This document shows, in pieces, positions 1-64,000 of a stretch of DNA of 64,000 nucleotides; the first letter of the stretch is position 1; each line of letters begins with the position of its first letter. Both the position numbers and the translations under genes were made by a program. The stretch spans positions 1 to 64,000 of the forward strand of contig NZ_NXLQ01000003.1 of NCBI RefSeq assembly GCF_003364195.1, read 5' to 3'. Below the pieces are notes generated by a model. The model had not been told where the DNA came from. It made no database searches and worked only from the letters and a program-made list of their open reading frames with translations. The stretch is from Helicobacter didelphidarum. GTDB lineage: Bacteria; Campylobacterota; Campylobacteria; Campylobacterales; Helicobacteraceae.

Positions 1-570
1 ACATGTGCCACTGATAGCCTTACCATTCTCAAAAGTAATACTAAAACGCAATGAGCCATCTTTGTGATACCATTTCCACATACCATCTGCTTCGTGATTT
101 TTATATGGAAATTCACCTTCAAGCCGTCCATTATCATAATACCATTTCACTACACCATCTAAGCTATCATTCTTATGTGGCATTTCTTCTCTAAGCCTCC
201 CATTTTCGTGATATGTTTTAGCTACGCCGTGTATCTCGCCATCTTTATGTGGTATTTCTAGCTCTAGCTTCCCATTCTCATAATATTGCCTCTCGATACC
301 ATCAAATTTACCATTTTTGAATGAAATCTCATTGAGAATATTCCCATTTTTGCCATATATTTTCTTTGTGCCTTCCAACATACTATCTTTAAATGGTATT
401 TCAATAGAAAGATTGCCATTTGCATAATATTCTCGTTCCGCACAGCCTTTGATTCTATCCTCATTAGTCTTGCACTCGGGAAGATTAGATTCTATGTTTG
501 TAGAATCTGCAAAAGCCGCCCCATTTAAGCTTATCATCGCATATAATGCTATAAATGCTAGTTTTTTCAT
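1..570 (-). CDS. MORN/YwqK-repeat exported protein, partial (3' end outside window)
   Basis: Reading minus from the ATG at 568-570, the frame stays open for 190 codons to base 1, so the C terminus lies outside the window. The start is preceded by AAGGA (TTAAGGATTTAAAT-ATG). The first 22 residues form a Sec signal peptide ending in AFA, with no lipobox cysteine, unlike most of its paralogues downstream. It is followed by the family linker (LPEC, then GC) and about six 24-residue MORN_2/YwqK-type repeats of the form G-x2-K-x-Y-Y-x-N-G-x-L-x3-P-Y-K, and the start of the family C-terminal cap (SLRFSITFENGKAISG). It is the first of seven tandem paralogues on this strand. YwqK-type repeats are often auto-labelled 'antitoxin', but no toxin partner is visible, and I assign no function beyond exported repeat protein. 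Confidence 0.8.
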   Translation of the reverse strand, partial: MKKLAFIALYAMISLNGAAFADSTNIESNLPECKTNEDRIKGCAEREYYANGNLSIEIPFKDSMLEGTKKIYGKNGNILNEISFKNGKFDGIERQYYENGKLELEIPHKDGEIHGVAKTYHENGRLREEMPHKNDSLDGVVKWYYDNGRLEGEFPYKNHEADGMWKWYHKDGSLRFSITFENGKAISGTC

Positions 571-605
571 ATTTAAATCCTTAATTATTTAGCTTAATCA
601 TCTCT

Positions 606-1631
606 CTAATCACACCCAAGCACGCTTATATCCCGCCCATTAAACTCGCTTAGTTTTTGAGCATCTATCTCTTTGCCATTGCTACATGTGCCACTGATAG
701 CCTTACCATTCTCAAAAGTAATACTAAAACGCAATGAGCCATCTTTGTGATACCATTTCCACATACCATCTGCTTCGTGATTTTTATATGGAAATTCACC
801 TTCAAGCCGTCCATTATCATAATACTCTTTCTCTATACCATTTTTTTTGCCATCTTTGTATGAAGTTTCTCTCCAAAGTTTGCGACTTTCATAATATGAT
901 TTCACTATACCATTTTTGAGTTTCCCTGATTTATCATAAAATGTTCTACTGATAAATGCATCATCTTTATACAAGCTCTCTTTTCTTTCGCCATTTTCAT
1001 AATGCTCTTTCGTTATACCATTTTTCTTGTCATCTTTGTATGGAATTTCCCACTTAAGTTTCCCATTTTTACCATATAATTTCTCTATACCCTCTATCTT
1101 GCCATCTTTGTATGGAGTTTCTCTCCAAAGATTCCCATTTTCATAATATCTTTTCTCTATACCATTTTTTTCGTCATCTTTGTATGGAGTTTCTCTCCGA
1201 AGATTCCCATTTTCATCATATCCTTTCTCTATACCCTCTATCTTGCCATCTTTGTATGGAGTTTCCCGCTCAAGATTCCCATTTTCATCATACCATTTCC
1301 CTATACCATTTTTTTCGTCATCTTTATATGGAATTTCTCTCCTAAGATTCCCATTTTCATAATACTCTTTCTCTATACCCTCTATCTTGCCATTTTTGTA
1401 TGGAGTTTCCCACATAAGATTCCCATTAAAATAATACTCTTTCTCTATACCATTTTTTTCGTCATCTTTGTATGGAATTTCCCACATAAGATTCCCATTA
1501 TAATAATAGGCTCTCTCCATACAACCCTTTATCTTATCCTCATTATTTTTACATTCGGGGAGATTTGCTCCACAACCCACAAAATACACGCTTATCATCG
1601 CACACAATGCTATAAATGCTAGTTTTTTCAT
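606..1631 (-). CDS. MORN/YwqK-repeat lipoprotein
   Basis: A 341-residue protein with a lipoprotein-type signal sequence: MKK start, hydrophobic core, then VGC at residues 18-20, so it is probably lipidated at Cys20. After the linker motif LPEC-x(n)-GC it carries about eleven 24-residue repeats (GIEK-x-YYENGNL-x2-ETPYKDGK type). The linkers between repeats alternate between DDEKN and DGKIE forms. One irregular unit, ERKESLYKDDAF...SGKLKN, also occurs in two other paralogues (once at 4567-5424, twice at 3068-4519), which suggests exchange of modules. The C-terminal cap is SLRFSITFENGKAISGTCSNGKE and the protein ends in CD. The RBS AAAGGAG lies 4 nt before the ATG at 1631. Repeats of this kind form beta-hairpin stacks in MORN_2 proteins; the ligand or partner is unknown. 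Confidence 0.85.
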   Translation of the reverse strand: MKKLAFIALCAMISVYFVGCGANLPECKNNEDKIKGCMERAYYYNGNLMWEIPYKDDEKNGIEKEYYFNGNLMWETPYKNGKIEGIEKEYYENGNLRREIPYKDDEKNGIGKWYDENGNLERETPYKDGKIEGIEKGYDENGNLRRETPYKDDEKNGIEKRYYENGNLWRETPYKDGKIEGIEKLYGKNGKLKWEIPYKDDKKNGITKEHYENGERKESLYKDDAFISRTFYDKSGKLKNGIVKSYYESRKLWRETSYKDGKKNGIEKEYYDNGRLEGEFPYKNHEADGMWKWYHKDGSLRFSITFENGKAISGTCSNGKEIDAQKLSEFNGRDISVLGCD

Positions 1632-1640
1632 ATTACTCCT

Positions 1641-3020
1641 TTAATTTAATTGCTTTTCGCAATAAAGTTCAAGTGTGCGGGACCTTGTAAATTCCTCATG
1701 CTCACGCAATTTTTCAGAACCTATTGTTCTGCCATTGCCACATGTGCCACTGATAGCCTTATCATTCTCAAAAGTAATACTAAAACGCAATGAGCCATCT
1801 TCGCCATAGTATTTCTCTATACCCTCTCTCTTGTCATCTTTGTATGGAATTTCCCTCAAAAGATTCCCATTTTCATGATACTCTTTCTTTATACCCTCTA
1901 TCTTGCCATCTTTGTATGGAGTTTTTCTCCAAAGTTTGCCATTTATATGATATATTTTCGCTATACCATTTTTCTCGTCATCTTTGTATGGCATTTCTAG
2001 CTCTAGCTTCCCATTCTCATAATATTGCCTCTCGATACCATCAAATTTACCATTTTTGAATGGAATCTCATTGAGAATATTCCCATTTTCACCATATATT
2101 TTCTTTATACCATTTTTCTCGTCATCTTTGTATGGAGTTTCTATCCAAAGTTTGCCACTTTCATAATATGATTTCTCTATACCATCTACCTTGTCATCTT
2201 TGTATGGAGTTTCCCTCAAAAGATTCCCATTTTCATCATATCCTTTCTCTATACCATTTTTTTCGTCATCTTTGTATGGAGTTTCTCTCCAAAGTTTCCC
2301 ATTTTCATGATAAAATTTCTCTACCCCATCTCTCTTGCCATCTTTGTATGGAATTTCTCTCCAAAGATTCCCATTTTCATAATATGTTTTTTCTATACCC
2401 TCTCTCTTGCCATCTTTATATGGAGTTTCTATCCAAAGATTCCCATTTGCATAATACCATTTCTCTACCCCATCTTTTTTGCCATCTTTGTATGGAGTTT
2501 CCCATCTAAGATTCCCATTTTCATTATATATTTTTGTTACTCCATCTCTTTTGCTATTTTTGTATGGGATTTTAGCTTTAAGCTTTCCATTTGTATGATA
2601 TGCTCTCTCTACCCCTTGTATCTTACCATTTTTAGATTCCACCTCATAGGCAAGATTCCCATTATCATAGTATTCTTTCATCACTCCATTTTTAGGATTT
2701 CCTTGCATATCAAAGCATAGAGTTGCACTCACTGGGATAGAATCCACGACTTTACTTTCACATAGAGTATGCCCATAAAGATAACTCCTACCTATACCAT
2801 TTGCTTCACCATTTTTTATTGGAGTTTCTGTTCGAGATTTCCCACTCTCATCACTTGCTATCAATAGGCAACCATTAATTCTATCCTCATCATTTTTACA
2901 CTCTGGGAGATGACTATAATCCTCGCTTGATGGAGTAGGGATAGAATCCTCATTTATCCCACAACCCACAAAATACACGCTTATCATCGCACACAATGCT
3001 ATAAATGCTAGTTTTTTCAT
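1641..3020 (-). CDS. MORN/YwqK-repeat lipoprotein with extended N-terminal module
   Basis: 459 residues. The signal peptide is nearly identical to that of the neighbouring paralogues, with VGC at residues 18-20. It then has an S/P-rich linker (SIPTPSSEDYSHLPEC), an atypical module of about 90 residues with two cysteines (HTLCESKVVDSIPVSATLCF), and about a dozen 24-residue repeats before the SLRFSITFEN cap. The N-terminal 200 residues are almost the same as in the gene at 5948-7099, in protein and in DNA, pointing to a recent duplication. It shares the strand and direction of the rest of the family, with 36 nt between its start and the paralogue upstream at 3068. The function is unknown; outer-membrane or inner-membrane anchoring is inferred from the lipobox. 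Confidence 0.85.
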   Translation of the reverse strand: MKKLAFIALCAMISVYFVGCGINEDSIPTPSSEDYSHLPECKNDEDRINGCLLIASDESGKSRTETPIKNGEANGIGRSYLYGHTLCESKVVDSIPVSATLCFDMQGNPKNGVMKEYYDNGNLAYEVESKNGKIQGVERAYHTNGKLKAKIPYKNSKRDGVTKIYNENGNLRWETPYKDGKKDGVEKWYYANGNLWIETPYKDGKREGIEKTYYENGNLWREIPYKDGKRDGVEKFYHENGKLWRETPYKDDEKNGIEKGYDENGNLLRETPYKDDKVDGIEKSYYESGKLWIETPYKDDEKNGIKKIYGENGNILNEIPFKNGKFDGIERQYYENGKLELEMPYKDDEKNGIAKIYHINGKLWRKTPYKDGKIEGIKKEYHENGNLLREIPYKDDKREGIEKYYGEDGSLRFSITFENDKAISGTCGNGRTIGSEKLREHEEFTRSRTLELYCEKQLN

Positions 3021-3067
3021 ATTTGCTTATCCTTTTATCATTCCATCAATTATCTGCATAGCACAGC

Positions 3068-4519
3068 TTACTGATTCTCATGATCTTTGAGTTCCTCATC
3101 AGTCAATATCCTGTCATCTATTGCCTTGCCATCTTTGTATGGAGTTTCCCTCAAAAGATTCCCATTTTCATAATACTCTTTCTTTATGCCCTCTATCTTG
3201 CCATCTTTGTATGGAGTTTCATACTTAAGATTCCCATTAGAATAATATATTTTCTCTATACCATCTTTTTTATCATTTTTATATGAAGTTTCTCTCCAAA
3301 GTTTGCCATTCTCATAATACTCTTTCTCTATACCATTTTTTTTGCCATTTTTGTATGGAGTTTCTAGCTCTAGCTTCCCATTCTCATAATATACTTTCTC
3401 TATACCCTCTATCTTGCCATCTTTGTATGGAGTTTTTCTCCAAAGTTTGCCATTTATATGATATGTTTTCTCTATACCATCTGCCTTGTCATCTTTGTAT
3501 GGAGTTTCCCTCAAAAGATTCCTATTCTCATAATAGCTTTTCTCTATACCATCTTTTTTGCTATTTTTGTATGGAGTTTCTGTTCGAAGATTCCCTTGCG
3601 TACTATACTCTTTCTCTATACCATTTTTCTTGCCATCTTTATATGGAGTTTCTATTGAAAGTTCCCCATTTTCATGATATATTTTATGTGCATCATTTTT
3701 GAGTTTCCCTGATTTATCATAAAATGTTGCACTGATAAATACATCATCTTTATACAAGCTCTCTTTTCTTTCGCCATTTTCATAATATACTTTCTCTATA
3801 CCATTTTTCTTGCCATCTTTATATGAAACTTCCCACTCAAGTTTCCCATTTTCATCATAGTATTTCTTTATACCATTTTGCTTGTCATCTTTATATGAAA
3901 CTTCCCACTTAAGTTTCCCATTTTCATCATAGTATTTCCCTATACCCTCTATCTTGTTATCTTTGTATGGAATTTCCCTCAAAAGATTCCCATTTTTATC
4001 ATATATTTTCTCTATACCCTCTATCTTGCCATCTTTATATGGAGTTTCATACTTGTTATACATATCATAATAGCTATACACACCATTTTTGAGTTTCCCT
4101 GATTTATCATAAAATGTTTTACTGATAAATACATCATCTTTATACAAGCTCTCTTTTCTTTCGCCATCTTCATAATATACTTTCTCTATACCATTTTTCT
4201 TGCCATCTTTATATGAAGTTTCTCTTGAAAGTTCCCCATTTTCATCATATCTTTTCTCTATACCATTTTTTTCGTCATTTTTGTATGGAGTTTCTTTCTG
4301 AAGATTCCCATTCTCATAATACTCTTTCTCTATACCCTCTATCTTGCCATCTTTATATGGAGCTTCCCACCTAAGCTTCCCATTAGAATAATAATAGCCT
4401 CTCTTCATACAACCCTTTATCTTATCCTCTTCATTTTGACACTCGGGGAGATTTGCTCCACAGCCTATAAAATACACGCTTATCATCGCACACAATGCTA
4501 TAAATGCCAACTTTTTCAT
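3068..4519 (-). CDS. MORN/YwqK-repeat lipoprotein, longest family member
   Basis: 483 residues. The lipobox is IGC at residues 18-20, followed by the linker LPECQNEEDKIKGC and roughly eighteen 24-residue repeats. It contains two copies of the irregular NGERKESLYKDDVF...SGKLKN unit, so part of the gene has probably been duplicated internally. Its C terminus differs from the SLRFSITFEN-cap members: the last repeat runs straight into a short polar tail (ILTDEELKDHENQ), which it shares in part with the gene at 4567-5424 (ILTDKELKYYENR). The family therefore has at least two C-terminal types. The spacer at its start (4512-4570) repeats the spacer at 3013-3071. Confidence 0.85.
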   Translation of the reverse strand: MKKLAFIALCAMISVYFIGCGANLPECQNEEDKIKGCMKRGYYYSNGKLRWEAPYKDGKIEGIEKEYYENGNLQKETPYKNDEKNGIEKRYDENGELSRETSYKDGKKNGIEKVYYEDGERKESLYKDDVFISKTFYDKSGKLKNGVYSYYDMYNKYETPYKDGKIEGIEKIYDKNGNLLREIPYKDNKIEGIGKYYDENGKLKWEVSYKDDKQNGIKKYYDENGKLEWEVSYKDGKKNGIEKVYYENGERKESLYKDDVFISATFYDKSGKLKNDAHKIYHENGELSIETPYKDGKKNGIEKEYSTQGNLRTETPYKNSKKDGIEKSYYENRNLLRETPYKDDKADGIEKTYHINGKLWRKTPYKDGKIEGIEKVYYENGKLELETPYKNGKKNGIEKEYYENGKLWRETSYKNDKKDGIEKIYYSNGNLKYETPYKDGKIEGIKKEYYENGNLLRETPYKDGKAIDDRILTDEELKDHENQ

Positions 4520-4566
4520 ATTTGCTTATCCTTTTATCATTCCATCAATTATCTGCATAGCACAGC

Positions 4567-5424
4567 TTACCGATTCTCATAATATTTGAGTTCCTTATCG
4601 GTCAATATCCTGCCACCGCTAATTTTACCACTTATTGCCTTGCCATTTTCATACACGATACTAAGAAACAATGGGCCATCTTCGTTATAGTATTTCTCTA
4701 TACCCTCTCTCTTGTCATCTTTGTATGGAGTTTCCCACTCAAGATTCCCATTTTTATAATACCATTTCTCTACCCCATCTTTTTTACCATTTTTGTATGG
4801 AATTTCTCTCCAAAGATTCCCATTATCATAATACCATTTCACTATACCATTTTTGAGTTTCCCTAATTCATCATAAAGTGTTTCACTGATAAATACATCA
4901 TCTTTATACAAGCTCTCTTTTCTTTCGCCATTTTCATCATAGTATTTCTCTATACCATTTTTCTTGCCATCTTTATATGAAGTTTCTATTGAAAGTTCCC
5001 CATTTTCACGATATAATTTCGCTATACCCTCTATCTTGCCATCTTTGTATGGATCTTCTCTCCAAAGATTCCCATTTTCATAATATAATTTCTCTATACC
5101 CTCTCTCTTGTCATCTTTGTATGGAGTTTCCCACTCAAGATTCCCATTATCATAATATACTTTCTCTATACCATTTTCTTTGCCATTTTTGTATGGAGTT
5201 TCCCGCTTAAGATTCCCATTATCATAATACCATTTCTCTATACCATTTTCTTTGCCATTTTTGTATGGAGTTTCCCGCTTAAGATTCCCATCAAAATAAT
5301 AGGCTCTCTCCATACAACCCTTTATCTTATCCTCTTCATTTTGACACTCGGGAAGATTTGCTCCACAGCCTATAAAATACACGCTTATCATCGCATATAA
5401 TGCTATAAATGCTAGTTTTTTCAT
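4567..5424 (-). CDS. MORN/YwqK-repeat lipoprotein
   Basis: 285 residues with the family signal peptide (IGC lipobox, residues 18-20), the LPECQNEEDKIKGC linker and about nine repeats. It includes one irregular NGERKESLYKDD...LGKLKN unit. The tail is SGGRILTDKELKYYENR, the second C-terminal type of the family. The ATG at 5424 is preceded by AAGGATTTAAAT, identical to the start region of the gene at 1-570. The block spanning this start and the end of the next gene (5383-5468) is an 86-nt exact copy of 529-614. Confidence 0.85.
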   Translation of the reverse strand: MKKLAFIALYAMISVYFIGCGANLPECQNEEDKIKGCMERAYYFDGNLKRETPYKNGKENGIEKWYYDNGNLKRETPYKNGKENGIEKVYYDNGNLEWETPYKDDKREGIEKLYYENGNLWREDPYKDGKIEGIAKLYRENGELSIETSYKDGKKNGIEKYYDENGERKESLYKDDVFISETLYDELGKLKNGIVKWYYDNGNLWREIPYKNGKKDGVEKWYYKNGNLEWETPYKDDKREGIEKYYNEDGPLFLSIVYENGKAISGKISGGRILTDKELKYYENR

Positions 5425-5459
5425 ATTTAAATCCTTAATTATTTAGCTTAATCATCTCT

Positions 5460-5918
5460 CTAATCACAGCCAAGTCTGCTCTTATCCAGCCTCCAAAGCT
5501 CCCTGAGTTTTTGAGAATCTATTGTCTTGCCATTACCACATTTACCACTGATAGCCTTACCATTCTCAAAAGTAATACTAAAACGCAATGAGCCATCTTC
5601 GCCATAGCGTTTCTCTACACCATCTCTCTTGTCATCTTTGTATGGAATTTCCCTCAAAAGATTCCCATTTTCATGATACTCTTTCTTTATACCCTCTATC
5701 TTGCCATCTTTGTATGGAATTTCCCTCAAAAGATTCCCATTAGAATAATAGACTCTCTCCATGCAACCCTTTATCTTATCCTCATTATTTTTACACTCTG
5801 GCGAATGGCTAGAATCTCCGCTTGATTTTATAGAATCTACTACTACGCCACTTGTATAACCCACAGATTGCAAACTCAATGCACCAAATATCATTATAAA
5901 TGCTATTTTTTTCATCAT
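5460..5918 (-). CDS. Short MORN/YwqK-repeat exported protein
   Basis: 152 residues, the smallest complete member of the array. The first 22 or so residues form a signal peptide but lack a lipobox cysteine, so the product is probably released into the periplasm or beyond rather than lipidated. A linker (SHSPECKNNEDKIKGC), only about three 24-residue repeats and the SLRFSITFENGKAISGKCGNGK cap follow. Two adjacent ATG codons (5918 and 5915) could start it; the difference is one Met. It may be a reduced copy produced by deletion of repeats, since its ends match those of longer members. Confidence 0.8.
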   Translation of the reverse strand: MMKKIAFIMIFGALSLQSVGYTSGVVVDSIKSSGDSSHSPECKNNEDKIKGCMERVYYSNGNLLREIPYKDGKIEGIKKEYHENGNLLREIPYKDDKRDGVEKRYGEDGSLRFSITFENGKAISGKCGNGKTIDSQKLRELWRLDKSRLGCD

Positions 5919-5947
5919 TCAATCCTTGTATTTATAGATATTATCCT

Positions 5948-7099
5948 TTAATCACAATCAATCTTGGTCATATCCAAACGCCCTTTTTCTTCAAATCTAC
6001 GCAAATAATTAGAATCTATCTCTTTGCCATCACTACATACACCACTGACAATTTTATTGTTTTCAAAAGTGAGACTGAAGTGCAATGAGCCATCTTCGCG
6101 ATACCTCTTTATCTTACCCACTATCTTGTTGTTTCTATATAGTGCCTCACTATTAAGATTGCCATTTTCCCAATACAATCTAAATACCCCATCTATCCCA
6201 TCATTTTTATATGGAGTTTCTGCTTTAAGATTCCCGCTTTGATAATAGCTCCGCTCCACACAGCCTTTTATTTTATCCTCATTGTTTTTGCACTCTGGGA
6301 GATGGCTATAATCCTCGCTTGATGGAGTAGGGCTAGAATCTGCATTACTAGAATCTTGCGTGCTAGAATCTAATGAGCCATCTTCGCGATACCATTTCGT
6401 TTTGCCATCTTTTATGCCATCTTTGTATGGAGTTTCTATCCAAAGATTCCCATTCTCATAATACCATTTCTCTACCCCATCTTTTTTACCATCTTTGTGT
6501 GGAGTTTCCCACATAAGATTCCCATTCTCATAATACCATTTCCCTACCCCATCTTTTTTACCATCTTTGTATGGAGTTTCCCATCTAAGATTCCCATTTT
6601 CATTATATATTTTTGTTACTCCATCTCTTTTGCTATTTTTGTATGGGATTTTAGCTTTAAGCTTTCCATTTGTATGATATGCTCTCTCTACCCCTTGTAT
6701 CCTACCATTTTTAAATTCCACCTCATAGGCAAGATTTCCATTTTCATGGTATTCTTTAACGACCCCATTTTTGGGATTTCCTCGCATATCAAAGCATAGA
6801 GTTGCACTCACTGGGATAGAATCCACGACTTTACTTTCACATAGAGTATGCCCATAAAGATAACTCCTAACTATACCATTTGCTTCACCATTTTTTATTG
6901 GAGTTTCTGTTCGAAATTTCTCACTCTCATCACTATATATCCACAGGCAACCATTAATTCTATCCTCATCATTTTTACACTCTGGGAGATGACTATAATC
7001 CTCGCTTGATGGAGTAGGGATAGAATCCTTATTTATCCCACAGCCTATAAAATACACGCTTATCATCGCACACAATGCTATAAATGCTAGTTTTTTCAT
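5948..7099 (-). CDS. MORN/YwqK-repeat lipoprotein, apparent fusion of two family units
   Basis: 383 residues. The first part (signal peptide with IGC, SIPTPSSEDYSHLPEC linker, two-Cys module, repeats) is nearly identical to the gene at 1641-3020. After a short Ser/Asp-rich linker (STQDSSNADSSPTPSS) at about residues 243-258, a second copy of the mature N terminus begins again with SSEDYSHLPEC...GC, without a signal peptide. More divergent repeats and a cap follow (SLHFSLTFEN), ending in CD. This is best read as two array genes joined in frame. It is the most upstream gene of the array as transcribed; the ATG at 7099 is preceded by AAGGACTGAAAT. Confidence 0.85.
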   Translation of the reverse strand: MKKLAFIALCAMISVYFIGCGINKDSIPTPSSEDYSHLPECKNDEDRINGCLWIYSDESEKFRTETPIKNGEANGIVRSYLYGHTLCESKVVDSIPVSATLCFDMRGNPKNGVVKEYHENGNLAYEVEFKNGRIQGVERAYHTNGKLKAKIPYKNSKRDGVTKIYNENGNLRWETPYKDGKKDGVGKWYYENGNLMWETPHKDGKKDGVEKWYYENGNLWIETPYKDGIKDGKTKWYREDGSLDSSTQDSSNADSSPTPSSEDYSHLPECKNNEDKIKGCVERSYYQSGNLKAETPYKNDGIDGVFRLYWENGNLNSEALYRNNKIVGKIKRYREDGSLHFSLTFENNKIVSGVCSDGKEIDSNYLRRFEEKGRLDMTKIDCD

Positions 7100-7171
7100 A
7101 TTTCAGTCCTTGATTCTCAAATATTTGCCAAACATATCCTAATGCGACTTGAGATGAGTGTCAAGAGTTTT

Positions 7172-7918
7172 TCACAATCGACATTCATAAATGAAATTTT
7201 CGCATTCATTATTGATAGCTTGTTCTTTTGCAAAAGAGGAGTATATCATAACTTTGTCAAATCCAATTTCTTTGAGGCATTGCTCCATTTCGCCAAGCTC
7301 ATAGAGATGTGTTTGAAAGTCCATATATTGACTTTCAAGCAATGTCGCACCATCATAGAGTTCATACACGCTGGGCGAAAATTGTGTCTTGCTTGTTGTA
7401 TCATAAAAATTTTTGGTTTTTGCTATCAAGTCATAGCCTTCTTGTGTCTTTACAGCAAGTGAGGGCTTATAATCTATGTCATCTTCACACTGACAAGCAA
7501 TCGTATCTACTGCAAAGACAAGCCTCCCGCCCGAAGTAAGCAAACCCTTCAGATGAGAGAGAATCTGTTTGCAGAGATTCATATCTGTAAAAAGCGAAAT
7601 CGAACCTGAAGGGATAAAAATATAATCAAATTGATGATAAAAAGTGTGGTGCATAATTTCGCCGTGAATGACATTGGCATTTGGAGCTTTTTGCCGCAAC
7701 CTCTCAAGCATTTCGCACGAATTATCAATACCCATAATATCAAATCCTCTTTGCAAAAAAGGAATAAGAAATCGCCCACTCCCGCACAATGGCTCTAGAA
7801 TCTTATCGCTTTTCTTCGCATAAGAAAGATAAAAATCTAGCTCATCACTCGGGGCTTTTTCGTGCAATATCTCATACATCTGTGTGCAAAGATTGCCATA
7901 ATAGTTTTGTTTATTCAT
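7172..7918 (-). CDS. Class I SAM-dependent methyltransferase
   Basis: 248 residues with a Rossmann-type methyltransferase fold. Motif I is ILEPLCGSGRFLIPFLQRG at about residues 40-58, followed by an acidic second strand (DIMGIDNSCEML) and the post-motif strand FDYIFIPSGSISLF. The region resembles small-molecule methyltransferases (Methyltransf_11/25 type); the substrate cannot be read from the sequence. It lies downstream of dprA on the same strand, with about 60 nt between, and just beyond the 5' end of the MORN array. Translation from the ATG at 7918 fits the domain boundary. Confidence 0.8.
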   Translation of the reverse strand: MNKQNYYGNLCTQMYEILHEKAPSDELDFYLSYAKKSDKILEPLCGSGRFLIPFLQRGFDIMGIDNSCEMLERLRQKAPNANVIHGEIMHHTFYHQFDYIFIPSGSISLFTDMNLCKQILSHLKGLLTSGGRLVFAVDTIACQCEDDIDYKPSLAVKTQEGYDLIAKTKNFYDTTSKTQFSPSVYELYDGATLLESQYMDFQTHLYELGEMEQCLKEIGFDKVMIYSSFAKEQAINNECENFIYECRL

Positions 7919-7979
7919 TGTATTATGTTTGTCCTATAAAATTATTTGTGATTCAAAAGTTTTTTATAATTTTTACATT

Positions 7980-8858
7980 TTAAATGATTCCAGAAGAACA
8001 AAGTACAATATAATGCCCTACTCTTTTTATTTTACCTTCTAGTTCGTATTCCAAAACTTTGTCGCCAAATTTCTCTAATGCGACATCAAAACTCCCATGA
8101 TTTTTTGCAAACTCAATCAATTCATCATGCTCAATCTCCATAGAATCTAATTTAAAATATTCTCGAGTTATTTGGAAAAAAGATTCTATATTATAAATAC
8201 ATCTCGCATGATTTTTATCAAGTAATTCCTGTGTGCCTAGACTCTCATTTAATCTATGTGGCAGGACAAATAAAGGTTTTCCCAATGCAACACTAAGATT
8301 TGCCGATGAGCTTGAACCACTTCGTATATCGGCTTGCGGGATAATAACTATATCGCTTAATGCGATAATAATGCGATTTCGTTCTAAGAAGCTATGCTTT
8401 CGTGGCATAAAATCATATTCATACTCACTTAAAACAAGTCCATTTGTGCGAATAAAGTCTAGAATCTTTGCACTTTCTTTTGGATAATTCATATTAACAC
8501 CTGAAGGTAACACAACAATACTTTTTTCTTTACTATTTTGATGTGCCACACTATCTACGCCAATTGCCCCACCACTTACAATTACACACCCCATAGATAC
8601 AAGTTCTGTGGCAAGGTATGAGCTATAATACTTCGTATATTGATTGGGTGTACGTGTACCAACAATGGCAACTTTTGGTTGCTTTAATAAATCAAGATTC
8701 CCTTGTGCAAAAATACCTTGAAAATCTTTATATAAATGCTTACTAGAAAGCTTTGCTTCTTTTGCAATTGTTCGGATATTTTGCAAAGTTTGGAGTGTAG
8801 ATTCTGATACATATTGTTGCAATATATCAGGAGTAAGAAAAGTTGCATCATTTGACAT
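7980..8858 (-). CDS. dprA: DNA-processing protein DprA (Smf)
   Basis: 292 residues, close to the usual length for epsilon-proteobacterial DprA. The Rossmann-like DprA core is clear: VAIVGTRTPNQYTKYYSS, then VSGGAIGVDSVAHQ (the family SGxAxGID motif), IVVLPSGVNMNYP, a SFLERNRIIIALSD stretch and ALGKPLFVLPH. In this family the protein binds incoming single-stranded DNA and loads RecA during natural transformation. The C-terminal segment (about residues 240-290) could be a small winged-helix domain. No other competence gene is adjacent, but comM/yifB lies 12 kb away. Confidence 0.92.
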   Translation of the reverse strand: MSNDATFLTPDILQQYVSESTLQTLQNIRTIAKEAKLSSKHLYKDFQGIFAQGNLDLLKQPKVAIVGTRTPNQYTKYYSSYLATELVSMGCVIVSGGAIGVDSVAHQNSKEKSIVVLPSGVNMNYPKESAKILDFIRTNGLVLSEYEYDFMPRKHSFLERNRIIIALSDIVIIPQADIRSGSSSSANLSVALGKPLFVLPHRLNESLGTQELLDKNHARCIYNIESFFQITREYFKLDSMEIEHDELIEFAKNHGSFDVALEKFGDKVLEYELEGKIKRVGHYIVLCSSGII

Positions 8859-9098
8859 GAAATATCCTAAAAATACTTAAACATTAAAAAATGAGATTAG
8901 AGATCTGTGAATCTTTATCTACTTTATTACTACTTGTTCATCTTGCTTGTTTCCTAATATATTATCTTTGCAGAATTTTCTTTGATTTCAAAAAGAAAGA
9001 ATTTAAGTATAACATGCTTTATTTATAATAATACAAAAAGATTCTGTAAGTATGAAATTAAAATTCTATCTAAGTTTTATGGATTATTGCAATATTCC

Positions 9099-9116
9099 AT
9101 TTTCTTGCAAGAAAAT
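9099..9116. promoter_or_regulatory. 18-bp perfect palindrome (candidate operator)
   Basis: ATTTTCTTGCAAGAAAAT reads the same on both strands with no spacer, about 50 nt upstream of the hisS -10 box. The lack of a loop makes a transcription terminator unlikely; a dimeric protein site is possible. The AT-rich background lowers its significance. Confidence 0.35.
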
Positions 9117-9167
9117 AAAACTCTAGTTTATTAAAAACAACAAAACTAAATCTTTATGAGTTTATTA

Positions 9168-9173
9168 TATAAT
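9168..9173 (+). promoter_or_regulatory. Probable -10 box of the hisS promoter
   Basis: TATAAT in the context TTATTATATAATTTTGC, about 120 nt upstream of the hisS ATG. A clear -10 with a weak or absent -35 is normal for sigma-80 promoters in this group. Confidence 0.4.
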
Positions 9174-9296
9174 TTTGCTTATTTCTGTAATATGTAGAAA
9201 AATAGAGAATCTCTGCATAATGTAAATTATTAAAAAGCATTCTTTTTCTTTTATCGGAATTAGAAAAATCCAAATATAGCTAAAGGTGGAAATAAT

Positions 9297-10625
9297 ATGA
9301 GTAAAACACTGATAGAACCACGCACTTTAAGTGGATTTAAAGACAGATTACCAAAAGAGGCTTATGCAAAAGCAAGTATTCTGTCCATAGTAAGCGAAGT
9401 TTTTTTAAGCTATGGCTTTATGCCAATTGAAACGCCACATATAGAATATGCTGATATATTGATAAAACAAGGTAGCGACGAGATTCAAAAAGAACTTTAT
9501 CGTTTTAAGGATCATGGTAATCGCGATGTTGCCTTACGATTTGATCAAACTGTACCCTTAGCACGTTTTATTTCACAACATAGACATGAATTAGAAATGC
9601 CCTTTAAACGTTATGTTATTGGTAATGTATTTCGAGGAGAAAGGGCGCAAAAAGGGCGATATAGAGAATTTACCCAATGTGATTTTGATTTTATTGGAAG
9701 CGATTCCTTGAGTTGTGATGCAGAAACTTTGCAAGTAATTTGTAATTCCTTACATGCACTTAATTTACAAGAATTTACAATTTGGTTAAATCACCGAGAT
9801 GTTTTAAATGGCATTTTTGAATATTTCAAGATTCAAGACAAAATTGAATCTGGCTTACGCATTATTGATAAGTTAGACAAAATTGGATTAGATTCGGTAA
9901 AAAATGAATTAGAAAAAGAACTTTGTATAAATAAAGAAGCAGTTGATGAGATTTGCACAATTATCACAATGAAGCAAACTGCACATTATAGTGAATTTTT
10001 TAAAGAAATAAGCTATTTGAAATCATATAATCAAACACTAAAAAAAGGGTTAGATGATTTAGAATCTATGTTACATATTTTAGATGGATTGGAAACTGAT
10101 ATTTCAATTTTTAGAATCAATTTTTCCATTGCTCGAGGACTTGGGTATTATACAGGGATTGTGTATGAGACAACACTCAATCGCCTCAAAAATATTGGAA
10201 GTGTTTGTAGTGGTGGTAGGTATGATAATCTTACACAAAGCTTTAGCACAGAGAGATTAAGTGGCGTTGGAGCAAGCATCGGAATTGATAGGTTGATAGC
10301 TGCTTTACTGGAGCTTGACTTACTTGAGCAAAAAGGCACAATGGCACGAGTATTGATTATTGCAATGCAAAAAGAATATTTTGTCTTTGCCCATAAGATT
10401 GCAGAAACTTTACGGCAAAGCAAAATTAAAGTTGAAGTATATCCGGATGCTGTGAAGATGAAAAAATCTTTAGGATATGCAAATGCAAAAGGGCATGAAT
10501 TTAGCATTATTATTGGCGAAGATGAATTTAGGACCAAAACACTTACCGTAAAAAGTATGTCTTCGGGCATGCAACTTGAAAGTGTTAGTATATTGCGTGC
10601 TTTACAAATTATTAAGGAATCCTAG
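9297..10625 (+). CDS. hisS: Histidine--tRNA ligase
   Basis: 442 residues, a class II aminoacyl-tRNA synthetase. Motif 1 covers the N terminus (SGFKDRLP...[13 protein letters not shown]). Motif 2 is [19 protein letters not shown] at about residues 107-125. The histidine-specific motif ARGLGYYTG lies at about 280, and motif 3 is [11 protein letters not shown] at about 320. The C-terminal anticodon-binding domain follows ([11 protein letters not shown] to the end). It charges tRNA-His in the cytoplasm. The start is supported by AAAGGTGG ahead of the ATG. It appears to be transcribed alone from its own promoter. Confidence 0.95.
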
Positions 10626-10785
10626 AATTTAAAAAATATTATAGTAAGGATTTAATATTGTATATAAAATGAGAATCTCCTTACTAACTTAATGATAAAA
10701 TATAAAGGCAAAACATTTCTCAATCTATCTTTATGTAATATGAAAACAGAAGAAAATTACTTACAGAATCTAAGGAGGGATAAAA

Positions 10786-11241
10786 ATGATATATTATATA
10801 TTAGCCTTGATTATGGGATTAGCAGTGGCGTTACAAGCCCCAATAAATTCAGCACTCGGGAGAGATTTGCAGAGTTCACCTATTATTGCGGCACTCATTT
10901 CATTTTTTATTGGCACAATATGTCTTGCAATACTTGCTTATTATAATGGATTGTTTCATGCGAGTCTTTTTAAGGCATTGACAACACAAACATGGTGGAA
11001 ATTTCTAGGTGGTGTCTTGGGTGCATTTTTTGTATTTGGCACGATATTTCTTTCCCCAAAAATAGGACTTACAAGTATGTTTTTGGTTGTGCTATTTGGA
11101 CAACTGATTATGAGTATGCTACTTGATAATATGGGTGCCTTTAGTCTGAGTGTGAGACCCATTTCGTGGGAGAAAGTCTCAGGAATTTGCGTTGTGTTCG
11201 CAGGGCTTTTACTATTTTTCTCACGAGAAATAGTAAAATAG
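10786..11241 (+). CDS. DMT-family transporter, YdcZ/DUF606 type
   Basis: 151 residues with about five hydrophobic segments spread over the whole length: MIYYILALIMGLAVALQAPIN, IIAALISFFIGTICLAILAYY, a third around GGVLGAFFVFGTIFLSP, then MFLVVLFGQLIMSMLLDN and VSGICVVFAGLLLFF. The N-terminal QAPINSALGR motif and the GGVLGAF segment are typical of the YdcZ (DUF606) half-size transporters. These are inner-membrane proteins that usually work as dimers; the substrate is unknown. The RBS AAGGAGGG precedes the ATG. It lies alone between hisS and murI. Confidence 0.82.
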   Translation: MIYYILALIMGLAVALQAPINSALGRDLQSSPIIAALISFFIGTICLAILAYYNGLFHASLFKALTTQTWWKFLGGVLGAFFVFGTIFLSPKIGLTSMFLVVLFGQLIMSMLLDNMGAFSLSVRPISWEKVSGICVVFAGLLLFFSREIVK

Positions 11242-11388
11242 ATTCTATAAATATAGTGGTGGAATAAAAAATCGCCATAGCTAAAATGATGCTTGGCCTA
11301 CAAACCCAAGATAGAAAATCTCATTACAAATCTCTGTTTTGAGATAGATCTAAAAAATAAATAAAAACAACAAAAGATTGGATATTTG

Positions 11389-12177
11389 ATGAATAGAATT
11401 ACTAAAATAGGAATTTTTGATAGTGGTGTTGGTGGATTAACCGTGTTAAAAAGCTTAATTGAGGAAATAGGCTTTGAGAAAATAATTTATTATGGCGATA
11501 CTGCCCGTGTCCCTTATGGAAATAAAGATCAAGAAACAATTATTCGTTTTTCGCTTGAAGCATTAGAATTTTTTAAACATTTTAATCCAGATTTATTGAT
11601 TGTTGCATGTAATACTGCTTCAGCCCACGCACTCAAAGCAATGCGTGAATGTTCACATATTCCTATCGTTGGAGTCATCGAATCTGGTGTGCAAGCATTA
11701 CGACAACGTAATATTAGCTATGAAAAACAAATATTAGTGCTTGGAACAGAAGCCACCATAAAATCTGGTGTTTATGATACAAGTTTGCGTGAATTAGGTT
11801 ATACAAATGTTGTTAATATTCCCACAAATCTTTTTGTAAGTTTGGTAGAAGAAAATATCTTTGATGGTGAAGTTGTTGAAGCTACTTTCCGTTATTATTT
11901 TCCGCCAACACTCAAACCAAGTGCAGTAATTTTAGGTTGTACACATTTCCCTTTGCTTTTAGAATCTCTGCAAAGATTCTTTGGAAGTGATACACTTTTT
12001 ATTCATTCTGGAGAAGCAATTGCAAACTTTTTACAACAGCATTATCACAATAAGATTCTACAAAAAACACACAACACAACAAAAAGTGATATAGAATTTT
12101 TTGCAAGTGATAATATTAATAAATTAAAACAAACTGCAAGAAATTGGCTTAAAAATGACAGCTATTATAGCAAGTAA
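11389..12177 (+). CDS. murI: Glutamate racemase
   Basis: 262 residues from the ATG at 11389; a TTG one codon earlier is a less likely start. It converts L-glutamate to D-glutamate for peptidoglycan. Both catalytic cysteines are present in the family motifs: VACNTASA near residue 74 and LGCTHFPLLL near residue 186. The N terminus IGIFDSGVGGLTVLK and the YYGDTARVPYGNK motif are diagnostic. It seems to be a single-gene unit; the following 264 nt hold no gene. Confidence 0.95.
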   Translation: MNRITKIGIFDSGVGGLTVLKSLIEEIGFEKIIYYGDTARVPYGNKDQETIIRFSLEALEFFKHFNPDLLIVACNTASAHALKAMRECSHIPIVGVIESGVQALRQRNISYEKQILVLGTEATIKSGVYDTSLRELGYTNVVNIPTNLFVSLVEENIFDGEVVEATFRYYFPPTLKPSAVILGCTHFPLLLESLQRFFGSDTLFIHSGEAIANFLQQHYHNKILQKTHNTTKSDIEFFASDNINKLKQTARNWLKNDSYYSK

Positions 12178-12441
12178 AATTCGTGTGATTAGAATCTAGT
12201 CTCTAAAAAACCCACCTTAATCTTAATAGAGTCCCTTATTTCTTGTTTGATATAATCTTTTAACACTAGAAAATTATTGTGTTATAGGGTATTCTTGCCC
12301 CCATAATCCTATTGCCTTTATTTGATGCAATTAAGTGCCATGTTAAATCTATTCAGTTATTTTTGATAATACATTCAAAATTTTATACGTTTTCCTCATT
12401 GAATACCACAACAAAAGAATATAAATATATCTCTTTAATTT

Positions 12442-13539
12442 TTAAGATTCTAAGCTCCCCATATCAATCACATAGCGGAATTTTGCCTTGCCATTTGTGA
12501 GATTTTCATACGCCATATTGATTTCATCAGCGCGAATAATCTCTGTCTCGGGATAGATTCTATGTTCAAGTGAGAAATCAAGCATTTCTTGCGTCTCTTT
12601 AATCCCGCCAATCAAGCTCCCATACACTTTTTTATTTGCTTGAAAGACAAGCCTTGTCATATCAGTTTCTATACTCTCGCCACTTGGTGGTAGCCCTACA
12701 ATCGCCATTTCCCCGCCATTTTTGAGGAGATTAATATAACTCATCGGGTCATATCGTGTAGGGATAGTGGAGATGATAAAGTCAAATCGCTCCTTGATAG
12801 AATCTAGCTTATCAGTCGTGTAAAGTGCCTTTGCACCAAGTCTCAACGCCTCTTGCTTCTTATTCTCATTGCGCGCGAATACACTCACTTCCGCACCCAT
12901 TTTTATCGCGTATTTCAACGCCATCACGCCAAGTCCGCCAAATCCAGCCACACCGACTTTATCACCCTTTTTGATTTTGCTAAATTTTAGTGGCGAATAA
13001 GTCGTAATCCCCGCACAAAGCAATGGAGCGACTTTATCAAGTGGTGCGTCTTTGGGGACTTTGATAGCGAATTTCTCGCTCACAACGATATTATTACTAT
13101 ATCCGCCAAAAGTCGGCTCATCATTATGGAAGCAGTCTTTGCAGTCATAAGTCAATACCATTTTGCCATTTTCGCAGAATTGCTCATTGCTCGCCTTACA
13201 CGCTGCACATTCGCCACAGCTATTCACCATACAGCCTACTCCTGCGTAGTCGCCAACTTGAAATTTGCTCACTTTACTTCCTACCGCGACAACTTTACCA
13301 GCTATTTCATGTCCGGGCACCATAGGATAAATGCCCTCATGCCATTCGCTCCGTGCGGAATGTATGTCGCTATGGCAGATTCCAGCGTATAGAATTTCAA
13401 TGAGTATGTCATTCTCGCCAAGTGCATGACGCGTGAAGCTAAAGGGTTTGAAAGTATCATCTTTGTTTGCAACGGCATAACCTTTCGCACTAATGCGCTT
13501 GCCTGTTTGCGCCTCATCTAAATTACTTTTTAATAACAT
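12442..13539 (-). CDS. Zinc-dependent NAD(P) alcohol dehydrogenase (CAD/YahK-like)
   Basis: 365 residues from the ATG at 13539, chosen because AAGGAG lies 7 nt upstream; the frame extends 14 codons further without a good RBS. It is a medium-chain dehydrogenase of the cinnamyl-alcohol-dehydrogenase group. Catalytic zinc ligands are C and H in AGICHSDIH and GHE; structural zinc cysteines are in CGECAACKASNEQFC. The dinucleotide-binding motif is GVAGFGGLGVMALK. It probably reduces aldehydes, though the substrate is unknown. Its DNA is visibly richer in G+C than its neighbours (two sampled 60-nt rows reach 50%), which may mark acquisition from elsewhere. Confidence 0.88.
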   Translation of the reverse strand: MLLKSNLDEAQTGKRISAKGYAVANKDDTFKPFSFTRHALGENDILIEILYAGICHSDIHSARSEWHEGIYPMVPGHEIAGKVVAVGSKVSKFQVGDYAGVGCMVNSCGECAACKASNEQFCENGKMVLTYDCKDCFHNDEPTFGGYSNNIVVSEKFAIKVPKDAPLDKVAPLLCAGITTYSPLKFSKIKKGDKVGVAGFGGLGVMALKYAIKMGAEVSVFARNENKKQEALRLGAKALYTTDKLDSIKERFDFIISTIPTRYDPMSYINLLKNGGEMAIVGLPPSGESIETDMTRLVFQANKKVYGSLIGGIKETQEMLDFSLEHRIYPETEIIRADEINMAYENLTNGKAKFRYVIDMGSLES

Positions 13540-13769
13540 TGTTAACTCCTTAACATATAAAATCATGATAGAATTATACACGATAAGACTTACTATCAGT
13601 CAAGAGGTAAAATAAAAAATATAGAAAATTGTTTGATGTAAAAGTAAAAAAATCTTTTTATAAAATCTCTATAATATCTAAAGTAATCCCTCAACTAATG
13701 TTTGCTATGATATTAGAATACAGACAAAGACATTTTACCAATCATAAATCCAATCTATTCATACTGCTA

Positions 13770-14558
13770 CTATAATTCTTTACGCAATCTTGTAAGCAAT
13801 GTATCATTAATTTCTTGCATGTAGATTCTCTTATGCTTCTTTTGTTTTTGATAAAAAACCTCATCGCTACATTGTTGCAAATCTCTCTTGGAATTATCAC
13901 AATATTTTGCACCATAGCTCCATAAAAATGGTTGATTTTCATAGCTTCTTGCACTTATATGAGAATCTTTTGGCACATAAAATGTAAGAAAATATATGAG
14001 TGTTCCATAAGAATCTTCAAGAGATTTTTGCAATTCAAGAGTAAAAAATTGATCATTCACAATAATGCGGGTTTTACAATTCTCATCATTAAACTCACAA
14101 TTTATATTTAATGCAAAATCTGCTCTTAAAACCAATGTATTGCTTATATTGTCTTGTTGCATCATTCTTTCTTGCAATTCAAAATACTTCTTTCCATAAA
14201 TCGTGGCTATTGTATTGGTTGGTGCAATATAGCTTTGACATTGGTTTTGCATTTCTATAAGGAGAAAATCTCTTTGAATCACTTCACTATTTGTTTGGTG
14301 ATACAACAAAGGTAAAGTGGTTATTTTATTTTCTTCCTGTGTAGAAAAACTTAAATCCCATTCAATACCAATAGCTTCTTGAATAACTTGTAAATTAGAT
14401 TTATTCAGTATTTGTTCCAGAGATTGGGAGTGTGGATTTGTAAAATTTATTGTGATTGGAAATGTTTGACTATTTTGCATACATGCTGTTTCAAATGCAA
14501 AAATAAAATTATAATTAAAAGTATAGAGAAATATAGAAAAAAATAAAATTCTTACCAT
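13770..14558 (-). CDS. Exported protein of unknown function
   Basis: 262 residues starting with a hydrophobic signal-like segment (about residues 2-22, ending FAFETACMQ), so it is probably periplasmic. Paired cysteines occur in CEFNDENCKT and in the C-terminal part (YCDNSKRDLQQCSD), consistent with disulfides in an exported protein. I recognise no domain. It follows the arsR-like gene on the same strand, 144 nt downstream, in the place where a sensor kinase would be expected, but it has no kinase motifs. Confidence 0.6.
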   Translation of the reverse strand: MVRILFFSIFLYTFNYNFIFAFETACMQNSQTFPITINFTNPHSQSLEQILNKSNLQVIQEAIGIEWDLSFSTQEENKITTLPLLYHQTNSEVIQRDFLLIEMQNQCQSYIAPTNTIATIYGKKYFELQERMMQQDNISNTLVLRADFALNINCEFNDENCKTRIIVNDQFFTLELQKSLEDSYGTLIYFLTFYVPKDSHISARSYENQPFLWSYGAKYCDNSKRDLQQCSDEVFYQKQKKHKRIYMQEINDTLLTRLRKEL

Positions 14559-14702
14559 ATTAACCCTTACGAAAATGCAACATACATTTTAATAAAATAC
14601 AAAGCTTAGAATCTAAAATCATACCATATTGATAATGTTCAAAAGCAACAACATAGCAAATAAATGAGGCTATTATATGACCCTTATGCTCGTTATATAT
14701 AA

Positions 14703-15383
14703 TCAAGCTTCAAGTTTGTAACCAACACCGCGTACTGAAATAATATATTGTGGATTTTTAGGATTTTCCTCAATTTTTGAACGCAATCTACCAATAATAA
14801 CATCAATACTTTTATTGGAACTCTCTGGATTTATTGATTCCGATTCAATTGCAATTGCTTCGCGACTAAAAACATGCCCTTTTTTACTAATTAGTAAAGT
14901 AAGAATCTCATATTCAGCTCGCGTAAGATCAAGCTTCTTTTCTTTAAAATACACTTCTCTTGTATCTTTATCTATACGAAAAATAACTGACTTGTCGGCT
15001 GTTTTTTCTTCAGCAAGTTTTTGTGAATAACGACGCAATAGAGACTGAATACGTGCCACCAACTCTTTTGGATCATATGGTTTAGGGATATAGTCATCTG
15101 CACCATTATCAAGTGCTTTTACCTTATCGTTAATATCACTTCTCGCTGATGATATAATAATTGGTATATTTTTTTGTTTTGCTACTTTTTTACAAACTTC
15201 TAAACCATCAAGATTAGGCAATGTAAGATCAAGCAACAATAAATCAAAATGCTTTGTTGCTAAAGCTGACATGCCTGTATATGGCTCATCATAATTTGTT
15301 ACATTAATATCATGCTCCTTCAGATAATCACTTAAAACTTCTGCTAATTCAACATCATCTTCTATCATTAGAATCTCTAGCAT
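14703..15383 (-). CDS. arsR: OmpR-family response regulator, ArsR-like
   Basis: 226 residues from the ATG at 15383, preceded by GAGAGG; an upstream ATG five codons earlier is less likely. The receiver domain has the acidic pair E8/D9/D10, phospho-acceptor D52 in [13 protein letters not shown] and K in [13 protein letters not shown] winged-helix DNA-binding domain follows ([23 protein letters not shown] and [17 protein letters not shown]). These stretches closely match the acid-responsive regulator ArsR (HP0166) of H. pylori as I know it. No histidine kinase gene is next to it, so the partner ArsS must be elsewhere or absent. The symbol is based on family recognition, not on tested function. 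Confidence 0.85.
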
Positions 15384-15805
15384 ACAAAACCTCTCCATTA
15401 TAAAAGCAACATTTTATAGTATAATATCTAAAAAATACCTTAAAACAGCAACTATAAAACTTTTTCTCTATTTTTTCTATTATTATTCCTGTTTATATTT
15501 CACTATATAAATGAAGAATGATATGTTATATTCTGGTTTTCCATGTATAACCAATATTATAATTAAACCCACAAGAATTTTTTGTAAAATTGAAGATTTC
15601 AATAAATAGATAAACTCCTACGACTATTGAAGAATATAAATCCGTTTCTTATTTAGTTCTATGTTGTAATCTCACTTTTATAGAACTAAAATCAACACTT
15701 CTGTAAAAAACCAGATAATCACCTACAAAGAATGCTAAAATATCATATTCTTTCCATACTTTTTTGTTATAATGCTACACTAAATAAGCGATCATGAGGA
15801 TTGAT
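15384..15805. other. Divergent intergenic region arsR-like / pgsA
   Basis: About 420 nt of AT-rich DNA between divergent genes. A TATAAT box at 15768-15773 fits pgsA. On the minus strand, TATACT/TATAAA-like boxes occur within 60 nt of the arsR-like start. No ORF or RNA gene is supported. Confidence 0.5.
15768..15773 (+). promoter_or_regulatory. Probable -10 box of the pgsA-rseP promoter
   Basis: TATAAT in the context TTTTTGTTATAATGCTACAC, about 33 nt before the pgsA ATG at 15806. Confidence 0.5.
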
Positions 15806-16348
15806 ATGAAAAATATTCCCAATATTTTAACTTTTTCGCGCATTGCTTTATCCATTTTATTACTCATTGTCTTACTTTATTGGGAATCTATTATCCCCAA
15901 ATGGGTAGATATTTCATGGCGTAATTATTGTGCATGTTTAATCTTTTGTATAGCCTCAATTACAGATTTCTTTGATGGTTATATTGCTCGACAATTCAAT
16001 CTTGGTAGCACATTTGGAGAAGTGTTTGATCCTCTGGCTGATAAAATGCTTATTCTTGGAGCATTTATTGGGCTTTTGTGGCTTGAAAGAGCAAGTGCTT
16101 GGGCAGTTTTTATTATTTTATCACGCGAATTTTATATCACAGGACTTCGTGTTGTTGCAGCCAATTTCCACCAAAATATTGCTGCAAGTTCACTTGGAAA
16201 GTATAAAACAGGTTTTCAGATTCTAGCAATTGCTTTCTTACTTGCTGATTTTTTCCCTGGTGGCACTCTCTTTTTATGGATTGCAGTATTTGTTACACTT
16301 TATTCGGGAGTTGATTATACTTTTAAATATTATAAGGCAATAAAATAA
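15806..16348 (+). CDS. pgsA: CDP-diacylglycerol--glycerol-3-phosphate 3-phosphatidyltransferase
   Basis: 180 residues from the ATG at 15806, chosen because AGGA lies 5 nt upstream; an in-frame ATG at 15794 would overlap that RBS. It is an inner-membrane enzyme that makes phosphatidylglycerol phosphate. The CDP-alcohol phosphatidyltransferase signature D-x2-DG-x2-AR-x8-G-x3-D-x3-D is complete, from D54 in TDFFDGYIAR to D79 in FDPLADK. Four or so membrane segments are visible. Its TAA overlaps the rseP ATG by one base, so the two are translated as a coupled pair. Confidence 0.93.
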   Translation: MKNIPNILTFSRIALSILLLIVLLYWESIIPKWVDISWRNYCACLIFCIASITDFFDGYIARQFNLGSTFGEVFDPLADKMLILGAFIGLLWLERASAWAVFIILSREFYITGLRVVAANFHQNIAASSLGKYKTGFQILAIAFLLADFFPGGTLFLWIAVFVTLYSGVDYTFKYYKAIK

Positions 16349-17568
16349 TGGGGATTATTTCTGCCATTCTTGCACTTTCTTTTCTTATTTTTTTTCATGA
16401 ATTAGGACATTTTTTAGTAGCTAGAATGTTTGGCGTGAGAGTAGAAATTTTTAGTCTTGGGTTTGGAGCTAAGATTTTTTCATTCTCTCACAATAATACA
16501 GAGTATCGTCTCTCTCTTATCCCGCTTGGTGGATATGTAAAACTCAAGGGAGAAATTCAACCTCAAGATTCTTATCAAAATTTGAAAAAAAATGTTATTG
16601 ATATGCATAATGAGAATCTTATATATGCTCAATCCATTGGAGATTCCTTAAATGACAAACACCCATTACAACGAATAATTATTCTTTTTGCTGGTCCATT
16701 TTTTAATTTCCTTATAGCCTTTTTACTTTATCTTATTCTTATTATCACACAGGGAGTGCATGTTGCAAATAAAGATTCTATCATTGGGTCTGTGAATAAA
16801 GATTTTGCTGCCTATAATCTTTTGCAACCTTATGATAAAATTATCAGTATAAATGATTTAGAAGTAAAAACATTTCAAAATATTGGAGAAATTTTAAATC
16901 AAGATTCCCTACAAGATAAAGATATAGGAAATATAAGACATAAGCAAGAATTTGCAAAAATAATACTTTTACGTCCCAAACAATTAGAATCTTTCAAAGC
17001 ATCATGTGATAAAACACTAACATATGCTGATGATTCTCATATGTATCAATGCGATACAAGCAATGCAAATGCTTTCGAGAAAATGGAGATAAAAATCCCT
17101 ATAAGTATTTATGAAAATAAAAAAGTGCTAGGTATTACCGCACTTACAAAAATTCATTACCCAAATATTATAGAATCTTTAATTTTGTCTTATGATTATA
17201 CAAAGAATGCAATTATGATGATTTATGATGGACTTCAAAAACTTATTGCTGGAGTAATTGGGTTTGATAATATCAGTGGGGTTATTGGCATTGCAGAAAT
17301 AAGTGCAAAGGCATATCAATCAAGTTTTACAAGTTTTTTACTTATTATCGCTTTAATTTCAGTGAATCTTGGCATACTAAATCTTTTGCCCTTACCCCTA
17401 CTTGATGGGGGACAAATTGTTTTTACAACTTACGAATGGATTACTAAGAAACCCATTCATCAAAATGTTGCGAATTTGCTTGTTGTTTTGGGATTTAGTT
17501 TTATCGTTGGACTTATGTTGCTTGGGGTTTACAATGATATAACAAGGATTGCAGAAAATTATAAATAA
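16348..17568 (+). CDS. rseP: Site-2 (RIP) zinc metalloprotease RseP
   Basis: 406 residues. The zinc motif HELGH is at residues 17-21 in the first membrane helix, and the third ligand motif LDGG is in NLLPLPLLDGGQIVF near residue 350. A central soluble region of about 200 residues corresponds to the PDZ part (DKIISINDLEVKTF). It is longer than many members, and the middle holds polar inserts. The family cleaves membrane-embedded regulators and signal-peptide remnants. It is coupled to pgsA by a TAATG overlap and ends ahead of a strong hairpin terminator. Confidence 0.92.
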   Translation: MGIISAILALSFLIFFHELGHFLVARMFGVRVEIFSLGFGAKIFSFSHNNTEYRLSLIPLGGYVKLKGEIQPQDSYQNLKKNVIDMHNENLIYAQSIGDSLNDKHPLQRIIILFAGPFFNFLIAFLLYLILIITQGVHVANKDSIIGSVNKDFAAYNLLQPYDKIISINDLEVKTFQNIGEILNQDSLQDKDIGNIRHKQEFAKIILLRPKQLESFKASCDKTLTYADDSHMYQCDTSNANAFEKMEIKIPISIYENKKVLGITALTKIHYPNIIESLILSYDYTKNAIMMIYDGLQKLIAGVIGFDNISGVIGIAEISAKAYQSSFTSFLLIIALISVNLGILNLLPLPLLDGGQIVFTTYEWITKKPIHQNVANLLVVLGFSFIVGLMLLGVYNDITRIAENYK

Positions 17569-17617
17569 AATTCTCAACAGCTTAAGAGCTGTGTTTGATG
17601 ATTGTAAAAGCTTATAT

Positions 17618-17655
17618 CTCAATCTTTTATTTACAAATAAAAGATTGAGAGTTTT
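17618..17655. terminator. Bidirectional hairpin terminator between rseP and trxB
   Basis: 15-bp perfect arms (CTCAATCTTTTATTT at 17618-17632 and its complement at 17635-17649) around a 2-nt loop, followed by AGTTTTTG. It sits between the ends of two convergent operons and can serve both. Confidence 0.85.
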
Positions 17656-17659
17656 TGAC

Positions 17660-18613
17660 CTATACTGTATGTGTAGATTCCAAGTATGATATTGCTTCAA
17701 GTGCTGCTTGTGCACCATCGCCAGCTGCACAAATGACTTGTTTTGGAGCATCAATACGAATATCACCTGCAACAAACAAGCCTTTTACACTTGTATGCAT
17801 TTTTAAGTTTGCAACTACTGAACCATATCTATCGACTTCACAGAGATAAGAATCATCTGTTTGTCGCAATACTTGATTATTTACTTCATACCCAACAAAT
17901 TCAAAAATTACAGGGACTTTTAATTCTGATATTTCATTTGTCTCAAGATTTTTTATTTTTAATCCAGTAACACCCGCATTATCCCCACAAATCTCTTCAA
18001 CAGCATAGGGAACTAAAAAGTTAATCTGTGGGTTTGCCTTTGCATGCTCAACCGTAATTGGTGCAGCACGAAAACCATCTCTTCTATGAATAAGATGAAC
18101 CTTTGAAGCAAATTTTGTAAGATATATTGCTTCTTCTAACGCTGTATCACCACCACCAAGCACAGCCACCTCTTTCTTTTTATAGAAAAACGCATCACAA
18201 GTCGCACAAGTGCTTACACCTTTGCCCCAAAATTCTTGTTCACCCTTAATATTAGATTTTTTAGGGCGACCACCCGTTGCAATGATAACAGCTTTTGCTT
18301 CTTGTGTTGTTTCACCCTTCCCTTCATCGAAAACAATACGGAATACATCACCATGCTTTTCAATTCGGATAACTTCTGCCATCGTATGCTTAAGTCCAAA
18401 ACGAAAACATTGTTCCTGCCATGGTTCCATAAAATCAATTCCAGATTTTACTTCAGCTACACCGGGATAATTTTCAATTTCACTACTTCCTGTGATTTGC
18501 CCACCCGGTGCACCTTTTTCAAATAATACAACATTTTTAATGCCACCTCTGGTAGCATACAAACCAGCGGATAGTCCAGCAGGACCGCCACCAATAATTG
18601 CTAAATCTATCAT
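17660..18613 (-). CDS. trxB: Thioredoxin reductase
   Basis: 317 residues from the ATG at 18613; the frame extends 7 codons upstream into the trxA end, which is unlikely to be used. FAD-binding [17 protein letters not shown] lies at the N terminus, the redox pair CATC at residues 136-139, the NADPH motif [10 protein letters not shown] near 155, and the C-terminal FAD motif FVAGDIR near 280. It reduces thioredoxin with NADPH. Its start lies 4 nt after the trxA stop, so the two form an operon, as in H. pylori. Confidence 0.95.
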
Positions 18614-18617
18614 ATTC

Positions 18618-18938
18618 TTAGCCCAACAAAGCATTTAGCTTTTCTTGCAATACAGCTTTTGATTGTGCACCAATTAATGTCTCTTTAGGCTGACCATCTT
18701 TCATAAATATGATTGTAGGAATACTACGGATTCCAAAACTTGTGCTTAATTCCTCTTCTTCGTCTGTATTTACTTTACAGATTTTTGCACTTCCTTCATA
18801 TTCTTTTGCTAATTCATCGATTACAGGTGATAACATTTTACATGGACCACACCAAGGTGCCCAAAAATCTACGAGTGCAACACCCGTCTGTGTAACTTCT
18901 TGAAAATTTGATTTATTTAACTCAATATAATTTGCCAT
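18618..18938 (-). CDS. trxA: Thioredoxin
   Basis: 106 residues with the active site WCGPC at residues 29-33 and the cis-proline region RSIPTIIF. It is a standard-length thioredoxin that carries electrons from TrxB to ribonucleotide reductase, peroxiredoxins and other targets. It is first in a trxA-trxB operon; AAGGAGA precedes the start. Confidence 0.96.
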
Positions 18939-19156
18939 ACTATGTCTCCTTAAATTTTGAAAATATATAGTTATGGCTATAATTATAACAAGATTTCAGT
19001 TAATAATTTCTAAATCAAACAATAGTATATATCATTAGATAATTTTTATACTTTAATATATCCTAATTTTGACAATTAAGATTTTTACAATATTATATTT
19101 AAACTATGATATACAAACATTCATTTTTAATTTCAGCTTTGCAACAAAATACAAAA

Positions 19157-19183
19157 AAATAAAAAACCACAGATTCTGTTGCC
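19157..19183 (-). terminator. Possible terminator after the outer-membrane protein gene
   Basis: Read on the minus strand, a short imperfect stem (CAACAG/CTGTGG) is followed by a run of six T just after the stop of the gene at 19193. Confidence 0.35.
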
Positions 19184-19192
19184 TTTACTTTG

Positions 19193-19975
19193 TTAATAAG
19201 TAGCATCAAGCCCTATACCAAATTCAAACATAAGCATAAAGCTTTTATCCATGATATGATATGTAATACCACCTTTTTCTAATGGATCTGCTTGATAATA
19301 GCTACCTCGTATCTTTGCATAAAAATCTGGCTTTTTACGCCTCTTCTCATAAACACCATCATAATCTCTACGCATAATCACACCAAGTCCCATATCAATG
19401 CGGTAGCCATTAAAAAAAACTAAATCATTAAAATAAAAGCTTGCAAAACGTGTAAATATCGTATGGGCATATCCTATTTGATATTCTAAATCTATATCCT
19501 CTCGTAGAGCATATCTACCAAGTATGCTACCACCTAAATATACTGATATATGTCGCAGTCTCTGTTCTCTATTACCATAAAAATCTTGCCGTTCTGCAGG
19601 CATATCAAGTGAGATAAACAAAGGATTTTTCATTGTATTCGCATTGACACCAATATGGAGTGTAGCATTATAAAAGAAATGCAGTCTGTTAGATATTACA
19701 TCTGCATTACCAATAAAATTCCCTTGTATAGTAGAATTACCCAAACCACCATATAAATCCACACCTGCATATAGCCTATTGCTCCAATAACCTCCTGCAT
19801 AACCCGTTAAAATACCACCAATATTGCTATAATTAGGTGTATTTATACTATTAAAATTACTATAATACATCCCAACACCAAAGCGTAAATCATCGCAACG
19901 ACTTTCATAGCAACGATAAGCATAAGTGATATTGGTCAAAATAAATAATAAAAAAAAATAGATTCTCAATAGCAT
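19193..19975 (-). CDS. Outer-membrane beta-barrel protein, Helicobacter type
   Basis: 260 residues with a signal peptide (about residues 1-19, ending TYAYR) and alternating aromatic/polar strands through the whole protein (GVGMYYSNFNSI, LYAGVDLYGGLG, HISVYLGGSILGRYAL, FMLMFEFGIGL). The C terminus is aromatic (DATY). Two cysteines lie close together at the mature N terminus (CYESRC). A T9 tract in the signal-peptide codons (19950-19958 as A9 on the plus strand) could allow on/off switching by slippage. It starts 14 nt after the small bacteriocin-leader-like gene and is probably co-transcribed with it. The specific function is unknown. Confidence 0.72.
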   Translation of the reverse strand: MLLRIYFFLLFILTNITYAYRCYESRCDDLRFGVGMYYSNFNSINTPNYSNIGGILTGYAGGYWSNRLYAGVDLYGGLGNSTIQGNFIGNADVISNRLHFFYNATLHIGVNANTMKNPLFISLDMPAERQDFYGNREQRLRHISVYLGGSILGRYALREDIDLEYQIGYAHTIFTRFASFYFNDLVFFNGYRIDMGLGVIMRRDYDGVYEKRRKKPDFYAKIRGSYYQADPLEKGGITYHIMDKSFMLMFEFGIGLDATY

Positions 19976-19989
19976 AAGAATTTACCTCA

Positions 19990-20310
19990 TTAAAAATCCA
20001 CAGACCATTCAACCTTACCTTCATCGCATGCACCACCTGTGCCACACTCTATACCCCAACTAACTAAACCAAGTGCTACTCCTATTGCTAAGCCAATAAG
20101 AAAAGATATGAAAAACTTACCTTTAGTCTCTTCCATTTCTCCTTGAGAAAGCATAGCAACATTCACATTCTCTTTACCAAATAAGAAATCTGCATCAGAT
20201 TGTTGAAATTGTGTGTGTGAAGTTTGCACTTGTGCTACTTGAGCATTTGCTGATAATGAACTCATACCAAGTGTTAAAGCTAACACAAAAATACTAAAAA
20301 GCCTTTTCAT
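19990..20310 (-). CDS. Small exported protein with bacteriocin-leader-like motif
   Basis: 106 residues. It has a Sec-type signal peptide (MKRLFSIFVLALTLGMSSLSANA), then a polar linker, then LSQGEMEETKG at about residues 55-65, which resembles the LSxxEMxxTxG leader of class II bacteriocin and related precursors. A hydrophobic, Gly-rich segment follows (FFISFLIGLAIGVALGLVSW), then a tail with two cysteines (ECGTGGAC). A second cleavage after the KG would release a peptide of about 41 residues. No peptidase-ABC exporter is adjacent. The RBS AAGGAG precedes the ATG. It could equally be a small membrane protein; the maturation idea is inference. Confidence 0.6.
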   Translation of the reverse strand: MKRLFSIFVLALTLGMSSLSANAQVAQVQTSHTQFQQSDADFLFGKENVNVAMLSQGEMEETKGKFFISFLIGLAIGVALGLVSWGIECGTGGACDEGKVEWSVDF

Positions 20311-20628
20311 AGAACTTTTCTCCTTGTAAAGTAAAAAATATTTAACTCTACTAACTTAGATTATACTAACTTAAAACTTAATGTATTCTTAAAAAGAAAG
20401 TATTAAATATACTACTATTTTCTTTTTAAAAAGTTTTACAATTTGTTACAATGTATTATTAAAGTTTATATTTTTAATGAAGCAAGTGGGCTTTAGAACA
20501 TATCAAATCGCTGTGATTATCGCAAATACGGTTCGCCCAACAATAAACATGAACAATCATGTATGTTTGGATTCTAAAATAAGATTTTCTAAATTTTTTG
20601 TTTTATAAGTTGTATTTCTATATAGAAT
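20311..20628. other. Intergenic region with a structured, GC-richer patch
   Basis: 318 nt of mostly AT-rich DNA. The patch at about 20480-20570 stands out: TGGGC-TTTA-GAAC at 20487-20499 can pair with GTTC-GCCCA at 20531-20539, and a second hairpin (ACATG/CATGT) follows. No ORF is supported. Confidence 0.4.
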
Positions 20629-22164
20629 CTACACCCGACGATAACTTAGTGCTTCTAGGATATGTTGCTTTTGTATCATATCACAGCCGTCCATATCAGC
20701 CAATGTGCGTGCAACTTTTCGAACCTTTTGTTCTCCACGATAGCTTAGGTTAAATCGTTGCTTGGCTTGTTCAAGGAGATTTTTACAAGTTTCATCAAGA
20801 ATGCAATATTGTTCTACTTGCATTTCAGAGAGTTTCCCATTAAAAATAATTCTTCCATTGGAATTGATTTGCCCACGATGAATTTGTCTTTCAAACACTT
20901 TAAAAACAATTTGTTGCATAGTTTTAGAATCAAGTTTTTGTGTTTTTTTGGTTGTTGCTTGTGGTTGTTCCTGCATTTGTATATAGAGATCGATTCTATC
21001 TAAAAAAGGCTCACTAAGATGATTACGATAAGACCGAATTTCAGAATCTTTACATCGACATTCTTTTGTACTTGAGAGGAGATTCCCACAAGGACAGGGA
21101 TTCATTGCCGCAACAAACAAGAATGAAGTGTCATAAATAATCTTTGCATTTACACGCGAAATTGCAAGTTGGTTGTTTTCTAATGGTTCTCGTAATGCCT
21201 CTAAAATATCTTTTTTAAAATAAGGCAGTTCATCAAAGAAAATCATTCCATTATGTGCAAGTGCAACCTCTCCAGGACTAATTTTAAACTGCGACGCACT
21301 CCCTAAAATACTAGCTTTAGAAGCACTTTGGTGAGGTGCACGAAAATTTCTTTTTGGGCGGTATTGCAGCGATTGTTCATTAAAGGCTTGCAATTTTACA
21401 CTTTCTATCATCTCTGTAAGACTTAAGGGCGGTAAAATATATTGTAGCCGTTTTGCAATCATACTTTTACCACAGCCTGGACTTCCTTCAAAAAGAATAT
21501 TGTGGAATCCACATGCAGCAATCAAGGCTGCATGGATTGCCCTTTCTTGATTCTTGACTTCATAAAAATCATTTTCAAATACATCATCAAAATAATATTT
21601 TTGATTATTAACTATAATCGATTGAAATGCAAAATCTTTCGTTTCGTGTATTGGTAGAATGTCTCCCTTTAGAATCTCCAACGCCTCTAAAACATTAGAA
21701 GCAAAAGCCATTTGGAGATTGGGAATCTTACTAAAAAGTTCTTTCGCCTCATGAGGTAAAATTACCTTTGATTGTGGATAATAGAGTGCAATATCTAAAA
21801 GCATAGGGTAAATTAATGGAACACTTTTAATGAATCCATCTAATCCAACCTCTCCAAAGGCAAACCATTTATCAAGGCTCAAACTCTCTTTGCTTGCTGC
21901 AATCAATAGTGCAATGGGTAAATCAAATTGACTGCCATTTTTTGGTAAATCCGAAGGCGAGAGATTCACATTAAGCTTTAATGGGGGAAATTCGATACCA
22001 AGGTTTGTTAATGCACTTGCAACACGATGTTGGGATTCTTTAATAGAGCTTGAAGCCAAGCCTGTAATATTAAACGCTGGTAACCCCCGCGTAAAAGTTG
22101 CCTGAACCTCAACTACCTTTGCATCTAAGCCATCTTGTGTTGCACAATATATTTTATTAACCAT
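20629..22164 (-). CDS. comM: YifB/ComM-type Mg-chelatase-like AAA+ ATPase
   Basis: 511 residues. The N-terminal LonC-like domain (GLPAFNITGLASSSIKESQHRV, LNVNLSPSDLPKNGS, DLPIAL) is followed by an AAA+ ChlI-type domain with Walker A EGSPGCGKSMIAKR near residue 225 and Walker B MIFFDELPYF near 305, plus the zinc-like MNPCPCGN...CRC motif. The Mg_chelatase_C region ends the protein. In naturally competent bacteria ComM is a hexameric helicase that extends recombination of incoming DNA. It is monocistronic here; with dprA at 7980-8858 the window holds two transformation factors. Confidence 0.9.
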   Translation of the reverse strand: MVNKIYCATQDGLDAKVVEVQATFTRGLPAFNITGLASSSIKESQHRVASALTNLGIEFPPLKLNVNLSPSDLPKNGSQFDLPIALLIAASKESLSLDKWFAFGEVGLDGFIKSVPLIYPMLLDIALYYPQSKVILPHEAKELFSKIPNLQMAFASNVLEALEILKGDILPIHETKDFAFQSIIVNNQKYYFDDVFENDFYEVKNQERAIHAALIAACGFHNILFEGSPGCGKSMIAKRLQYILPPLSLTEMIESVKLQAFNEQSLQYRPKRNFRAPHQSASKASILGSASQFKISPGEVALAHNGMIFFDELPYFKKDILEALREPLENNQLAISRVNAKIIYDTSFLFVAAMNPCPCGNLLSSTKECRCKDSEIRSYRNHLSEPFLDRIDLYIQMQEQPQATTKKTQKLDSKTMQQIVFKVFERQIHRGQINSNGRIIFNGKLSEMQVEQYCILDETCKNLLEQAKQRFNLSYRGEQKVRKVARTLADMDGCDMIQKQHILEALSYRRV

Positions 22165-22431
22165 TAATCTCTCCCTTAATCCTCTTCTTTCATTTATTGT
22201 CTATTATTGTATCTAAAAACTCCCTAAAATTTAGTTTTATATGCTTCTTTAAAACTTCATGAAATACAAAAAATTGAAATGTTGTAGATTTTAAGATATT
22301 ATTTCTAGACTTAATATAGGACACACACAAATAAATATTACATAATCATAAATTTAATGTTCTTAACAATTAAAATGCTATTATTCCACATACAACTACG
22401 ATTTTTATTATTCTTGAATTAAGGAATCTCC

Positions 22432-23730
22432 ATGCTAAAACATATCGCTATTCCTGCTTTTTATCGTATGATACTACTATCATTATTCTTTTTTATGATG
22501 TGTGGTAACAAGCTTTGGGCTGAAGATAAAACCATTATGATTACAAAAGAAACTGATAATATTCCAAATATTCAAGTTGTAAGTGTTGATGGAAATGAAA
22601 ATACCATGAAGATTTATAAAATGCTTGTGCAAGATTTACGCGTAATGGGTCATTTTAATGTTTATTATGATGATACTTTACGCACGAATGTCTTACAAAA
22701 TAATCTCGCATTACAAGATTATAGAAATAAAAATATGAATTTTATTGCACAAATTTCACATAAAAAACAAGGGGATACCATTACTGGCATTCTCACTCTC
22801 TATGATTTTTCAAACAATCAACAAGTATCTCTTGAATACACACAAGATGAGGTTGAAAAATATCCTTTTATTGCACATGCTATGGCAACTTATTTAAATG
22901 AGTATATTAAAGCTGCAGATATTAGTTGGATTAATCGTTATGTAATTTTTTCTAGTTATCTTGGAAGTGCCAAAAATAGCATTGTTATTTCAGATTATAC
23001 TTATACTTATCAAAAAACTATTATTAGTAATGGTTTAAATGTTTTTCCTAAATGGGCAAATTCAAAACAGACAGAATTTTATTATACACTAATTACTGAT
23101 GAAGCTACAATTTATAAATACAATATGTATAATGGAGAAAACACAAGAATTATTTCTTCTCAAGGCATGGCAGTCGTCTCTGATGTCTCACAAGATGGAA
23201 CAAAACTTCTCATGTCTCTCGCACCTGTAGGACTAAGTGATGTTTTTCTATATGAAACACAAACAAAAAAAACAACACAACTTACAAATTATTCAGGTAT
23301 CGATGTGAACGCACACTTTATGAATAATGAAAAAAGCTTTGCTTTTGTATCAGATAGACTTGGGTATCCTAATGTTTTTATACAAGATCTCAAACCAAAC
23401 GCAAATGTTACCCAACTTGTTTTTCAAGGAAAAAATAATAGCACACTTTCGACCTTTGGACAATATGTTGTTTATTCAAGCCGAGAAAGCGATGAGGAAA
23501 CTGGGCTAAATGTTTTCAATCTCTATCTTGTTTCATCACAAAGCGATTATGCAAGGAGGCTGAGTAAAATTGGAACAAACCGCATACCAAAATTTTCAAG
23601 CGATGGAGATTCTATTATGTATTTAAGACAAGATAAAGGAGAAAATGCGATAGGTATCATTCGCCTTTCTATCAATAAAAGTTTTCTTTTTCCATTAAAA
23701 AATATAAAAATTCAGGCTTTTGATTGGTAA
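22432..23730 (+). CDS. tolB: Tol-Pal system protein TolB
   Basis: 432 residues with a signal peptide of about 30 residues (ending LWAEDKT). The N-terminal domain (NIQVVSVDGNENTMKIYKMLVQDL) is followed by beta-propeller repeats with the typical SxDGxxL pattern (VSQDGTKLLMSLAP, FMNNEKSFAFVSDR, KFSSDGDSIMYLR). It is a periplasmic partner of Pal that links the inner-membrane Tol complex to the outer membrane during division. It heads tolB-pal-(pal-like)-cpoB-slyD. TolQ/TolR/TolA genes are not immediately upstream, where comM lies divergently. Confidence 0.92.
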   Translation: MLKHIAIPAFYRMILLSLFFFMMCGNKLWAEDKTIMITKETDNIPNIQVVSVDGNENTMKIYKMLVQDLRVMGHFNVYYDDTLRTNVLQNNLALQDYRNKNMNFIAQISHKKQGDTITGILTLYDFSNNQQVSLEYTQDEVEKYPFIAHAMATYLNEYIKAADISWINRYVIFSSYLGSAKNSIVISDYTYTYQKTIISNGLNVFPKWANSKQTEFYYTLITDEATIYKYNMYNGENTRIISSQGMAVVSDVSQDGTKLLMSLAPVGLSDVFLYETQTKKTTQLTNYSGIDVNAHFMNNEKSFAFVSDRLGYPNVFIQDLKPNANVTQLVFQGKNNSTLSTFGQYVVYSSRESDEETGLNVFNLYLVSSQSDYARRLSKIGTNRIPKFSSDGDSIMYLRQDKGENAIGIIRLSINKSFLFPLKNIKIQAFDW

Positions 23731-23783
23731 AATGAGAAATTTTCTGATAGAATAACATGATTATTTATGTTCGAGGAGATTAT

Positions 23784-24446
23784 ATGAAATATCTGAAACT
23801 TTCTAGCATACTATTTGCATTGCTATTAGCAGTAGGTTGTGGAACAAAAAATGTGAAGGCTGATGGAGATACAACAAAAACAACACAGAATCCAGCAACA
23901 GAACAACAAGAAGAATATCCAGATGGACAAACAAATAGTGATGTTGGGGCAATGAGTGGCGATGCTATTGATTCGGATGGTAATACAACAGGGATGGATA
24001 ATAATTCAAATGAAGAAGATGCAACAGCAGGAGCAATAGAGGAAACTATCGATGAAGCCGATACTGCCAATAATTCAAATGAAGAAGATGCAACAGAAGC
24101 AGTAGCTTCGGTAGATTCTCTTACAACAATTTATTTTAACTTTGACAAATATGAAATTCGTGATGATATGAAAGATTATATTCGTGCAAATGCAGAATAT
24201 ATCAAGAATCAAGGTATTAAATCTATTATCTTGCAAGGAAATACAGATGAGTTTGGGAGCGATGAATATAATATGGCACTAGGACAAAAACGAGCAATTT
24301 CTGTCCGAGATGCCCTCGTTATGCAAGGATTACCAAAAAATATGTTTTCAACAATCTCGTATGGCACACACAAACCCGTATGTCAAGAAAGAACAACAGA
24401 ATGTTATGCGAAAAACAGAAGAACAGATATTGTTGAGAAGAAATAA
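23784..24446 (+). CDS. pal: Peptidoglycan-associated lipoprotein Pal
   Basis: 220 residues from the ATG at 23784, preceded by GAGGAG; the frame's upstream ATG lies before that RBS. The lipobox is AVGC at about residues 18-21. A long acidic, Asn/Thr/Glu-rich linker with two near-identical NNSNEEDAT units leads to an OmpA-like peptidoglycan-binding domain (IYFNFDKYEI, LQGNTDEFGSDEYNMALGQKRA, NRRTDIV). It binds peptidoglycan and TolB. The domain DNA shares 79 identical nucleotides with the next gene. Confidence 0.93.
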   Translation: MKYLKLSSILFALLLAVGCGTKNVKADGDTTKTTQNPATEQQEEYPDGQTNSDVGAMSGDAIDSDGNTTGMDNNSNEEDATAGAIEETIDEADTANNSNEEDATEAVASVDSLTTIYFNFDKYEIRDDMKDYIRANAEYIKNQGIKSIILQGNTDEFGSDEYNMALGQKRAISVRDALVMQGLPKNMFSTISYGTHKPVCQERTTECYAKNRRTDIVEKK

Positions 24447-24697
24447 TTTTTTATACGGACCATAAAAAATTATAGTTGTTGTTTATACGAATAATGCTAA
24501 TTTTCATAATACAAGGAATTAGCGAAAATCGCTTATTTTGCTCCTAATCATCTTTTAGATATTTGTATATCATGAACAATGTAGTTTCTTTCGAGAAAAA
24601 TATTAGAGTATATGGAATCTATATGAATAAAATATTCATATCTAAATATCGGAAATATTATAAATGTATATGAAACAATAGGTTTGGAGGAATATTT

Positions 24698-25552
24698 ATG
24701 CAGCGTATGTGGTTTTCTGGTATTGCAATAATATTTTTTGTGATAGTTTGTTATGGGGACAAAAATATTCAACCAAATATTACAACCACAAAATCTATGA
24801 TATATACAGAAGTTCAACATATTCCTGCTGTTTTAGATAACAATTCTGGCAAAGGAGATTTTATGCAAAATTCTCATTTTGCATTTAATGATTTAATCGG
24901 AAATAGTAACAATAGTAATGGTGGAAATTATGGGCCAGAAGGTGCATTCATGCCACTTGACTATGGAAATTATGGGGATATAGAAATTAATCACAGATTA
25001 AATAACGATAGCAATAACAATGGAAAAGATAATACACTTTCCCATACAGATAACCAAACAATAGAACAAAATAACAATGGCAATAGTCTTTCAGACGACC
25101 CTTATATAACAACACAAAAAAATTTTAACACAGATTCTAATCATATGAGCAATCAAAATGATTTTAGCAATCTTACAGTTGGCAATAGACACAATAATGG
25201 CACTGATACACTTGCCCTTGATTCGCTAAGTGCAATTTACTTTGACTTTGACAAATACAATATTCGTGAAAATATGAAACCATACATCCAAGCAAATGCG
25301 GAATATATTCGACAAAACAATATTCAAGCTATTGTTCTGCAAGGAAATACAGATGAGTTTGGGAGCGATGAATATAATATGGCACTAGGACAAAAACGAG
25401 CAATTTCTGTCCGAGAAGCATTAATATTACAAGGATTACCGCGAAATATGTTTTCGACAATCTCGTATGGCACACACAATCCTGTATGTTATGAAAAAAC
25501 TCAAGAGTGTTATGCACAAAATAGACGGACAGAGATTGTTGAAAAAAAGTAG
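24698..25552 (+). CDS. Pal-like protein with OmpA domain (pal paralogue)
   Basis: 284 residues; the RBS GGAGG lies 7 nt before the ATG. The C-terminal 110 residues form an OmpA-like domain almost identical to that of Pal (YFDFDKYNI, LQGNTDEFGSDEYNMALG, NRRTEIVEKK). The N-terminal part is different: the hydrophobic leader ends FFVIVCYGD, where Val before Cys breaks the usual lipobox rule, so lipidation is uncertain. A long Asn/Asp/Gly-rich linker follows (about residues 60-165). It lies between pal and cpoB. It may be a second peptidoglycan anchor made by duplication of pal. Confidence 0.85.
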   Translation: MQRMWFSGIAIIFFVIVCYGDKNIQPNITTTKSMIYTEVQHIPAVLDNNSGKGDFMQNSHFAFNDLIGNSNNSNGGNYGPEGAFMPLDYGNYGDIEINHRLNNDSNNNGKDNTLSHTDNQTIEQNNNGNSLSDDPYITTQKNFNTDSNHMSNQNDFSNLTVGNRHNNGTDTLALDSLSAIYFDFDKYNIRENMKPYIQANAEYIRQNNIQAIVLQGNTDEFGSDEYNMALGQKRAISVREALILQGLPRNMFSTISYGTHNPVCYEKTQECYAQNRRTEIVEKK

Positions 25553-25564
25553 AAAGGTATAAGA

Positions 25565-26503
25565 ATGTTGAATATTTTTAGATTTCTTATGACTATTACA
25601 TTGTGTTCTATTGTTATGTATGCCGAACCATCAGCTTTTGAGCTTCAAAGTGGGGCCACGAAAAAAGATATGCGTGACTTAAAGGATATTGCAGATTTCA
25701 CACGCTCTGTTATTTCTGATTTTCAGAATAAAATTGCAAATCTTGAGCAAGCAGTTGATGGATTAAAAACTGTATATGAGGGTATGAGTGCCACTTCAAG
25801 GCAAGATACTTTGATTCTAAGAGGTCAAATAGAAAAAATTGAGAATCTGCAAGGTATTGTAGATTCATATCAGAATGCTTACAAAACACAAACTGATCTG
25901 GTTAAAATACTTCAAGCACAAGTTCAAGCAAATACAAATAATATTGAGCAAATTAATCAAAAAATTGATAAACTCTCAGAAGCTTTTTTGCAAGCAAACG
26001 ATGAGATTTTGAAACAAATTCAAGTATTAAGTCAACAAGCATTAGATTTACAAAATAATATACAAGGCATACAAAATCAACCAATTATTGAAACAATTAA
26101 AATGGAAAACCCAAATCCAAAAAAACAATATAATTTTTCATCTAACAATACAGATAATCTTAAAGAAGCAAAAAATTTATTACGACAAAAAAAACTTGAT
26201 GATGCAAAAGCATATTTTGAATATTTAATTGATCAAAAATTCGCTATTGCAGAATCAAGTTATTATGTAGGTGAAATTTATTATGCCCGAAAAGAATATA
26301 ACGAGGCATTACCATACTACAAAACAAGTGCAAGTTTGGATAGTAAAGCAAAATATATGCCGATATTATTATGGCATACTGCATGGTCATTTAAATATTT
26401 GGGTGATAAGAAAAATTACAACAAATTTTTAACAACCTTGGTTGCCTTGTTCCCAACGAGTGAGCAAGGTCGTAAAGCCCAAGATATTTTGAACCAAAAT
26501 TAG
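25565..26503 (+). CDS. cpoB: Tol-Pal accessory protein CpoB (YbgF)
   Basis: 312 residues: signal peptide (ending MYAEPSAFE), a long N-terminal coiled coil (IANLEQAVDGLK through QALDLQNNIQ) and C-terminal TPR repeats (NLKEAKNLLRQKKLDDAKAY, AESSYYVGEIYYARKEY). In E. coli CpoB coordinates outer-membrane constriction with peptidoglycan synthesis at the septum. It starts 13 nt after the pal paralogue, and slyD follows after 10 nt. This order (tolB, pal, ybgF, slyD) is also found in H. pylori; the extra pal copy is not. Confidence 0.88.
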   Translation: MLNIFRFLMTITLCSIVMYAEPSAFELQSGATKKDMRDLKDIADFTRSVISDFQNKIANLEQAVDGLKTVYEGMSATSRQDTLILRGQIEKIENLQGIVDSYQNAYKTQTDLVKILQAQVQANTNNIEQINQKIDKLSEAFLQANDEILKQIQVLSQQALDLQNNIQGIQNQPIIETIKMENPNPKKQYNFSSNNTDNLKEAKNLLRQKKLDDAKAYFEYLIDQKFAIAESSYYVGEIYYARKEYNEALPYYKTSASLDSKAKYMPILLWHTAWSFKYLGDKKNYNKFLTTLVALFPTSEQGRKAQDILNQN

Positions 26504-26512
26504 GAGAATATT

Positions 26513-27076
26513 ATGATAGAAAATAATAATGTTGTATCAATTAAATATGAAGTAATAGATGCACTTACAAAAGAACTGATTGATAAAAGTAAAGACAACC
26601 AGCCTTTAGAGTTCATCACAGGATGTTCACAAGTGATTGAAGGTTTAGAACAACAAATCCAAAAGGCAAGTATTGGAGATTCTCTAAGTTTTAGCGTATC
26701 TCCGGAGCAAGGCTATGGAATCCGGAACCCAGAACTCATGCAAGAAGTTGATAGATCTCATTTTAGTCATATTGAATTAGAAAAAGGTATGACTGTGTTT
26801 GGAGAATCTGAAAATGGTATGCCTGTGCAAGTAATTGTTGCGGATTTTAACGATACCAGCGTCTTAATTGATTATAATCATCCGCTTGCGGGAAAAACAT
26901 TGGATTTTAAGGTGGAAGTATTAGATGCAAGAGAAGCAACTCCTGATGAACTAGTCGCTGGTTTACGTGGGGGATGTGGAAGTGGTTGTGGATGCGGAAG
27001 CAATAAAGATTCTAATCACGAAAGTGGTGGCTGTTGTGGTGGTCATGGAGGTGGGGGATGTGGTTGCGGTCATTAA
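26513..27076 (+). CDS. slyD: FKBP-type peptidyl-prolyl isomerase SlyD
   Basis: 187 residues: an FKBP domain with the inserted IF flap (about residues 70-120) and a C-terminal metal-binding tail very rich in Cys, Gly and His (GGCGSGCGCGS, GGCCGGHGGGGCGCGH). The family is a cytosolic prolyl isomerase and chaperone, and in Helicobacter and E. coli the tail carries nickel for hydrogenase and urease maturation. It is last in the Tol-Pal operon, followed by a branched hairpin. The nickel role is from family knowledge and was not tested here. Confidence 0.93.
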   Translation: MIENNNVVSIKYEVIDALTKELIDKSKDNQPLEFITGCSQVIEGLEQQIQKASIGDSLSFSVSPEQGYGIRNPELMQEVDRSHFSHIELEKGMTVFGESENGMPVQVIVADFNDTSVLIDYNHPLAGKTLDFKVEVLDAREATPDELVAGLRGGCGSGCGCGSNKDSNHESGGCCGGHGGGGCGCGH

Positions 27077-27111
27077 TTTATTGAAAACAATCTCATAAAT
27101 AATGTCTAAAA

Positions 27112-27163
27112 ATAAACAAGATTCTTATATCTATATTTTCATATAGCTAACAATCTTGTTTAT
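27112..27163 (+). terminator. Branched hairpin after slyD
   Basis: An outer 12-bp stem (ATAAACAAGATT at 27112-27123 with its complement at 27152-27163) encloses a second stem (CTATAT/ATATAG, 27131-27146). The following T-run is weak. It probably closes the tolB-slyD transcript. Confidence 0.55.
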
Positions 27164-27589
27164 AAATCTCTCATTGTTCTATTTTTACATTTTATGCTGA
27201 AACTTAAAATTTTGTTGAAAATTCCTATTATCTGTTTATACCTAATATTATCAAAATTAAAATATATTACAAATTAGTTTTACACATTCCTAAAAATTTT
27301 TAGCTTACCAATCAGCTTATGCTTATAAAACTAAAAAATAATATTAAAGAGTTATAAAATAATACCAATATTTCATAATCTTCTACACTTTGAACTCTTG
27401 TTGCTTTATTAAAGATTAAAACTTTTTAATAAAAATTTGTAAAGATTTTGTAAAGAAACTTCAAATATTTTATTAAATATTAAGCAGAAGAAAGTTTTTA
27501 TTAACATTATTTCTGATATAATTTTAGTTTTTCTTATAGTTTATTTGTTATAATATAAGATATAGATATATTTTTTAGGAGGCTTCATT
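27164..27589. other. Long AT-rich intergenic region upstream of acpP
   Basis: About 425 nt with A/T runs and no supported ORF. The acpP promoter lies near its right end (TATAAT at 27549-27554). I see no tRNA or RNA element. Confidence 0.5.
27549..27554 (+). promoter_or_regulatory. Probable -10 box of the acpP promoter
   Basis: TATAAT in TTTGTTATAATATAAG, 36 nt upstream of the acpP ATG; AGGAGG at 27577-27582 is the RBS. Confidence 0.5.
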
Positions 27590-27832
27590 ATGAGTTCAGC
27601 AGTTTTTGATCAAGTAAAATTATTGGTAGCAAGTGAGTTAAAAGTAAAGCTAGATGAGATTACACCAGAATCAGACTTCACTAAAGATTTAAATGCTGAT
27701 AGTTTAGATGTTGTAGAATTTATTATGTCTTTAGAAGAAAAGTTTGACATTAAAATTCCAGATGAAGATGCGGAAAAGATAAAAACTGTTCAAGATGTTG
27801 TAGATTACATTAATACTGCCAAAGGTAGTTAA
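27590..27832 (+). CDS. acpP: Acyl carrier protein
   Basis: 80 residues, small and acidic, with the phosphopantetheine attachment motif [14 protein letters not shown] (Ser near residue 38). It carries acyl chains in fatty acid synthesis. An AGGAGG RBS precedes the ATG. fabF and accA follow in the same direction, the same order as in H. pylori. Confidence 0.97.
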
Positions 27833-27880
27833 GTTTTTGTTCATGTTGATTTAATATAACTTTTTTTGAGGAGCATGTGC

Positions 27881-29137
27881 TTGCGGCGAGTTGTTGTAAC
27901 AGGTGTTGGAATGGTAAATGCACTTGGTCTAAATAAAGATATTTCGTTTGAAAGAATAGTAAAGGGAGAAAGTGGCATTAAAAGAATAGAATCTTTTGAT
28001 GTTACTGATTTCTCTGTGCAAATTGCAGGCGAAATTATGGATTTTAATCCCGAATCAGTTCTTGATCCAAGAGAAGTAAAAAAAGCACACAGATTTATTC
28101 AGCTTGGACTATTGGCAGCAAGGGAAGCTCTACAAGATAGTGTAAAGGATTCTAAAGAATCCTTTTTAAATGAAAATTTAGAAGTTTTTTCAGATGTTGG
28201 TGAGAATTTTGGAATCAGTTCAGCAGCTGGTATTGGTGGGTTAGAAAATATACAATCCAACTCAATTGCTTGTTATACAAGAGGTCCAAGAAGAGTTAGT
28301 CCATTTTTTATTCCTTCAGCACTTGTTAATATGCTTGGAGGATTTGTATCAATACAACATAAGCTCAAAGGTCCAAATCTTTCGAGTGTTACTGCTTGTG
28401 CTGCTGGCACACACGCCATTATTGAAGCTGCAAAAACAATTATGCTTGGATGTGTTGAAAAAATGCTTGTTGTTGGTGCAGAGTCTTCTATTTGTGCTGT
28501 GGGGGTTGGTGGATTTGCTGCCATGAAAGCTCTTAGTTCCTCTCATAATGACAACCCACAAAAAGCATCAAGACCATTTGATAAAAAAAGAGATGGTTTT
28601 GTTATGGGTGAAGGAGCAGGTGCGTTGGTGCTTGAAGAATATGAAAGTGCGAAGGCTCGTGGTGCAACAATTTATGGTGAGCTATGTGGATTTGGTGAAA
28701 GTAGTGATGCAAATCATATTACTACCCCTGCTCCAGAAGGAGAAGGTGCGTATCGTGCAATGAAACAAGCTTTGCAAATGGCAAACATTCGCCCTGATTA
28801 TATTAATGCACATGGAACAAGTACACATTATAATGACTTATTTGAAACACAAGCATTAAAAAAAGTCTTTAACGGTAATGTGCCTCCAGTAAGCTCAACA
28901 AAAGGACAACTTGGACATTGTCTCGGAGCCGCTGGGAGTATTGAAGCAGTAATTTCGTTGATGGCAATGAGAAGTGGTATCCTACCTCCGACCATTAATC
29001 AAGAAGAGAGCGACCAAGAATGTAATTTAGACTACATTCCAAACACCGCTCGTGAAGCAACAATCAATTGTGTTATGAGTAACTCTTTTGGTTTCGGCGG
29101 AACAAATGGTGTTGTAATATTTAAAAAGTGTAAGTAA
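27881..29137 (+). CDS. fabF: Beta-ketoacyl-ACP synthase II
   Basis: 418 residues starting at TTG 27881. GAGGAG at 27868-27873 is 7 nt upstream of that TTG, but only 1 nt from the in-frame ATG at 27875, so TTG is preferred; it also gives the classical N terminus ([15 protein letters not shown]). The catalytic Cys is in [10 protein letters not shown] near residue 170, and the two His are in [12 protein letters not shown] and [12 protein letters not shown]. It elongates acyl-ACP chains. Its TAA overlaps the accA ATG by one base. Confidence 0.95.
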
Positions 29138-30069
29138 TGGCTACATATTTGGATTTTGAACAACGATTGAAATCGTTACAAGAAGACATTGATACGGCTT
29201 TATTGTCTAATGATGAAGTAGCAGTCGAAATTCAAAAGCAAGAATTAAAAGATGAAATTAAAAGAATTTATGCTCGTTTAAATGATTACCAGAAATTACA
29301 GCTTGCAAGACATCCTGATAGACCTTATGCACTCGATTATATTGAGCTTATTATGCAAGATTCTTATGAAATTTTTGGTGATAGGCATTTTGGTGACGAC
29401 AAAGCAATTGTATGTTATTTAGGAAAAATTGGAAATGAAAAGGTTATGGTGATCGGTGAAGAAAAAGGAAGGGGAACAAAAAATAAGATTCTAAGAAATT
29501 TCGGTATGCCACATCCCGAAGGTTATCGCAAAGCCTTGCGTGTTGCAAAGATTGCAGAAAGATTCAATATACCTATTCTTATGCTTGTTGATACTGCTGG
29601 AGCATATCCTGGACTCGGTGCAGAAGAGAGAGGGCAGAGCGAAGCTATAGCAAAAAACTTAGAGGAGTTCTCGGCACTACAAGTTCCAACAATATCAATT
29701 GTTATTGGAGAAGGTGGTAGTGGTGGTGCATTAGCTATCGGCGTTGCTGATAAACTTGCGATGATGGAATATTCTATTTTTAGTGTTATATCGCCAGAGG
29801 GTTGTGCAGCAATATTATGGAATGACCCCACAAAAATTGAAGCTGCCACAAAAGCTATGAAAATTACCCCAAATGAACTAAAAAAAGCAAACCTTATTGA
29901 TGATATTATTAAAGAACCGCGAGGTGGAGCACATAGAGATAAGGAAGCAGCCGCAAAAAGACTAAAAACATATTTTCTTGACTCATTAGAGCAAATACGA
30001 GCTACACCAGATTTTATTGCTCGTAGGTATGATAAGATTATGAGTTATGGGTCATTTAAAACAGAGTAA
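29137..30069 (+). CDS. accA: Acetyl-CoA carboxylase carboxyltransferase subunit alpha
   Basis: 310 residues, the usual length. The carboxyltransferase signatures are clear: [37 protein letters not shown] and [13 protein letters not shown]. It works with AccD to make malonyl-CoA. Translation is coupled to fabF. It is the last core gene before the accessory island. Confidence 0.96.
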
Positions 30070-30369
30070 CTTTGTAATTTTTTGTTATGATTTATAGTCC
30101 CCACACCCATCCCTCCCAATAAAATATGACTTTTTCTACATAGTGCAAATAACGCATGAGCATTTTATAAAAGTGCAGTAAAATTAAAACTTAAGAGAAA
30201 CCTACAAAGCCTACTATTGTGGGGAAAGTTTTATAGAAGTATATTTACAGAGAATCTTTCATGATACAGAGATTTACAAAAAGTTACATAACTACATCTT
30301 AAACAAAAATATAGAGTATATCAAAGATTTACGATTGATTTATGGAGCATTTTAATTGAAAGGAAAACT
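30070..30369. other. Left edge of accessory island
   Basis: 300 nt between accA and the phage-like gene. It starts with an unusual C-rich pyrimidine run (about 30098-30117) and then holds a stop-free frame without a start codon (30188-30355) that may be a gene remnant. Confidence 0.5.
30188..30355 (+). pseudogene. Possible remnant ORF, no start codon
   Basis: The frame is open from 30188 to the TAA ending at 30355 and encodes a protein-like sequence (GESFIEVYLQRIFHDTEIYK, then a tail ending LRLIYGAF). It lacks an ATG, GTG or TTG start and a RBS. It ends 14 nt before the phage-like gene. It may be the 3' part of a gene lost when the island formed. Support is weak. Confidence 0.3.
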
Positions 30370-31737
30370 ATGGGCGTAGTATTCGAGCAACAAATGGAAA
30401 ACATTAACAAGGCTTTAGAGAAAATACGACAAATGCAACCAGAAGCGAGTAAGCTTCAAAAGTCTTTAGCAAAAGTGCGTATGAATCCTATGAACGCAAG
30501 TATCGAAGTAGCTAAAAAAGGCTTAAAAACACTTTTGACACTCTTAGACGCAGTGTATAACAAAACAAAAATGATAGTCTTTGCGGGTTTAGCCGCAGTC
30601 GCAGGATTAGGCATGTGGGGGAGTAAAGAGAATGAGAAAAAACAGGCTAGTAAAGATTTAGGTTATAAGAATGCGGCTGAAGCTCACGCTATGCAATCCA
30701 CAGGGAAAATCATGGGGCGAGGCGACCAATTTTACGAAGCAGGAGGCAAACTCAATCAATCTGTTTATGATTTAGAGGGGAAAGACGAACATTTTGTAAA
30801 TTTAGGCTTAGATAGGCAAAGTATGCAGAACTTAAGCACTATGGAGAAAATAGCAAAGACTATAGAAGCTATACAAAAACAAAAAGCTTTCCAACAAGGC
30901 GGAGCTTTATACACACAAGCAGAACAAAGCTTACAAGAAATAGCGGGTATGTCAGTGCAACAAGCTATGAGTATTAACCTAAGAGAATTTAGAGGAAATT
31001 TTAATGACCAATATTCTAGTGCAAAAGACGCAGGGTTAGACAAAATGGCTAACATGGGGAGCAAGTGGGAGCGAATGTTAGCAAGTTTCCAAATATTTGC
31101 TACAAAAATAGCAAGTTCTCTTAGCAGTGGTTTTGGCACTTTGTTTGATAGTATAAGCAAAGGGTTAAAAGGATTGATGAATGATAAAGGATTCAAAGAC
31201 TTTTTAAAAAGCTTGAATGATATGTTTTCTAATTTTGCGGATGGGGCAAGTGATAAGATAGGAGATTTTATAGCAGATATACCTAATTTAATGCGTTCCT
31301 TGCAAAATTTCTTTTTAACGATAAGTAATTTTATACAAGATTTAAGCACATGGAAATTGATTGGGTGGGAGGATAAAAATAATCACGATAAAATCCATCG
31401 TAATATTGAATTAAATAAAAAAACAATAAGAGATAATCAAGTGCAAAACTTTCTTCATAATGCTAAAAGACAATATGAGAAAGGTATTAAATTTGAATAC
31501 AATGAGGCTTACGATATTATGAGAAATAGCCAGAGAAGAATGGCATTAGAAAAAGAATTAAATGTAACTAGGCAAGACTTAGAAAAAGCGGTTACACAAG
31601 GCATAAGTCTTAGAGAGGTTGTAAGACAGAAAAAAGAAGTGCAACAAAAGCAAAAAGTTGAAGTAGATGTTAAAGTTAATGTTGATAGCCCTTATAATAC
31701 TATGGTAATGACAAAAAGTAAGCAAAAGATTTACTAA
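30370..31737 (+). CDS. Phage tail tape-measure-like protein
   Basis: 455 residues, rich in Lys, Gln and Ala, mostly predicted helical. A short hydrophobic stretch (MIVFAGLAAVAGLGMWG, about residues 68-84) is followed by amphipathic helices (ASFQIFATKIASSLSSGFGTLFD and FLKSLNDMFSNFADGASDKIG). This layout, with Lys/Gln-rich helical ends, resembles tail tape-measure or minor structural proteins of phages. There are no other recognisable phage structural genes next to it, so it is a fragment of a prophage or a domesticated gene. The RBS AAAGGAAA precedes the ATG. The identification is by composition and architecture only. Confidence 0.5.
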   Translation: MGVVFEQQMENINKALEKIRQMQPEASKLQKSLAKVRMNPMNASIEVAKKGLKTLLTLLDAVYNKTKMIVFAGLAAVAGLGMWGSKENEKKQASKDLGYKNAAEAHAMQSTGKIMGRGDQFYEAGGKLNQSVYDLEGKDEHFVNLGLDRQSMQNLSTMEKIAKTIEAIQKQKAFQQGGALYTQAEQSLQEIAGMSVQQAMSINLREFRGNFNDQYSSAKDAGLDKMANMGSKWERMLASFQIFATKIASSLSSGFGTLFDSISKGLKGLMNDKGFKDFLKSLNDMFSNFADGASDKIGDFIADIPNLMRSLQNFFLTISNFIQDLSTWKLIGWEDKNNHDKIHRNIELNKKTIRDNQVQNFLHNAKRQYEKGIKFEYNEAYDIMRNSQRRMALEKELNVTRQDLEKAVTQGISLREVVRQKKEVQQKQKVEVDVKVNVDSPYNTMVMTKSKQKIY

Positions 31738-32279
31738 TTTCTTTGATTTTCTGCCTCTGGCTCACTATCCTTACTCAAACATTTATCAAACTCCTTTTCA
31801 TTTTTAGCCTCAGCCACACAATCCATAGAATCACCACCATGACCAAATCCAACACGAAAAGTAAGATAAACAGATGAAAATCTTGCTAGATTAAAAAGTG
31901 AAGTTCCTTGTATAAATTTATCTTCCATATCAAAAAACTCTAATCCAGCATTATCAATTACTGCTAAATCATTACCATTTAATTTTGAACCATAAAACAA
32001 CGCATAAGTTTCATATTTTTTGATATTGTTATATGAAGTATCATTATAAAGCGATTCTGTGTCTTTTCCATATTTTTTTTCTAAATCTTGTTTGACTTTT
32101 TCAGCACTAAGCATGAATTTAAAGCCATTACATAAATTATCACTTTGCTTTTTAGCTTTTATGCAATTATCTTGATACCAAGTTATCGTTTTTGCTCTCT
32201 CTTTGTCTAAATTTATTTTTGCAAACAGAAAATTACAACCCAAGCACAATGCAATAAAAACTACTTTTGAATAAAACAT
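31734..32279 (-). CDS. Exported protein of unknown function (island gene)
   Basis: 181 residues with a signal peptide of about 20 residues (ending NFLFAKINL). Four cysteines lie in the mature part (two near residues 39-50, two near 154 and 167), compatible with two disulfides. I recognise no domain. The 3' end overlaps that of the convergent phage-like gene by 4 nt. A minus-strand TATAAA/TATACT box lies 15-30 nt upstream of the start. An A8 tract is present in the codons for EKKYGK. Confidence 0.6.
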   Translation of the reverse strand: MFYSKVVFIALCLGCNFLFAKINLDKERAKTITWYQDNCIKAKKQSDNLCNGFKFMLSAEKVKQDLEKKYGKDTESLYNDTSYNNIKKYETYALFYGSKLNGNDLAVIDNAGLEFFDMEDKFIQGTSLFNLARFSSVYLTFRVGFGHGGDSMDCVAEAKNEKEFDKCLSKDSEPEAENQRN

Positions 32280-32312
32280 AACAAACCTTTATAAATTTAT
32301 AGTATAATTTCA

Positions 32313-32355
32313 GCAGGGTAAGAAACGCCCTCATATATCTTGCTAGTGATATATG
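32313..32355. other. Two adjacent hairpins in the spacer of two island genes
   Basis: AGGG/CCCT around a 9-nt loop, then CATATATC (32332-32339) with its complement at 32348-32355 around an 8-nt loop. A TATAAT box lies just to the left at about 32303-32308 on the plus strand. These could be a terminator region for the small gene at 32371-32610, or the start of an antisense RNA. Confidence 0.35.
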
Positions 32356-32370
32356 TTTAGCACACACACT

Positions 32371-32610
32371 TTATTTACTCGAGGTATCATGCTGAGGCAA
32401 TTTACCTCCGCTTTCTTTCCATTCTAAGAAATCAATAAACATATTTAAAGCATTTTCAGCAATTACTATGCGTTTTAAACCTCTGCGTTGGCAAAACGCA
32501 TTTACCCTTGCGTTTGTGCCTCTTGTGATTATCATCGTGGCATTCATTCTTTCGTCTTTTGGGGGGATTGTCGTGTATTCATCTGTTACACTTGATAAGA
32601 AATTCTGCAT
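32371..32610 (-). CDS. Small ribbon-helix-helix-like protein
   Basis: 79 residues. The middle has the pattern of a ribbon-helix-helix DNA-binding protein: a short strand (TMIITRGTN), a first helix (RVNAFCQRRGL) and a second helix (IVIAENALNMFIDFLEW). Such proteins serve as autoregulators of plasmid, phage or toxin-antitoxin units. No toxin gene is adjacent. The fold assignment comes from pattern matching by eye. Confidence 0.5.
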   Translation of the reverse strand: MQNFLSSVTDEYTTIPPKDERMNATMIITRGTNARVNAFCQRRGLKRIVIAENALNMFIDFLEWKESGGKLPQHDTSSK

Positions 32611-32767
32611 TATGTCATAATATTTTTACACTTTTTAGATATTACAAAATCTTGTGAACACATTTATATTAAGAATTGAATAAAATCTATTAGAGAAATT
32701 TATTATTTCTAGCTTATCTAAAAACTTTTCTATCTAGCATCGAGACAACAAAATTCTAACATATTAT

Positions 32768-32821
32768 TTTTACATATTTTTTACATGAATAGGGAGAACT
32801 TTTTACATCCTTTCTTTACAC
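32768..32821 (+). promoter_or_regulatory. Direct repeats of TTTTACAT upstream of pstA
   Basis: TTTTACAT at 32768-32775, 32779-32786 and 32801-32808, with a variant CTTTACAC at 32814-32821. The first two are 11 bp apart and the third 22 bp further, the spacing of Pho-box type direct repeats, though the sequence differs from published Pho boxes. They may be the site of a phosphate-responsive regulator. Confidence 0.4.
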
Positions 32822-32893
32822 TTACCATTAAGTAAAGTCTAAATATATCGCAAAAAGAATTGCATATTTTTAAAGATTTATTAAAGGATATTT

Positions 32894-33712
32894 ATGAAAA
32901 AAGACTTGCTTTCCTTAGTCTTGTCTCTCTCTTTAAGATTTTCTATTTTTAGCACACTCGGAATCTTTATTCTATTAATTGGTTTTATCTTTTTTAAAGG
33001 AATACAATATCTTACCCCAAGCCTTTTCGCATGGGAATATACAAGCCAAAATGTCTCCATGATGCCAGCAGTTATTAATACAATTAATATGGTATTTCTT
33101 TCCCTTATAATTGCTATGCCAATTGGAATCTTTGGTGCAATTTTCCTTACAGAGTATAGCAACAAAAAAAGCAGAATCATTGCTCTTATAGCAATCGCTG
33201 CTGAAACGCTTGTTGGTATTCCTAGCATTGTATATGGATTGTTTGGATATTTGGCTTTCGTTATTTACTTTGGTTTTAAAACAAGTTTTCTAGCAGGCAG
33301 TCTTACTCTTTCTATTATGATTCTCCCACTCATTTTACGCAGTTCTCAAGAAGCACTCAAGTCTATACCAATGAGTTATCGTGAAGCAAGTTTTGCTCTT
33401 GGTGCAGGGAAACTCCGCACAATCTTTTCTGTTGTATTACCTGCTGCTGCATCGGGGATACTTGCGGGTGTGATTTTAAGTATTGGCAAAATTGTTGGGG
33501 AATCTGCTGCCCTTTTATATACATCTGGTGCAGTAGCAAAAGTCGCTGGATTAATGGATTCTGGACGAACATTGAGTGTGCATATGTATGCTATATCAAG
33601 CGAGGGATTACATATTAATGAGGCTTATAGCACCGCAATGGTGCTTATTGTGCTTGTACTAGGTATCAATATCGCCTCAAATTTCATCGCCAACAAACTC
33701 ATTAAGGAATAA
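32894..33712 (+). CDS. pstA: Phosphate ABC transporter permease PstA
   Basis: 272 residues with six hydrophobic segments and the binding-protein-dependent permease (EAA) motif [22 protein letters not shown] near residue 160. It forms the inner-membrane channel for phosphate together with PstC. AAAGGA precedes the ATG. pstB follows after 2 nt. pstS and pstC, normally upstream, are replaced here by the accessory island. Confidence 0.92.
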
Positions 33713-33714
33713 TT

Positions 33715-34473
33715 ATGGATAGAAAGTATTGTTTTAACATTAAAGATATGAATCTCTTTTATGGTGGATTTCATGCACTCAAAAATATTAATATGCAGAT
33801 TGAAAAAGGGGAAGTAACAGCTTTTATAGGACCTAGTGGTTGTGGTAAAAGCACTTTTATTAAAAGTCTTAATCGCATGAATGACCTTATTGAGAATTGT
33901 ATTATCAAAGGAAAAATTTTATTCTTTGGAGAAAATATTTATAAAAAATATGATGTCAATTTATTACGAAAGAAAGTTGGTATGGTATTTCAGAAACCAA
34001 ATCCATTCCCAATGAGTATTTATGATAATATTGTTTTTGGGCCAAAAACACATGGTATCAAAAACAAAGAAAGACTAGATTGTATTGTGGAAGAGTCGTT
34101 AAAAGATGTTGGATTGTGGAAAGATTTAAAAGATAGGTTAAAACAATCGGCATTGGCATTAAGTGGGGGGCAACAACAAAGACTCTGTATTGCACGAACA
34201 ATCGCAGTCAATCCAGAAGTGATTCTCATGGACGAACCAACAAGCGCACTAGATCCAATATCAACACTTAAAATAGAAGAACTTATTGCAAAACTTAAAA
34301 AAGAATATACGATTATTATTGTTACACATAATATGCAACAAGCAAATAGAATCTCTGATAGAACAGCATTTTTTTTACTTGGAGAGATGATAGAGCTTGA
34401 TAACACGCAAAAAATCTTTAATAACCCAAAAAATAAAAAAACAAAAGACTATATAGAGGGAAAATTTGGATAA
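33715..34473 (+). CDS. pstB: Phosphate ABC transporter ATP-binding protein PstB
   Basis: 252 residues. Walker A is GPSGCGKST near residue 40; the Q-loop is [15 protein letters not shown]; the signature is [13 protein letters not shown] near 148; Walker B is [13 protein letters not shown]; the H-loop is VTHNM. It energises phosphate uptake through PstCA. It is coupled to pstA. No phoU is visible downstream; the next gene is 398 nt away. Confidence 0.95.
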
Positions 34474-34871
34474 ATTTCTACATTATATTTTATAAATAGA
34501 ATCTCATTAAATCCAAAATCAGGAATGTATTAAATATTAATAGCGATAGACAAAGATAAGTATAAAAATGTAAATTCATTCTCAGAAGAAGACTATACAT
34601 TATTATTCATTGCTTTTACACAACTAATGATTTTTTACTTTTCTTGTTTTGATATAAAAGATTTTCTTTTTTAATTGTTGCAATATGTGGCACATTTTAT
34701 TCTTACTTTTTGCATTGCATATATTTTCTATAAATCTCTATTCTTTTGAAATTTTAATTTATAAAATTGATAAATATGTTTAGTAACATTAATAAAATTA
34801 TCTTAGAATTCCTTTATTAATATTACTAATTAAAATATAGTAATATTTGATATTTTTAAAGGTCATTTATT
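34474..34871. other. Intergenic region upstream of the TonB-dependent receptor
   Basis: 398 nt of AT-rich DNA. The only notable element is a 9-bp inverted repeat near the right end, described separately. No gene is supported. Confidence 0.5.
34819..34847. promoter_or_regulatory. Palindrome matching the Helicobacter NikR operator consensus
   Basis: AATATTACT at 34819-34827 and its exact complement AGTAATATT at 34839-34847 flank an 11-nt centre. Written as half-sites this is TATTA-N15-TAATA (34821-34845), which fits the published H. pylori/H. mustelae consensus TRWYA-N15-TRWYA. It lies about 25 nt upstream of the receptor start, where a repressor would block transcription. The AT-rich surroundings make chance matches to the consensus alone likely; the longer perfect symmetry is the stronger argument. 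Confidence 0.45.
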
Positions 34872-37311
34872 ATGCGTTTTTTCATTTCTTGCCTCTTTGG
34901 ATTTTTTTGCATTATACATGCAAAAGATTCCTCAGTAAATCTAAAGAATACATATAATCCACACAATAAGATAATTTACTCTGTTTTCCATTTACCACAA
35001 AAAACAATAGTTGGATACCATAACGAAAAACAACCAAAATTTTTTACTTGTTGCACAATCAGAATCTCGTGATATTATTACTGGAGATTCTCAACAAGAT
35101 AAAAAAGAGTCCTCAGTAAAGATTCAACAAAATCACTATCAGCTTAAAGGAGTTGTCGCTACAGGTTCTACCTTGCAAAGTGATGTTACAAAAATTCCGG
35201 GAAATATGAGTGTAGTAGATTCTAAGAGTATCATGACAATGCCAAACACTAAGATTACTGATACAATCAAACGATTACCAGGAGTGCGTATCGATAATGA
35301 TGTGAGTTTTAATCCACGTCCAAAGGTAAAAATACGCGGAATCAATTATGGTACATTACTTATGCTTGATGGTGTGATTCTAAGTGATTTAGAAGGTGAA
35401 TCTAGAATCTTAAATCAAATTTCACTCTATGATGTAGAACGTGTAGAGGTCGCTAGAGGGAGCTTTGCTAGTCTCTATGGCACGGGAGCAATAGGAGGTG
35501 TAGTCAATTTTATTACCTCCATGCCAAATAAATTTGAAACAACCTTTATCACAGGATATGGTAATGAGCTAGTAAAAGGACAAGGAGATCAAAATACTTT
35601 TAAAATCTATGGGAGCATTGGAAGTGCTTTTTTTGATAAACGATTTAAAGTAAAACTAAGTGCGGGATATACACGTGGTGATATGGAGGCTGGCTTTCCT
35701 ACATATTTTGCAAATGGGGATAATACCGCACAAAATAGTGGATTGAGCGGATATTATGTTGATAATGCTGGACAAACTATTATTGGGACAGGTGGGAGAC
35801 GAAAATTACAAACCTATGATATTCGCCTAAAAACAAGTTATGATATAAGTGAAAACGATACAATCTCTGCTATGTTAAGTTTCTCAAATCATTATTATCG
35901 TTTTAGTGGATATACAAGCTTCTTAAAAGATTCTCAAGGCAATCCAACCGATTTAATTTGTCTTACAGATAAACCATATAAAAACTATTTTATAGGTTCT
36001 GGGCTTGGTGGCATTGGTAGTTATTCGCATTTGCTTGGAAATCTTAACTATATTCATGATTTTGAAGATTCTACACTTAAAATTGCCTTTTCAACAATGA
36101 ATCTTTTTAGCTGGTGGCAAGACGCTGATAGAGATAATGCTAACAATCCCGGAACAATCAATGGTGGTGCAGGGAAAACACAGGATACAAACTCAAGTAG
36201 TAATTACTTAGACATTATATATCAAGACAATCACTTTGATAATCATCGTGTCTCTGCAGCATTACAATTTCGTTATTATAAATATGCACAAGATCAACGC
36301 TATATGACAAATTGGCTTGATAAAAATACACGCACAGATTCTTATCGTAACTTTGGCAATGACGCCCTTGTGGCTTCAGCATATATTAATGTAGATTCAC
36401 AATGGCTTGATAGTCTTAGCACCAACATTGGATTGCGTTATGATTTTTGGCAAAATTTTAATGGGTATTTTTATAATCAAGAAGCATTATCACAAAATAC
36501 TACAAATGAGGAAAACCGCTTATCTGTTTTTAGTCCAAAGTTTGGTATAAACTATAAACCACTTTCAACCAATACACAGAATTTAATTTTTAAAGCAAGT
36601 ATTGGCACGGGCTTTCGCATGCCAACAATGAGAGATAAATATCAATTTACACATGCTAGCAACTATTGGGATATTAACCCCAATCTTAAACATGAGAGTG
36701 CATTAAGTTTTGATATAGGAACAGAATATACACTAGATTCAAAAATATTGCAAGGGCAATTTACAACAAGTCTTTATTATTTCCAAATTGAGTTAAGGGA
36801 TATGATTTATCGTGAAGGCAGTGGCGATGAAAATAATCCATGGAAATTTATCAACGCAGGGAGAGGTAGGATTTTAGGGATTGAGTATGCTTTTAGTATT
36901 CCATTGTTTCTTGAGGGTTTAACACTTGATGGTAACTATACATTAACGCGTGCAATTGTCCTCAAAAATCCTACAAAACCCACAACAGAAGGTAAGCAGA
37001 TTCCAGCAACACCATTGCACAGCTTTAACCTCTCGCTTAATTTCATGTCTCATGCTCCAAGCGGATTCTATAGTTCATTGTGGGCTTTCTATGTTCCAGC
37101 ATTTTATAATAATGATTTAAATTCAACTCCGCTTAGAAATACTTATGGATATTATGAAGATCAATTTAGCCTTAATCTTAAAATAGGTTATCGCTTTCAT
37201 AATGGGCTTGATATTTCAGTAAGCTTTTATAATATGACAAACTATCGTTATTATGATTTCTACCAAGTTGCAGGGGTAAGTGCTTACGCACAACTGGGGT
37301 ATAAGTTTTAA
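34872..37311 (+). CDS. TonB-dependent outer-membrane receptor, frameshifted after the signal peptide
   Basis: The signal peptide (MRFFISCLFGFFCIIHAKDS) starts at the ATG 34872, but that frame stops at 35072. The rest reads in the next frame up to 37311. Removing one T from the T6 run at 35040-35045 joins the two frames (PKF-LLVAQSES) and gives about 812 residues. The plug domain is clear (VVATGSTLQSDVTKIPGNMS, KRLPGVRIDN, VEVARGSFASLYGTGAIGG), and the barrel ends with the aromatic signature AQLGYKF. A TTG start at 35011 would make a product without a signal peptide, which would not reach the outer membrane. So the gene is off in this sequence: phase variation, a pseudogene or a sequencing error. 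The ligand is unknown; nickel is suggested only by the upstream palindrome. Confidence 0.8.
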
Positions 37312-37583
37312 TTTTCTTTCTTATTGGAATAGATTGTTAATGTAAAGAGAATCTTCTATGTATTAAAGAATATTATGCAATTTATAAAGTTAGTCTAAAG
37401 AATGCAAATCGCATAGGGGAGAAAATATAAAAAACAAATGTTATAATATTATGCAAGGTAATTTTAAGAAAAAATATTGTGGAATTTAGGGAATGTATTT
37501 TTTGTTTTTGCACAATTCACAAGCACTACAAGAATTTGTGTTAGAAAGTCTCTTGTATTTAAAGTAGTTCCGAAGGAGGACAC

Positions 37584-38900
37584 TTGGTTTATGAATATAT
37601 GGATTCTAAAGCAATGGAGTATGCACACTTCAATCCAAAACGGGCGCCAATTCTTTTTAAAAAGTTGCAACCACATATTAACATCTCAAGCTATAATATC
37701 CACATTATTGGCACAAATGGCAAGGGAAGCACAGGTAGATTCATAGCACAAAGCCTTTATGAATCTCATCATAGTGTATTACACTTTACTTCCCCACATT
37801 TACTTGAATTTCGAGAAAGATTCCATTTAAATAATTCAATTGTGAGTTTAGAACAATTAGAACAAGCACATAACTTTTTGCAACAATTTGATTTCATGTG
37901 CGAGGCAAGTTATTTCGAGTATGCAACATTTTTAGCTATCGTGTTAGCACAAGAATGCGAGTATCTTATTATGGAGGCGGGTGTTGGAGGAGAATATGAT
38001 AGCACTTCTGTTCTTCAGTATCAAGATACTTTATTTACTCGGATTGGTATTGATCACAAGGATTTGCTTGGAGACTCTTTGGAGAAAATTGCTCTTACAA
38101 AATTGCGTGCGGCACAGGGAAATATCTGGACACATTTTCAAGAAAATTTGGTGCTTGAACTTTTTAGTAATATGGATTCTATGTCTTTATCAAATAATTG
38201 TTTACATACAGAATCTTTTTCACCACAATCACATGTCATTCAAGATTCTCAGAAACAATCTGACGTAAAGCAACATAAGATCACATACCTTTCTCAAAAT
38301 AACATACAAAAACAAGTTGTCCAAGAATATATAAAACAATATAATCTTCCGGTATTTTTACAAGAAAATCTTGCATTTGCTAATCTTTTTTTAGAATCAT
38401 TACAGATTCCATTACTTCGTGCAAGATTAAATTTAAGAGGTAGGTTTGAGAAAATCCAAGAAAATCTTATTATTGATGTTGGGCACAATGAAATGGCAGC
38501 GGAAGCCATACTACAAGAAGCAAAAAAATGTTTTAAAAACGAAAAATTTATTCTTATTTATAATAGTTATAGAGGAAAAGAAATTGAAAAAATACTCAGT
38601 ATTTTTCAGCATAACATTACAAAAATTATTATTCTTAATGTAAACAACCCAAGAATTTTAAATCCAAAAGAAATGCGAGAGATTCTATTAAAATTAAATA
38701 TTCCTTATGAGTTTTTTTATCCAACAAATAAGAAAAGCTACGTAAAAAAGAGAAAAAGGCTTGACGAGTTTTATAAAAATTTGATAGAATCAAAGGATTC
38801 CTTTTTACAATCAAAACAATACTATTTAGTTTTTGGAAGTTTTTCACTTGTGGAATGCTTCTTGCGTATATATAATATAATGAATATTGCAAAATCATAA
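37584..38900 (+). CDS. folC: Bifunctional folylpolyglutamate/dihydrofolate synthase
   Basis: 438 residues from TTG 37584, preceded closely by AAGGAGG; the ATG at 37599 lies too far from that RBS. The Mur-ligase-like ATP motif is IIGTNGKGSTGRF near residue 43, followed by FTSPHLLEFRERF and the central EAGVGGEYDSTS. The C-terminal domain starts at about LRGRFEKIQENLIIDVGHNEMA. It adds glutamate to dihydropteroate and folates. The order folC-csd2-csd1-ccmA is the same as in H. pylori (HP1545 to HP1542). Confidence 0.9.
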   Translation: MVYEYMDSKAMEYAHFNPKRAPILFKKLQPHINISSYNIHIIGTNGKGSTGRFIAQSLYESHHSVLHFTSPHLLEFRERFHLNNSIVSLEQLEQAHNFLQQFDFMCEASYFEYATFLAIVLAQECEYLIMEAGVGGEYDSTSVLQYQDTLFTRIGIDHKDLLGDSLEKIALTKLRAAQGNIWTHFQENLVLELFSNMDSMSLSNNCLHTESFSPQSHVIQDSQKQSDVKQHKITYLSQNNIQKQVVQEYIKQYNLPVFLQENLAFANLFLESLQIPLLRARLNLRGRFEKIQENLIIDVGHNEMAAEAILQEAKKCFKNEKFILIYNSYRGKEIEKILSIFQHNITKIIILNVNNPRILNPKEMREILLKLNIPYEFFYPTNKKSYVKKRKRLDEFYKNLIESKDSFLQSKQYYLVFGSFSLVECFLRIYNIMNIAKS

Positions 38901-38921
38901 ATTTAGTTTTTGGGAAATAAA

Positions 38922-40037
38922 ATGAAAGATATACAAAAAATCAAGCAAACTCTTACGATTACTATTGTTGATGAAAATGGCTCACGACAATTCACAATGG
39001 CAAAAGTCATGCAGAGAGTAATTGCATATGGTTTTTTATTTTTGTTTTGCAGTATTATTGCGGGATATTTTGCAATGTCGATTTTTATTGAGAAACTCGA
39101 TCAAATCACGGTTACCAAACAAGAAACATACAAACAATTTCAGAGTATGCATGAGCAAAATGTATTTTTGCAAGACGACATACAAAGTAAGTCCGAAGAA
39201 CTCCAAGTTATGCGTGATAAAATAAATGATTTAGAAAAAATGATGAGTTTATATGCTTTTAATCGTGAAAATAATAAACTACAAGAAATAGACTTGCAAA
39301 ATTTAGCCACCACACAAAAAGCGACTATTTTACAAATTATTCCAAATGGAAATCCAGTAAATCTCTTTGAAATGAAACAAAAAACCAGCGGAATATCGAA
39401 AGAATTATATGTGCTTGTAAATACAGGGAATTATCCAACACAAAATGTTGCAAATATGGGATATAATTATTACACAGGCAAAAGTGAACCTGTTTTTGCC
39501 ACAGCTGATGGCATTGTAGAATCTACTCGTGAAAACAATCAACGATATGGTTATGGTAATCTTGTCCGATTATCTCATGTTTTGGGATTTAGCACTGCTT
39601 ACACAAATCTTACTGCGGTAAATGTAAAAAAGGGAGACTTTGTGAGCAGAGGTGATATTATAGGCTATACAACGCCTAGTCCGGGTAAAAGTCACACAAG
39701 CCTTTATTATGAAGTAAGATTCTTAAGCGAAAGCTTAGATACGCTTTCTTTCATTGATTGGGATAAACATAATTTCAAATCTATTTTTGACCCTAAGAAA
39801 AATACAAACATTGATATTAAGAGTCTTATGTGGGCATTAAATGATATTGTGAAACTGAATGATATTTCAACGCATTTTGCATATAATGGTGTGGAAAATC
39901 TTATCTCTAACTCAAATACTAACAATACCCTATCAAAGCAAGCTTTTAATGCCACTACCACAAATCAACTCACAACACATGATATTTCAATAAATGATAA
40001 AATAGTTCAAAAGACTATTGTCAATTTTCAAAAATAA
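38922..40037 (+). CDS. csd2: Cell-shape protein Csd2, inactive M23 peptidase homologue
   Basis: 371 residues from the ATG at 38922. One transmembrane helix (about residues 33-55), a coiled coil (about 60-115) and a C-terminal LytM/M23 fold. The zinc ligands are lost: where Csd1 has H175 and D179 (HTGID), this protein has YTGKS, and the HLHYE motif is SLYYE. It is therefore a catalytically dead partner, as is known for Csd2 of H. pylori, which stabilises Csd1 in the helical-shape complex. It lies between folC and csd1. Confidence 0.9.
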   Translation: MKDIQKIKQTLTITIVDENGSRQFTMAKVMQRVIAYGFLFLFCSIIAGYFAMSIFIEKLDQITVTKQETYKQFQSMHEQNVFLQDDIQSKSEELQVMRDKINDLEKMMSLYAFNRENNKLQEIDLQNLATTQKATILQIIPNGNPVNLFEMKQKTSGISKELYVLVNTGNYPTQNVANMGYNYYTGKSEPVFATADGIVESTRENNQRYGYGNLVRLSHVLGFSTAYTNLTAVNVKKGDFVSRGDIIGYTTPSPGKSHTSLYYEVRFLSESLDTLSFIDWDKHNFKSIFDPKKNTNIDIKSLMWALNDIVKLNDISTHFAYNGVENLISNSNTNNTLSKQAFNATTTNQLTTHDISINDKIVQKTIVNFQK

Positions 40038-40047
40038 GTAGCATATA

Positions 40048-41019
40048 ATGAAGTTTGATAGGCGTTTGGTTATTATGATAACTGATCTGCATGGATCAAA
40101 ATATATTAATGTTGATATGATTTTTAAGCAATTAAGTGCTTATGTGCTTGTATTTATTTTGACCTTAGGATTATTTATTTATGCAAGTATTACCATCATT
40201 AACAAGGAGATTGAAGAAACGAAAAACCGCAATAATTATTTATTAAAAGAGTTTGCTGATATGCAAAAGCATAATCAACACCTTAACAAAGTAGTGCAAG
40301 AAAAAGATGAGGAAATAGCACTTGTGGGCGATAAATTTGAAACTATTGAAAGTGTTATTGGTGTTAAAAAAGATGATGTAGGCGAAGAGACATTGCTTGA
40401 GAGTGATGATTTTAGTTTGATGGAAAGAATGGACACTACCTCAATTTCTGCATTACAAAAGTCTTTTATTATGAAATTTATCCCAAATGGTAAACCATTG
40501 GATATTGAATTGCGTATTTCTGGACCTTATGGTAAACGTTATCACCCTATTTTAAAAATCTATCATATTCATACAGGGATAGATATGGCAACTCCGATGA
40601 ATACGCCTGTATATGCAACTGCAGATGGTGTAATAGATTGGGCAAGCAATAGTGGCAATGGTGGTTATGGTAAGCTTGTGAAAATTTCACATGCTTTTGG
40701 ATTTCGCACTTATTATGCACATTTAAATGATATTAAAGTGCAGAGAGGTGAGTTTGTGAAAAAAGGTCAACTGGTGGCGCTTTCTGGTTCTACGGGAACT
40801 AGTACGGGCCCCCATTTGCATTACGAAATCAGATTCTTGGGACAGCCCATTGATCCTATTAATTTTATTCAATGGGATATGCAAAATTTTAATTCAATTT
40901 TTGAAAAAGAAAGGAGAATCTCATGGCTTTCTTTGCTGGAGATAATAAACAACCTAATGGGAAGGAAACAGGAGCAGCTACAATCATCGCCGCAAATACA
41001 AGATTCAAGGGGGAAATAA
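40048..41019 (+). CDS. csd1: Peptidoglycan DD-endopeptidase Csd1 (M23 family)
   Basis: 323 residues: N-terminal membrane helix (about residues 30-50), coiled coil (about 54-100) and M23 domain with all zinc and catalytic residues (H175, D179 in HTGID; H256 and H258 in HLHYE). It trims peptide cross-links to curve the cell. The last 97 nt overlap the start of ccmA in another frame, so the two genes are tightly coupled. Confidence 0.92.
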   Translation: MKFDRRLVIMITDLHGSKYINVDMIFKQLSAYVLVFILTLGLFIYASITIINKEIEETKNRNNYLLKEFADMQKHNQHLNKVVQEKDEEIALVGDKFETIESVIGVKKDDVGEETLLESDDFSLMERMDTTSISALQKSFIMKFIPNGKPLDIELRISGPYGKRYHPILKIYHIHTGIDMATPMNTPVYATADGVIDWASNSGNGGYGKLVKISHAFGFRTYYAHLNDIKVQRGEFVKKGQLVALSGSTGTSTGPHLHYEIRFLGQPIDPINFIQWDMQNFNSIFEKERRISWLSLLEIINNLMGRKQEQLQSSPQIQDSRGK

Positions 41020-41339
41020 CAACAGATTGTCATTTTCATACCGATGGCGAGTTTGAGGGCACTATTCATTCTAAAAATACCGTAATGGTTGGAAAAACAG
41101 GTTTAATCATTGGTGATGTATATGCACAAAAAGTCATTATCAGTGGTCGTGTTACAGGGAATGTCGAGGCAAAGACAATCGAGATTTTAGCCAATGGTAG
41201 ATTAGAAGGTGCAATCACTTCTGATGAGTTGGTAATCGAGCGCAAAGGCATGTTCTTGGGACAATCAAAAAATAATATTAAAGATGGCATACAAGTCTTA
41301 CCGAAAGAGGCAACACCTAGTATAGAAATTAAAAAATAG
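40923..41339 (+). CDS. ccmA: Bactofilin CcmA
   Basis: 138 residues, a single bactofilin (DUF583) beta-helix domain: TRFKGEITTDCHFHTDGEFE, GKTGLIIGDVYAQKVIISG and NVEAKTIEILANGRLEG. It polymerises under the membrane and organises Csd proteins for helical shape in H. pylori. The start is supported by AAGGAGAATCTC-ATG inside csd1. The 5' end overlaps csd1 by 97 nt. Confidence 0.93.
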   Translation: MAFFAGDNKQPNGKETGAATIIAANTRFKGEITTDCHFHTDGEFEGTIHSKNTVMVGKTGLIIGDVYAQKVIISGRVTGNVEAKTIEILANGRLEGAITSDELVIERKGMFLGQSKNNIKDGIQVLPKEATPSIEIKK

Positions 41340-41565
41340 AATCTTGTATTAAAAAACCTTACAAAGTTTAAACAAAAGAGATTATTTCTATAATGCTTAA
41401 TATGTAGATTATGCTCGAATATTTAATTGTATTGTTCTTTAATTTATCATTGAGATGAGAGCGGTTATGTGTTGATAACATTCCATAGTTTTGATTCCAA
41501 TAATTATAAGTATGGATTTTTGTATTTACATACTAAGAGCCTCAACAATGGTATGAAAGGTAAAA

Positions 41566-42750
41566 ATGAATTATGTGCTTGTAAAGTTACCAAATTGGCT
41601 CGGAGATGCAGTTATGCTCACACCGACTATTTCCCTTTTACACACTATTTATCCACAAGCAAAACTTGTTTTGGTAGGAAATGCCCTAAGCACAAGTATT
41701 TTTACGACTAATGATTTTATCATAAAAATATTTATTGATAAAAGTAAAGAACAAAGAGGATTTTTTAAGCGATTAAAGGCAACCAAGAAACTGGCATACG
41801 ATATTAATCTTTACCTCAAAGAACAAAATATTTTACAATTTGACTATGCAATAACAACACAAAATAACTTTTTTTCCGCTTTTTTACTCTCTAAAATCTT
41901 TACAAGATATTCTGTGGGTTATGGCGATAAACATTTTCTTGGGTTGAGGCAATTTTTACTTAGCAATATTATAAAATTCTCTAGTTCTCGTTCCCCAGTT
42001 TGCAAACATCAAGTTTTAAGCTATGTTAATTTACTATTAGCAGTATTGCCACCTGATTTTTTTAAAAAAATTTTAGAATCTACAACAATAGATTCAATAA
42101 AAAAACACCCAAATTATAATCCCAATGCAAGTCTCGTGCAAAATGTGCTTTTCACACAAACTCCAGAACTTATGCTTTTCACGCAAATTACAACGAAAAA
42201 ACCATTTGATAAAAAAATAGTTGCAATTAGTCCAGGTGCGAGTTATGGCATTTCAAAAATGTGGTTGCCACAATATTTTACTGAAATCATTATAAGTTTT
42301 GTAAAAAAAGGATATTCTGTTAGAATCTATGGAGCAAAAAGTGAACTAAAACACAATAATACTATTTATGAAAATGCAGTGAAAATGCTCCCATTAGAAT
42401 CTCCGATTGAGAATCTTAGCGGGAAAACAAACTTACAAGAATTAATAAATTCACTTTATGAATGTAGTCTCTATATTGGGAATGATAGTGGAACAACTCA
42501 TATTGCAAAAGCATTGAAGATTCCAAGTGTTATAATTTTTGGTTCTATGCCTTTTGCTTGGTGTAGTCCATGGAGTATTTGCACAATAAAAAAACAAGAG
42601 GAGTACTACTATATTGATAATACTATTGCTGTACAAAAGCATTTGCCCTGTGTGCCTTGCAAAAAAAAGATATGTCCCTTACAACACCACAATTGCATGA
42701 AGCTTATTACCCCAGATGAAATACTAAACCTTGCTTTATCGCTGCAATAG
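41566..42750 (+). CDS. waaF: LPS heptosyltransferase II, glycosyltransferase family 9
   Basis: 394 residues. The N terminus LVKLPNWLGDAVMLTPTI is diagnostic for GT9 heptosyltransferases. The nucleotide-sugar site is around ISPGASYGISKMW and GNDSGTTHIAKALKIPSVIIFGS. The C terminus has a cysteine-rich patch (CVPCKKKICPLQHHNC) typical of the WaaF group. It adds the second heptose to the inner core of LPS in the cytoplasm. AAAGG precedes the ATG. An A8 run (42661-42668) lies in the codons of the Cys-rich patch. Confidence 0.88.
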   Translation: MNYVLVKLPNWLGDAVMLTPTISLLHTIYPQAKLVLVGNALSTSIFTTNDFIIKIFIDKSKEQRGFFKRLKATKKLAYDINLYLKEQNILQFDYAITTQNNFFSAFLLSKIFTRYSVGYGDKHFLGLRQFLLSNIIKFSSSRSPVCKHQVLSYVNLLLAVLPPDFFKKILESTTIDSIKKHPNYNPNASLVQNVLFTQTPELMLFTQITTKKPFDKKIVAISPGASYGISKMWLPQYFTEIIISFVKKGYSVRIYGAKSELKHNNTIYENAVKMLPLESPIENLSGKTNLQELINSLYECSLYIGNDSGTTHIAKALKIPSVIIFGSMPFAWCSPWSICTIKKQEEYYYIDNTIAVQKHLPCVPCKKKICPLQHHNCMKLITPDEILNLALSLQ

Positions 42751-43019
42751 TGTATAATTTTATGAGAAAAATACTTTTTAATCAAGTTGTTCATATTAAC
42801 AACATTAATCTATAAAACTACTAAGATAATCCTCACTTGAATAACTTCTGTTCATTTTTCCCTATTAGTTTGAATTCTATTATTTATTGTATTTTCACTG
42901 TAATATAAATTTTAAATTACAATTCCCTTTTCTTTAGATTGCTTAATTTTTTAAAAGAATCTTACACGAAAGATTGAAGGGGGATAGAATAATTTTAATT
43001 GCAGGATTACTTATATCAA

Positions 43020-43526
43020 CTATTGCACAACACCATATTCACCATTTGCATATTGATGTGCAACACCACAAGATTCAATAAATGCTGCAATATTAGAGAT
43101 TTCTATTGTTATGGTATTTGATTTTTGAGAATTTTTATCTTTAATAAAGATAATTGTTGTTTCGGGGATAAGATTTGGACGCAGGAGAAATTTTTTCTTA
43201 TTTTGTGTATCTTTTTCTTGTATCATACTATGAATCATAATTCCTTTTGCGTATAAACCACATGTTTGGGGCTTCCCTGTTGAAATAAAAGTAAAATCAA
43301 TTTTAAAATCTTTGTAGTTATTCAATGCGCTTAGAATAACTTTTTCCCAACTTGAATCATCAATAGTTTTGATATATTGTGTATTAAAGAGCCATTGTTC
43401 TTGTTCTAAATTTGGAACACCCGTGTTTGCATCTCGTATAAGTGCCTCTTCTGTTTTTTGCTGAGAGTTATTACACCCCAGCAAAAAACAGAAGAACACA
43501 GCTAACATAATCCTAAATATAACCAT
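43020..43526 (-). CDS. Lipoprotein of unknown function
   Basis: 168 residues from the ATG at 43526; a GTG one codon earlier is an alternative. The signal peptide ends in a good lipobox, LLGCNNSQQ, so Cys18 is probably lipidated. The mature part has two cysteines (about residues 91 and 156). No domain recognised. It is a single gene, convergent with waaF and divergent from the PP-loop gene. Confidence 0.65.
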   Translation of the reverse strand: MVIFRIMLAVFFCFLLGCNNSQQKTEEALIRDANTGVPNLEQEQWLFNTQYIKTIDDSSWEKVILSALNNYKDFKIDFTFISTGKPQTCGLYAKGIMIHSMIQEKDTQNKKKFLLRPNLIPETTIIFIKDKNSQKSNTITIEISNIAAFIESCGVAHQYANGEYGVVQ

Positions 43527-43788
43527 CACTGCATTCCTATACTAATCTAATAATAAAATAATTTTATCACAAAATAACAATAAAGATTCATTTTTCTTAA
43601 AGAATGCGAATTGCAATACTTTATATTCGTTTGATTCTATAATGACATAACTAAAGACAACAATTTTGAACTCTAAAAATTATTTCAAAAGAAATTTTAC
43701 TTTAATATCCTCAAAAATACTTTACAAAAAGAGAAATATTGTATAATTCCATTTCTCTTTTTGCAATAAACTTATTTTTGGAGCAGTC

Positions 43789-44967
43789 ATGCAAAACAAA
43801 ACCTTAAGTGATATGAATTCTAACATTTTAGAGTCAGAACAAACAACACATTCCCAACAAATAAATGCCACATCTACATACAAGCTACAAGATTCACAAT
43901 ATCCCGCTAAAAAATCTAAACAAATAGCTGCTGTTGCTTTATTTAGTGGTGGATTAGATTCTATGATTTCCATGCAACTTCTTCATGAGCAAGGAATCAA
44001 AGTATATGCACTCAATTTTAATATTGGCTTTGGAAGCAACAAAGATAAAAGTGAATACTTTCACAATGCCGCTAAGCAGGTTGGTGCAGAACTTATCCAA
44101 ATTGATATAGCAAAACAATTCTTTGATAATATACTTTTTAAGCCCCAATTTGGCTATGGACGATTTTTTAATCCTTGTATCGATTGTCATGCAAATATGT
44201 TTTCTCACGCATTCTCAAAAATGCTTGAACTTAATGCAGATTTTGCAATAAGCGGAGAAGTTTTGGGACAAAGACCAAAGAGTCAAAGACGAGATGCACT
44301 TGATCAAGTGCGAAGTCTTATTAGAAAAATAGGTGAAAATCCTAAATATGATTCTATCCTTAGTCGTGATGGAAACGATATAACAAAGCCACGGACCCTT
44401 GATGAATTGATGTTGCGTCCAATGAGTGCAAAACTCTTACCAGAGAGCTTCCCAGAAAAAATGGGCTGGGTAAATAGAGAACATCTATTGGGAGTAAGTG
44501 GAAGAGGAAGGCAAACCCAATTTGATTTGCTTAAAAAGTATGGATGGAAATATCATGAAAAGCCGGGTGGTGGTTGTCTGCTGACTGATACTTCAGTGAC
44601 ATTAAAAATTAAAGATATGATGACACATAGAGAAGTTGTTTTTGAAGATATTGCTCTCTTTAAAAATGGGCGATATATGGTGCTGGATAATGGTGCAAAA
44701 CTCGTGATTGCACGCAATGAAGAAGAAAATAAAAAGCTTGATATAACACACTCTAAAATGGATAAAATAATCCCAGAAGCAATAGGTCCTTTAGCATTAC
44801 TTGATAAAAATGCGACAGATTCTGAAAAAATATTGGCGGGACGCATTGTATTGAGTTATTGTAAAACAGACCCAAATCAAAATTACAAAGTTACTATTGG
44901 CGATGAATATTTTAAGTTATCACCCTATCCTCGAGAGGAAACAAGTAAATTTTTATTTTTAAAATAA
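43789..44967 (+). CDS. PP-loop ATP-binding tRNA-thiolase-like protein with C-terminal NFACT-R-like domain
   Basis: 392 residues. After a polar leader of about 45 residues comes a PP-loop ATPase core: VALFSGGLDSMIS near residue 52, then FNPCIDCHANMF near 126, as in MnmA/ThiI-type sulfur-transfer enzymes. ISGEVLGQRPKSQRRDAL follows. The last 110 residues (FKNGRYMVLDNGAKLVIARNEEE onwards) resemble the NFACT-R (DUF814) domain, a combination known for a bacterial group of predicted RNA-thiolation enzymes. It is distinct from standard MnmA. The precise tRNA target is unknown. Confidence 0.72.
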   Translation: MQNKTLSDMNSNILESEQTTHSQQINATSTYKLQDSQYPAKKSKQIAAVALFSGGLDSMISMQLLHEQGIKVYALNFNIGFGSNKDKSEYFHNAAKQVGAELIQIDIAKQFFDNILFKPQFGYGRFFNPCIDCHANMFSHAFSKMLELNADFAISGEVLGQRPKSQRRDALDQVRSLIRKIGENPKYDSILSRDGNDITKPRTLDELMLRPMSAKLLPESFPEKMGWVNREHLLGVSGRGRQTQFDLLKKYGWKYHEKPGGGCLLTDTSVTLKIKDMMTHREVVFEDIALFKNGRYMVLDNGAKLVIARNEEENKKLDITHSKMDKIIPEAIGPLALLDKNATDSEKILAGRIVLSYCKTDPNQNYKVTIGDEYFKLSPYPREETSKFLFLK

Positions 44968-45060
44968 TTGAATCTTGCTTCAAAGATAAAACTTTTTAAC
45001 AATTTCAGTGAAAAAACTTATAATTTATATTAAGAACAATTCCTTATAATAAAAAGATTT

Positions 45061-45954
45061 TTATTCTTTCTCAAGAAATTGTGCGAAAAAGCTAATGGAG
45101 GCAAATCCTTTAAGCCCACTTTTTTGTATCTCTTCTATACGCTTTTTATTATTAACGCCTCCCAATCCAAAAGTTTTATGTTTAAGGGATGGTGGTAAAG
45201 ATTCTATAAAATCAATTCCTAAAGCTTTATTTCCCTTATCATAATAAATTGGGCTAATGGTAGCATAATCAATGCCCACAGAAAATGCTTGATAGAGATC
45301 ATTCAGCGAGTGGGCACTATAAAATAATGGTATTTTGCCTTGTTTAAAACTTTGTTTCAGGCTTATATTGTTCAAAGGATATATCTGTTTATTATACTTT
45401 TCATTGAAAATATCCATGTTGCAAAGCATTGTGTAATACTCATAAAATATTTTATAATTACACATTATATTTTCTTTTTGCAAGAGAGAATCCTTAATCA
45501 TGGCATGATTATTTTGTGTCAAAAAATTCCACACCACATTTATTTCATGCCGTATTTTTTTACAAATATTACTTTCTAGAAAGCAAATATCAGATTCTTT
45601 AAAGTGTATTCCAAGTGAAAATCCTCGCATCAAAAGTGCATAAAAAATCTCAATTTTATAACAAGAAAGATTAATAATCGGAGTTGTGCCATACTTATAA
45701 CATATTTGCAAAAAAGAAAGTAAAGCTTTGGTCTCATTAAAATTCAATAAAGCAGTATTATGATAACGAAAACATGCAAAATCAATATGCAGTATATTGT
45801 GTGTGTGTCTATAAACTTGCTTAAGAGAATACATTAAATGATTCGACATATCAGCCTGAGAATCTTCATAATATGTATCTGATACAATGAGATAGGAGCA
45901 AAACATAAGAATAAGTCTACCCAGTATTATTTTCTTAAAACGACTTCGCGACAT
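45061..45954 (-). CDS. ThiE-like thiamine-phosphate synthase family protein
   Basis: 297 residues from the first ATG. The ThiE fold proper may begin at Met17 (45906; MFCSYLIVSDTYY), but neither start has a clear RBS. The C-terminal third matches the TMP-synthase/TenI signature: DYATISPIYYDKGNKALGI, then FGLGGVNNKKRIEEIQKSG and GFASISFF. The middle is longer and more divergent than in standard ThiE proteins (about 200-220 residues), and the usual pyrophosphate-binding residues are hard to locate. It may be a diverged TMP synthase or a TenI-like regulator. Confidence 0.65.
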   Translation of the reverse strand: MSRSRFKKIILGRLILMFCSYLIVSDTYYEDSQADMSNHLMYSLKQVYRHTHNILHIDFACFRYHNTALLNFNETKALLSFLQICYKYGTTPIINLSCYKIEIFYALLMRGFSLGIHFKESDICFLESNICKKIRHEINVVWNFLTQNNHAMIKDSLLQKENIMCNYKIFYEYYTMLCNMDIFNEKYNKQIYPLNNISLKQSFKQGKIPLFYSAHSLNDLYQAFSVGIDYATISPIYYDKGNKALGIDFIESLPPSLKHKTFGLGGVNNKKRIEEIQKSGLKGFASISFFAQFLEKE

Positions 45955-46096
45955 TATACATGAATTTTTGTCTTTTATTCTACTGTATTTTTTGCAGTGA
46001 AATTTTTAATAAGACCTTAATACACTAATAAAAAATAATTCTACGACTCTTTGAATCTTTAAATAAATTTGAATAAAGCTAGTTTTACTACAAGAA

Positions 46097-47275
46097 TCAA
46101 GATTCTTTTATAAATTTTGCAATGCGAACAAAACCTTCTTTAAGCTGTTCCAAATCACACGCAAAACTCATACGAACAAAACCATCCATACCAAATGCAC
46201 TACCAGGCACTAGAGCAACACCAACTTTTTCTAACAATGCCTTACACAATTTCATACTGTCCCCATTATATCCACTAATATTTTGAATATTAATAAAAAG
46301 ATAAAAAGCTCCATGTGGTTTTTTTATGTTAATGCCCGGAATTTCACCAATCAGGTTACATGCAATATCCCTACGTTCTTTAAAGGCTTCACGCATATAG
46401 TTAATATCAACATCCGCAGCACCATTCAGGGCAAGAATAGAAGCCTTTTGAGTAATAGAATTGATATTTGAAGTGCATTGACTTTGCAAATTATTCATAT
46501 ATTTAATAAGTGTTTTATCTTTGCATGCAACATAACCCATACGCCAACCTGTCATAGCCACAGACTTGCTTAATCCATTAATAGTAATTGTGCGTTGCAA
46601 TATCCTATCATTCAATGAACCAATACTTGTAAATTTACCTTCATAAACAAGTTTCTCATATATTTCATCGCTAATTATCCATAAGTTATGATTTAGAGCA
46701 ATCTGGGCAATAGATTCCAATTCTTCACGCGTATATATCATACCTGTTGGATTTGATGGGCTAGTCAGCACAATCGCTTTTGTTCTTGGTGATATGGCAC
46801 GCTCAAAATCTATGCTTCGTGCTTTAAATTCATACTCTTCACTTGTTGGGATAAAAACTGGCTTACCACCACAATAAGTAACAAGTTCAGGATATGTTAC
46901 CCAATATGGGCTAGGAATAAGCACCTCATCACCTTCATCAATAAGAGCTTGAAATGTATTGAACAAAGATTGCTTTGCACCATTACTAACAATAATTTCA
47001 CTTGCATTATAATCAAGGTTATTATCTCTTTTAAGCTTATTTGCAACTGCTTCTAATAACTCTGGAACTCCTGCAACAGAAGTATATTTTGTAAAGCCAC
47101 AATTAAGAGCACGAATAGCTTCATCTTTAATAATCTGTGGTGTATCAAAATCAGGTTCTCCTGCACTAAAGCTTAAAATATCTTTACCATCCGCCTTTAG
47201 CTTTCTTGCAAGCGTAGCAACAGCAATGGTCGCAGACTCACCCAAGCTTTGAATACGTCTTGAATATTGTTGCAT
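46097..47275 (-). CDS. aspC: Aspartate aminotransferase (class I PLP enzyme)
   Basis: 392 residues. Class I aminotransferase motifs: FSAGEPDFDTPQIIKDEA, YTSVAGVPELLEAVA, PSPYWVTYPE, the SNPTG loop and the PLP lysine in GLSKSVAMTGWRMGY near residue 234. It exchanges amino groups between aspartate and 2-oxoglutarate; related enzymes also accept prephenate. It is probably monocistronic. The small conserved gene at 47328 lies 52 nt upstream on the same strand and could share its promoter. Confidence 0.88.
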   Translation of the reverse strand: MQQYSRRIQSLGESATIAVATLARKLKADGKDILSFSAGEPDFDTPQIIKDEAIRALNCGFTKYTSVAGVPELLEAVANKLKRDNNLDYNASEIIVSNGAKQSLFNTFQALIDEGDEVLIPSPYWVTYPELVTYCGGKPVFIPTSEEYEFKARSIDFERAISPRTKAIVLTSPSNPTGMIYTREELESIAQIALNHNLWIISDEIYEKLVYEGKFTSIGSLNDRILQRTITINGLSKSVAMTGWRMGYVACKDKTLIKYMNNLQSQCTSNINSITQKASILALNGAADVDINYMREAFKERRDIACNLIGEIPGINIKKPHGAFYLFINIQNISGYNGDSMKLCKALLEKVGVALVPGSAFGMDGFVRMSFACDLEQLKEGFVRIAKFIKES

Positions 47276-47327
47276 AAGAACTCCTTATGAAATATTTTCT
47301 ATTATTATAGTAGCAAAAATAAAGCAA

Positions 47328-47672
47328 CTACAAGAACAATTTTACATTTAATTTCTCATCTAAAAAAACAGATATGAAAAAACTTAACATTTTATTTTCA
47401 TTCGTTATCAAATTTACCTTAATTTGATCTCGCTCAGATAGCTTGAGAAAAAAACCAATCAAACAAGTAGGTAAAGGATAAGAATTTATAAATTTTACCT
47501 CTAATTCATCAAATGCTTTTTCTTTTAGGTGTTCTATTTCATCAGTTTGTGCAATATCAAACATATCATTTTTAAAAATTTTAAACTCATCATAATCTTG
47601 CACCACTCCTGTGCAAATGATACTAAGTTTTCGATCTTGAATAGAACCTTCTAGTGCAAAATTTGTTGTCAT
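47328..47672 (-). CDS. Small protein of unknown function
   Basis: 114 residues, no signal peptide or membrane segment. The N-terminal half (ALEGSIQDRKLSIICTGVVQD) and hydrophobic core near LIGFFLKLSERDQIKVNLIT suggest a compact cytosolic alpha/beta protein. I do not recognise a family. GGAG lies upstream of the ATG (TTAGGAGATTAG-ATG). It sits between the SNF transporter and aspC on the same strand. Confidence 0.6.
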   Translation of the reverse strand: MTTNFALEGSIQDRKLSIICTGVVQDYDEFKIFKNDMFDIAQTDEIEHLKEKAFDELEVKFINSYPLPTCLIGFFLKLSERDQIKVNLITNENKMLSFFISVFLDEKLNVKLFL

Positions 47673-47710
47673 CTAATCTCCTAAACCTACATTTTACAAG
47701 GATTGTTTCA

Positions 47711-49138
47711 TTAAACCAGCTTAAAATTAACAATATAATCTTGCCTTGATTCTTGTTTTTGTGTATTTATTTCTATTTGTGCTGTCTCAGTTTTAAGTGG
47801 GTAAATAAGCGTATAAATCTGATAAATAAATATCGCACCAACCATTAATGGTGCTAAGATTCTAATTGCAAAGAGCCAAAATGTAAATTCTAAAGGTGAT
47901 AAATATGATTTTGTCCATTCTCTAAGGTGTTTAGTTTTAATAGCAAATCCCACAAAAAGTGCAGTGATTATCCCACCTAAAGTCATCAGAATATTTGCAC
48001 TAATCCAATCTGCCCAAACAAATAGTGATTTTCCACCGAAGCTTAACTCATCATGATTCTCATCAAGTGAAAGAATTAATACTGAACCAACAATAAAGAT
48101 TATTCCACTCATAACCCATGAAAGAAAAGCACGATTTTTCCCTGTTTTATCTTCAAGCCACTTCACAGAAGGTTCAAGCAACGAAATCGTGCTAGAGATT
48201 CCAGCAAAAGCCAGACCAACCATAAAAAACATACAAATAACACTTCCAAGCGTTCCCATCTTACCAAACATAACAGGTAAAGTAATAAACACTAAACCCT
48301 CACCTTCTCCAACATCGGCTTTTGTCCCATATTCAAACACAAAAGTAAATATTGTTAGTCCTGCAATAATTGAAATGATGATACCGGGTATTAGCACCCA
48401 AAGGGCTGCATTAAAAAGATTCTGTTTCTCGTCAGTAAAAGCCGCATAAGTTACAACAATCCCTATACCTAAAGAAAGGGAAAAAAACACCTGCCCCATA
48501 GAATCTATAAGTGTTTTAGCAGTAATCTTACTAAAATCAGGAGCAAACATAAAATGAAATGAATCGCTAAAATGTTCAAGTGTCATTGCATAAATTAATA
48601 ATCCAATAAAAATGATAAATAGTAGTGGCATAAGCACAAAATTCAGTTTTTCAATACCATTTTTTACTCCCTTTGCAACAAAATACGCTGTAAGGATAAT
48701 CACGACAGCAAAACTTATAATTTGTGCAGTAAAATTTTGTTTTAAATGTGCAAATAATAATTTAGAATCTGTCATATTATCAGGTAAATGTAAGCTCATG
48801 ATTGCAAGATAATATACAACCCAACCTAAAACTATACAATAAAATGTCAAAATCAACGGACCACCAATAATTGTTAAACCAACTAAATGCCATTTCTTAT
48901 GCTTACTCTCATCAAGAATATAAAAGGCATCTTGTGCATTTGTTCTTGTTCTGTTACCAATCAACATTTCGGCAATCAACATGGAAACACCAATAGCAAC
49001 AGAAATAATTAAGAAAAGGAGGATAAAAGCTGCACCGCCATTTTGTCCAGCCATAGTAGGAAATCTCCAAATATGTCCAAGCCCGATGGAGCTACCTAGA
49101 GTTGCCATAATGAAACCTATTTTAGAAAAATTTGTCAT
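47711..49138 (-). CDS. Sodium-dependent transporter, SNF (NSS) family
   Basis: 475 residues from the ATG at 49138, chosen because AAGGAGAAG sits directly upstream; the frame extends 13 codons further. It has about eleven or twelve membrane segments. The N-terminal signature GSSIGLGHIWRFPTMAGQNGG (shown in part) is typical of Na+-coupled neurotransmitter/amino-acid symporters. Bacterial members carry amino acids such as tryptophan, tyrosine or leucine; the substrate here is unknown. Confidence 0.88.
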   Translation of the reverse strand: MTNFSKIGFIMATLGSSIGLGHIWRFPTMAGQNGGAAFILLFLIISVAIGVSMLIAEMLIGNRTRTNAQDAFYILDESKHKKWHLVGLTIIGGPLILTFYCIVLGWVVYYLAIMSLHLPDNMTDSKLLFAHLKQNFTAQIISFAVVIILTAYFVAKGVKNGIEKLNFVLMPLLFIIFIGLLIYAMTLEHFSDSFHFMFAPDFSKITAKTLIDSMGQVFFSLSLGIGIVVTYAAFTDEKQNLFNAALWVLIPGIIISIIAGLTIFTFVFEYGTKADVGEGEGLVFITLPVMFGKMGTLGSVICMFFMVGLAFAGISSTISLLEPSVKWLEDKTGKNRAFLSWVMSGIIFIVGSVLILSLDENHDELSFGGKSLFVWADWISANILMTLGGIITALFVGFAIKTKHLREWTKSYLSPLEFTFWLFAIRILAPLMVGAIFIYQIYTLIYPLKTETAQIEINTQKQESRQDYIVNFKLV

Positions 49139-49394
49139 TTCTTCTCCTTGTAAGTAAGCCAATACTGAAAAAGCCACTTTACAATATATTGATATATAAA
49201 TGTAGCAAATCTTTATTGATAATTAAGTAAAATACGGCATCTTTTTAGTAAAAATATACCAAAACAGCAAAAATTAATTAATTTTGGGGAGATATAAAAC
49301 AGCTCTGTATAATTTTTATATGTATGGTATAAAGAACCATGCAAGGCTTTTTAGTTTCAGATTCTTTATTTTAAATTAAAAACTTTAGAATCTT

Positions 49395-50069
49395 TTAGTA
49401 TGCAATATAATTATATAATTCAATAACACCTCTTTTTGCTGGTATCTCTTCTTGTTTCTCAATAAAAGTATAAATCTTTTTTTTATCTTTTTCACAACCT
49501 GTAAGATTCAACTCAAGTGTTTCTGAATCTTTTTTCCATAACCAATACTGACATTTTACACTATCTGAATTCACAAAATTAAACTCATGTTTTTTATTAT
49601 CAAACGGCAAACCAAACTCAAGAATTTTTGTGAGTTGTGCAATTATCTCATAGGATTTTGGTGTGCCATCGCCCCTTAATCGTTCAATAGAATCATGAAG
49701 TATGGAAGCATATAGTGTTTCCGTTCGCATAGATTGATAAAAACATTTTGAGGCATAACACATAAAATCTCCAGTGCAAATTTCATCTTGCCATAAAAGA
49801 TCGCATTTTGGTTCAGGAATTGCAAATTTTTTGTAATTAAATATCCTCCATAAAAGCCTATCAATAAAAGTAGATTTAATAGGAATATCGTATGATTGAT
49901 ATGCGGATAATGGAATATTTGTGTTAGTCTGTGCTTGCAAATTAAAGAAAACAAAAAATCCGCACAAAAATATATATTTTAATGTAAAATTACATAGTCG
50001 TAAATTATGATAAATATGATAAAAAACTTGCTTACTATTAATAAATATTGCAATAGCATATTTTTTCAT
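49395..50069 (-). CDS. Exported or membrane-anchored protein of unknown function
   Basis: 224 residues. A hydrophobic segment at about residues 30-47 (FTLKYIFLCGFFVFFNLQAQ) lies after a long polar N terminus, so it is either an uncleaved anchor or the true start is an internal codon. The mature part holds several cysteines in pairs (CDLLWQDEICTGDFMCYASKC), suggesting disulfides in the periplasm. No domain recognised. It starts 25 nt after the speA stop on the same strand and may be co-transcribed with it. Confidence 0.55.
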   Translation of the reverse strand: MKKYAIAIFINSKQVFYHIYHNLRLCNFTLKYIFLCGFFVFFNLQAQTNTNIPLSAYQSYDIPIKSTFIDRLLWRIFNYKKFAIPEPKCDLLWQDEICTGDFMCYASKCFYQSMRTETLYASILHDSIERLRGDGTPKSYEIIAQLTKILEFGLPFDNKKHEFNFVNSDSVKCQYWLWKKDSETLELNLTGCEKDKKKIYTFIEKQEEIPAKRGVIELYNYIAY

Positions 50070-50094
50070 ATCTTCCTCAACAAAATTAGATTTT

Positions 50095-51960
50095 CTAAGA
50101 ATTTTCTTGTTTTATAGAATCTTGCACACTAATTGTTCGTAAATAACCATTTTCAGACAGCATTACATAAAGTTTACCTAACACTATTTTTTTGTTTTCA
50201 ATATCCAAATCACTCTCTTCAATATGTTGTTTCAAAATTCGCTCAATCTCTTTAGTATCATAATCTAAATCATCTAAGACATCTACAATAGTTTGTGCTT
50301 CCAAAAGATTCTCAATTTCATAATCCTTATTTAACTCATCATCAAACACAACACTAAATTCTGTTGGGTGTGTAAAGAGATTATGCCGCATACCAAGCAC
50401 TTCTTGATATGCACCAACAAGAAAAAATCCTAAAAAATATTCCTCTTTAGAAACATCAACATCATGAAGAAATAAAGGCATTTGTGGATTAAATGAAATC
50501 TCGCCATCACTATCACAAGTAATATCCCAAAGACTTGCAGCACGAGTTGGACGACGATTCAATCTATCAAGTGGCATAACCGGAAAAATTTGTTCCAATC
50601 CCCAATAATCAGGCAAACTTTGAAAAAAACTACAATTTAACAAATATCTTTCTTGCACACTTTTTTGAATCTTTAAAATATCGTTGTGGTTTTTATATTT
50701 CAAGAGTTGAATAACTTTTTTGATAATCAAATGAACAAGAATTTCAGTATTGCTTCTATCCTGTAAATCAATATAACCTAAGTCAAAAAGTGTCAAAAGA
50801 GATTCCATGTGATCAAGGCTATCGTGGAGATATTCAATCGCATTTTTCTCTGTAATAGAATTATATAAATCATTCAATTCTTCAACTAATTGTGGATTTT
50901 GCTCTTTTAATCTTAAAGCTTCTTCATCATATTCTTGACTAAAAAGCTCCAAAACAGGTGCAATCAATACTGCATGTGAAGCTGAAATAAAACGACCAGA
51001 TTCTATAAAAATATCAGGCTCTAATTCATTTTTATTTTTTGCAATTTCTTTGAGGCTAAAAACAACATCTCCGCTAAACTCATTGAGTGTGTAATTTCTA
51101 CAATTCATACCCTCATGTTGTGCATATTCAACGGCAAGACCACCACCAATATTAACGGCTTTGAGATTACTTGCACCCATTTTGCGTAACTCTGCATAAA
51201 TATTCCCAACTTCTCGAATCGCTTTTTTAAGTGGCGAAATATCGCTAATCTGACTACCAATATGAAAGTGAATCATCGTAAATTTATGCAACAACTGAGA
51301 TTCTTCTAGCATTCTCATGGCTTCTAAAAGCTCTGTTGAGGTAAGTCCAAATTTTGAAGTAATGCCACCACTTTTTGCCCAAATCCCAGTGCCAATGCTA
51401 TGAAGCCTTATTCTTAAACCAATGTTTGGATATGGTTCACACATTTCTTTTGCCACTTCGATAATTGTCTTGAGTTCATTTAATCCTTCAATAGTCAATG
51501 TTATATCATGCCCCATATTTGCTGCGATAAATCCTAAACTTATCATCTCCTTATCTTTGAATCCATTTACTGTGATGGGACTTTGTTTATTTGTATAAGC
51601 CATCGCAATGATAAGTTCAGATTTACTTCCTGCTTCTAAACCATAATGTTTATCTTTACTAACTTGCACAAGTGGAAGAACAAAATTTGGCATTTGATTA
51701 ACTTTTAATGGAAAAACAGCCTTAAATTTTCCTTGATATTGGTATTCTTTAATGGAAGTTTCAAAAGCAGTGTATAATTTTGTAATTTGATTCTCAATCA
51801 AATGTGGAAAACGTAAGAGTAAAGGACCTTTATAGCCTTTTTCTCTTGCCTCCTTCACAATATCAATAAGTGCTGGTTTAGATTTATAATTTACTTTAAC
51901 CACACCCTTGTCAATAATGAAATCATCATTTGACCAGTATTTAATGCCATAATCAACCAT
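50095..51960 (-). CDS. speA: Biosynthetic arginine decarboxylase
   Basis: 621 residues from the ATG at 51960 (a TTG four codons upstream is possible). PLP-binding lysine in FKAVFPLKVNQ near residue 95, HFHIGSQISDISPL and the glycine loop VNIGGGLAVEY, plus the SpeA-specific C-terminal regions. It makes agmatine, the first step to putrescine. Fold-type III enzymes of this length (about 620-650) are typical. The enolase gene lies divergently upstream. Confidence 0.93.
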   Translation of the reverse strand: MVDYGIKYWSNDDFIIDKGVVKVNYKSKPALIDIVKEAREKGYKGPLLLRFPHLIENQITKLYTAFETSIKEYQYQGKFKAVFPLKVNQMPNFVLPLVQVSKDKHYGLEAGSKSELIIAMAYTNKQSPITVNGFKDKEMISLGFIAANMGHDITLTIEGLNELKTIIEVAKEMCEPYPNIGLRIRLHSIGTGIWAKSGGITSKFGLTSTELLEAMRMLEESQLLHKFTMIHFHIGSQISDISPLKKAIREVGNIYAELRKMGASNLKAVNIGGGLAVEYAQHEGMNCRNYTLNEFSGDVVFSLKEIAKNKNELEPDIFIESGRFISASHAVLIAPVLELFSQEYDEEALRLKEQNPQLVEELNDLYNSITEKNAIEYLHDSLDHMESLLTLFDLGYIDLQDRSNTEILVHLIIKKVIQLLKYKNHNDILKIQKSVQERYLLNCSFFQSLPDYWGLEQIFPVMPLDRLNRRPTRAASLWDITCDSDGEISFNPQMPLFLHDVDVSKEEYFLGFFLVGAYQEVLGMRHNLFTHPTEFSVVFDDELNKDYEIENLLEAQTIVDVLDDLDYDTKEIERILKQHIEESDLDIENKKIVLGKLYVMLSENGYLRTISVQDSIKQENS

Positions 51961-52298
51961 AATATTACTCAAGATATAAAAATTCTCTTAATACTATAAA
52001 CCCTCAAATAATCTTAGAATCTAAGTAAAGCTCTATAATCTTCCAAAGATTTATAAAATTCAAAAATTGAAAGTAGATATTCTAGCATGATTTAAGCAAA
52101 ATTATTACTTTAATTTATAGTAATTTTATTTTCAGTGACTTATTATGTTTTCTTTTTTTTGTTATTCCTTATAAAAATATCAAAAAGGCTAGACACTCAA
52201 AAAATCTAATAAAGAGAATTATAAAAATAACACAAGATTCATTTTTCTTTGCTAAAATGTTTAAATTTAACAATATTAAAAAATATTTAAGGATTTAT
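51961..52298. other. Divergent intergenic region speA / eno
   Basis: About 338 nt of AT-rich DNA with a T8 run. The eno RBS AAGGA is at its right end. No gene or clear operator seen. Confidence 0.4.
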
Positions 52299-53573
52299 AT
52301 GATAACAATTAAAGAACTTGATGCTTTTGAGGTTTTAGATAGTCGAGGAAATCCTACAATTTGTGTAAAAGCAACACTAAGTGATGGCAATAGTGGGAAT
52401 GCTATTGTGCCAAGCGGTGCAAGCACAGGAAAACGCGAAGCATTAGAGTTACGCGACAAAGATGAATCCCGATTCGTAGGGAAAGGTGTTCTCAAGGCTT
52501 GTGCTAATGTAACAGAAATCATAGCACGCGAGTTAATTGGCATTAATGCACACAGACAAACACATATTGATTCCATCTTACAACACATTGATAATACAGA
52601 CAATTATGCCAAACTTGGTGCAAATGCAACTCTTGGTGTTTCCATGGCTATTGCAAGAGCAAGTGCACATTCTCTTAATATCCCATTATTTCAATATCTA
52701 GGAGGAATTAATGGTGTAAATTTACCTGCACCAATGTTAAATATTATTAATGGTGGTTCGCATGCAGATAACAATGTAGATTTCCAAGAATATATGATTA
52801 TGCCACTTGGTTTTGATTGCTTTAAAAGAGCGTTAAGAGCAAGTGTTGAGATATATCATACGCTCAAAAAGATTCTGAACGAAAATAATCTTAGCACAGG
52901 AGTTGGTGATGAAGGTGGATTTGCACCAAATTTAAAGAATAATGAAGAACCAATTACTTATATCCTCAAAGCTATTGAAAAAGCGGGGTATAAACCGGGT
53001 GAAGAAATCAGCATAGCACTTGATGTAGCAAGTAGCGAATTTTATAAAGATGGAATCTATTACCTTAAAGGCGAAAATAAAAAATTAGATTCTAAAGGAT
53101 TAGTAGAATACTACGAGAATCTTACCGCTAAATATCCTATTGTGTCCATTGAAGATGGGTTAAGCGAAGATGATTGGAATGGATGGGCGTATTTAACAGA
53201 ACAATTGGGCAACAAGATTCAACTTGTTGGAGATGATTTATTTGTAACAAACACCAAGATTTTACAAAAGGGAATCAATAAAAAAATTGCAAATGCAATT
53301 CTCATTAAACCCAATCAAATTGGCACAGTTACACAAACCCTTGAAGCAATAAGACTTGCACATAAAAACGGATACAAAACAATCATTAGTCATAGAAGCG
53401 GAGAGAGTGAAGATACTTTTATTGCGGATTTAAGTGTTGCGGTAAATGCAGGAGAAATTAAAACTGGTGCCCCTGCACGAGGGGAAAGAAATGCAAAATA
53501 TAATCGTTTGCTTGAATTGCGTCATTATAATAAATTGCTAACTTATGAAGCACAGAATCTTTTTAAAAAATAG
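52299..53573 (+). CDS. eno: Enolase
   Basis: 424 residues from the ATG at 52299, preceded by AAGGA; the frame's extra 14 codons upstream lack a RBS and the usual enolase N terminus ([20 protein letters not shown]) fits this start. Catalytic and Mg2+ residues occur in [40 protein letters not shown] and [15 protein letters not shown]. It converts 2-phosphoglycerate to phosphoenolpyruvate. In H. pylori it neighbours recA; that is not the case here. Confidence 0.96.
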
Positions 53574-53813
53574 GAATCTTTTACATATAAAAACATGAAT
53601 ACATAAAATTATTGCTTGAACACAACTAGTTTAGCAAAAGACTTTATTATTTCATGTGCCAAACATGGTGATTTTACATTATTGTCAGAATAAATAGTAA
53701 CATTTTGTAACTATTTATATGATAAAATATGAATTATATGAATATTTTAATTTATCTTTATCAAAATAAACATAGAATCCTTATATAATTCTAAATAACT
53801 AGAAGGAAAAATA

Positions 53814-54212
53814 ATGAATGCTTCCGCAGAAATAATGGCGATACACCCGTATTTTGGCATATTTGTTATGTTTGCTATTTCACTTATCGCTTTTAGTGCT
53901 ACTTTTTGGTTACAGAGATTTATATCTCGTAAATTAGCACTCAAAAAAACTGATAAACTCAAAAATGCCCCTTATGAATGTGGTCCTATCCCTATTAAAC
54001 AAGCAAATAAAATCTCTCATCAATTTTATATTATCGCTGTGCTTTTTGTGCTTTTTGATGTAGAAATTATTTTTATGATTCCATGGGCTTTGGAATATCG
54101 CAATCTTGGCTTATTGGGCTTTTTTGAAATGTTTGCTTTTATTGGCTTGTTAGTCGTTGGTTTCTTATTTGCATGGAAAAGAGGAGCATTAACATGGCAA
54201 GACATCAAGTAG
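53814..54212 (+). CDS. nuoA: NADH-quinone oxidoreductase subunit A
   Basis: 132 residues with three membrane helices (about residues 14-34, 68-90, 97-118). Family motifs are APYECGPIP in the loop after helix 1 and [15 protein letters not shown] in helix 2. It is a membrane-arm subunit of complex I. AGAAGGAAA precedes the ATG. The 3' end overlaps nuoB by 19 nt. Confidence 0.93.
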
Positions 54213-54703
54213 AATATTTAAGTGCGCATGGTATGCCTGTGGCACTTAGCACAATAGACAAAATTCTAAACTGGGGACGCAGTAATTCTCTTTGGCCACT
54301 TACCTATGGACTTGCTTGCTGTGCAATTGAAATGATGGCAACGGGTGGGTCGCGATTTGATTTTGATAGGTTTGGTATTATTTTTCGAGCCAGCCCAAGA
54401 CAAAGTGATGTAATGATTATTGCTGGAACACTAACAAAAAAACATGCGGAATTTACTCGGAGGCTTTATGATCAAATGCCTGAACCAAAGTGGGTTGTAT
54501 CTATGGGGAGCTGTGCAAATACTGGTGGTATGTTTAATACTTATTCCACAGTCCAGGGTGTTGATAGGATTATCCCAGTAGATATTTATCTACCGGGTTG
54601 TGCACCAAGACCTGAAACACTACAATACGCTATGATGGTTTTACAACAAAAGATTCGATCACAAAAAGCAGTGAAAAATGTAACTACCAAACGATTGGTG
54701 TAA
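54194..54703 (+). CDS. nuoB: NADH-quinone oxidoreductase subunit B
   Basis: 169 residues from the ATG at 54194, with GAGGAG 7 nt upstream inside nuoA; the open frame runs 7 codons further up. Four cysteine ligands of the N2 [4Fe-4S] cluster are present: the adjacent pair in [10 protein letters not shown] (residues 42-43), one in MGSCANTGG and one in PGCAPRPE. It sits at the quinone junction of complex I. A 228-nt gap without a gene separates it from nuoC. Confidence 0.95.
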
Positions 54704-54931
54704 ATTTTAGGTAAGATTCTAAGATAATTTAAAGATAGAAAGATTTTGATAGATAAGGAAGCGTAACTTTTTTGATAGTTTGATTGAAGTAAAATATTTG
54801 CAGTTTATTATATTAGCATAGTTGTGCTATTACTCTAACTAAAATATCAAACCCAATAAAAAGAGTTCCGCCCTTAATAAATAAAAATTTTGTAGTAAAA
54901 TTATTATCTTTAAGTTCTAAAAAGGAAGAAT

Positions 54932-55738
54932 ATGATACGAAAAAACCAACCAAAACAAAATATACAAAAACATTCTTATCATACTGATAGATTCTATCAA
55001 CCAGACACAACAAAAAGAGTCCCAACACACACAAGCGAGTTCCAAAACATAGAGAAGCACCTTATAGAAAAGGTAGAAATTCTCCAAAGCTATGTTGAGA
55101 TCGAACAGGCTGTTTTCTATGTAAAAAAAGAAGCATTAAGAAAGACATTACAAATCCTAAAAGATATGCAATATAATATTATGTCTGAAATGAGTGCCAT
55201 TGATAACCTTGCTATAAATAATTCTTTTGAGCTTTTTTATCAACTCATTTCACATGAGCAAAAACATAAAAATCGTCGCAGGTTGCGTGTAAAATGTATA
55301 ATACAAGAAAATGAAAGTATGCCAAGTGTGTGTGATATATTCCCTTGTGCAAATTGGAGCGAACGTGAATGCTACGATATGTTTGGAATCAAGTTTGACA
55401 ATCATCCTTTCCTTAAACGCATGTTGATGCCAATAGATTGGATTGGCTATCCTTTATTAAAATCATATCCACTCAAAGGCGATGAGTTTGCTGCATGGTA
55501 TGAAATCGATAAGATTTTTGGTAGAGAATATCGTGAAATCGTAGGTCCAGAACAACGCGATAGTGCACGTATCGACAGAGAAGATAGTATTAACTTTTCA
55601 CATATCGGTAAAGAAGTTGCAAAAGGAGAAAAACCAAGCGATTCTACACACAAAATCACTTATCAAGAAGAAAATAAACCGCCAATCTTAAAGAAGTTTC
55701 CAACAAGTAATCCAAAAATATTGGATAAACGCATATAG
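54932..55738 (+). CDS. nuoC: NADH-quinone oxidoreductase subunit C
   Basis: 268 residues. The family signature is in the second half: RLRVKCIIQ, ANWSERECYDMFGIKFDNHP and RMLMPIDWIGYPLLKSYPL. A polar N-terminal extension of about 40 residues and a C-terminal tail of about 60 residues lie outside the conserved core. It belongs to the hydrophilic arm of complex I. The RBS AAGGAAG precedes the ATG. nuoD follows after 38 nt. Confidence 0.9.
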   Translation: MIRKNQPKQNIQKHSYHTDRFYQPDTTKRVPTHTSEFQNIEKHLIEKVEILQSYVEIEQAVFYVKKEALRKTLQILKDMQYNIMSEMSAIDNLAINNSFELFYQLISHEQKHKNRRRLRVKCIIQENESMPSVCDIFPCANWSERECYDMFGIKFDNHPFLKRMLMPIDWIGYPLLKSYPLKGDEFAAWYEIDKIFGREYREIVGPEQRDSARIDREDSINFSHIGKEVAKGEKPSDSTHKITYQEENKPPILKKFPTSNPKILDKRI

Positions 55739-55776
55739 GATATATAATAAATTTACAATCTTAAAAAAGAGGAAAT

Positions 55777-57006
55777 ATGCCACAATATTTTAATAAGTTA
55801 CAAACACAATTTGAAAATGTTTTATTTGAAGAAAATGATGATAAAATGGTGCTAAATCTTGGACCTCAACACCCAAGTGCACACGGGCAATTACGTCTTA
55901 TTTTAGAGCTTGATGGTGAAGTTGTTACAAAAGCTATTGCTGATATTGGTTACTTACATCGAGGTGTTGAAAAACTTGCTGAAAATATGATTTATAATGA
56001 ATTTATGCCAACAACAGACCGCACAGATTATACTGCCGCAAGTAGTAATAACCACGCATTTGCTTATGGAATTGAAACACTTTTAGGTATTGAAGTGCCA
56101 CGCAGAGCAAAAGTTATTCGAACAATTCTTTTAGAGCTTAACCGCCTTACCTCTCATTTACTATTCATGGCGACACATGCCCTTGATGTTGGGGCGATGA
56201 GTGTCTTTCTATACGCATTTAAGGGACGTGAATATGTGCTTGATATGATTGAGGATTATTGTGGGGCACGTTTAACACATAATTCCATCCGTATTGGTGG
56301 AGTGCCTTTGGATATTCCTAAAAATTGGTTTGAGAATATCCAAAAATGTTTACAAGAAGTAATTCAAACAACAGATTTAATCAAAGGGTTGCTTGATAAA
56401 AATAGAATTTGGAGAATGCGTCTTGAGGGGGTTGGGACGATTACAAAGCGGCAAGCTCAAGAATATGGATTAAGTGGCATTATGTTGCGTGGTTCTGGTG
56501 TGCAATATGATATTCGTAAAGAAGAACCATATGAAATCTATAATGAAATAGACTTTAGCGTCCCTTATACAGATAGTGGAGATTGCTATGGGCGATATAT
56601 TCTTTATACCGAAGAGGTTTATCAATCATGCAATATCATTTTGCAAGCAATCCAACTTTACAATGATACAGACACACAGCTTATGGCACATGCACCGCGT
56701 TATATTTCTGCACCAAAAGAGGATATTATGACACAAAACTATTCTCTTATGCAACACTTTGTACTTGTAACACAGGGTATGCGTCCACCAAAGGGAGAGG
56801 TTTATGCACCAACAGAATCTCCAAAAGGTGAATTAGGATACTTTATCAGTTCTCTTGGTAATCCCTATCCTCATAGGGTCAAGATAAAAGCACCAAGTTT
56901 TTATCATTTACAAGGTATGTGTGCAATTATGCCCGGTCATTATCTTGCCGATGTTATCACAATGATTGGAAATAGCAATATTGTACTTGGCGAAGTAGAT
57001 AGATAA
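55777..57006 (+). CDS. nuoD: NADH-quinone oxidoreductase subunit D
   Basis: 409 residues. Conserved 49-kDa subunit motifs: [57 protein letters not shown] region and the ending VLGEVDR. It lines the quinone site with NuoB. The nuo cluster ends here; no nuoE-nuoN genes follow in the window. Confidence 0.95.
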
Positions 57007-57199
57007 ATGTAAAACTATGTATTTTTACACTTTATATTTGTCTATATAATGAGAACAATTAGATGGGCTTTGTGGAGCAAGATTAATGATAGAACAATCA
57101 ATTTTTTAATATAAGATTCATTATCTGTACTCTAGGGACAAGTTTTCAAATTCAAGAGGTTGAGAATCTAAGCAGAAAAACTCTTGTGTCGTAAAATAT

Positions 57200-57225
57200 T
57201 TAGAGAAAATATAGATTTTCTCTAA
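57200..57225 (-). terminator. Hairpin terminator directly after truA
   Basis: 11-bp perfect arms (TTAGAGAAAAT at 57200-57210 and its complement at 57215-57225) with a 4-nt loop, abutting the truA stop codon and followed on the minus strand by ATATTTT. It may also stop transcripts arriving from nuoD. Confidence 0.75.
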
Positions 57226-58083
57226 CTAATATACTACACGACACAGATATAATCCTCCTTGTGGAGCTAATTCACGCACACAAGATTTATCTGTCAACAA
57301 CATATTATTATCAATTTGACATTGTAAATCAGCTAAAGAAATCTTTGCTAAACTCACATACAAACATGCTTGAATCATCATACGCACTTGTGATCTTAAA
57401 AAACCATTTGCACTAATATGAATAATGCAACAAGGAATGTTATAAAGTTTTTTTTCCAAAAGAGTTGCTTTATAAATTTCACGCACAAAATTTTTTGTTT
57501 CAGAACCATTTTTTTTAAAGAGTGAAAAATCATGTATGCCAAGAAAAGAATCCAATGCTTGCTGAATCAATATGGGATTGCCATATTGAACTTTTGCAAT
57601 ATAAGGATTAAAAAATGGCAATATATCCTCCTGTGTAAAAATATAACGATAAGTGCGCACTTTTGCACTAAATCGTGCATGAAAAGAATTAGATTCTAAA
57701 AAAATTTTTCGCACTAAGACACTTGGGGAAAGTTTTTGATTCAAAAGATTCTTCATTTTCTCTAGTGGCATTTGTTGAAGAGTTAAATCTGTATGAAAAT
57801 TTATAACTTGATAGGTGGCATGCACACCCTTATCTGTGCGTCCGCTTGCTATAATATGTGTATTGATTCCAATCCTTTTAAGTGCAGATTCAAAAAAATC
57901 AGCGACGCTTAATAGTTCATTTTCTTGAGAAAACATTTTTAGTTTTGTAGTATATGGTAATCCCATAGAAGTGTCATCTTGAATCTTTGTTTCTAAATAT
58001 CGTATTTTTATAGAATCCTTTTTTTGCTTACTAAAACCACAAAATTTTGATCCATCATATGCAATAATACAAACAACATTCAT
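57226..58083 (-). CDS. truA: tRNA pseudouridine(38-40) synthase
   Basis: 285 residues from the ATG at 58083, preceded by GAGAAG; an extension of 18 codons overlaps the lptF/G gene and is unlikely. The catalytic aspartate D84 is in the motif ASGRTDKGVHA. FHARFSAKVRTYRYIF and the C-terminal NGFLRSQVRMM motif complete the family pattern. It modifies the anticodon stem-loop of many tRNAs. It has an insert of about 20 residues before the catalytic motif relative to E. coli TruA. Confidence 0.93.
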   Translation of the reverse strand: MNVVCIIAYDGSKFCGFSKQKKDSIKIRYLETKIQDDTSMGLPYTTKLKMFSQENELLSVADFFESALKRIGINTHIIASGRTDKGVHATYQVINFHTDLTLQQMPLEKMKNLLNQKLSPSVLVRKIFLESNSFHARFSAKVRTYRYIFTQEDILPFFNPYIAKVQYGNPILIQQALDSFLGIHDFSLFKKNGSETKNFVREIYKATLLEKKLYNIPCCIIHISANGFLRSQVRMMIQACLYVSLAKISLADLQCQIDNNMLLTDKSCVRELAPQGGLYLCRVVY

Positions 58084-58093
58084 ATGCAACTTC

Positions 58094-59116
58094 TCAATAA
58101 AAGCGTTTAATATATTTATGATAAAAATACCAACCACATATTAACCATATTAATGGTAAAAATAAACTAAGAAATGGGTATTTCATTGAAAAAAGATACA
58201 TCGTAATCAGATAAAAACTTCCGCTACCTAATACATAAAAATATGAATAGTTTTTATGGAATCTCGGATTTTTAATACCAAAAACAAGCATAAAAAAAAT
58301 ACTCACAAGCGGAAATAATGAAGTGCAAAATGATTGTGATAGTCTTTTGAGTTGCTTGGAATCTCCCATAAATGCACTCGACCAATACTCATAGAGATCT
58401 TGAACACTAAAGTTACTCTCGTCCAAGAAATTCCGCACAATCATTTCTTTAAACTCGGTTCTTTGTAAAAGTTCCTTATCATAAAAATATGCTTCGCCAT
58501 CATATAAAATCAGCTCTAAAACACCTTGTTCATTTCTGATTATACCTTTTTTTGCAATGATAAAATTCTCTTTTATCTGATCAGTACTATCTGAATACAA
58601 CACAAGTCCAAGATAAGTATTTTGATCTTGTTTGCTATCAATATAAATAAGCCAATCACCAATTTTTTGTCCAAAATCACCAGGTCTTAAATCAATATCA
58701 ATTTCTTGAGTCTTATGTGCAATAAAATTTCTATAAGCATTTTTATGAGAAGGTGTCATGACGAAAGAAAACATAAGTAGTATGAAACTCACAAGAATAC
58801 ATAAAGGTAAAAGAATTTTAATAATATCACGAGGACTCACTCCAAGAGAGAAAAAAACCAACATTTCAGAATCATATGATAATTTACTCAGTCCCAAAAT
58901 ACACGCACTATAAAAAGTTAAAGCGATGACAAAAAAAGTGTTTGCTGGGATACCATAATAATATAATCGTGCCAAATCCCCTACACTTAACTTTACACCA
59001 TTTGTTAATACTGCAATATTTAATAATAAAATAATTGAAGAAATAAAAAATAACACAAAAAAGAATGGAAAAAACATTTCACTTATAGATTTTAAAATAT
59101 ATCGTCTAAGCAGCAT
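58094..59116 (-). CDS. LptF/LptG-family permease (YjgP/YjgQ)
   Basis: 340 residues. N-terminal LRRYILKSISEMFFPFFFVLFF and about six membrane helices in two sets of three, separated by a periplasmic jellyroll-type region (about residues 130-250). It is one half of the ABC permease that lifts LPS out of the inner membrane. Whether it is LptF or LptG is not clear from the sequence. It lies between an A24 peptidase-like gene (11-nt overlap) and truA. Confidence 0.85.
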   Translation of the reverse strand: MLLRRYILKSISEMFFPFFFVLFFISSIILLLNIAVLTNGVKLSVGDLARLYYYGIPANTFFVIALTFYSACILGLSKLSYDSEMLVFFSLGVSPRDIIKILLPLCILVSFILLMFSFVMTPSHKNAYRNFIAHKTQEIDIDLRPGDFGQKIGDWLIYIDSKQDQNTYLGLVLYSDSTDQIKENFIIAKKGIIRNEQGVLELILYDGEAYFYDKELLQRTEFKEMIVRNFLDESNFSVQDLYEYWSSAFMGDSKQLKRLSQSFCTSLFPLVSIFFMLVFGIKNPRFHKNYSYFYVLGSGSFYLITMYLFSMKYPFLSLFLPLIWLICGWYFYHKYIKRFY

Positions 59117-59906
59117 GAATACAACTCACAACAACCAGCCCAAACAGAAGGAATGGAATAAATGGAATCTTAATTTTCTGGGTTTGTGCGACATTTTCCT
59201 GTGTTATTTGTGTATTACGATTTTTTTGCTTTAAATAAAGCCAAAAACTATAAAAAATTGCACTGACACAAGAAATAATTAATGCTTCAAAAATAATTTC
59301 ATAATGTGCCTGAAAAAAAGATTCTAAGAGAAGTGTAAAACTTGCTAAAACCCAAATATCCCCTATCCCCAAAATCTCATTGACACTAAATAGATGGAGG
59401 CAAAAATAAAAACTATATATAACACCTAAAATCATGAACGCATAACCACTAAAACCATACAAAGAATAATACAATGTGCCACTTGCAATAAAAAGCAAGA
59501 AAAGCAAAATATTTGGTACACACAAGAATCTATAATCGAGCGTGCTTAATATATGACCAAATAAACAACTTATAAGAATGAGGCAAAAAGTATAAAAAGA
59601 AGAAAAATCTGTTATAAAATGGTTTGCATCATCATCAAAAGCAATAAGATTAATAAAAAGAGATTCTGATTGCATAAGGAAACGAAACATATAGGAAGCA
59701 AAAAATACCCAAAAACATATTAAAATAAAATTGATAAGAAATGAAATTCTTTTTACTTTATGACTATGATTTTGAGTATGTGTTTGAGAAGAACTTGCAA
59801 AAGAATATTGTATCTTTTCCAAAGAAATAGAAAAAAATCGCACAAAAAGATACCATATAAAAAATGCTAATAAAATAATTATGCTATACACTGCGATATC
59901 TAACAT
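59106..59906 (-). CDS. Type IV prepilin peptidase-like protein (A24 family)
   Basis: 266 residues, about seven or eight membrane segments. The two catalytic aspartates of A24 peptidases are visible: LSTLDYRFLCVPN and GIGDIWVLASF, followed by IPFIPFLLFG. The N-terminal methyltransferase part with the CxxC zinc motifs of classical PilD is absent. No prepilin or pilus genes are near. It overlaps the lptF/G gene by 11 nt, so the two are translated together. The substrate is unknown. Confidence 0.75.
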   Translation of the reverse strand: MLDIAVYSIIILLAFFIWYLFVRFFSISLEKIQYSFASSSQTHTQNHSHKVKRISFLINFILICFWVFFASYMFRFLMQSESLFINLIAFDDDANHFITDFSSFYTFCLILISCLFGHILSTLDYRFLCVPNILLFLLFIASGTLYYSLYGFSGYAFMILGVIYSFYFCLHLFSVNEILGIGDIWVLASFTLLLESFFQAHYEIIFEALIISCVSAIFYSFWLYLKQKNRNTQITQENVAQTQKIKIPFIPFLLFGLVVVSCIHAA

Positions 59907-60250
59907 AACAAACCTTAAGGCTCAAAAGAATAAAAATGGGGAAAAACTTTGGTATTTTAACATAAATGCAATAATATCTAAAATCAAAATGGGAGATTCT
60001 CTCAAAAATATAATGCCATTTTATTATGCACTAAATTTTTTAAAAAATATAGAAATATTGATATTTCTTCCTTTATTTTCGATAATATGGTGTGAATTTT
60101 GCTTTAATATCTAAGATTTTTTATGAAAAATTTAGAATCCCAAATAGAGTTATTTTAAATAAAACAATATTAAAAGATATTGGGAATTAGATTACATAAA
60201 TCAGATTCTCAAGAGTTTCTATAAATTATAGAATCTTTTAGGACACAAAT
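59907..60250. other. Intergenic region between the A24 peptidase gene and the lipoprotein gene
   Basis: 344 nt of AT-rich DNA between divergent genes. I see no supported gene. TTAGGA at its right end is the RBS of the lipoprotein gene. Confidence 0.45.
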
Positions 60251-61540
60251 ATGGTTATAAAAAAAATGTTTCAAGCAAACACTACAATACAGATGAGCAT
60301 CAAATATGTTCAATGTATTGTAGTGTTTATTGTAAGCATATTTTTTTTTACTGCATGCACAAAGAAAATAGAAACTCAAGTGCCAAAGAATCTGAAAGAG
60401 CAAATTACAACAGGTAAAATAGATATTCCATTTGCTACTTCCAAAAGTGAAAGTAATGCATGGTATAAAAAACACTTTAGCACAATTTTAAAAGATTCTA
60501 AAAATGCTATACAAGCAAAACCTTATGAAAATTTTGCAAAACTTTATTTCGCTGATTTAAGCCAAATAGCTTATAAAAATAAATTTATCAATCAATCAAA
60601 ATTGGCACAATCTGTAAGCTTTACTCTATTTTCTCAAGAACTTCTTAGGGAATATTTATTTATTCAAGACCAAAAGGCGATTATTGCTTCATGGAGCGAT
60701 TTCAAAAGCACAATAGACTTTACTCCCAGCATTGAGAGTGCAAACTTTGTGGTAAGGGTTTCAGAAAATATAAAAGCATTTGAAAATGAAAGTTATCAGT
60801 ATTATAATGAGGTTGTATTAGCAAATTCACTTGTAGAACTTACTAATAAATACAATAAACAAGCTCAAACATCTCAAAAAACACAAGAGATAACAGGGTT
60901 AAAACACTATCATATCCCTCAAGATTTAGCTTCGTTTCTCTATTATAGGATTCTATATATTAAGTATTTTGAAAAATTTCAAACAACTTTTTTGCTTGAT
61001 AAGATGGTTAAGAATTACCCCACAGAAATGCTCAAAGCTACAAATAATATCTTTAATACACAAAATAATCTTAAAAATATCCAGCTTCAATACAATTTTC
61101 AACGTTTTGAACCAACCAATCCAGTATCAATCCAACAATGTAAAGCTTTAAGCAATAATTATCCCTATTCAAATCGTTGTATACAGGAGATTTTTATACC
61201 ATGGCTTGATTATTTGCATGATAATCTTAGAAAAATACGACAAGATTCTCAATTAACATTACGACAACAAAATATCAACCCTTCAATAAAAAATGAAAAA
61301 AAACAAAAATCTAAGAAAAATTCAAAGAAAAAAAATAAAAAGGAATTACAAGATTCTCAAACAATAAATATATCACAGGAAAATGTAAAGCCAAATAGAG
61401 CCTTGCCAATATTCGTAGATTCCAAGCTTTGTCTGCTTCTTGAGTATGATAGAACAATTCTTTACCCACAGAATCAATCACAATCTTGCCAAAGTCTTTA
61501 CTATGAATGGGAAAAATATCGCAAGACTAGAAAGATATAA
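60251..61540 (+). CDS. Lipoprotein of unknown function with switchable-looking signal peptide
   Basis: 429 residues from the ATG at 60251 (AGGA 7-8 nt upstream); ATGs at 60266 and 60293 are alternatives. The hydrophobic leader ends FFFTACTKK, a lipobox with Cys at residue 36. The leader is encoded over an A8 run (60259-60266) and a T9 run (60341-60349). A perfect 15-bp inverted repeat (60277-60291 / 60314-60328) brackets the third ATG. The mature protein is mostly helical and polar, with a Lys/Ser-rich stretch (KKQKSKKNSKKKNKKE, about residue 355) and Cys residues near the end. No domain recognised. Confidence 0.65.
   Translation: MVIKKMFQANTTIQMSIKYVQCIVVFIVSIFFFTACTKKIETQVPKNLKEQITTGKIDIPFATSKSESNAWYKKHFSTILKDSKNAIQAKPYENFAKLYFADLSQIAYKNKFINQSKLAQSVSFTLFSQELLREYLFIQDQKAIIASWSDFKSTIDFTPSIESANFVVRVSENIKAFENESYQYYNEVVLANSLVELTNKYNKQAQTSQKTQEITGLKHYHIPQDLASFLYYRILYIKYFEKFQTTFLLDKMVKNYPTEMLKATNNIFNTQNNLKNIQLQYNFQRFEPTNPVSIQQCKALSNNYPYSNRCIQEIFIPWLDYLHDNLRKIRQDSQLTLRQQNINPSIKNEKKQKSKKNSKKKNKKELQDSQTINISQENVKPNRALPIFVDSKLCLLLEYDRTILYPQNQSQSCQSLYYEWEKYRKTRKI
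60277..60328. repeat. 15-bp inverted repeat in the 5' coding region
   Basis: AAACACTACAATACA at 60277-60291 is perfectly complementary to 60314-60328, with a 22-nt loop that contains an in-frame ATG at 60293. In mRNA it would form a stable hairpin within the first 30 codons and could affect start choice. Confidence 0.7.
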
Positions 61541-61604
61541 GCATCTTAATGTTTTTTTAAAGAATCTTAAATGCTAATTTTATAAAACTTCTTTATTCTA
61601 CGAA

Positions 61605-61633
61605 AGAATAAGTCATCGTCAATGACTTATTCT
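61605..61633. terminator. Hairpin between convergent lipoprotein and porin genes
   Basis: 12-bp perfect arms (AGAATAAGTCAT at 61605-61616, complement at 61622-61633) with a 5-nt loop. The T-run is poor on both strands, but the place between two convergent genes fits a terminator. Confidence 0.55.
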
Positions 61634-61736
61634 TAATTTGCTAAATTTATGCTCATTGTTGATAGCGTGTCATTAAGACTCTCACAAAAGAATCTTTTGT
61701 CATTGTATTATGCAAGATTAAAATTATAAAAAAGGA

Positions 61737-62882
61737 TTAAAAATCATAGCGAAGCTGCACAAATGCCATGAGTCCATCACCCACCAATATGGAGGTATCT
61801 TGAGAAGTTGCTGTTGTTTGATACCATGAAACTTGTGGGGTGATAATAAAACGTTTTTGAATCTTAATTGGCACTTGTCCCATTACACTATAACCATGAA
61901 TTGCAACATGAGAAATTTTGCTAAATGTGGTTGCCTGATAGCCTACCGCAAGAATTGCCATTACATCAGAAGAAATCTTATATCCCAATTCAATCAAAGC
62001 ACCAGAACGAAAAATTTGATTATCGATTGCCAATGTATTAATTTGATTATCTAGTCTTGTGTGCGCAAATGTAAAACCACCTGTATTTACATTGGTTCGT
62101 TGTTCTCCATAAATATCCGCATTTATACCAGTATGCACAATTCCAGAAAGAAATAATTTCTTATCAAGTAAATTTGCTTTTGCACCTAAAAATACATGAA
62201 AGGCATTTCCTGCACCACTAAACCTATTTGCCGTTCCTGTATCTCCGGGTTGGATAAATTTATACGAACCGCCCACTTTCATCTCAAAAGTATCTTTTTT
62301 CAAACTATAAGCAAGAGCCAAACGAGGAATTGAGGAGTATTTCTCACGGACAAACGGTAACTCATCTTGCACAAGTGCAATTTGTGTTCCCGCAACAGAA
62401 TATTCAACTTGCATAACTCGATTTGAATTACGAATTGAACCAAAACCAGTTGCTCCATTATCATTATCAAAAATGTCTGATGAAAATCCCTTACCCACGG
62501 ATGGCGAATCTTTTTTTCCTACAAGGAGTGTCCCGGCTTTCCCAAAGCTATATGCACCCCAAATCTGTCTTAAACCCAACGCATCAATTTGCTCATTTCC
62601 TTTTCCAAAAAGTGATGGTTCTTGTGCTCCAAATTCAATCGTGGAAGTAAGATTCCCATATTTAACACTTATACCAAACCTTGAATTTGTTTGTAGACCA
62701 AAGATTCCCTTTACATCACCCACATAAGAATTGCTCCCCATACCAACATACGCTCGAATAGAACCATATATATCTACTTTTGTCTTTTTCTCCTCATTAT
62801 TATAAACCTCTATTGCTGCGATAGGTGATAAAAATGTTGCTATCGTTACGCTACCAACAATAATTTTCTTTAACTTTCCCAT
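61737..62882 (-). CDS. Outer-membrane porin
   Basis: 381 residues from the ATG at 62882. The signal peptide ends near SPIAAIEVYNN. The mature protein shows the trimeric-porin pattern: KVDIYGSIRAYVGMGSN, SRFGISVKYGNLTSTIEFGAQEP, LRQIWGAYSFGKAGTLLVGKKDSP, and a C-terminal AFVQLRYDF with terminal Phe. It resembles general porins of Campylobacterota. Ion or solute preference is unknown. It is a single gene on its strand. Confidence 0.85.
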   Translation of the reverse strand: MGKLKKIIVGSVTIATFLSPIAAIEVYNNEEKKTKVDIYGSIRAYVGMGSNSYVGDVKGIFGLQTNSRFGISVKYGNLTSTIEFGAQEPSLFGKGNEQIDALGLRQIWGAYSFGKAGTLLVGKKDSPSVGKGFSSDIFDNDNGATGFGSIRNSNRVMQVEYSVAGTQIALVQDELPFVREKYSSIPRLALAYSLKKDTFEMKVGGSYKFIQPGDTGTANRFSGAGNAFHVFLGAKANLLDKKLFLSGIVHTGINADIYGEQRTNVNTGGFTFAHTRLDNQINTLAIDNQIFRSGALIELGYKISSDVMAILAVGYQATTFSKISHVAIHGYSVMGQVPIKIQKRFIITPQVSWYQTTATSQDTSILVGDGLMAFVQLRYDF

Positions 62883-63136
62883 TACAAAACCTTTTATTAA
62901 AATTTGCATATCGCAATGCTAATCATAATAACATTTTGTAAAATCTAATGGTATATTTTGTAAAGTTTGGGTAAAATATACTAAGATATAAAGTTTCAAT
63001 ATTAGATATATTATTATAAAATAATAACTATAAGTGATAATTTTTAATATAAAAGTATCTTGCAACAAATAATCCGGGTTATATTATAGAAAAAATTTTA
63101 TTAACTTCAAAGAAGAGACATTCTTTATGTAAAACT

Positions 63137-64000
63137 TTATACAATTTTTAGAATCTCTTGGAGATTTCTAACCACAAAACATATTTCTTCTTCTGTGATA
63201 ATATAAGGTGGCATAAAATAAATTGTATTCCCCAATGGACGTAGCAATAATCCCTTTTTTAAACCTTCCATAAAGACAAAAAGTCCAGCACGTTTCCGCT
63301 TTGTTCGAACAATATCAAATGCTAGAATCATACCACACTGTCTCATATTTGCAACTTTATCACTCTCTTTTAATCTTTCAAATTGTTTCAGAATAAACAC
63401 ACTAAGAATTTTATTTTTTGCAATAATATTTTCTTTTTCAAAAATATCAAGCACTGCATTCGCACTCGCACAAGCTAGGGCGTTTCCTGTATAGCTATGC
63501 GAATGCAAGAATGCTTTTTGTATTTGATTATATGGTGCATAAAATGCATTATAGATTTCATTTGTAGTAACAACAACAGATAAGGGCATATACCCACCAC
63601 TAATACCTTTTGAGAGACATAAATAATCTGGGATAATACCACATTGTTCAAAGGCAAACATACTTCCTGTGCGTCCAAATCCAACAGCTATTTCGTCGAA
63701 AATAATTTGGATTCCGTATTCTTTACAAAGACTGCAAGATTCACGCACAAATTCGTGGTGATACATATTCATATTTCCCGCACATTGCACAAGTGGTTCT
63801 AAGATAAAAGCTATAATGTGATTCCCGTGAGTTTTAAGGATTTTTTGAAGAGATTCCAATTCGTGTGAATAATCATGGGATAGGAAAGCATTTGTATCCT
63901 TATGTGCAAAAGAGAGAGATGGCACAATAGTAGTCATGTTCTGCAATAATAAAGGCGAGTAAATTTTCTTATATAAATCTACATTACCAACACTCAATGC
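63137..64000 (-). CDS. bioA: Adenosylmethionine--8-amino-7-oxononanoate aminotransferase, partial (5' end outside window)
   Basis: The frame is open from the stop at 63137 to the window end, giving about 287 residues of the C-terminal two thirds. Motifs of class III aminotransferases are present: [33 protein letters not shown], the PLP lysine in [17 protein letters not shown], and [20 protein letters not shown] typical of BioA. The missing N terminus should continue beyond base 64000. It makes 7,8-diaminopelargonate in biotin synthesis. Confidence 0.9.

Follow-up and report, generated by a model that had tools for sequence, protein, structure and literature searches.

In Helicobacter didelphidarum, a small methyltransferase gene and a tandem array of genes for exported MORN_2 repeat proteins appear to form a horizontally exchanged block, in which the genes recombine and the proteins may present a variable binding surface displayed on the cell envelope. 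We give this overall reading a probability of roughly 55%, and its parts, which differ in strength, are considered one by one below.

Organization of the array

The window, by which we mean the whole stretch of DNA analysed (64,000 nucleotides, contig NZ_NXLQ01000003.1 of assembly GCF_003364195.1), carries at positions 1–7099 seven co-oriented open reading frames on the minus strand that code for exported MORN_2 (PF07661) repeat proteins. These and the adjoining genes are as follows:

1–570, minus strand: MORN_2 gene 1, 190 residues, running off the window, the last one visible in the array; signal peptide of a type I-like form (AFA/D), LPEC...GC as N-cap, SLRFSITFEN as C-cap, 5 or more units
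606–1631, minus strand: MORN_2 gene 2, 341 residues, lipobox-like FVGC, about 10 units, one irregular KESLYKDD module, cysteine-paired C-cap
1641–3020, minus strand: MORN_2 gene 3, 459 residues, lipobox-like FVGC, about 13 units
3068–4519, minus strand: MORN_2 gene 4, 483 residues, lipobox-like FIGC, about 16 units, two irregular modules, ILTDEELK tail, C-cap cysteines absent
4567–5424, minus strand: MORN_2 gene 5, 285 residues, lipobox-like FIGC, about 8 units, one irregular module, hybrid C-terminus (SIVYENGKAISG... then ILTDKELK)
5460–5918, minus strand: MORN_2 gene 6, 152 residues, 2 HMM-counted units, signal peptide with Tyr in place of the lipobox Cys, cysteine-paired C-cap
5948–7099, minus strand: MORN_2 gene 7, 383 residues, first of the array, lipobox-like FIGC, about 8 units
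7172–7918, minus strand: class I SAM-dependent methyltransferase, 72 bp upstream of gene 7
7980–8858, minus strand: DprA-like protein, a flank outside the shared block

All six complete genes score well within the MORN_2 family (58.6 to 232 bits, against a gathering score of 29.6; E values from 1.9e-16 to 8e-73), and these matches, together with the open reading frames and the signal peptides, bear out the preliminary description of seven tandem, co-oriented, exported repeat paralogues, with the qualification that seven is a minimum. Position 1 of the window is base 1 of the 158-kb contig (C183) that carries the array, and the far end of the array is lost at the contig start. Because the window begins there and its first 128 bases are repeated exactly at 684, the assembly breaks inside the array, and gene 1 is itself cut. 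Elsewhere in the assembly, contig C210 (L009) holds one further MORN_2 member and the tail of another, and it was rejected as the direct continuation of the array since the tail of its upstream gene resembles gene 7 and not gene 1. The visible surroundings of the array comprise the methyltransferase, the DprA-like protein, and HisS. The genome as a whole contains 42 MORN_2 units, and two relatives contain 71 and 114.

Modular organization of the proteins

The repeat unit measures 24 residues, as first described, and corresponds to a 72-bp unit in DNA, where 39 copies of one reference lie in register. Repeat number varies strongly between genes, as had been noted, whereas the range of about 3 to 18 then proposed gives way to 2 to 16 when units are counted with an HMM built for the analysis (at least 5 in gene 1, which is cut). 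The units are enclosed by caps. An N-terminal cap with two cysteines is found in 7/7 genes, reading LPEC...GC except in gene 6, which has SPEC...GC; the C-terminal cap SLRFSITFEN occurs in genes 1, 2, 3, and 6 and as the variant SLHFSLTFEN in gene 7, while gene 4 ends in the ILTDEELK tail and gene 5 combines the two C-terminal types. The irregular module KESLYKDD...GKLKN, correctly recognized as common to three genes, is present there in four copies that are 92–97% identical in DNA. Gene 7 reads as a fusion of two members, because a second linker and N-cap (Cys 270/280) lie inside it.

Within the unit, residues Y1, G5, L7, E10, K14, G20, and K23 are kept and positions 8, 9, and 18 are hypervariable; judging from the AlphaFold2 model of gene 2 (pLDDT 90.9), these three positions would lie on the exposed surface. 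The closest folds to this model are the MORN1 proteins of Toxoplasma, Plasmodium, and Trypanosoma and engineered single-layer sheets of OspA, which are, like the model, extended antiparallel beta-hairpin sheets, although the likeness is one of local fold only (TM to the query 0.25–0.43, sequence identity 11–23%).

Export of the array proteins is very probable. A lipobox-like FV/IGC motif stands at residue 20 in five genes, with none in genes 1 and 6, and the signal peptides, lipobox-like motifs, and paired cysteines together suggest a location at the cell surface or in the periplasm. All complete window copies keep their start and reading frame intact and have a ribosome-site-like sequence upstream, so that the array was rejected as an antigenic-variation cassette, in which an expression site is fed by silent copies. 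The array in the window has no G/C tract of 6 or more that would point to homopolymer phase variation, and promoter-like sites are no more frequent there than in shuffled sequence.

Probable exchange of the block between genera

Helicobacter sp. 15-1451 (G142), which GTDB places in a different genus, shares the methyltransferase and the array ends at 96–98% DNA identity: window positions 6718–7910 match its C39:1–1205 at 96%, positions 1–574 match at 98%, and the methyltransferase genes are 98.4% identical in nucleotides. Gene 1 is 98% identical in DNA to L038:3339–3986 of that genome, with 8 non-synonymous codon differences and 1 synonymous. In contrast to HisS, which is only 59% identical in amino acids between the two genomes (dS 1.84), the methyltransferase and gene 1 have dS values of 0.021 and 0.009. 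The array interiors are different mosaics; along the length of gene 3 the best matches are four different genes of the sister array, one stretch, for example, matching sister gene 3339 at 98% over 96 nt while other sister genes reach at most 81%. The flanks are also unlike, with a PhzF-like gene upstream in Helicobacter sp. 15-1451 and the DprA-like gene in H. didelphidarum, in whose genome the downstream flank of the sister array has no DNA match. The methyltransferase is missing from 13 other genomes of the genus. Given the near-identical ends, the HisS dS of 1.84 against about 0.01–0.02, and the unlike interiors and flanks, it is well supported by these comparisons that a recent exchange across genera was followed by reshuffling of the block.

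The preliminary description had overlooked this sharing with another genus. It had proposed that the array be sought beside methyltransferase or dprA in relatives; the first neighbourhood recurs in the second genome, whereas no array adjoins the DprA-like gene in the 8 relatives' loci examined. A fixed partnership between methyltransferase and MORN arrays was rejected, as its relatives at 57–63% in another genus lack a neighbouring MORN gene. A search of viral contigs returned no relative, and a plasmid search returned partial matches from Fusobacterium and Cetobacterium only.

Turnover of arrays in the Helicobacter bilis group

With each species represented by a single genome in the genome collections, array variation was compared between species. 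Arrays of H. bilis-group species at orthologous chromosomal sites vary in how many genes and repeats they hold, with flank dS of 0.05–0.07 at miaA, glmU, and hisF and of 0.25 at ribA (the flank of the valS site). The glmU site has 2 genes in one genome versus 5 in another and the hisF site 2 versus 3; at the valS site, 10 repeats compare with a gene split across two contigs with 5 and 11, and one gene pair at the miaA site differs by exactly one 72-bp unit and small patches. For 79 of the 150 matched 120-nt segments the best match lies at another site. These cross-species observations (mosaics, unequal orthologous arrays, a one-unit difference) strongly support the original suggestion that variants are made by recombination, and we regard recombination and mobility of the array as very probable. 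Pairs of MORN_2 genes show 88 non-synonymous versus 46 synonymous codon changes, and flank genes 21 versus 73 (Fisher p 1e-10), an excess that stems partly from copied patches and may reflect relaxed constraint rather than positive selection.

Comparison with known systems

The literature consulted on Fusobacterium, a member of a different phylum, describes large sets of exported proteins in which MORN2 repeats of about 20 residues number from 1 to 27 (PMC12940168; PMC10434195), their occurrence in outer-membrane vesicles (OMV proteomics, PMC10434195), and a presumed aid to adhesion or invasion (PMC12940168), and in the review the expansion is termed highly specific to Fusobacterium (PMC12940168). 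H. didelphidarum shares with Fusobacterium many paralogous exported MORN_2 proteins of unequal repeat number in one genome. In that literature, the Fusobacterium genes are reported beside genes for type Va autotransporters or adhesins, whereas Helicobacter arrays adjoin methyltransferase or housekeeping genes, with no autotransporter gene recognized in the array neighbourhoods examined; transfer across genera and unit-exact turnover are features of Helicobacter not found described there for Fusobacterium. We found no report of MORN arrays in Helicobacter in the literature searched. The expansion thus appears to be of a kind already known from Fusobacterium, and its mobile, shuffling Helicobacter form to be undescribed in that literature.

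The sole NCBIfam family match for the six complete genes is NF033566, the equivalog of the LIC20035 adhesin family, a model that covers much of each array protein; membership was rejected, as scores of 34.6–140.9 bits fall far below the curated cut-off of 250. LIC20035 of Leptospira is a surface-exposed adhesin that binds collagen and chondroitin sulfate (PMC10927737).

Alternative explanations

Because YwqK of Bacillus subtilis has the same repeat type, MORN_2 repeat proteins are named 'YwqK family antitoxin' by automatic annotation, a name that the Cetobacterium plasmid match also bears. It is conceivable, if unlikely, that the array encodes periplasmic immunity proteins, each lipoprotein neutralizing a toxin delivered by neighbours, for example by a type VI secretion system (T6SS), with recombination tracking toxin change. 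In B. subtilis, YwqK is encoded with the LXG toxin YwqJ (PMC8321402), a T6SS effector set of P. fluorescens includes a YwqK-domain protein, and 8 of the 14 genomes of the genus, H. didelphidarum among them, carry the T6SS sheath gene TssB. The array genes, by contrast, have signal peptides and cysteine-paired caps and no paired toxin: none adjoins the array in the window, the downstream side of which lies beyond the contig, and none was seen at about 40 MORN sites, where the recognized neighbours, judged from sequence with few Pfam-scanned, are housekeeping-like with the sole exception of phage-derived DNA at two sites. The initial distrust of the antitoxin label, for want of a toxin partner, was well placed, and nothing at the locus supports the label. 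Moreover, the T6SS lies on other contigs in H. didelphidarum, and in the complete genome G013 some 130 kb separate it from the closest array; MORN_2 matches are numerous in G007 and G012, which are T6SS-negative, and absent from G009, which is T6SS-positive (co-occurrence, Mann-Whitney p 0.07–0.17), and PADLOC gave no match for the MORN proteins run.

Non-adaptive turnover, in which easy recombination enlarges, reduces, and disperses repeats and gene copies while the proteins have little or a conserved bulk function, is likewise improbable. Direct repeats of 72 bp lend themselves naturally to recombination, other genomes hold several members that are truncated, frameshifted, or phage-invaded, and relaxed constraint could explain the non-synonymous excess; yet the six complete window genes have intact reading frames and caps, hypervariable residues adjoin invariant scaffold residues within the same units, a 72-bp change keeps the reading frame, and many species keep capped members at low copy number. 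An origin of the mosaic in faulty assembly or in contamination between samples is extremely improbable: both cross-genus assemblies are fragmented drafts with contig breaks inside arrays, but the 158-kb contig that carries the array also bears a divergent HisS, the shared block differs between the two genomes by 1.5–4% and in gene arrangement, as contamination would not produce, and the complete genome G013 has arrays of this kind that differ by exactly one unit.

Proposed function and significance

On the reading that we prefer, a block of small methyltransferase and tandem array is exchanged horizontally and encodes exported MORN_2 proteins, most of them with a putative lipid anchor. Each would form a long antiparallel beta-meander, capped at its N terminus with one cysteine pair and, in the majority of members, at its C terminus with a second. 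Gain and loss of 72-bp units, gene-sized duplication and deletion, fusion, and recombination between paralogues, as seen between species, alter repeat number, order, and caps. Since the invariant residues hold the scaffold while positions 8, 9, and 18 vary, shuffling of units would shuffle an exposed surface. The most likely role would be a variable binding surface displayed on the envelope, for example for adhesion to host matrix or glycans, or for avoidance of recognition, by analogy with LIC20035 and with the presumed role of the Fusobacterium proteins; we hold such surface binding to be about as likely as not. A bolder and rather doubtful extension would see the block as a repertoire of modular binding proteins, mobile and self-shuffling, in enterohepatic Helicobacter: two to three hypervariable residues per 24-residue unit would set ligand specificity, recombination would reassort unit order, and DNA uptake would carry whole repertoires across genera.

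These findings speak against the automatic 'YwqK family antitoxin' name for the array genes. Large families of exported MORN_2 proteins also exist outside Fusobacterium, the claimed specificity being contradicted by the Helicobacter genomes, and near-identical array ends with rebuilt interiors constitute natural experiments for measuring how fast such a repertoire recombines and for asking whether the variable unit positions set ligand specificity.

Organization of the MORN_2 Array

The draft genome of Helicobacter didelphidarum (2.59 Mb in 249 contigs; nearest named relative within the sampled genus, Helicobacter bilis) encodes proteins built from the MORN_2 repeat (PF07661) in an array on contig C183, with further members on the smaller contig C210:

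1-7099, minus strand: seven genes encoding MORN_2 proteins
72 bp upstream of the array, minus strand, as the array genes: methyltransferase
Contig C210 (3.9 kb): one more complete MORN_2 member and the tail of another
Contig C210, downstream of its MORN_2 genes (L009:423-2355): type II restriction-modification pair, comprising a restriction enzyme and a methyltransferase

The genes, named here by their start coordinates (gene 1, 606, 1641, 3068, 4567, 5460, and 5948, the last also being gene 7), share a repeat unit of 72 bp or 24 residues, are separated by gaps of 9-47 bp, and are each preceded by a purine-rich site. The 30-nt upstream sequences of genes 3068 and 1641 are identical, as are those of genes 4567 and 1, a sign that whole gene units were duplicated. 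The window covers bases 1-64000 of contig C183, beginning at that contig's first base, and its initial 128 bases are repeated exactly at position 684. The contig therefore ends within the array, leaving gene 1 incomplete. A DprA-like gene lies at window positions 7980-8858, and its score falls short of the TIGR00732 cut-off; three relatives (L126, L129, and L130) have such a gene adjoining apparent type I restriction genes.

Probable Exchange Between Genera

The methyltransferase is absent from the 13 other genomes of the genus and present, with 98% protein identity, in Helicobacter sp. 15-1451, which belongs to another GTDB genus and carries a MORN_2 array of its own (the sister array). The methyltransferase together with the beginning of gene 7 (window 6718-7910) matches positions 1-1205 of contig C39 of that genome at 96% identity, and gene 1 (window 1-574) matches the final gene of the sister array at 98%. 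Between the two genomes, the methyltransferase shows a synonymous divergence of 0.021 and gene 1 one of 0.009, versus 1.84, that is, synonymous saturation, for the core gene hisS, whose product shares 59% protein identity. The block opens in each genome with the methyltransferase, followed by a gene of the gene 7 type, and a gene of the gene 1 type closes the sister array and is the final one visible in the window. The upstream flank is DprA-like in H. didelphidarum but PhzF-like in 15-1451, where a 229-aa ORF, hemD-like by inspection, follows the downstream array end. On these sequence comparisons, the methyltransferase and array appear to be a block exchanged horizontally between genera. Helicobacter sp. 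15-1451 also holds a decayed second methyltransferase copy with several stops (L172:5530-6060).

Turnover Within and Between Arrays

Between the shared ends, the array genes of the two genomes differ. The first bases of gene 1641-3020 are 99% identical to sister gene 573, its middle is 95% identical to sister gene 2547, a 96-nt stretch is 98% identical to sister gene 3339 (other sister genes reaching at most 81%), and its C-terminal part is 94-99% identical to sister gene 1818. The irregular KESLYKDD module, which the preliminary description had placed in three genes, was indeed recovered there, in four copies with 92-97% DNA identity. Gene 5948-7099 contains a second linker and N-cap (the cysteine-bearing N-terminal end), as expected from a fusion of two members.

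The family also occupies many chromosomal sites in H. bilis-group genomes (roughly 12 in G013, a complete genome), and we compared sites between G013 and G002, with flanking gene names read from sequence. With the same flanks, there are two genes in G013 versus five in G002 at the glmU site, two versus three at hisF, and four versus four, differing in repeat numbers, at miaA, while the valS site has 10 repeats in G013 versus, in G002, a gene whose two pieces lie on separate contigs and hold 5 and 11. Flank dS is 0.05-0.07 at three of these sites (miaA, glmU, and hisF); for the valS site, it is 0.25 at the flanking gene ribA. One miaA-site pair is near-identical over about 1 kb, its members differing by exactly one 72-bp unit, by a handful of bases within one unit, and by a C-terminal patch. 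When G013 genes were divided into 120-nt windows, 150 of which had a match in G002, the best match lay at the same site for 71 and at another site for 79; this comparison takes best matches only, and G002 lacks some of the sites or has them broken. MORN_2 pairs show 88 non-synonymous against 46 synonymous codon changes, versus 21 to 73 in flank genes; since copied patches contribute to the former ratio, we read it as probable weak constraint or diversification and not as positive selection.

Several MORN_2 genes elsewhere are split, interrupted, or joined to other domains. A lipoprotein gene of H. didelphidarum itself (L011:4411-5071, contig C172) consists of two overlapping frames at a seven-G run, which may be a site of slipped-strand phase variation or a frameshift. 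In three H. bilis-group genomes, MORN_2 genes carry a common foreign ending (NLNTQAN...K.. FNAK; L051:9300-9578, L085:5149-5424, and L101:127-402), followed in G013 by prophage-like genes, which together suggest one mobile element inserting into repeats. An in-frame join of a MORN_2 unit and a phage PBECR1 nuclease-like domain occurs at L057:2817-3704, and at L077:3568-4629, beside another MORN_2 gene, an N-cap is continued, without a change of frame, by a domain resembling protein phosphatase 2C (PF13672), presumably by fusion or insertion.

Protein Anatomy and Possible Function

Lipobox-like motifs (FVGC/FIGC) in five of the seven window genes, together with signal peptides, support export of the predicted proteins. 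Across 45 aligned members from several species, N-cap cysteines 27 and 37 are invariant and C-cap cysteines 316 and 340 at least 90% conserved. In the window genes, mature-part cysteines come in pairs, the C-cap pair being missing from genes 3068 and 4567. From this pairing and export, we infer disulfides. The AlphaFold2 model of gene 606-1631 (pLDDT 90.9, pTM 0.68) consists of continuous β-hairpins; a short helix separates the N-cap cysteines, and the C-cap is helical. Foldseek matched it to MORN1 of apicomplexans and trypanosomes and to single-layer OspA sheets.

Exported MORN_2 expansions are already known in Fusobacterium, and a 2017 report mentions, for a Helicobacter isolate, a single YwqK-like system, similar to H. 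bilis (PMC5741639); within partial literature coverage, we found no paper on Helicobacter MORN arrays, their cross-genus transfer, or their unit-level turnover. Searches of Pfam, NCBIfam, PADLOC, PHROGs, and PDB sequences gave no functional assignment past MORN_2 and a match, below threshold only, to the family model of LIC20035, a surface-exposed adhesin (PMC10927737). An antitoxin role is the weaker reading, because no toxin neighbor was seen at the array sites examined and the presence of a type VI secretion system does not cleanly track MORN_2 number, though the proteins may yet serve in periplasmic immunity. A surface-binding role, in turn, may be proposed by analogy with LIC20035 and with the Fusobacterium MORN2 proteins, which are present in outer-membrane vesicles but lack a proven function (PMC10434195, PMC12940168). 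Repeat units were compared position by position, 75 of them from the window array, the sister array, and contig C210, and 235 from H. bilis-group species. Y1, G5, K14, G20, and K23 vary hardly or not at all, and conservation is strong at L7 and E10; variability reaches 3.0-3.7 bits at positions 8 and 9 and 2.5-3.3 bits at position 18. The pattern is that of a constant scaffold whose surface varies, with which modular binding would be consistent, though not proven by it.

Follow-up and report, generated by a model that had tools for sequence, protein, structure and literature searches.

In Helicobacter didelphidarum, a 106-residue precursor encoded in the window (the whole stretch of 64,000 nt that was analysed) belongs to a large family of leader peptides in Campylobacterota, whose members share a signal, a pro-region and a leader, differ in their cores, and are followed by a gene whose kind is predicted by the type of core. 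The sequences themselves show the motifs, the family, the genes of the machinery, their co-occurrence and the covariation of core and partner. The reading favoured here, with somewhat better than even confidence, is that the precursors yield bacteriocin-like peptides exported by Sec, matured by a C39 peptidase and secreted in the FapF manner, each paired with a cognate gene for protection or a partner role. The peptide set of this gut Helicobacter looks like an undescribed kind of weapon-and-protection set, and the literature searched, a scope that excluded preprints and most subscription papers, gave no earlier account of the family in Helicobacter.

Anatomy and spread of the precursor family

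An earlier, sequence-only reading of this locus had described a 106-residue protein with a Sec signal, the motif LSQGEMEETKG, a Gly-rich hydrophobic segment and two Cys, and the open reading frame, its ribosome-binding site and the sequence bear out that description (Table 1). The two processing signals it had proposed are likewise backed by the sequence, as predicted sites. The Sec-type signal reads MKRLFSIFVLALTLGMSSLSANA, and Asp39, Leu43 and Phe44 of the pro-region were invariant in an alignment of 16 precursors, in which invariant positions were confined to signal, pro-region and leader and the cores could not be aligned.

Table 1. Features of the precursor and barrel genes, with positions in the window
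Feature	Position	Strand	Basis
Precursor gene, 106 aa	19990..20310	(-)	ATG open reading frame, AAGGAG ribosome-binding site; homologs in the same genome, in the genus and in the phylum
Sec signal peptide, residues 1-23, AXA = Ala21-Asn22-Ala23	20242..20310	(-)	sequence
Conserved pro-region, residues 24-53 (QQSDADFLF..)	20152..20241	(-)	16-sequence alignment
LSQGEMEETKG leader (residues 54-64), putative site of C39 recognition	20119..20151	(-)	family motif counts
Variable core, residues 65-106, two-Cys class (Cys89, Cys95)	19993..20118	(-)	DNA identity drop among own paralogs
Probable cognate partner: outer-membrane barrel, 260 aa, ATG, N-terminal Cys22/Cys27	19193..19975	(-)	open reading frame, model, covariation with core
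Nine-T run (A on the + strand) in signal-peptide codons of the barrel gene	19950..19958	(-)	sequence

The leader LSQGEMEETKG keeps the spacing of a double-glycine leader but, unlike it, ends in a single Gly, which across the family is mostly followed by Glu. The putative C39 cut is predicted after Gly64 or Lys65, giving a mature peptide of 42 or 41 residues, respectively. Canonical leader spacing, such as that of pediocin, fits if the cut lies one residue past the conserved Gly. In 54 of 73 cores that residue is a Glu, so the cut may lie either directly after the Gly or one residue further on; we know of no characterised C39 substrate in which position -1 is mostly Glu and not Gly.

Beyond the motif lies the Gly-rich hydrophobic stretch, with residues 66-87 strongly hydrophobic, and the Cys pair of the core may form a disulfide. 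The window core carries a net charge near -3 and a single long hydrophobic stretch and could, judging from this composition, stay in a membrane. In a very improbable alternative, the hydrophobic core would halt in the inner membrane after Sec translocation, the leader would be a mere pro-region and the locus an ordinary envelope operon. This alternative draws on residues 66-87 and on the processing of the precursor being a prediction, whereas conservation in the family is highest in the leader motif, carriers of this motif co-occur with a C39 peptidase (below), and many sister cores (KIKKWF and GWW types), judged by eye, are amphipathic and not membrane-spanning.

The precursor had no Pfam, NCBIfam or PADLOC family above cut-off, NCBIfam bacteriocin models included. 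Plasmid carriage was considered and dropped, a tblastn search of PLSDB having returned no match, and promoter and terminator scans gave chance-level signals only.

Three further precursor paralogs were found in the same genome, on contigs C156, C174 and C175. A single-sequence query recovered relatives in 7 of 14 genus genomes, and a profile search gave matches in 47 of 397 phylum genomes, about 10 of which (all genus g22) were left uncounted as weak matches with internal stop codons. These g22 matches (E 1e-5 to 1e-3) are precursor-like and may be relics or chance. In all, about 90 relatives were collected across Campylobacterota. A search for such leaders beside barrel genes had been suggested by the sequence-only reading, with non-conservation named as the outcome that would count against it; the motif was kept, next to barrel genes, in many Helicobacter and other Campylobacterota. 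The precursor-barrel observation goes beyond chance because of this distribution and because the leader is conserved where the core is not. Among 78 members, themselves selected with a loose form of the motif, L-x3-E-M-x2-T-x-G was matched at L in 75, E in 75, M in 70, T in 71 and G in 77, and a simple rule detected a signal-like N-terminus in 68 of 73 members.

Conservation ended with the leader. Mean within-genome identity was 60% for leaders and 28% for cores, and the leader was more alike than the core in 77 of 80 within-genome paralog pairs. The four paralogs of H. didelphidarum were 77-90% identical in DNA over codons 1-64 versus 30-44% over the core, with an abrupt drop after the leader, and in one other genome (G178) the leaders of two copies were identical and their cores shared only 21% identity. 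Up to seven different precursors occurred per genome, as scattered cassettes. Cores were mostly 20-50 residues long, were without Asn/Gln-rich or repeated segments, ranged in charge from -7 to +14, and in many cases ended in F, W or L. Mimicry of a beta-signal by two-Cys cores was considered and dropped, C-terminal aromatics being common in the other core classes too.

Degenerate or stop-containing precursor copies stood next to intact ones at four loci (L055, L056, L062, L063), a sign of turnover. Contig boundaries (starts or ends) fell within the repeated leader or just ahead of it, in H. didelphidarum (G000 contigs C174 and C175; L049, L050) and also at L055 and L058, and the leader repeats therefore probably broke the assembly; further cassettes may be missing.

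Maturation and export genes

A whole-genome PF03412 search yielded a single C39 protein, free-standing, of about 230 aa and with an N-terminal signal, and no C39-ABC transporter. The C39-peptidase ABC transporter that had been expected elsewhere in the genome was thus not found, and a canonical C39-ABC exporter was dropped as an explanation, the only C39 enzyme of the genome being of the stand-alone, periplasmic type and lying beside a FapF-like barrel. The residues expected in a C39 active site (Gln45, Cys51, His147, Asp163) were invariant in 8 homologs. The closest NCBIfam model was FapD (9.6e-29; 100 bits, the cut-off being 330), followed by FilB (NF050078; 1.5e-23, below cut-off).

On contig C174 the gene order is precursor, barrel, 297-aa outer-membrane protein and C39. 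In the loci read, the gene directly upstream of C39 was that of the 297-aa protein, whose H. saguini homolog was modelled as a 12-stranded barrel (pLDDT 86). A Foldseek search with the exporter model placed FapF at ranks 1-17 without exception (best E 3e-13, TM up to 0.79); the sequence search gave no FapF match, and only the structure search found it. The modelled exporter has 293 aa, with its first strand at residue 33, and the roughly 32 residues before that strand do not hold the periplasmic coiled-coil domain of FapF.

Across 397 genomes, 31 carried both C39 and precursor, 6 only C39, 5 only precursor and 355 neither, with C39 counted at E < 1e-40, a threshold set after the list had been viewed; since the genomes are related, these counts matter more than p-values. 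The exporter accompanied C39 in 36 of 37 genomes. The sole C39 gene adjoins the FapF-like barrel on another contig, and therefore the window barrel is probably not the exporter; as far as its role can be judged, it is probably a cognate partner. Of the compact export or immunity unit that had been proposed for this locus, the cognate partner gene stands, while the exporter is probably the FapF-like barrel elsewhere.

Outside the phylum, Sec-signal proteins with EDMDALSGG- or AEMDAVTGQ-like leaders were seen beside FapD-like C39 genes of Alpha-, Beta- and Deltaproteobacteria, at 12 of 58 loci (L215, L216, L225, L227, L228, L230, L240, L246, L248, L253, L255 and L260) against a control-strand count of 5 of 58. 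By their leaders, these proteins are possible C39 substrates outside Campylobacterota.

Core type and downstream partner

The barrel gene follows the precursor after 14 nt, exactly as had been stated, and the barrel call is backed by a 10-stranded AlphaFold model (mean pLDDT 79) whose fold matches the OpcA and OmpT barrels in Foldseek. Neither this barrel nor the small membrane partner described below scored above cut-off in Pfam, NCBIfam or PADLOC. The nine-T run in the barrel gene is, from its sequence, a possible phase-variation tract at which slippage could switch the barrel on and off.

Core type predicts the neighbouring gene. Twelve cores carried 'NAP' (e.g. LNAPGPNDxIYxG), and all 11 with a close downstream gene were followed by a protein of 78-122 aa for which several membrane spans are predicted; a further NAP-type pairing with a small membrane protein was found at L206. 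Such a partner followed only 1 of 52 other cores, namely those with a close downstream partner and with exporter genes excluded (Fisher 2e-11, a value that overstates significance since cores and genomes are phylogenetically related and core classes were defined after viewing the data). The remaining non-NAP partners were open reading frames of at least 150 aa, called barrels from length and position. Furthermore, core similarity correlated with barrel similarity (r = 0.51), above all 5000 of 5000 within-genome core permutations (mean 0.19, sd 0.05), and the leader-barrel correlation was weaker (r = 0.32). The dedicated outer-membrane partner of the sequence-only reading is retained as a cognate barrel, on the strength of core covariation, but does not extend to the NAP class, which has an inner-membrane protein instead.

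Same-family barrels also occurred apart from the peptides. Two complete genus genomes (G002 and G005) hold such barrels without peptide or C39, which fits either orphaned protection genes or a barrel acting independently; the barrel may therefore have its own function. Barrels without a detectable precursor were further seen at L268:3217-3992, L269, L270 and L271-L275, the first of these lying in the H. didelphidarum genome and broken by a stop.

Covariation of this kind would also be shown by binding partners, and the C39-cut core could be a non-toxic subunit that assembles on the cell surface with its own barrel, as an adhesin, porin plug or mini-amyloid, like Fap subunits with FapF. The FapD and FapF likeness of peptidase and exporter, the adhesin OpcA among the closest folds of the window barrel and the F/W/L ends of many cores, as in barrel-insertion signals, are consistent with such an arrangement. 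It is nevertheless considered unlikely, given short cores free of Asn/Gln-rich or repeated segments, an inner-membrane protein as the partner of one core class, and many divergent paralogs behind one leader, pseudogenes and peptide-less barrels, which have the look of conflict genes.

Proposed pathway and comparison with known systems

Under the favoured reading of bacteriocin-like peptides, the precursor would cross the inner membrane by Sec and signal peptidase would remove residues 1-23. The stand-alone periplasmic C39 peptidase (contig C174) would read L-x3-EM-x2-T-x-G and free a core of 41-42 residues, which would be exported by the FapF-like barrel of 12 strands whose gene immediately precedes that of C39, and which would hit the membranes of competing, probably related, bacteria. 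The gene just downstream would shield the producer from its own core or encode a protein dedicated to that core as its partner; NAP cores have a small inner-membrane protein in this place, and other cores, that of the window among them, have an outer-membrane barrel. Peptide and partner genes would form exchangeable cassettes behind a common leader, with one maturation and export unit serving in trans. Cleavage, export route, toxicity and protection are what we infer here, and an antibacterial role is proposed from cassette diversity and from the correlational pairing of cores with partners.

If true, this would amount to a bacteriocin-like arsenal in Helicobacter, and core-specific outer-membrane barrels would suggest an unusual, outer-membrane form of self-protection. 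More tentatively, and with less than even confidence, a toxin-protection family is proposed in which the protector from an outer-membrane-acting peptide is a co-diversifying outer-membrane beta-barrel, combined with tandem Sec and C39 signals and a FapF-type exit pore.

Class II microcins and bacteriocins resemble the family in leader spacing (L-x3-E-M/L-x2-x-x-G), in a short hydrophobic or Gly-rich core and in an adjacent protection-type gene (here the small multi-TM protein of the NAP class). The present family differs from them in having no C39-ABC transporter, in crossing the inner membrane by Sec, as predicted, and in its barrel partners.

In the Pseudomonas Fap system, export through FapF depends on FapD, a periplasmic protein (PMC5557850). 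With that system the family shares Sec-exported substrates, a periplasmic C39 peptidase and a 12-stranded export barrel; the Sec-signalled stand-alone C39 protein with its catalytic residues and the adjoining FapF-like barrel are machinery of the Fap type. It departs from Fap in having no amyloid repeat substrates of FapB/FapC type and no FapF coiled coil, and in having cognate partners. The natural substrate of FapD-like periplasmic C39 peptidases has been reported as unclear (PMC5557850), and the present family, which is large and has an evident, conserved candidate site, makes this substrate question directly testable. The Acinetobacter Fil system, source of the second-best match FilB, carries the annotation of a putative pilus system.

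Among described systems the Neisseria nap island comes closest; the gonococcal report describes NapABC leader peptides, the C39 peptidase NapP, the FapF homolog NapF and the immunity-like NapI (PMC11798529). The same gene content was found here, namely peptides with GG-type leaders, a stand-alone C39 peptidase, a FapF-type channel and, next to the peptides, an immunity-like gene with a putative role in immunity. According to the gonococcal report, Naps promote stationary-phase autolysis and competitors of other species are not inhibited (PMC11798529), which lends some weight to a model in which the present peptides target the producer's own population for self-lysis or signalling; with Nap cores cationic against -7 to +14 here, and with up to seven precursors per genome and differing partners hard to reconcile with one autolysis signal, such a model appears quite improbable. 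From the nap island as described there, with no Sec signal mentioned for Naps in the text read (PMC11798529), the Helicobacter family is set apart by its evident Sec signal and conserved pro-region, a single Gly at the end of the motif, cassettes that are scattered and number as many as seven in a genome, and an outer-membrane barrel as the usual partner.
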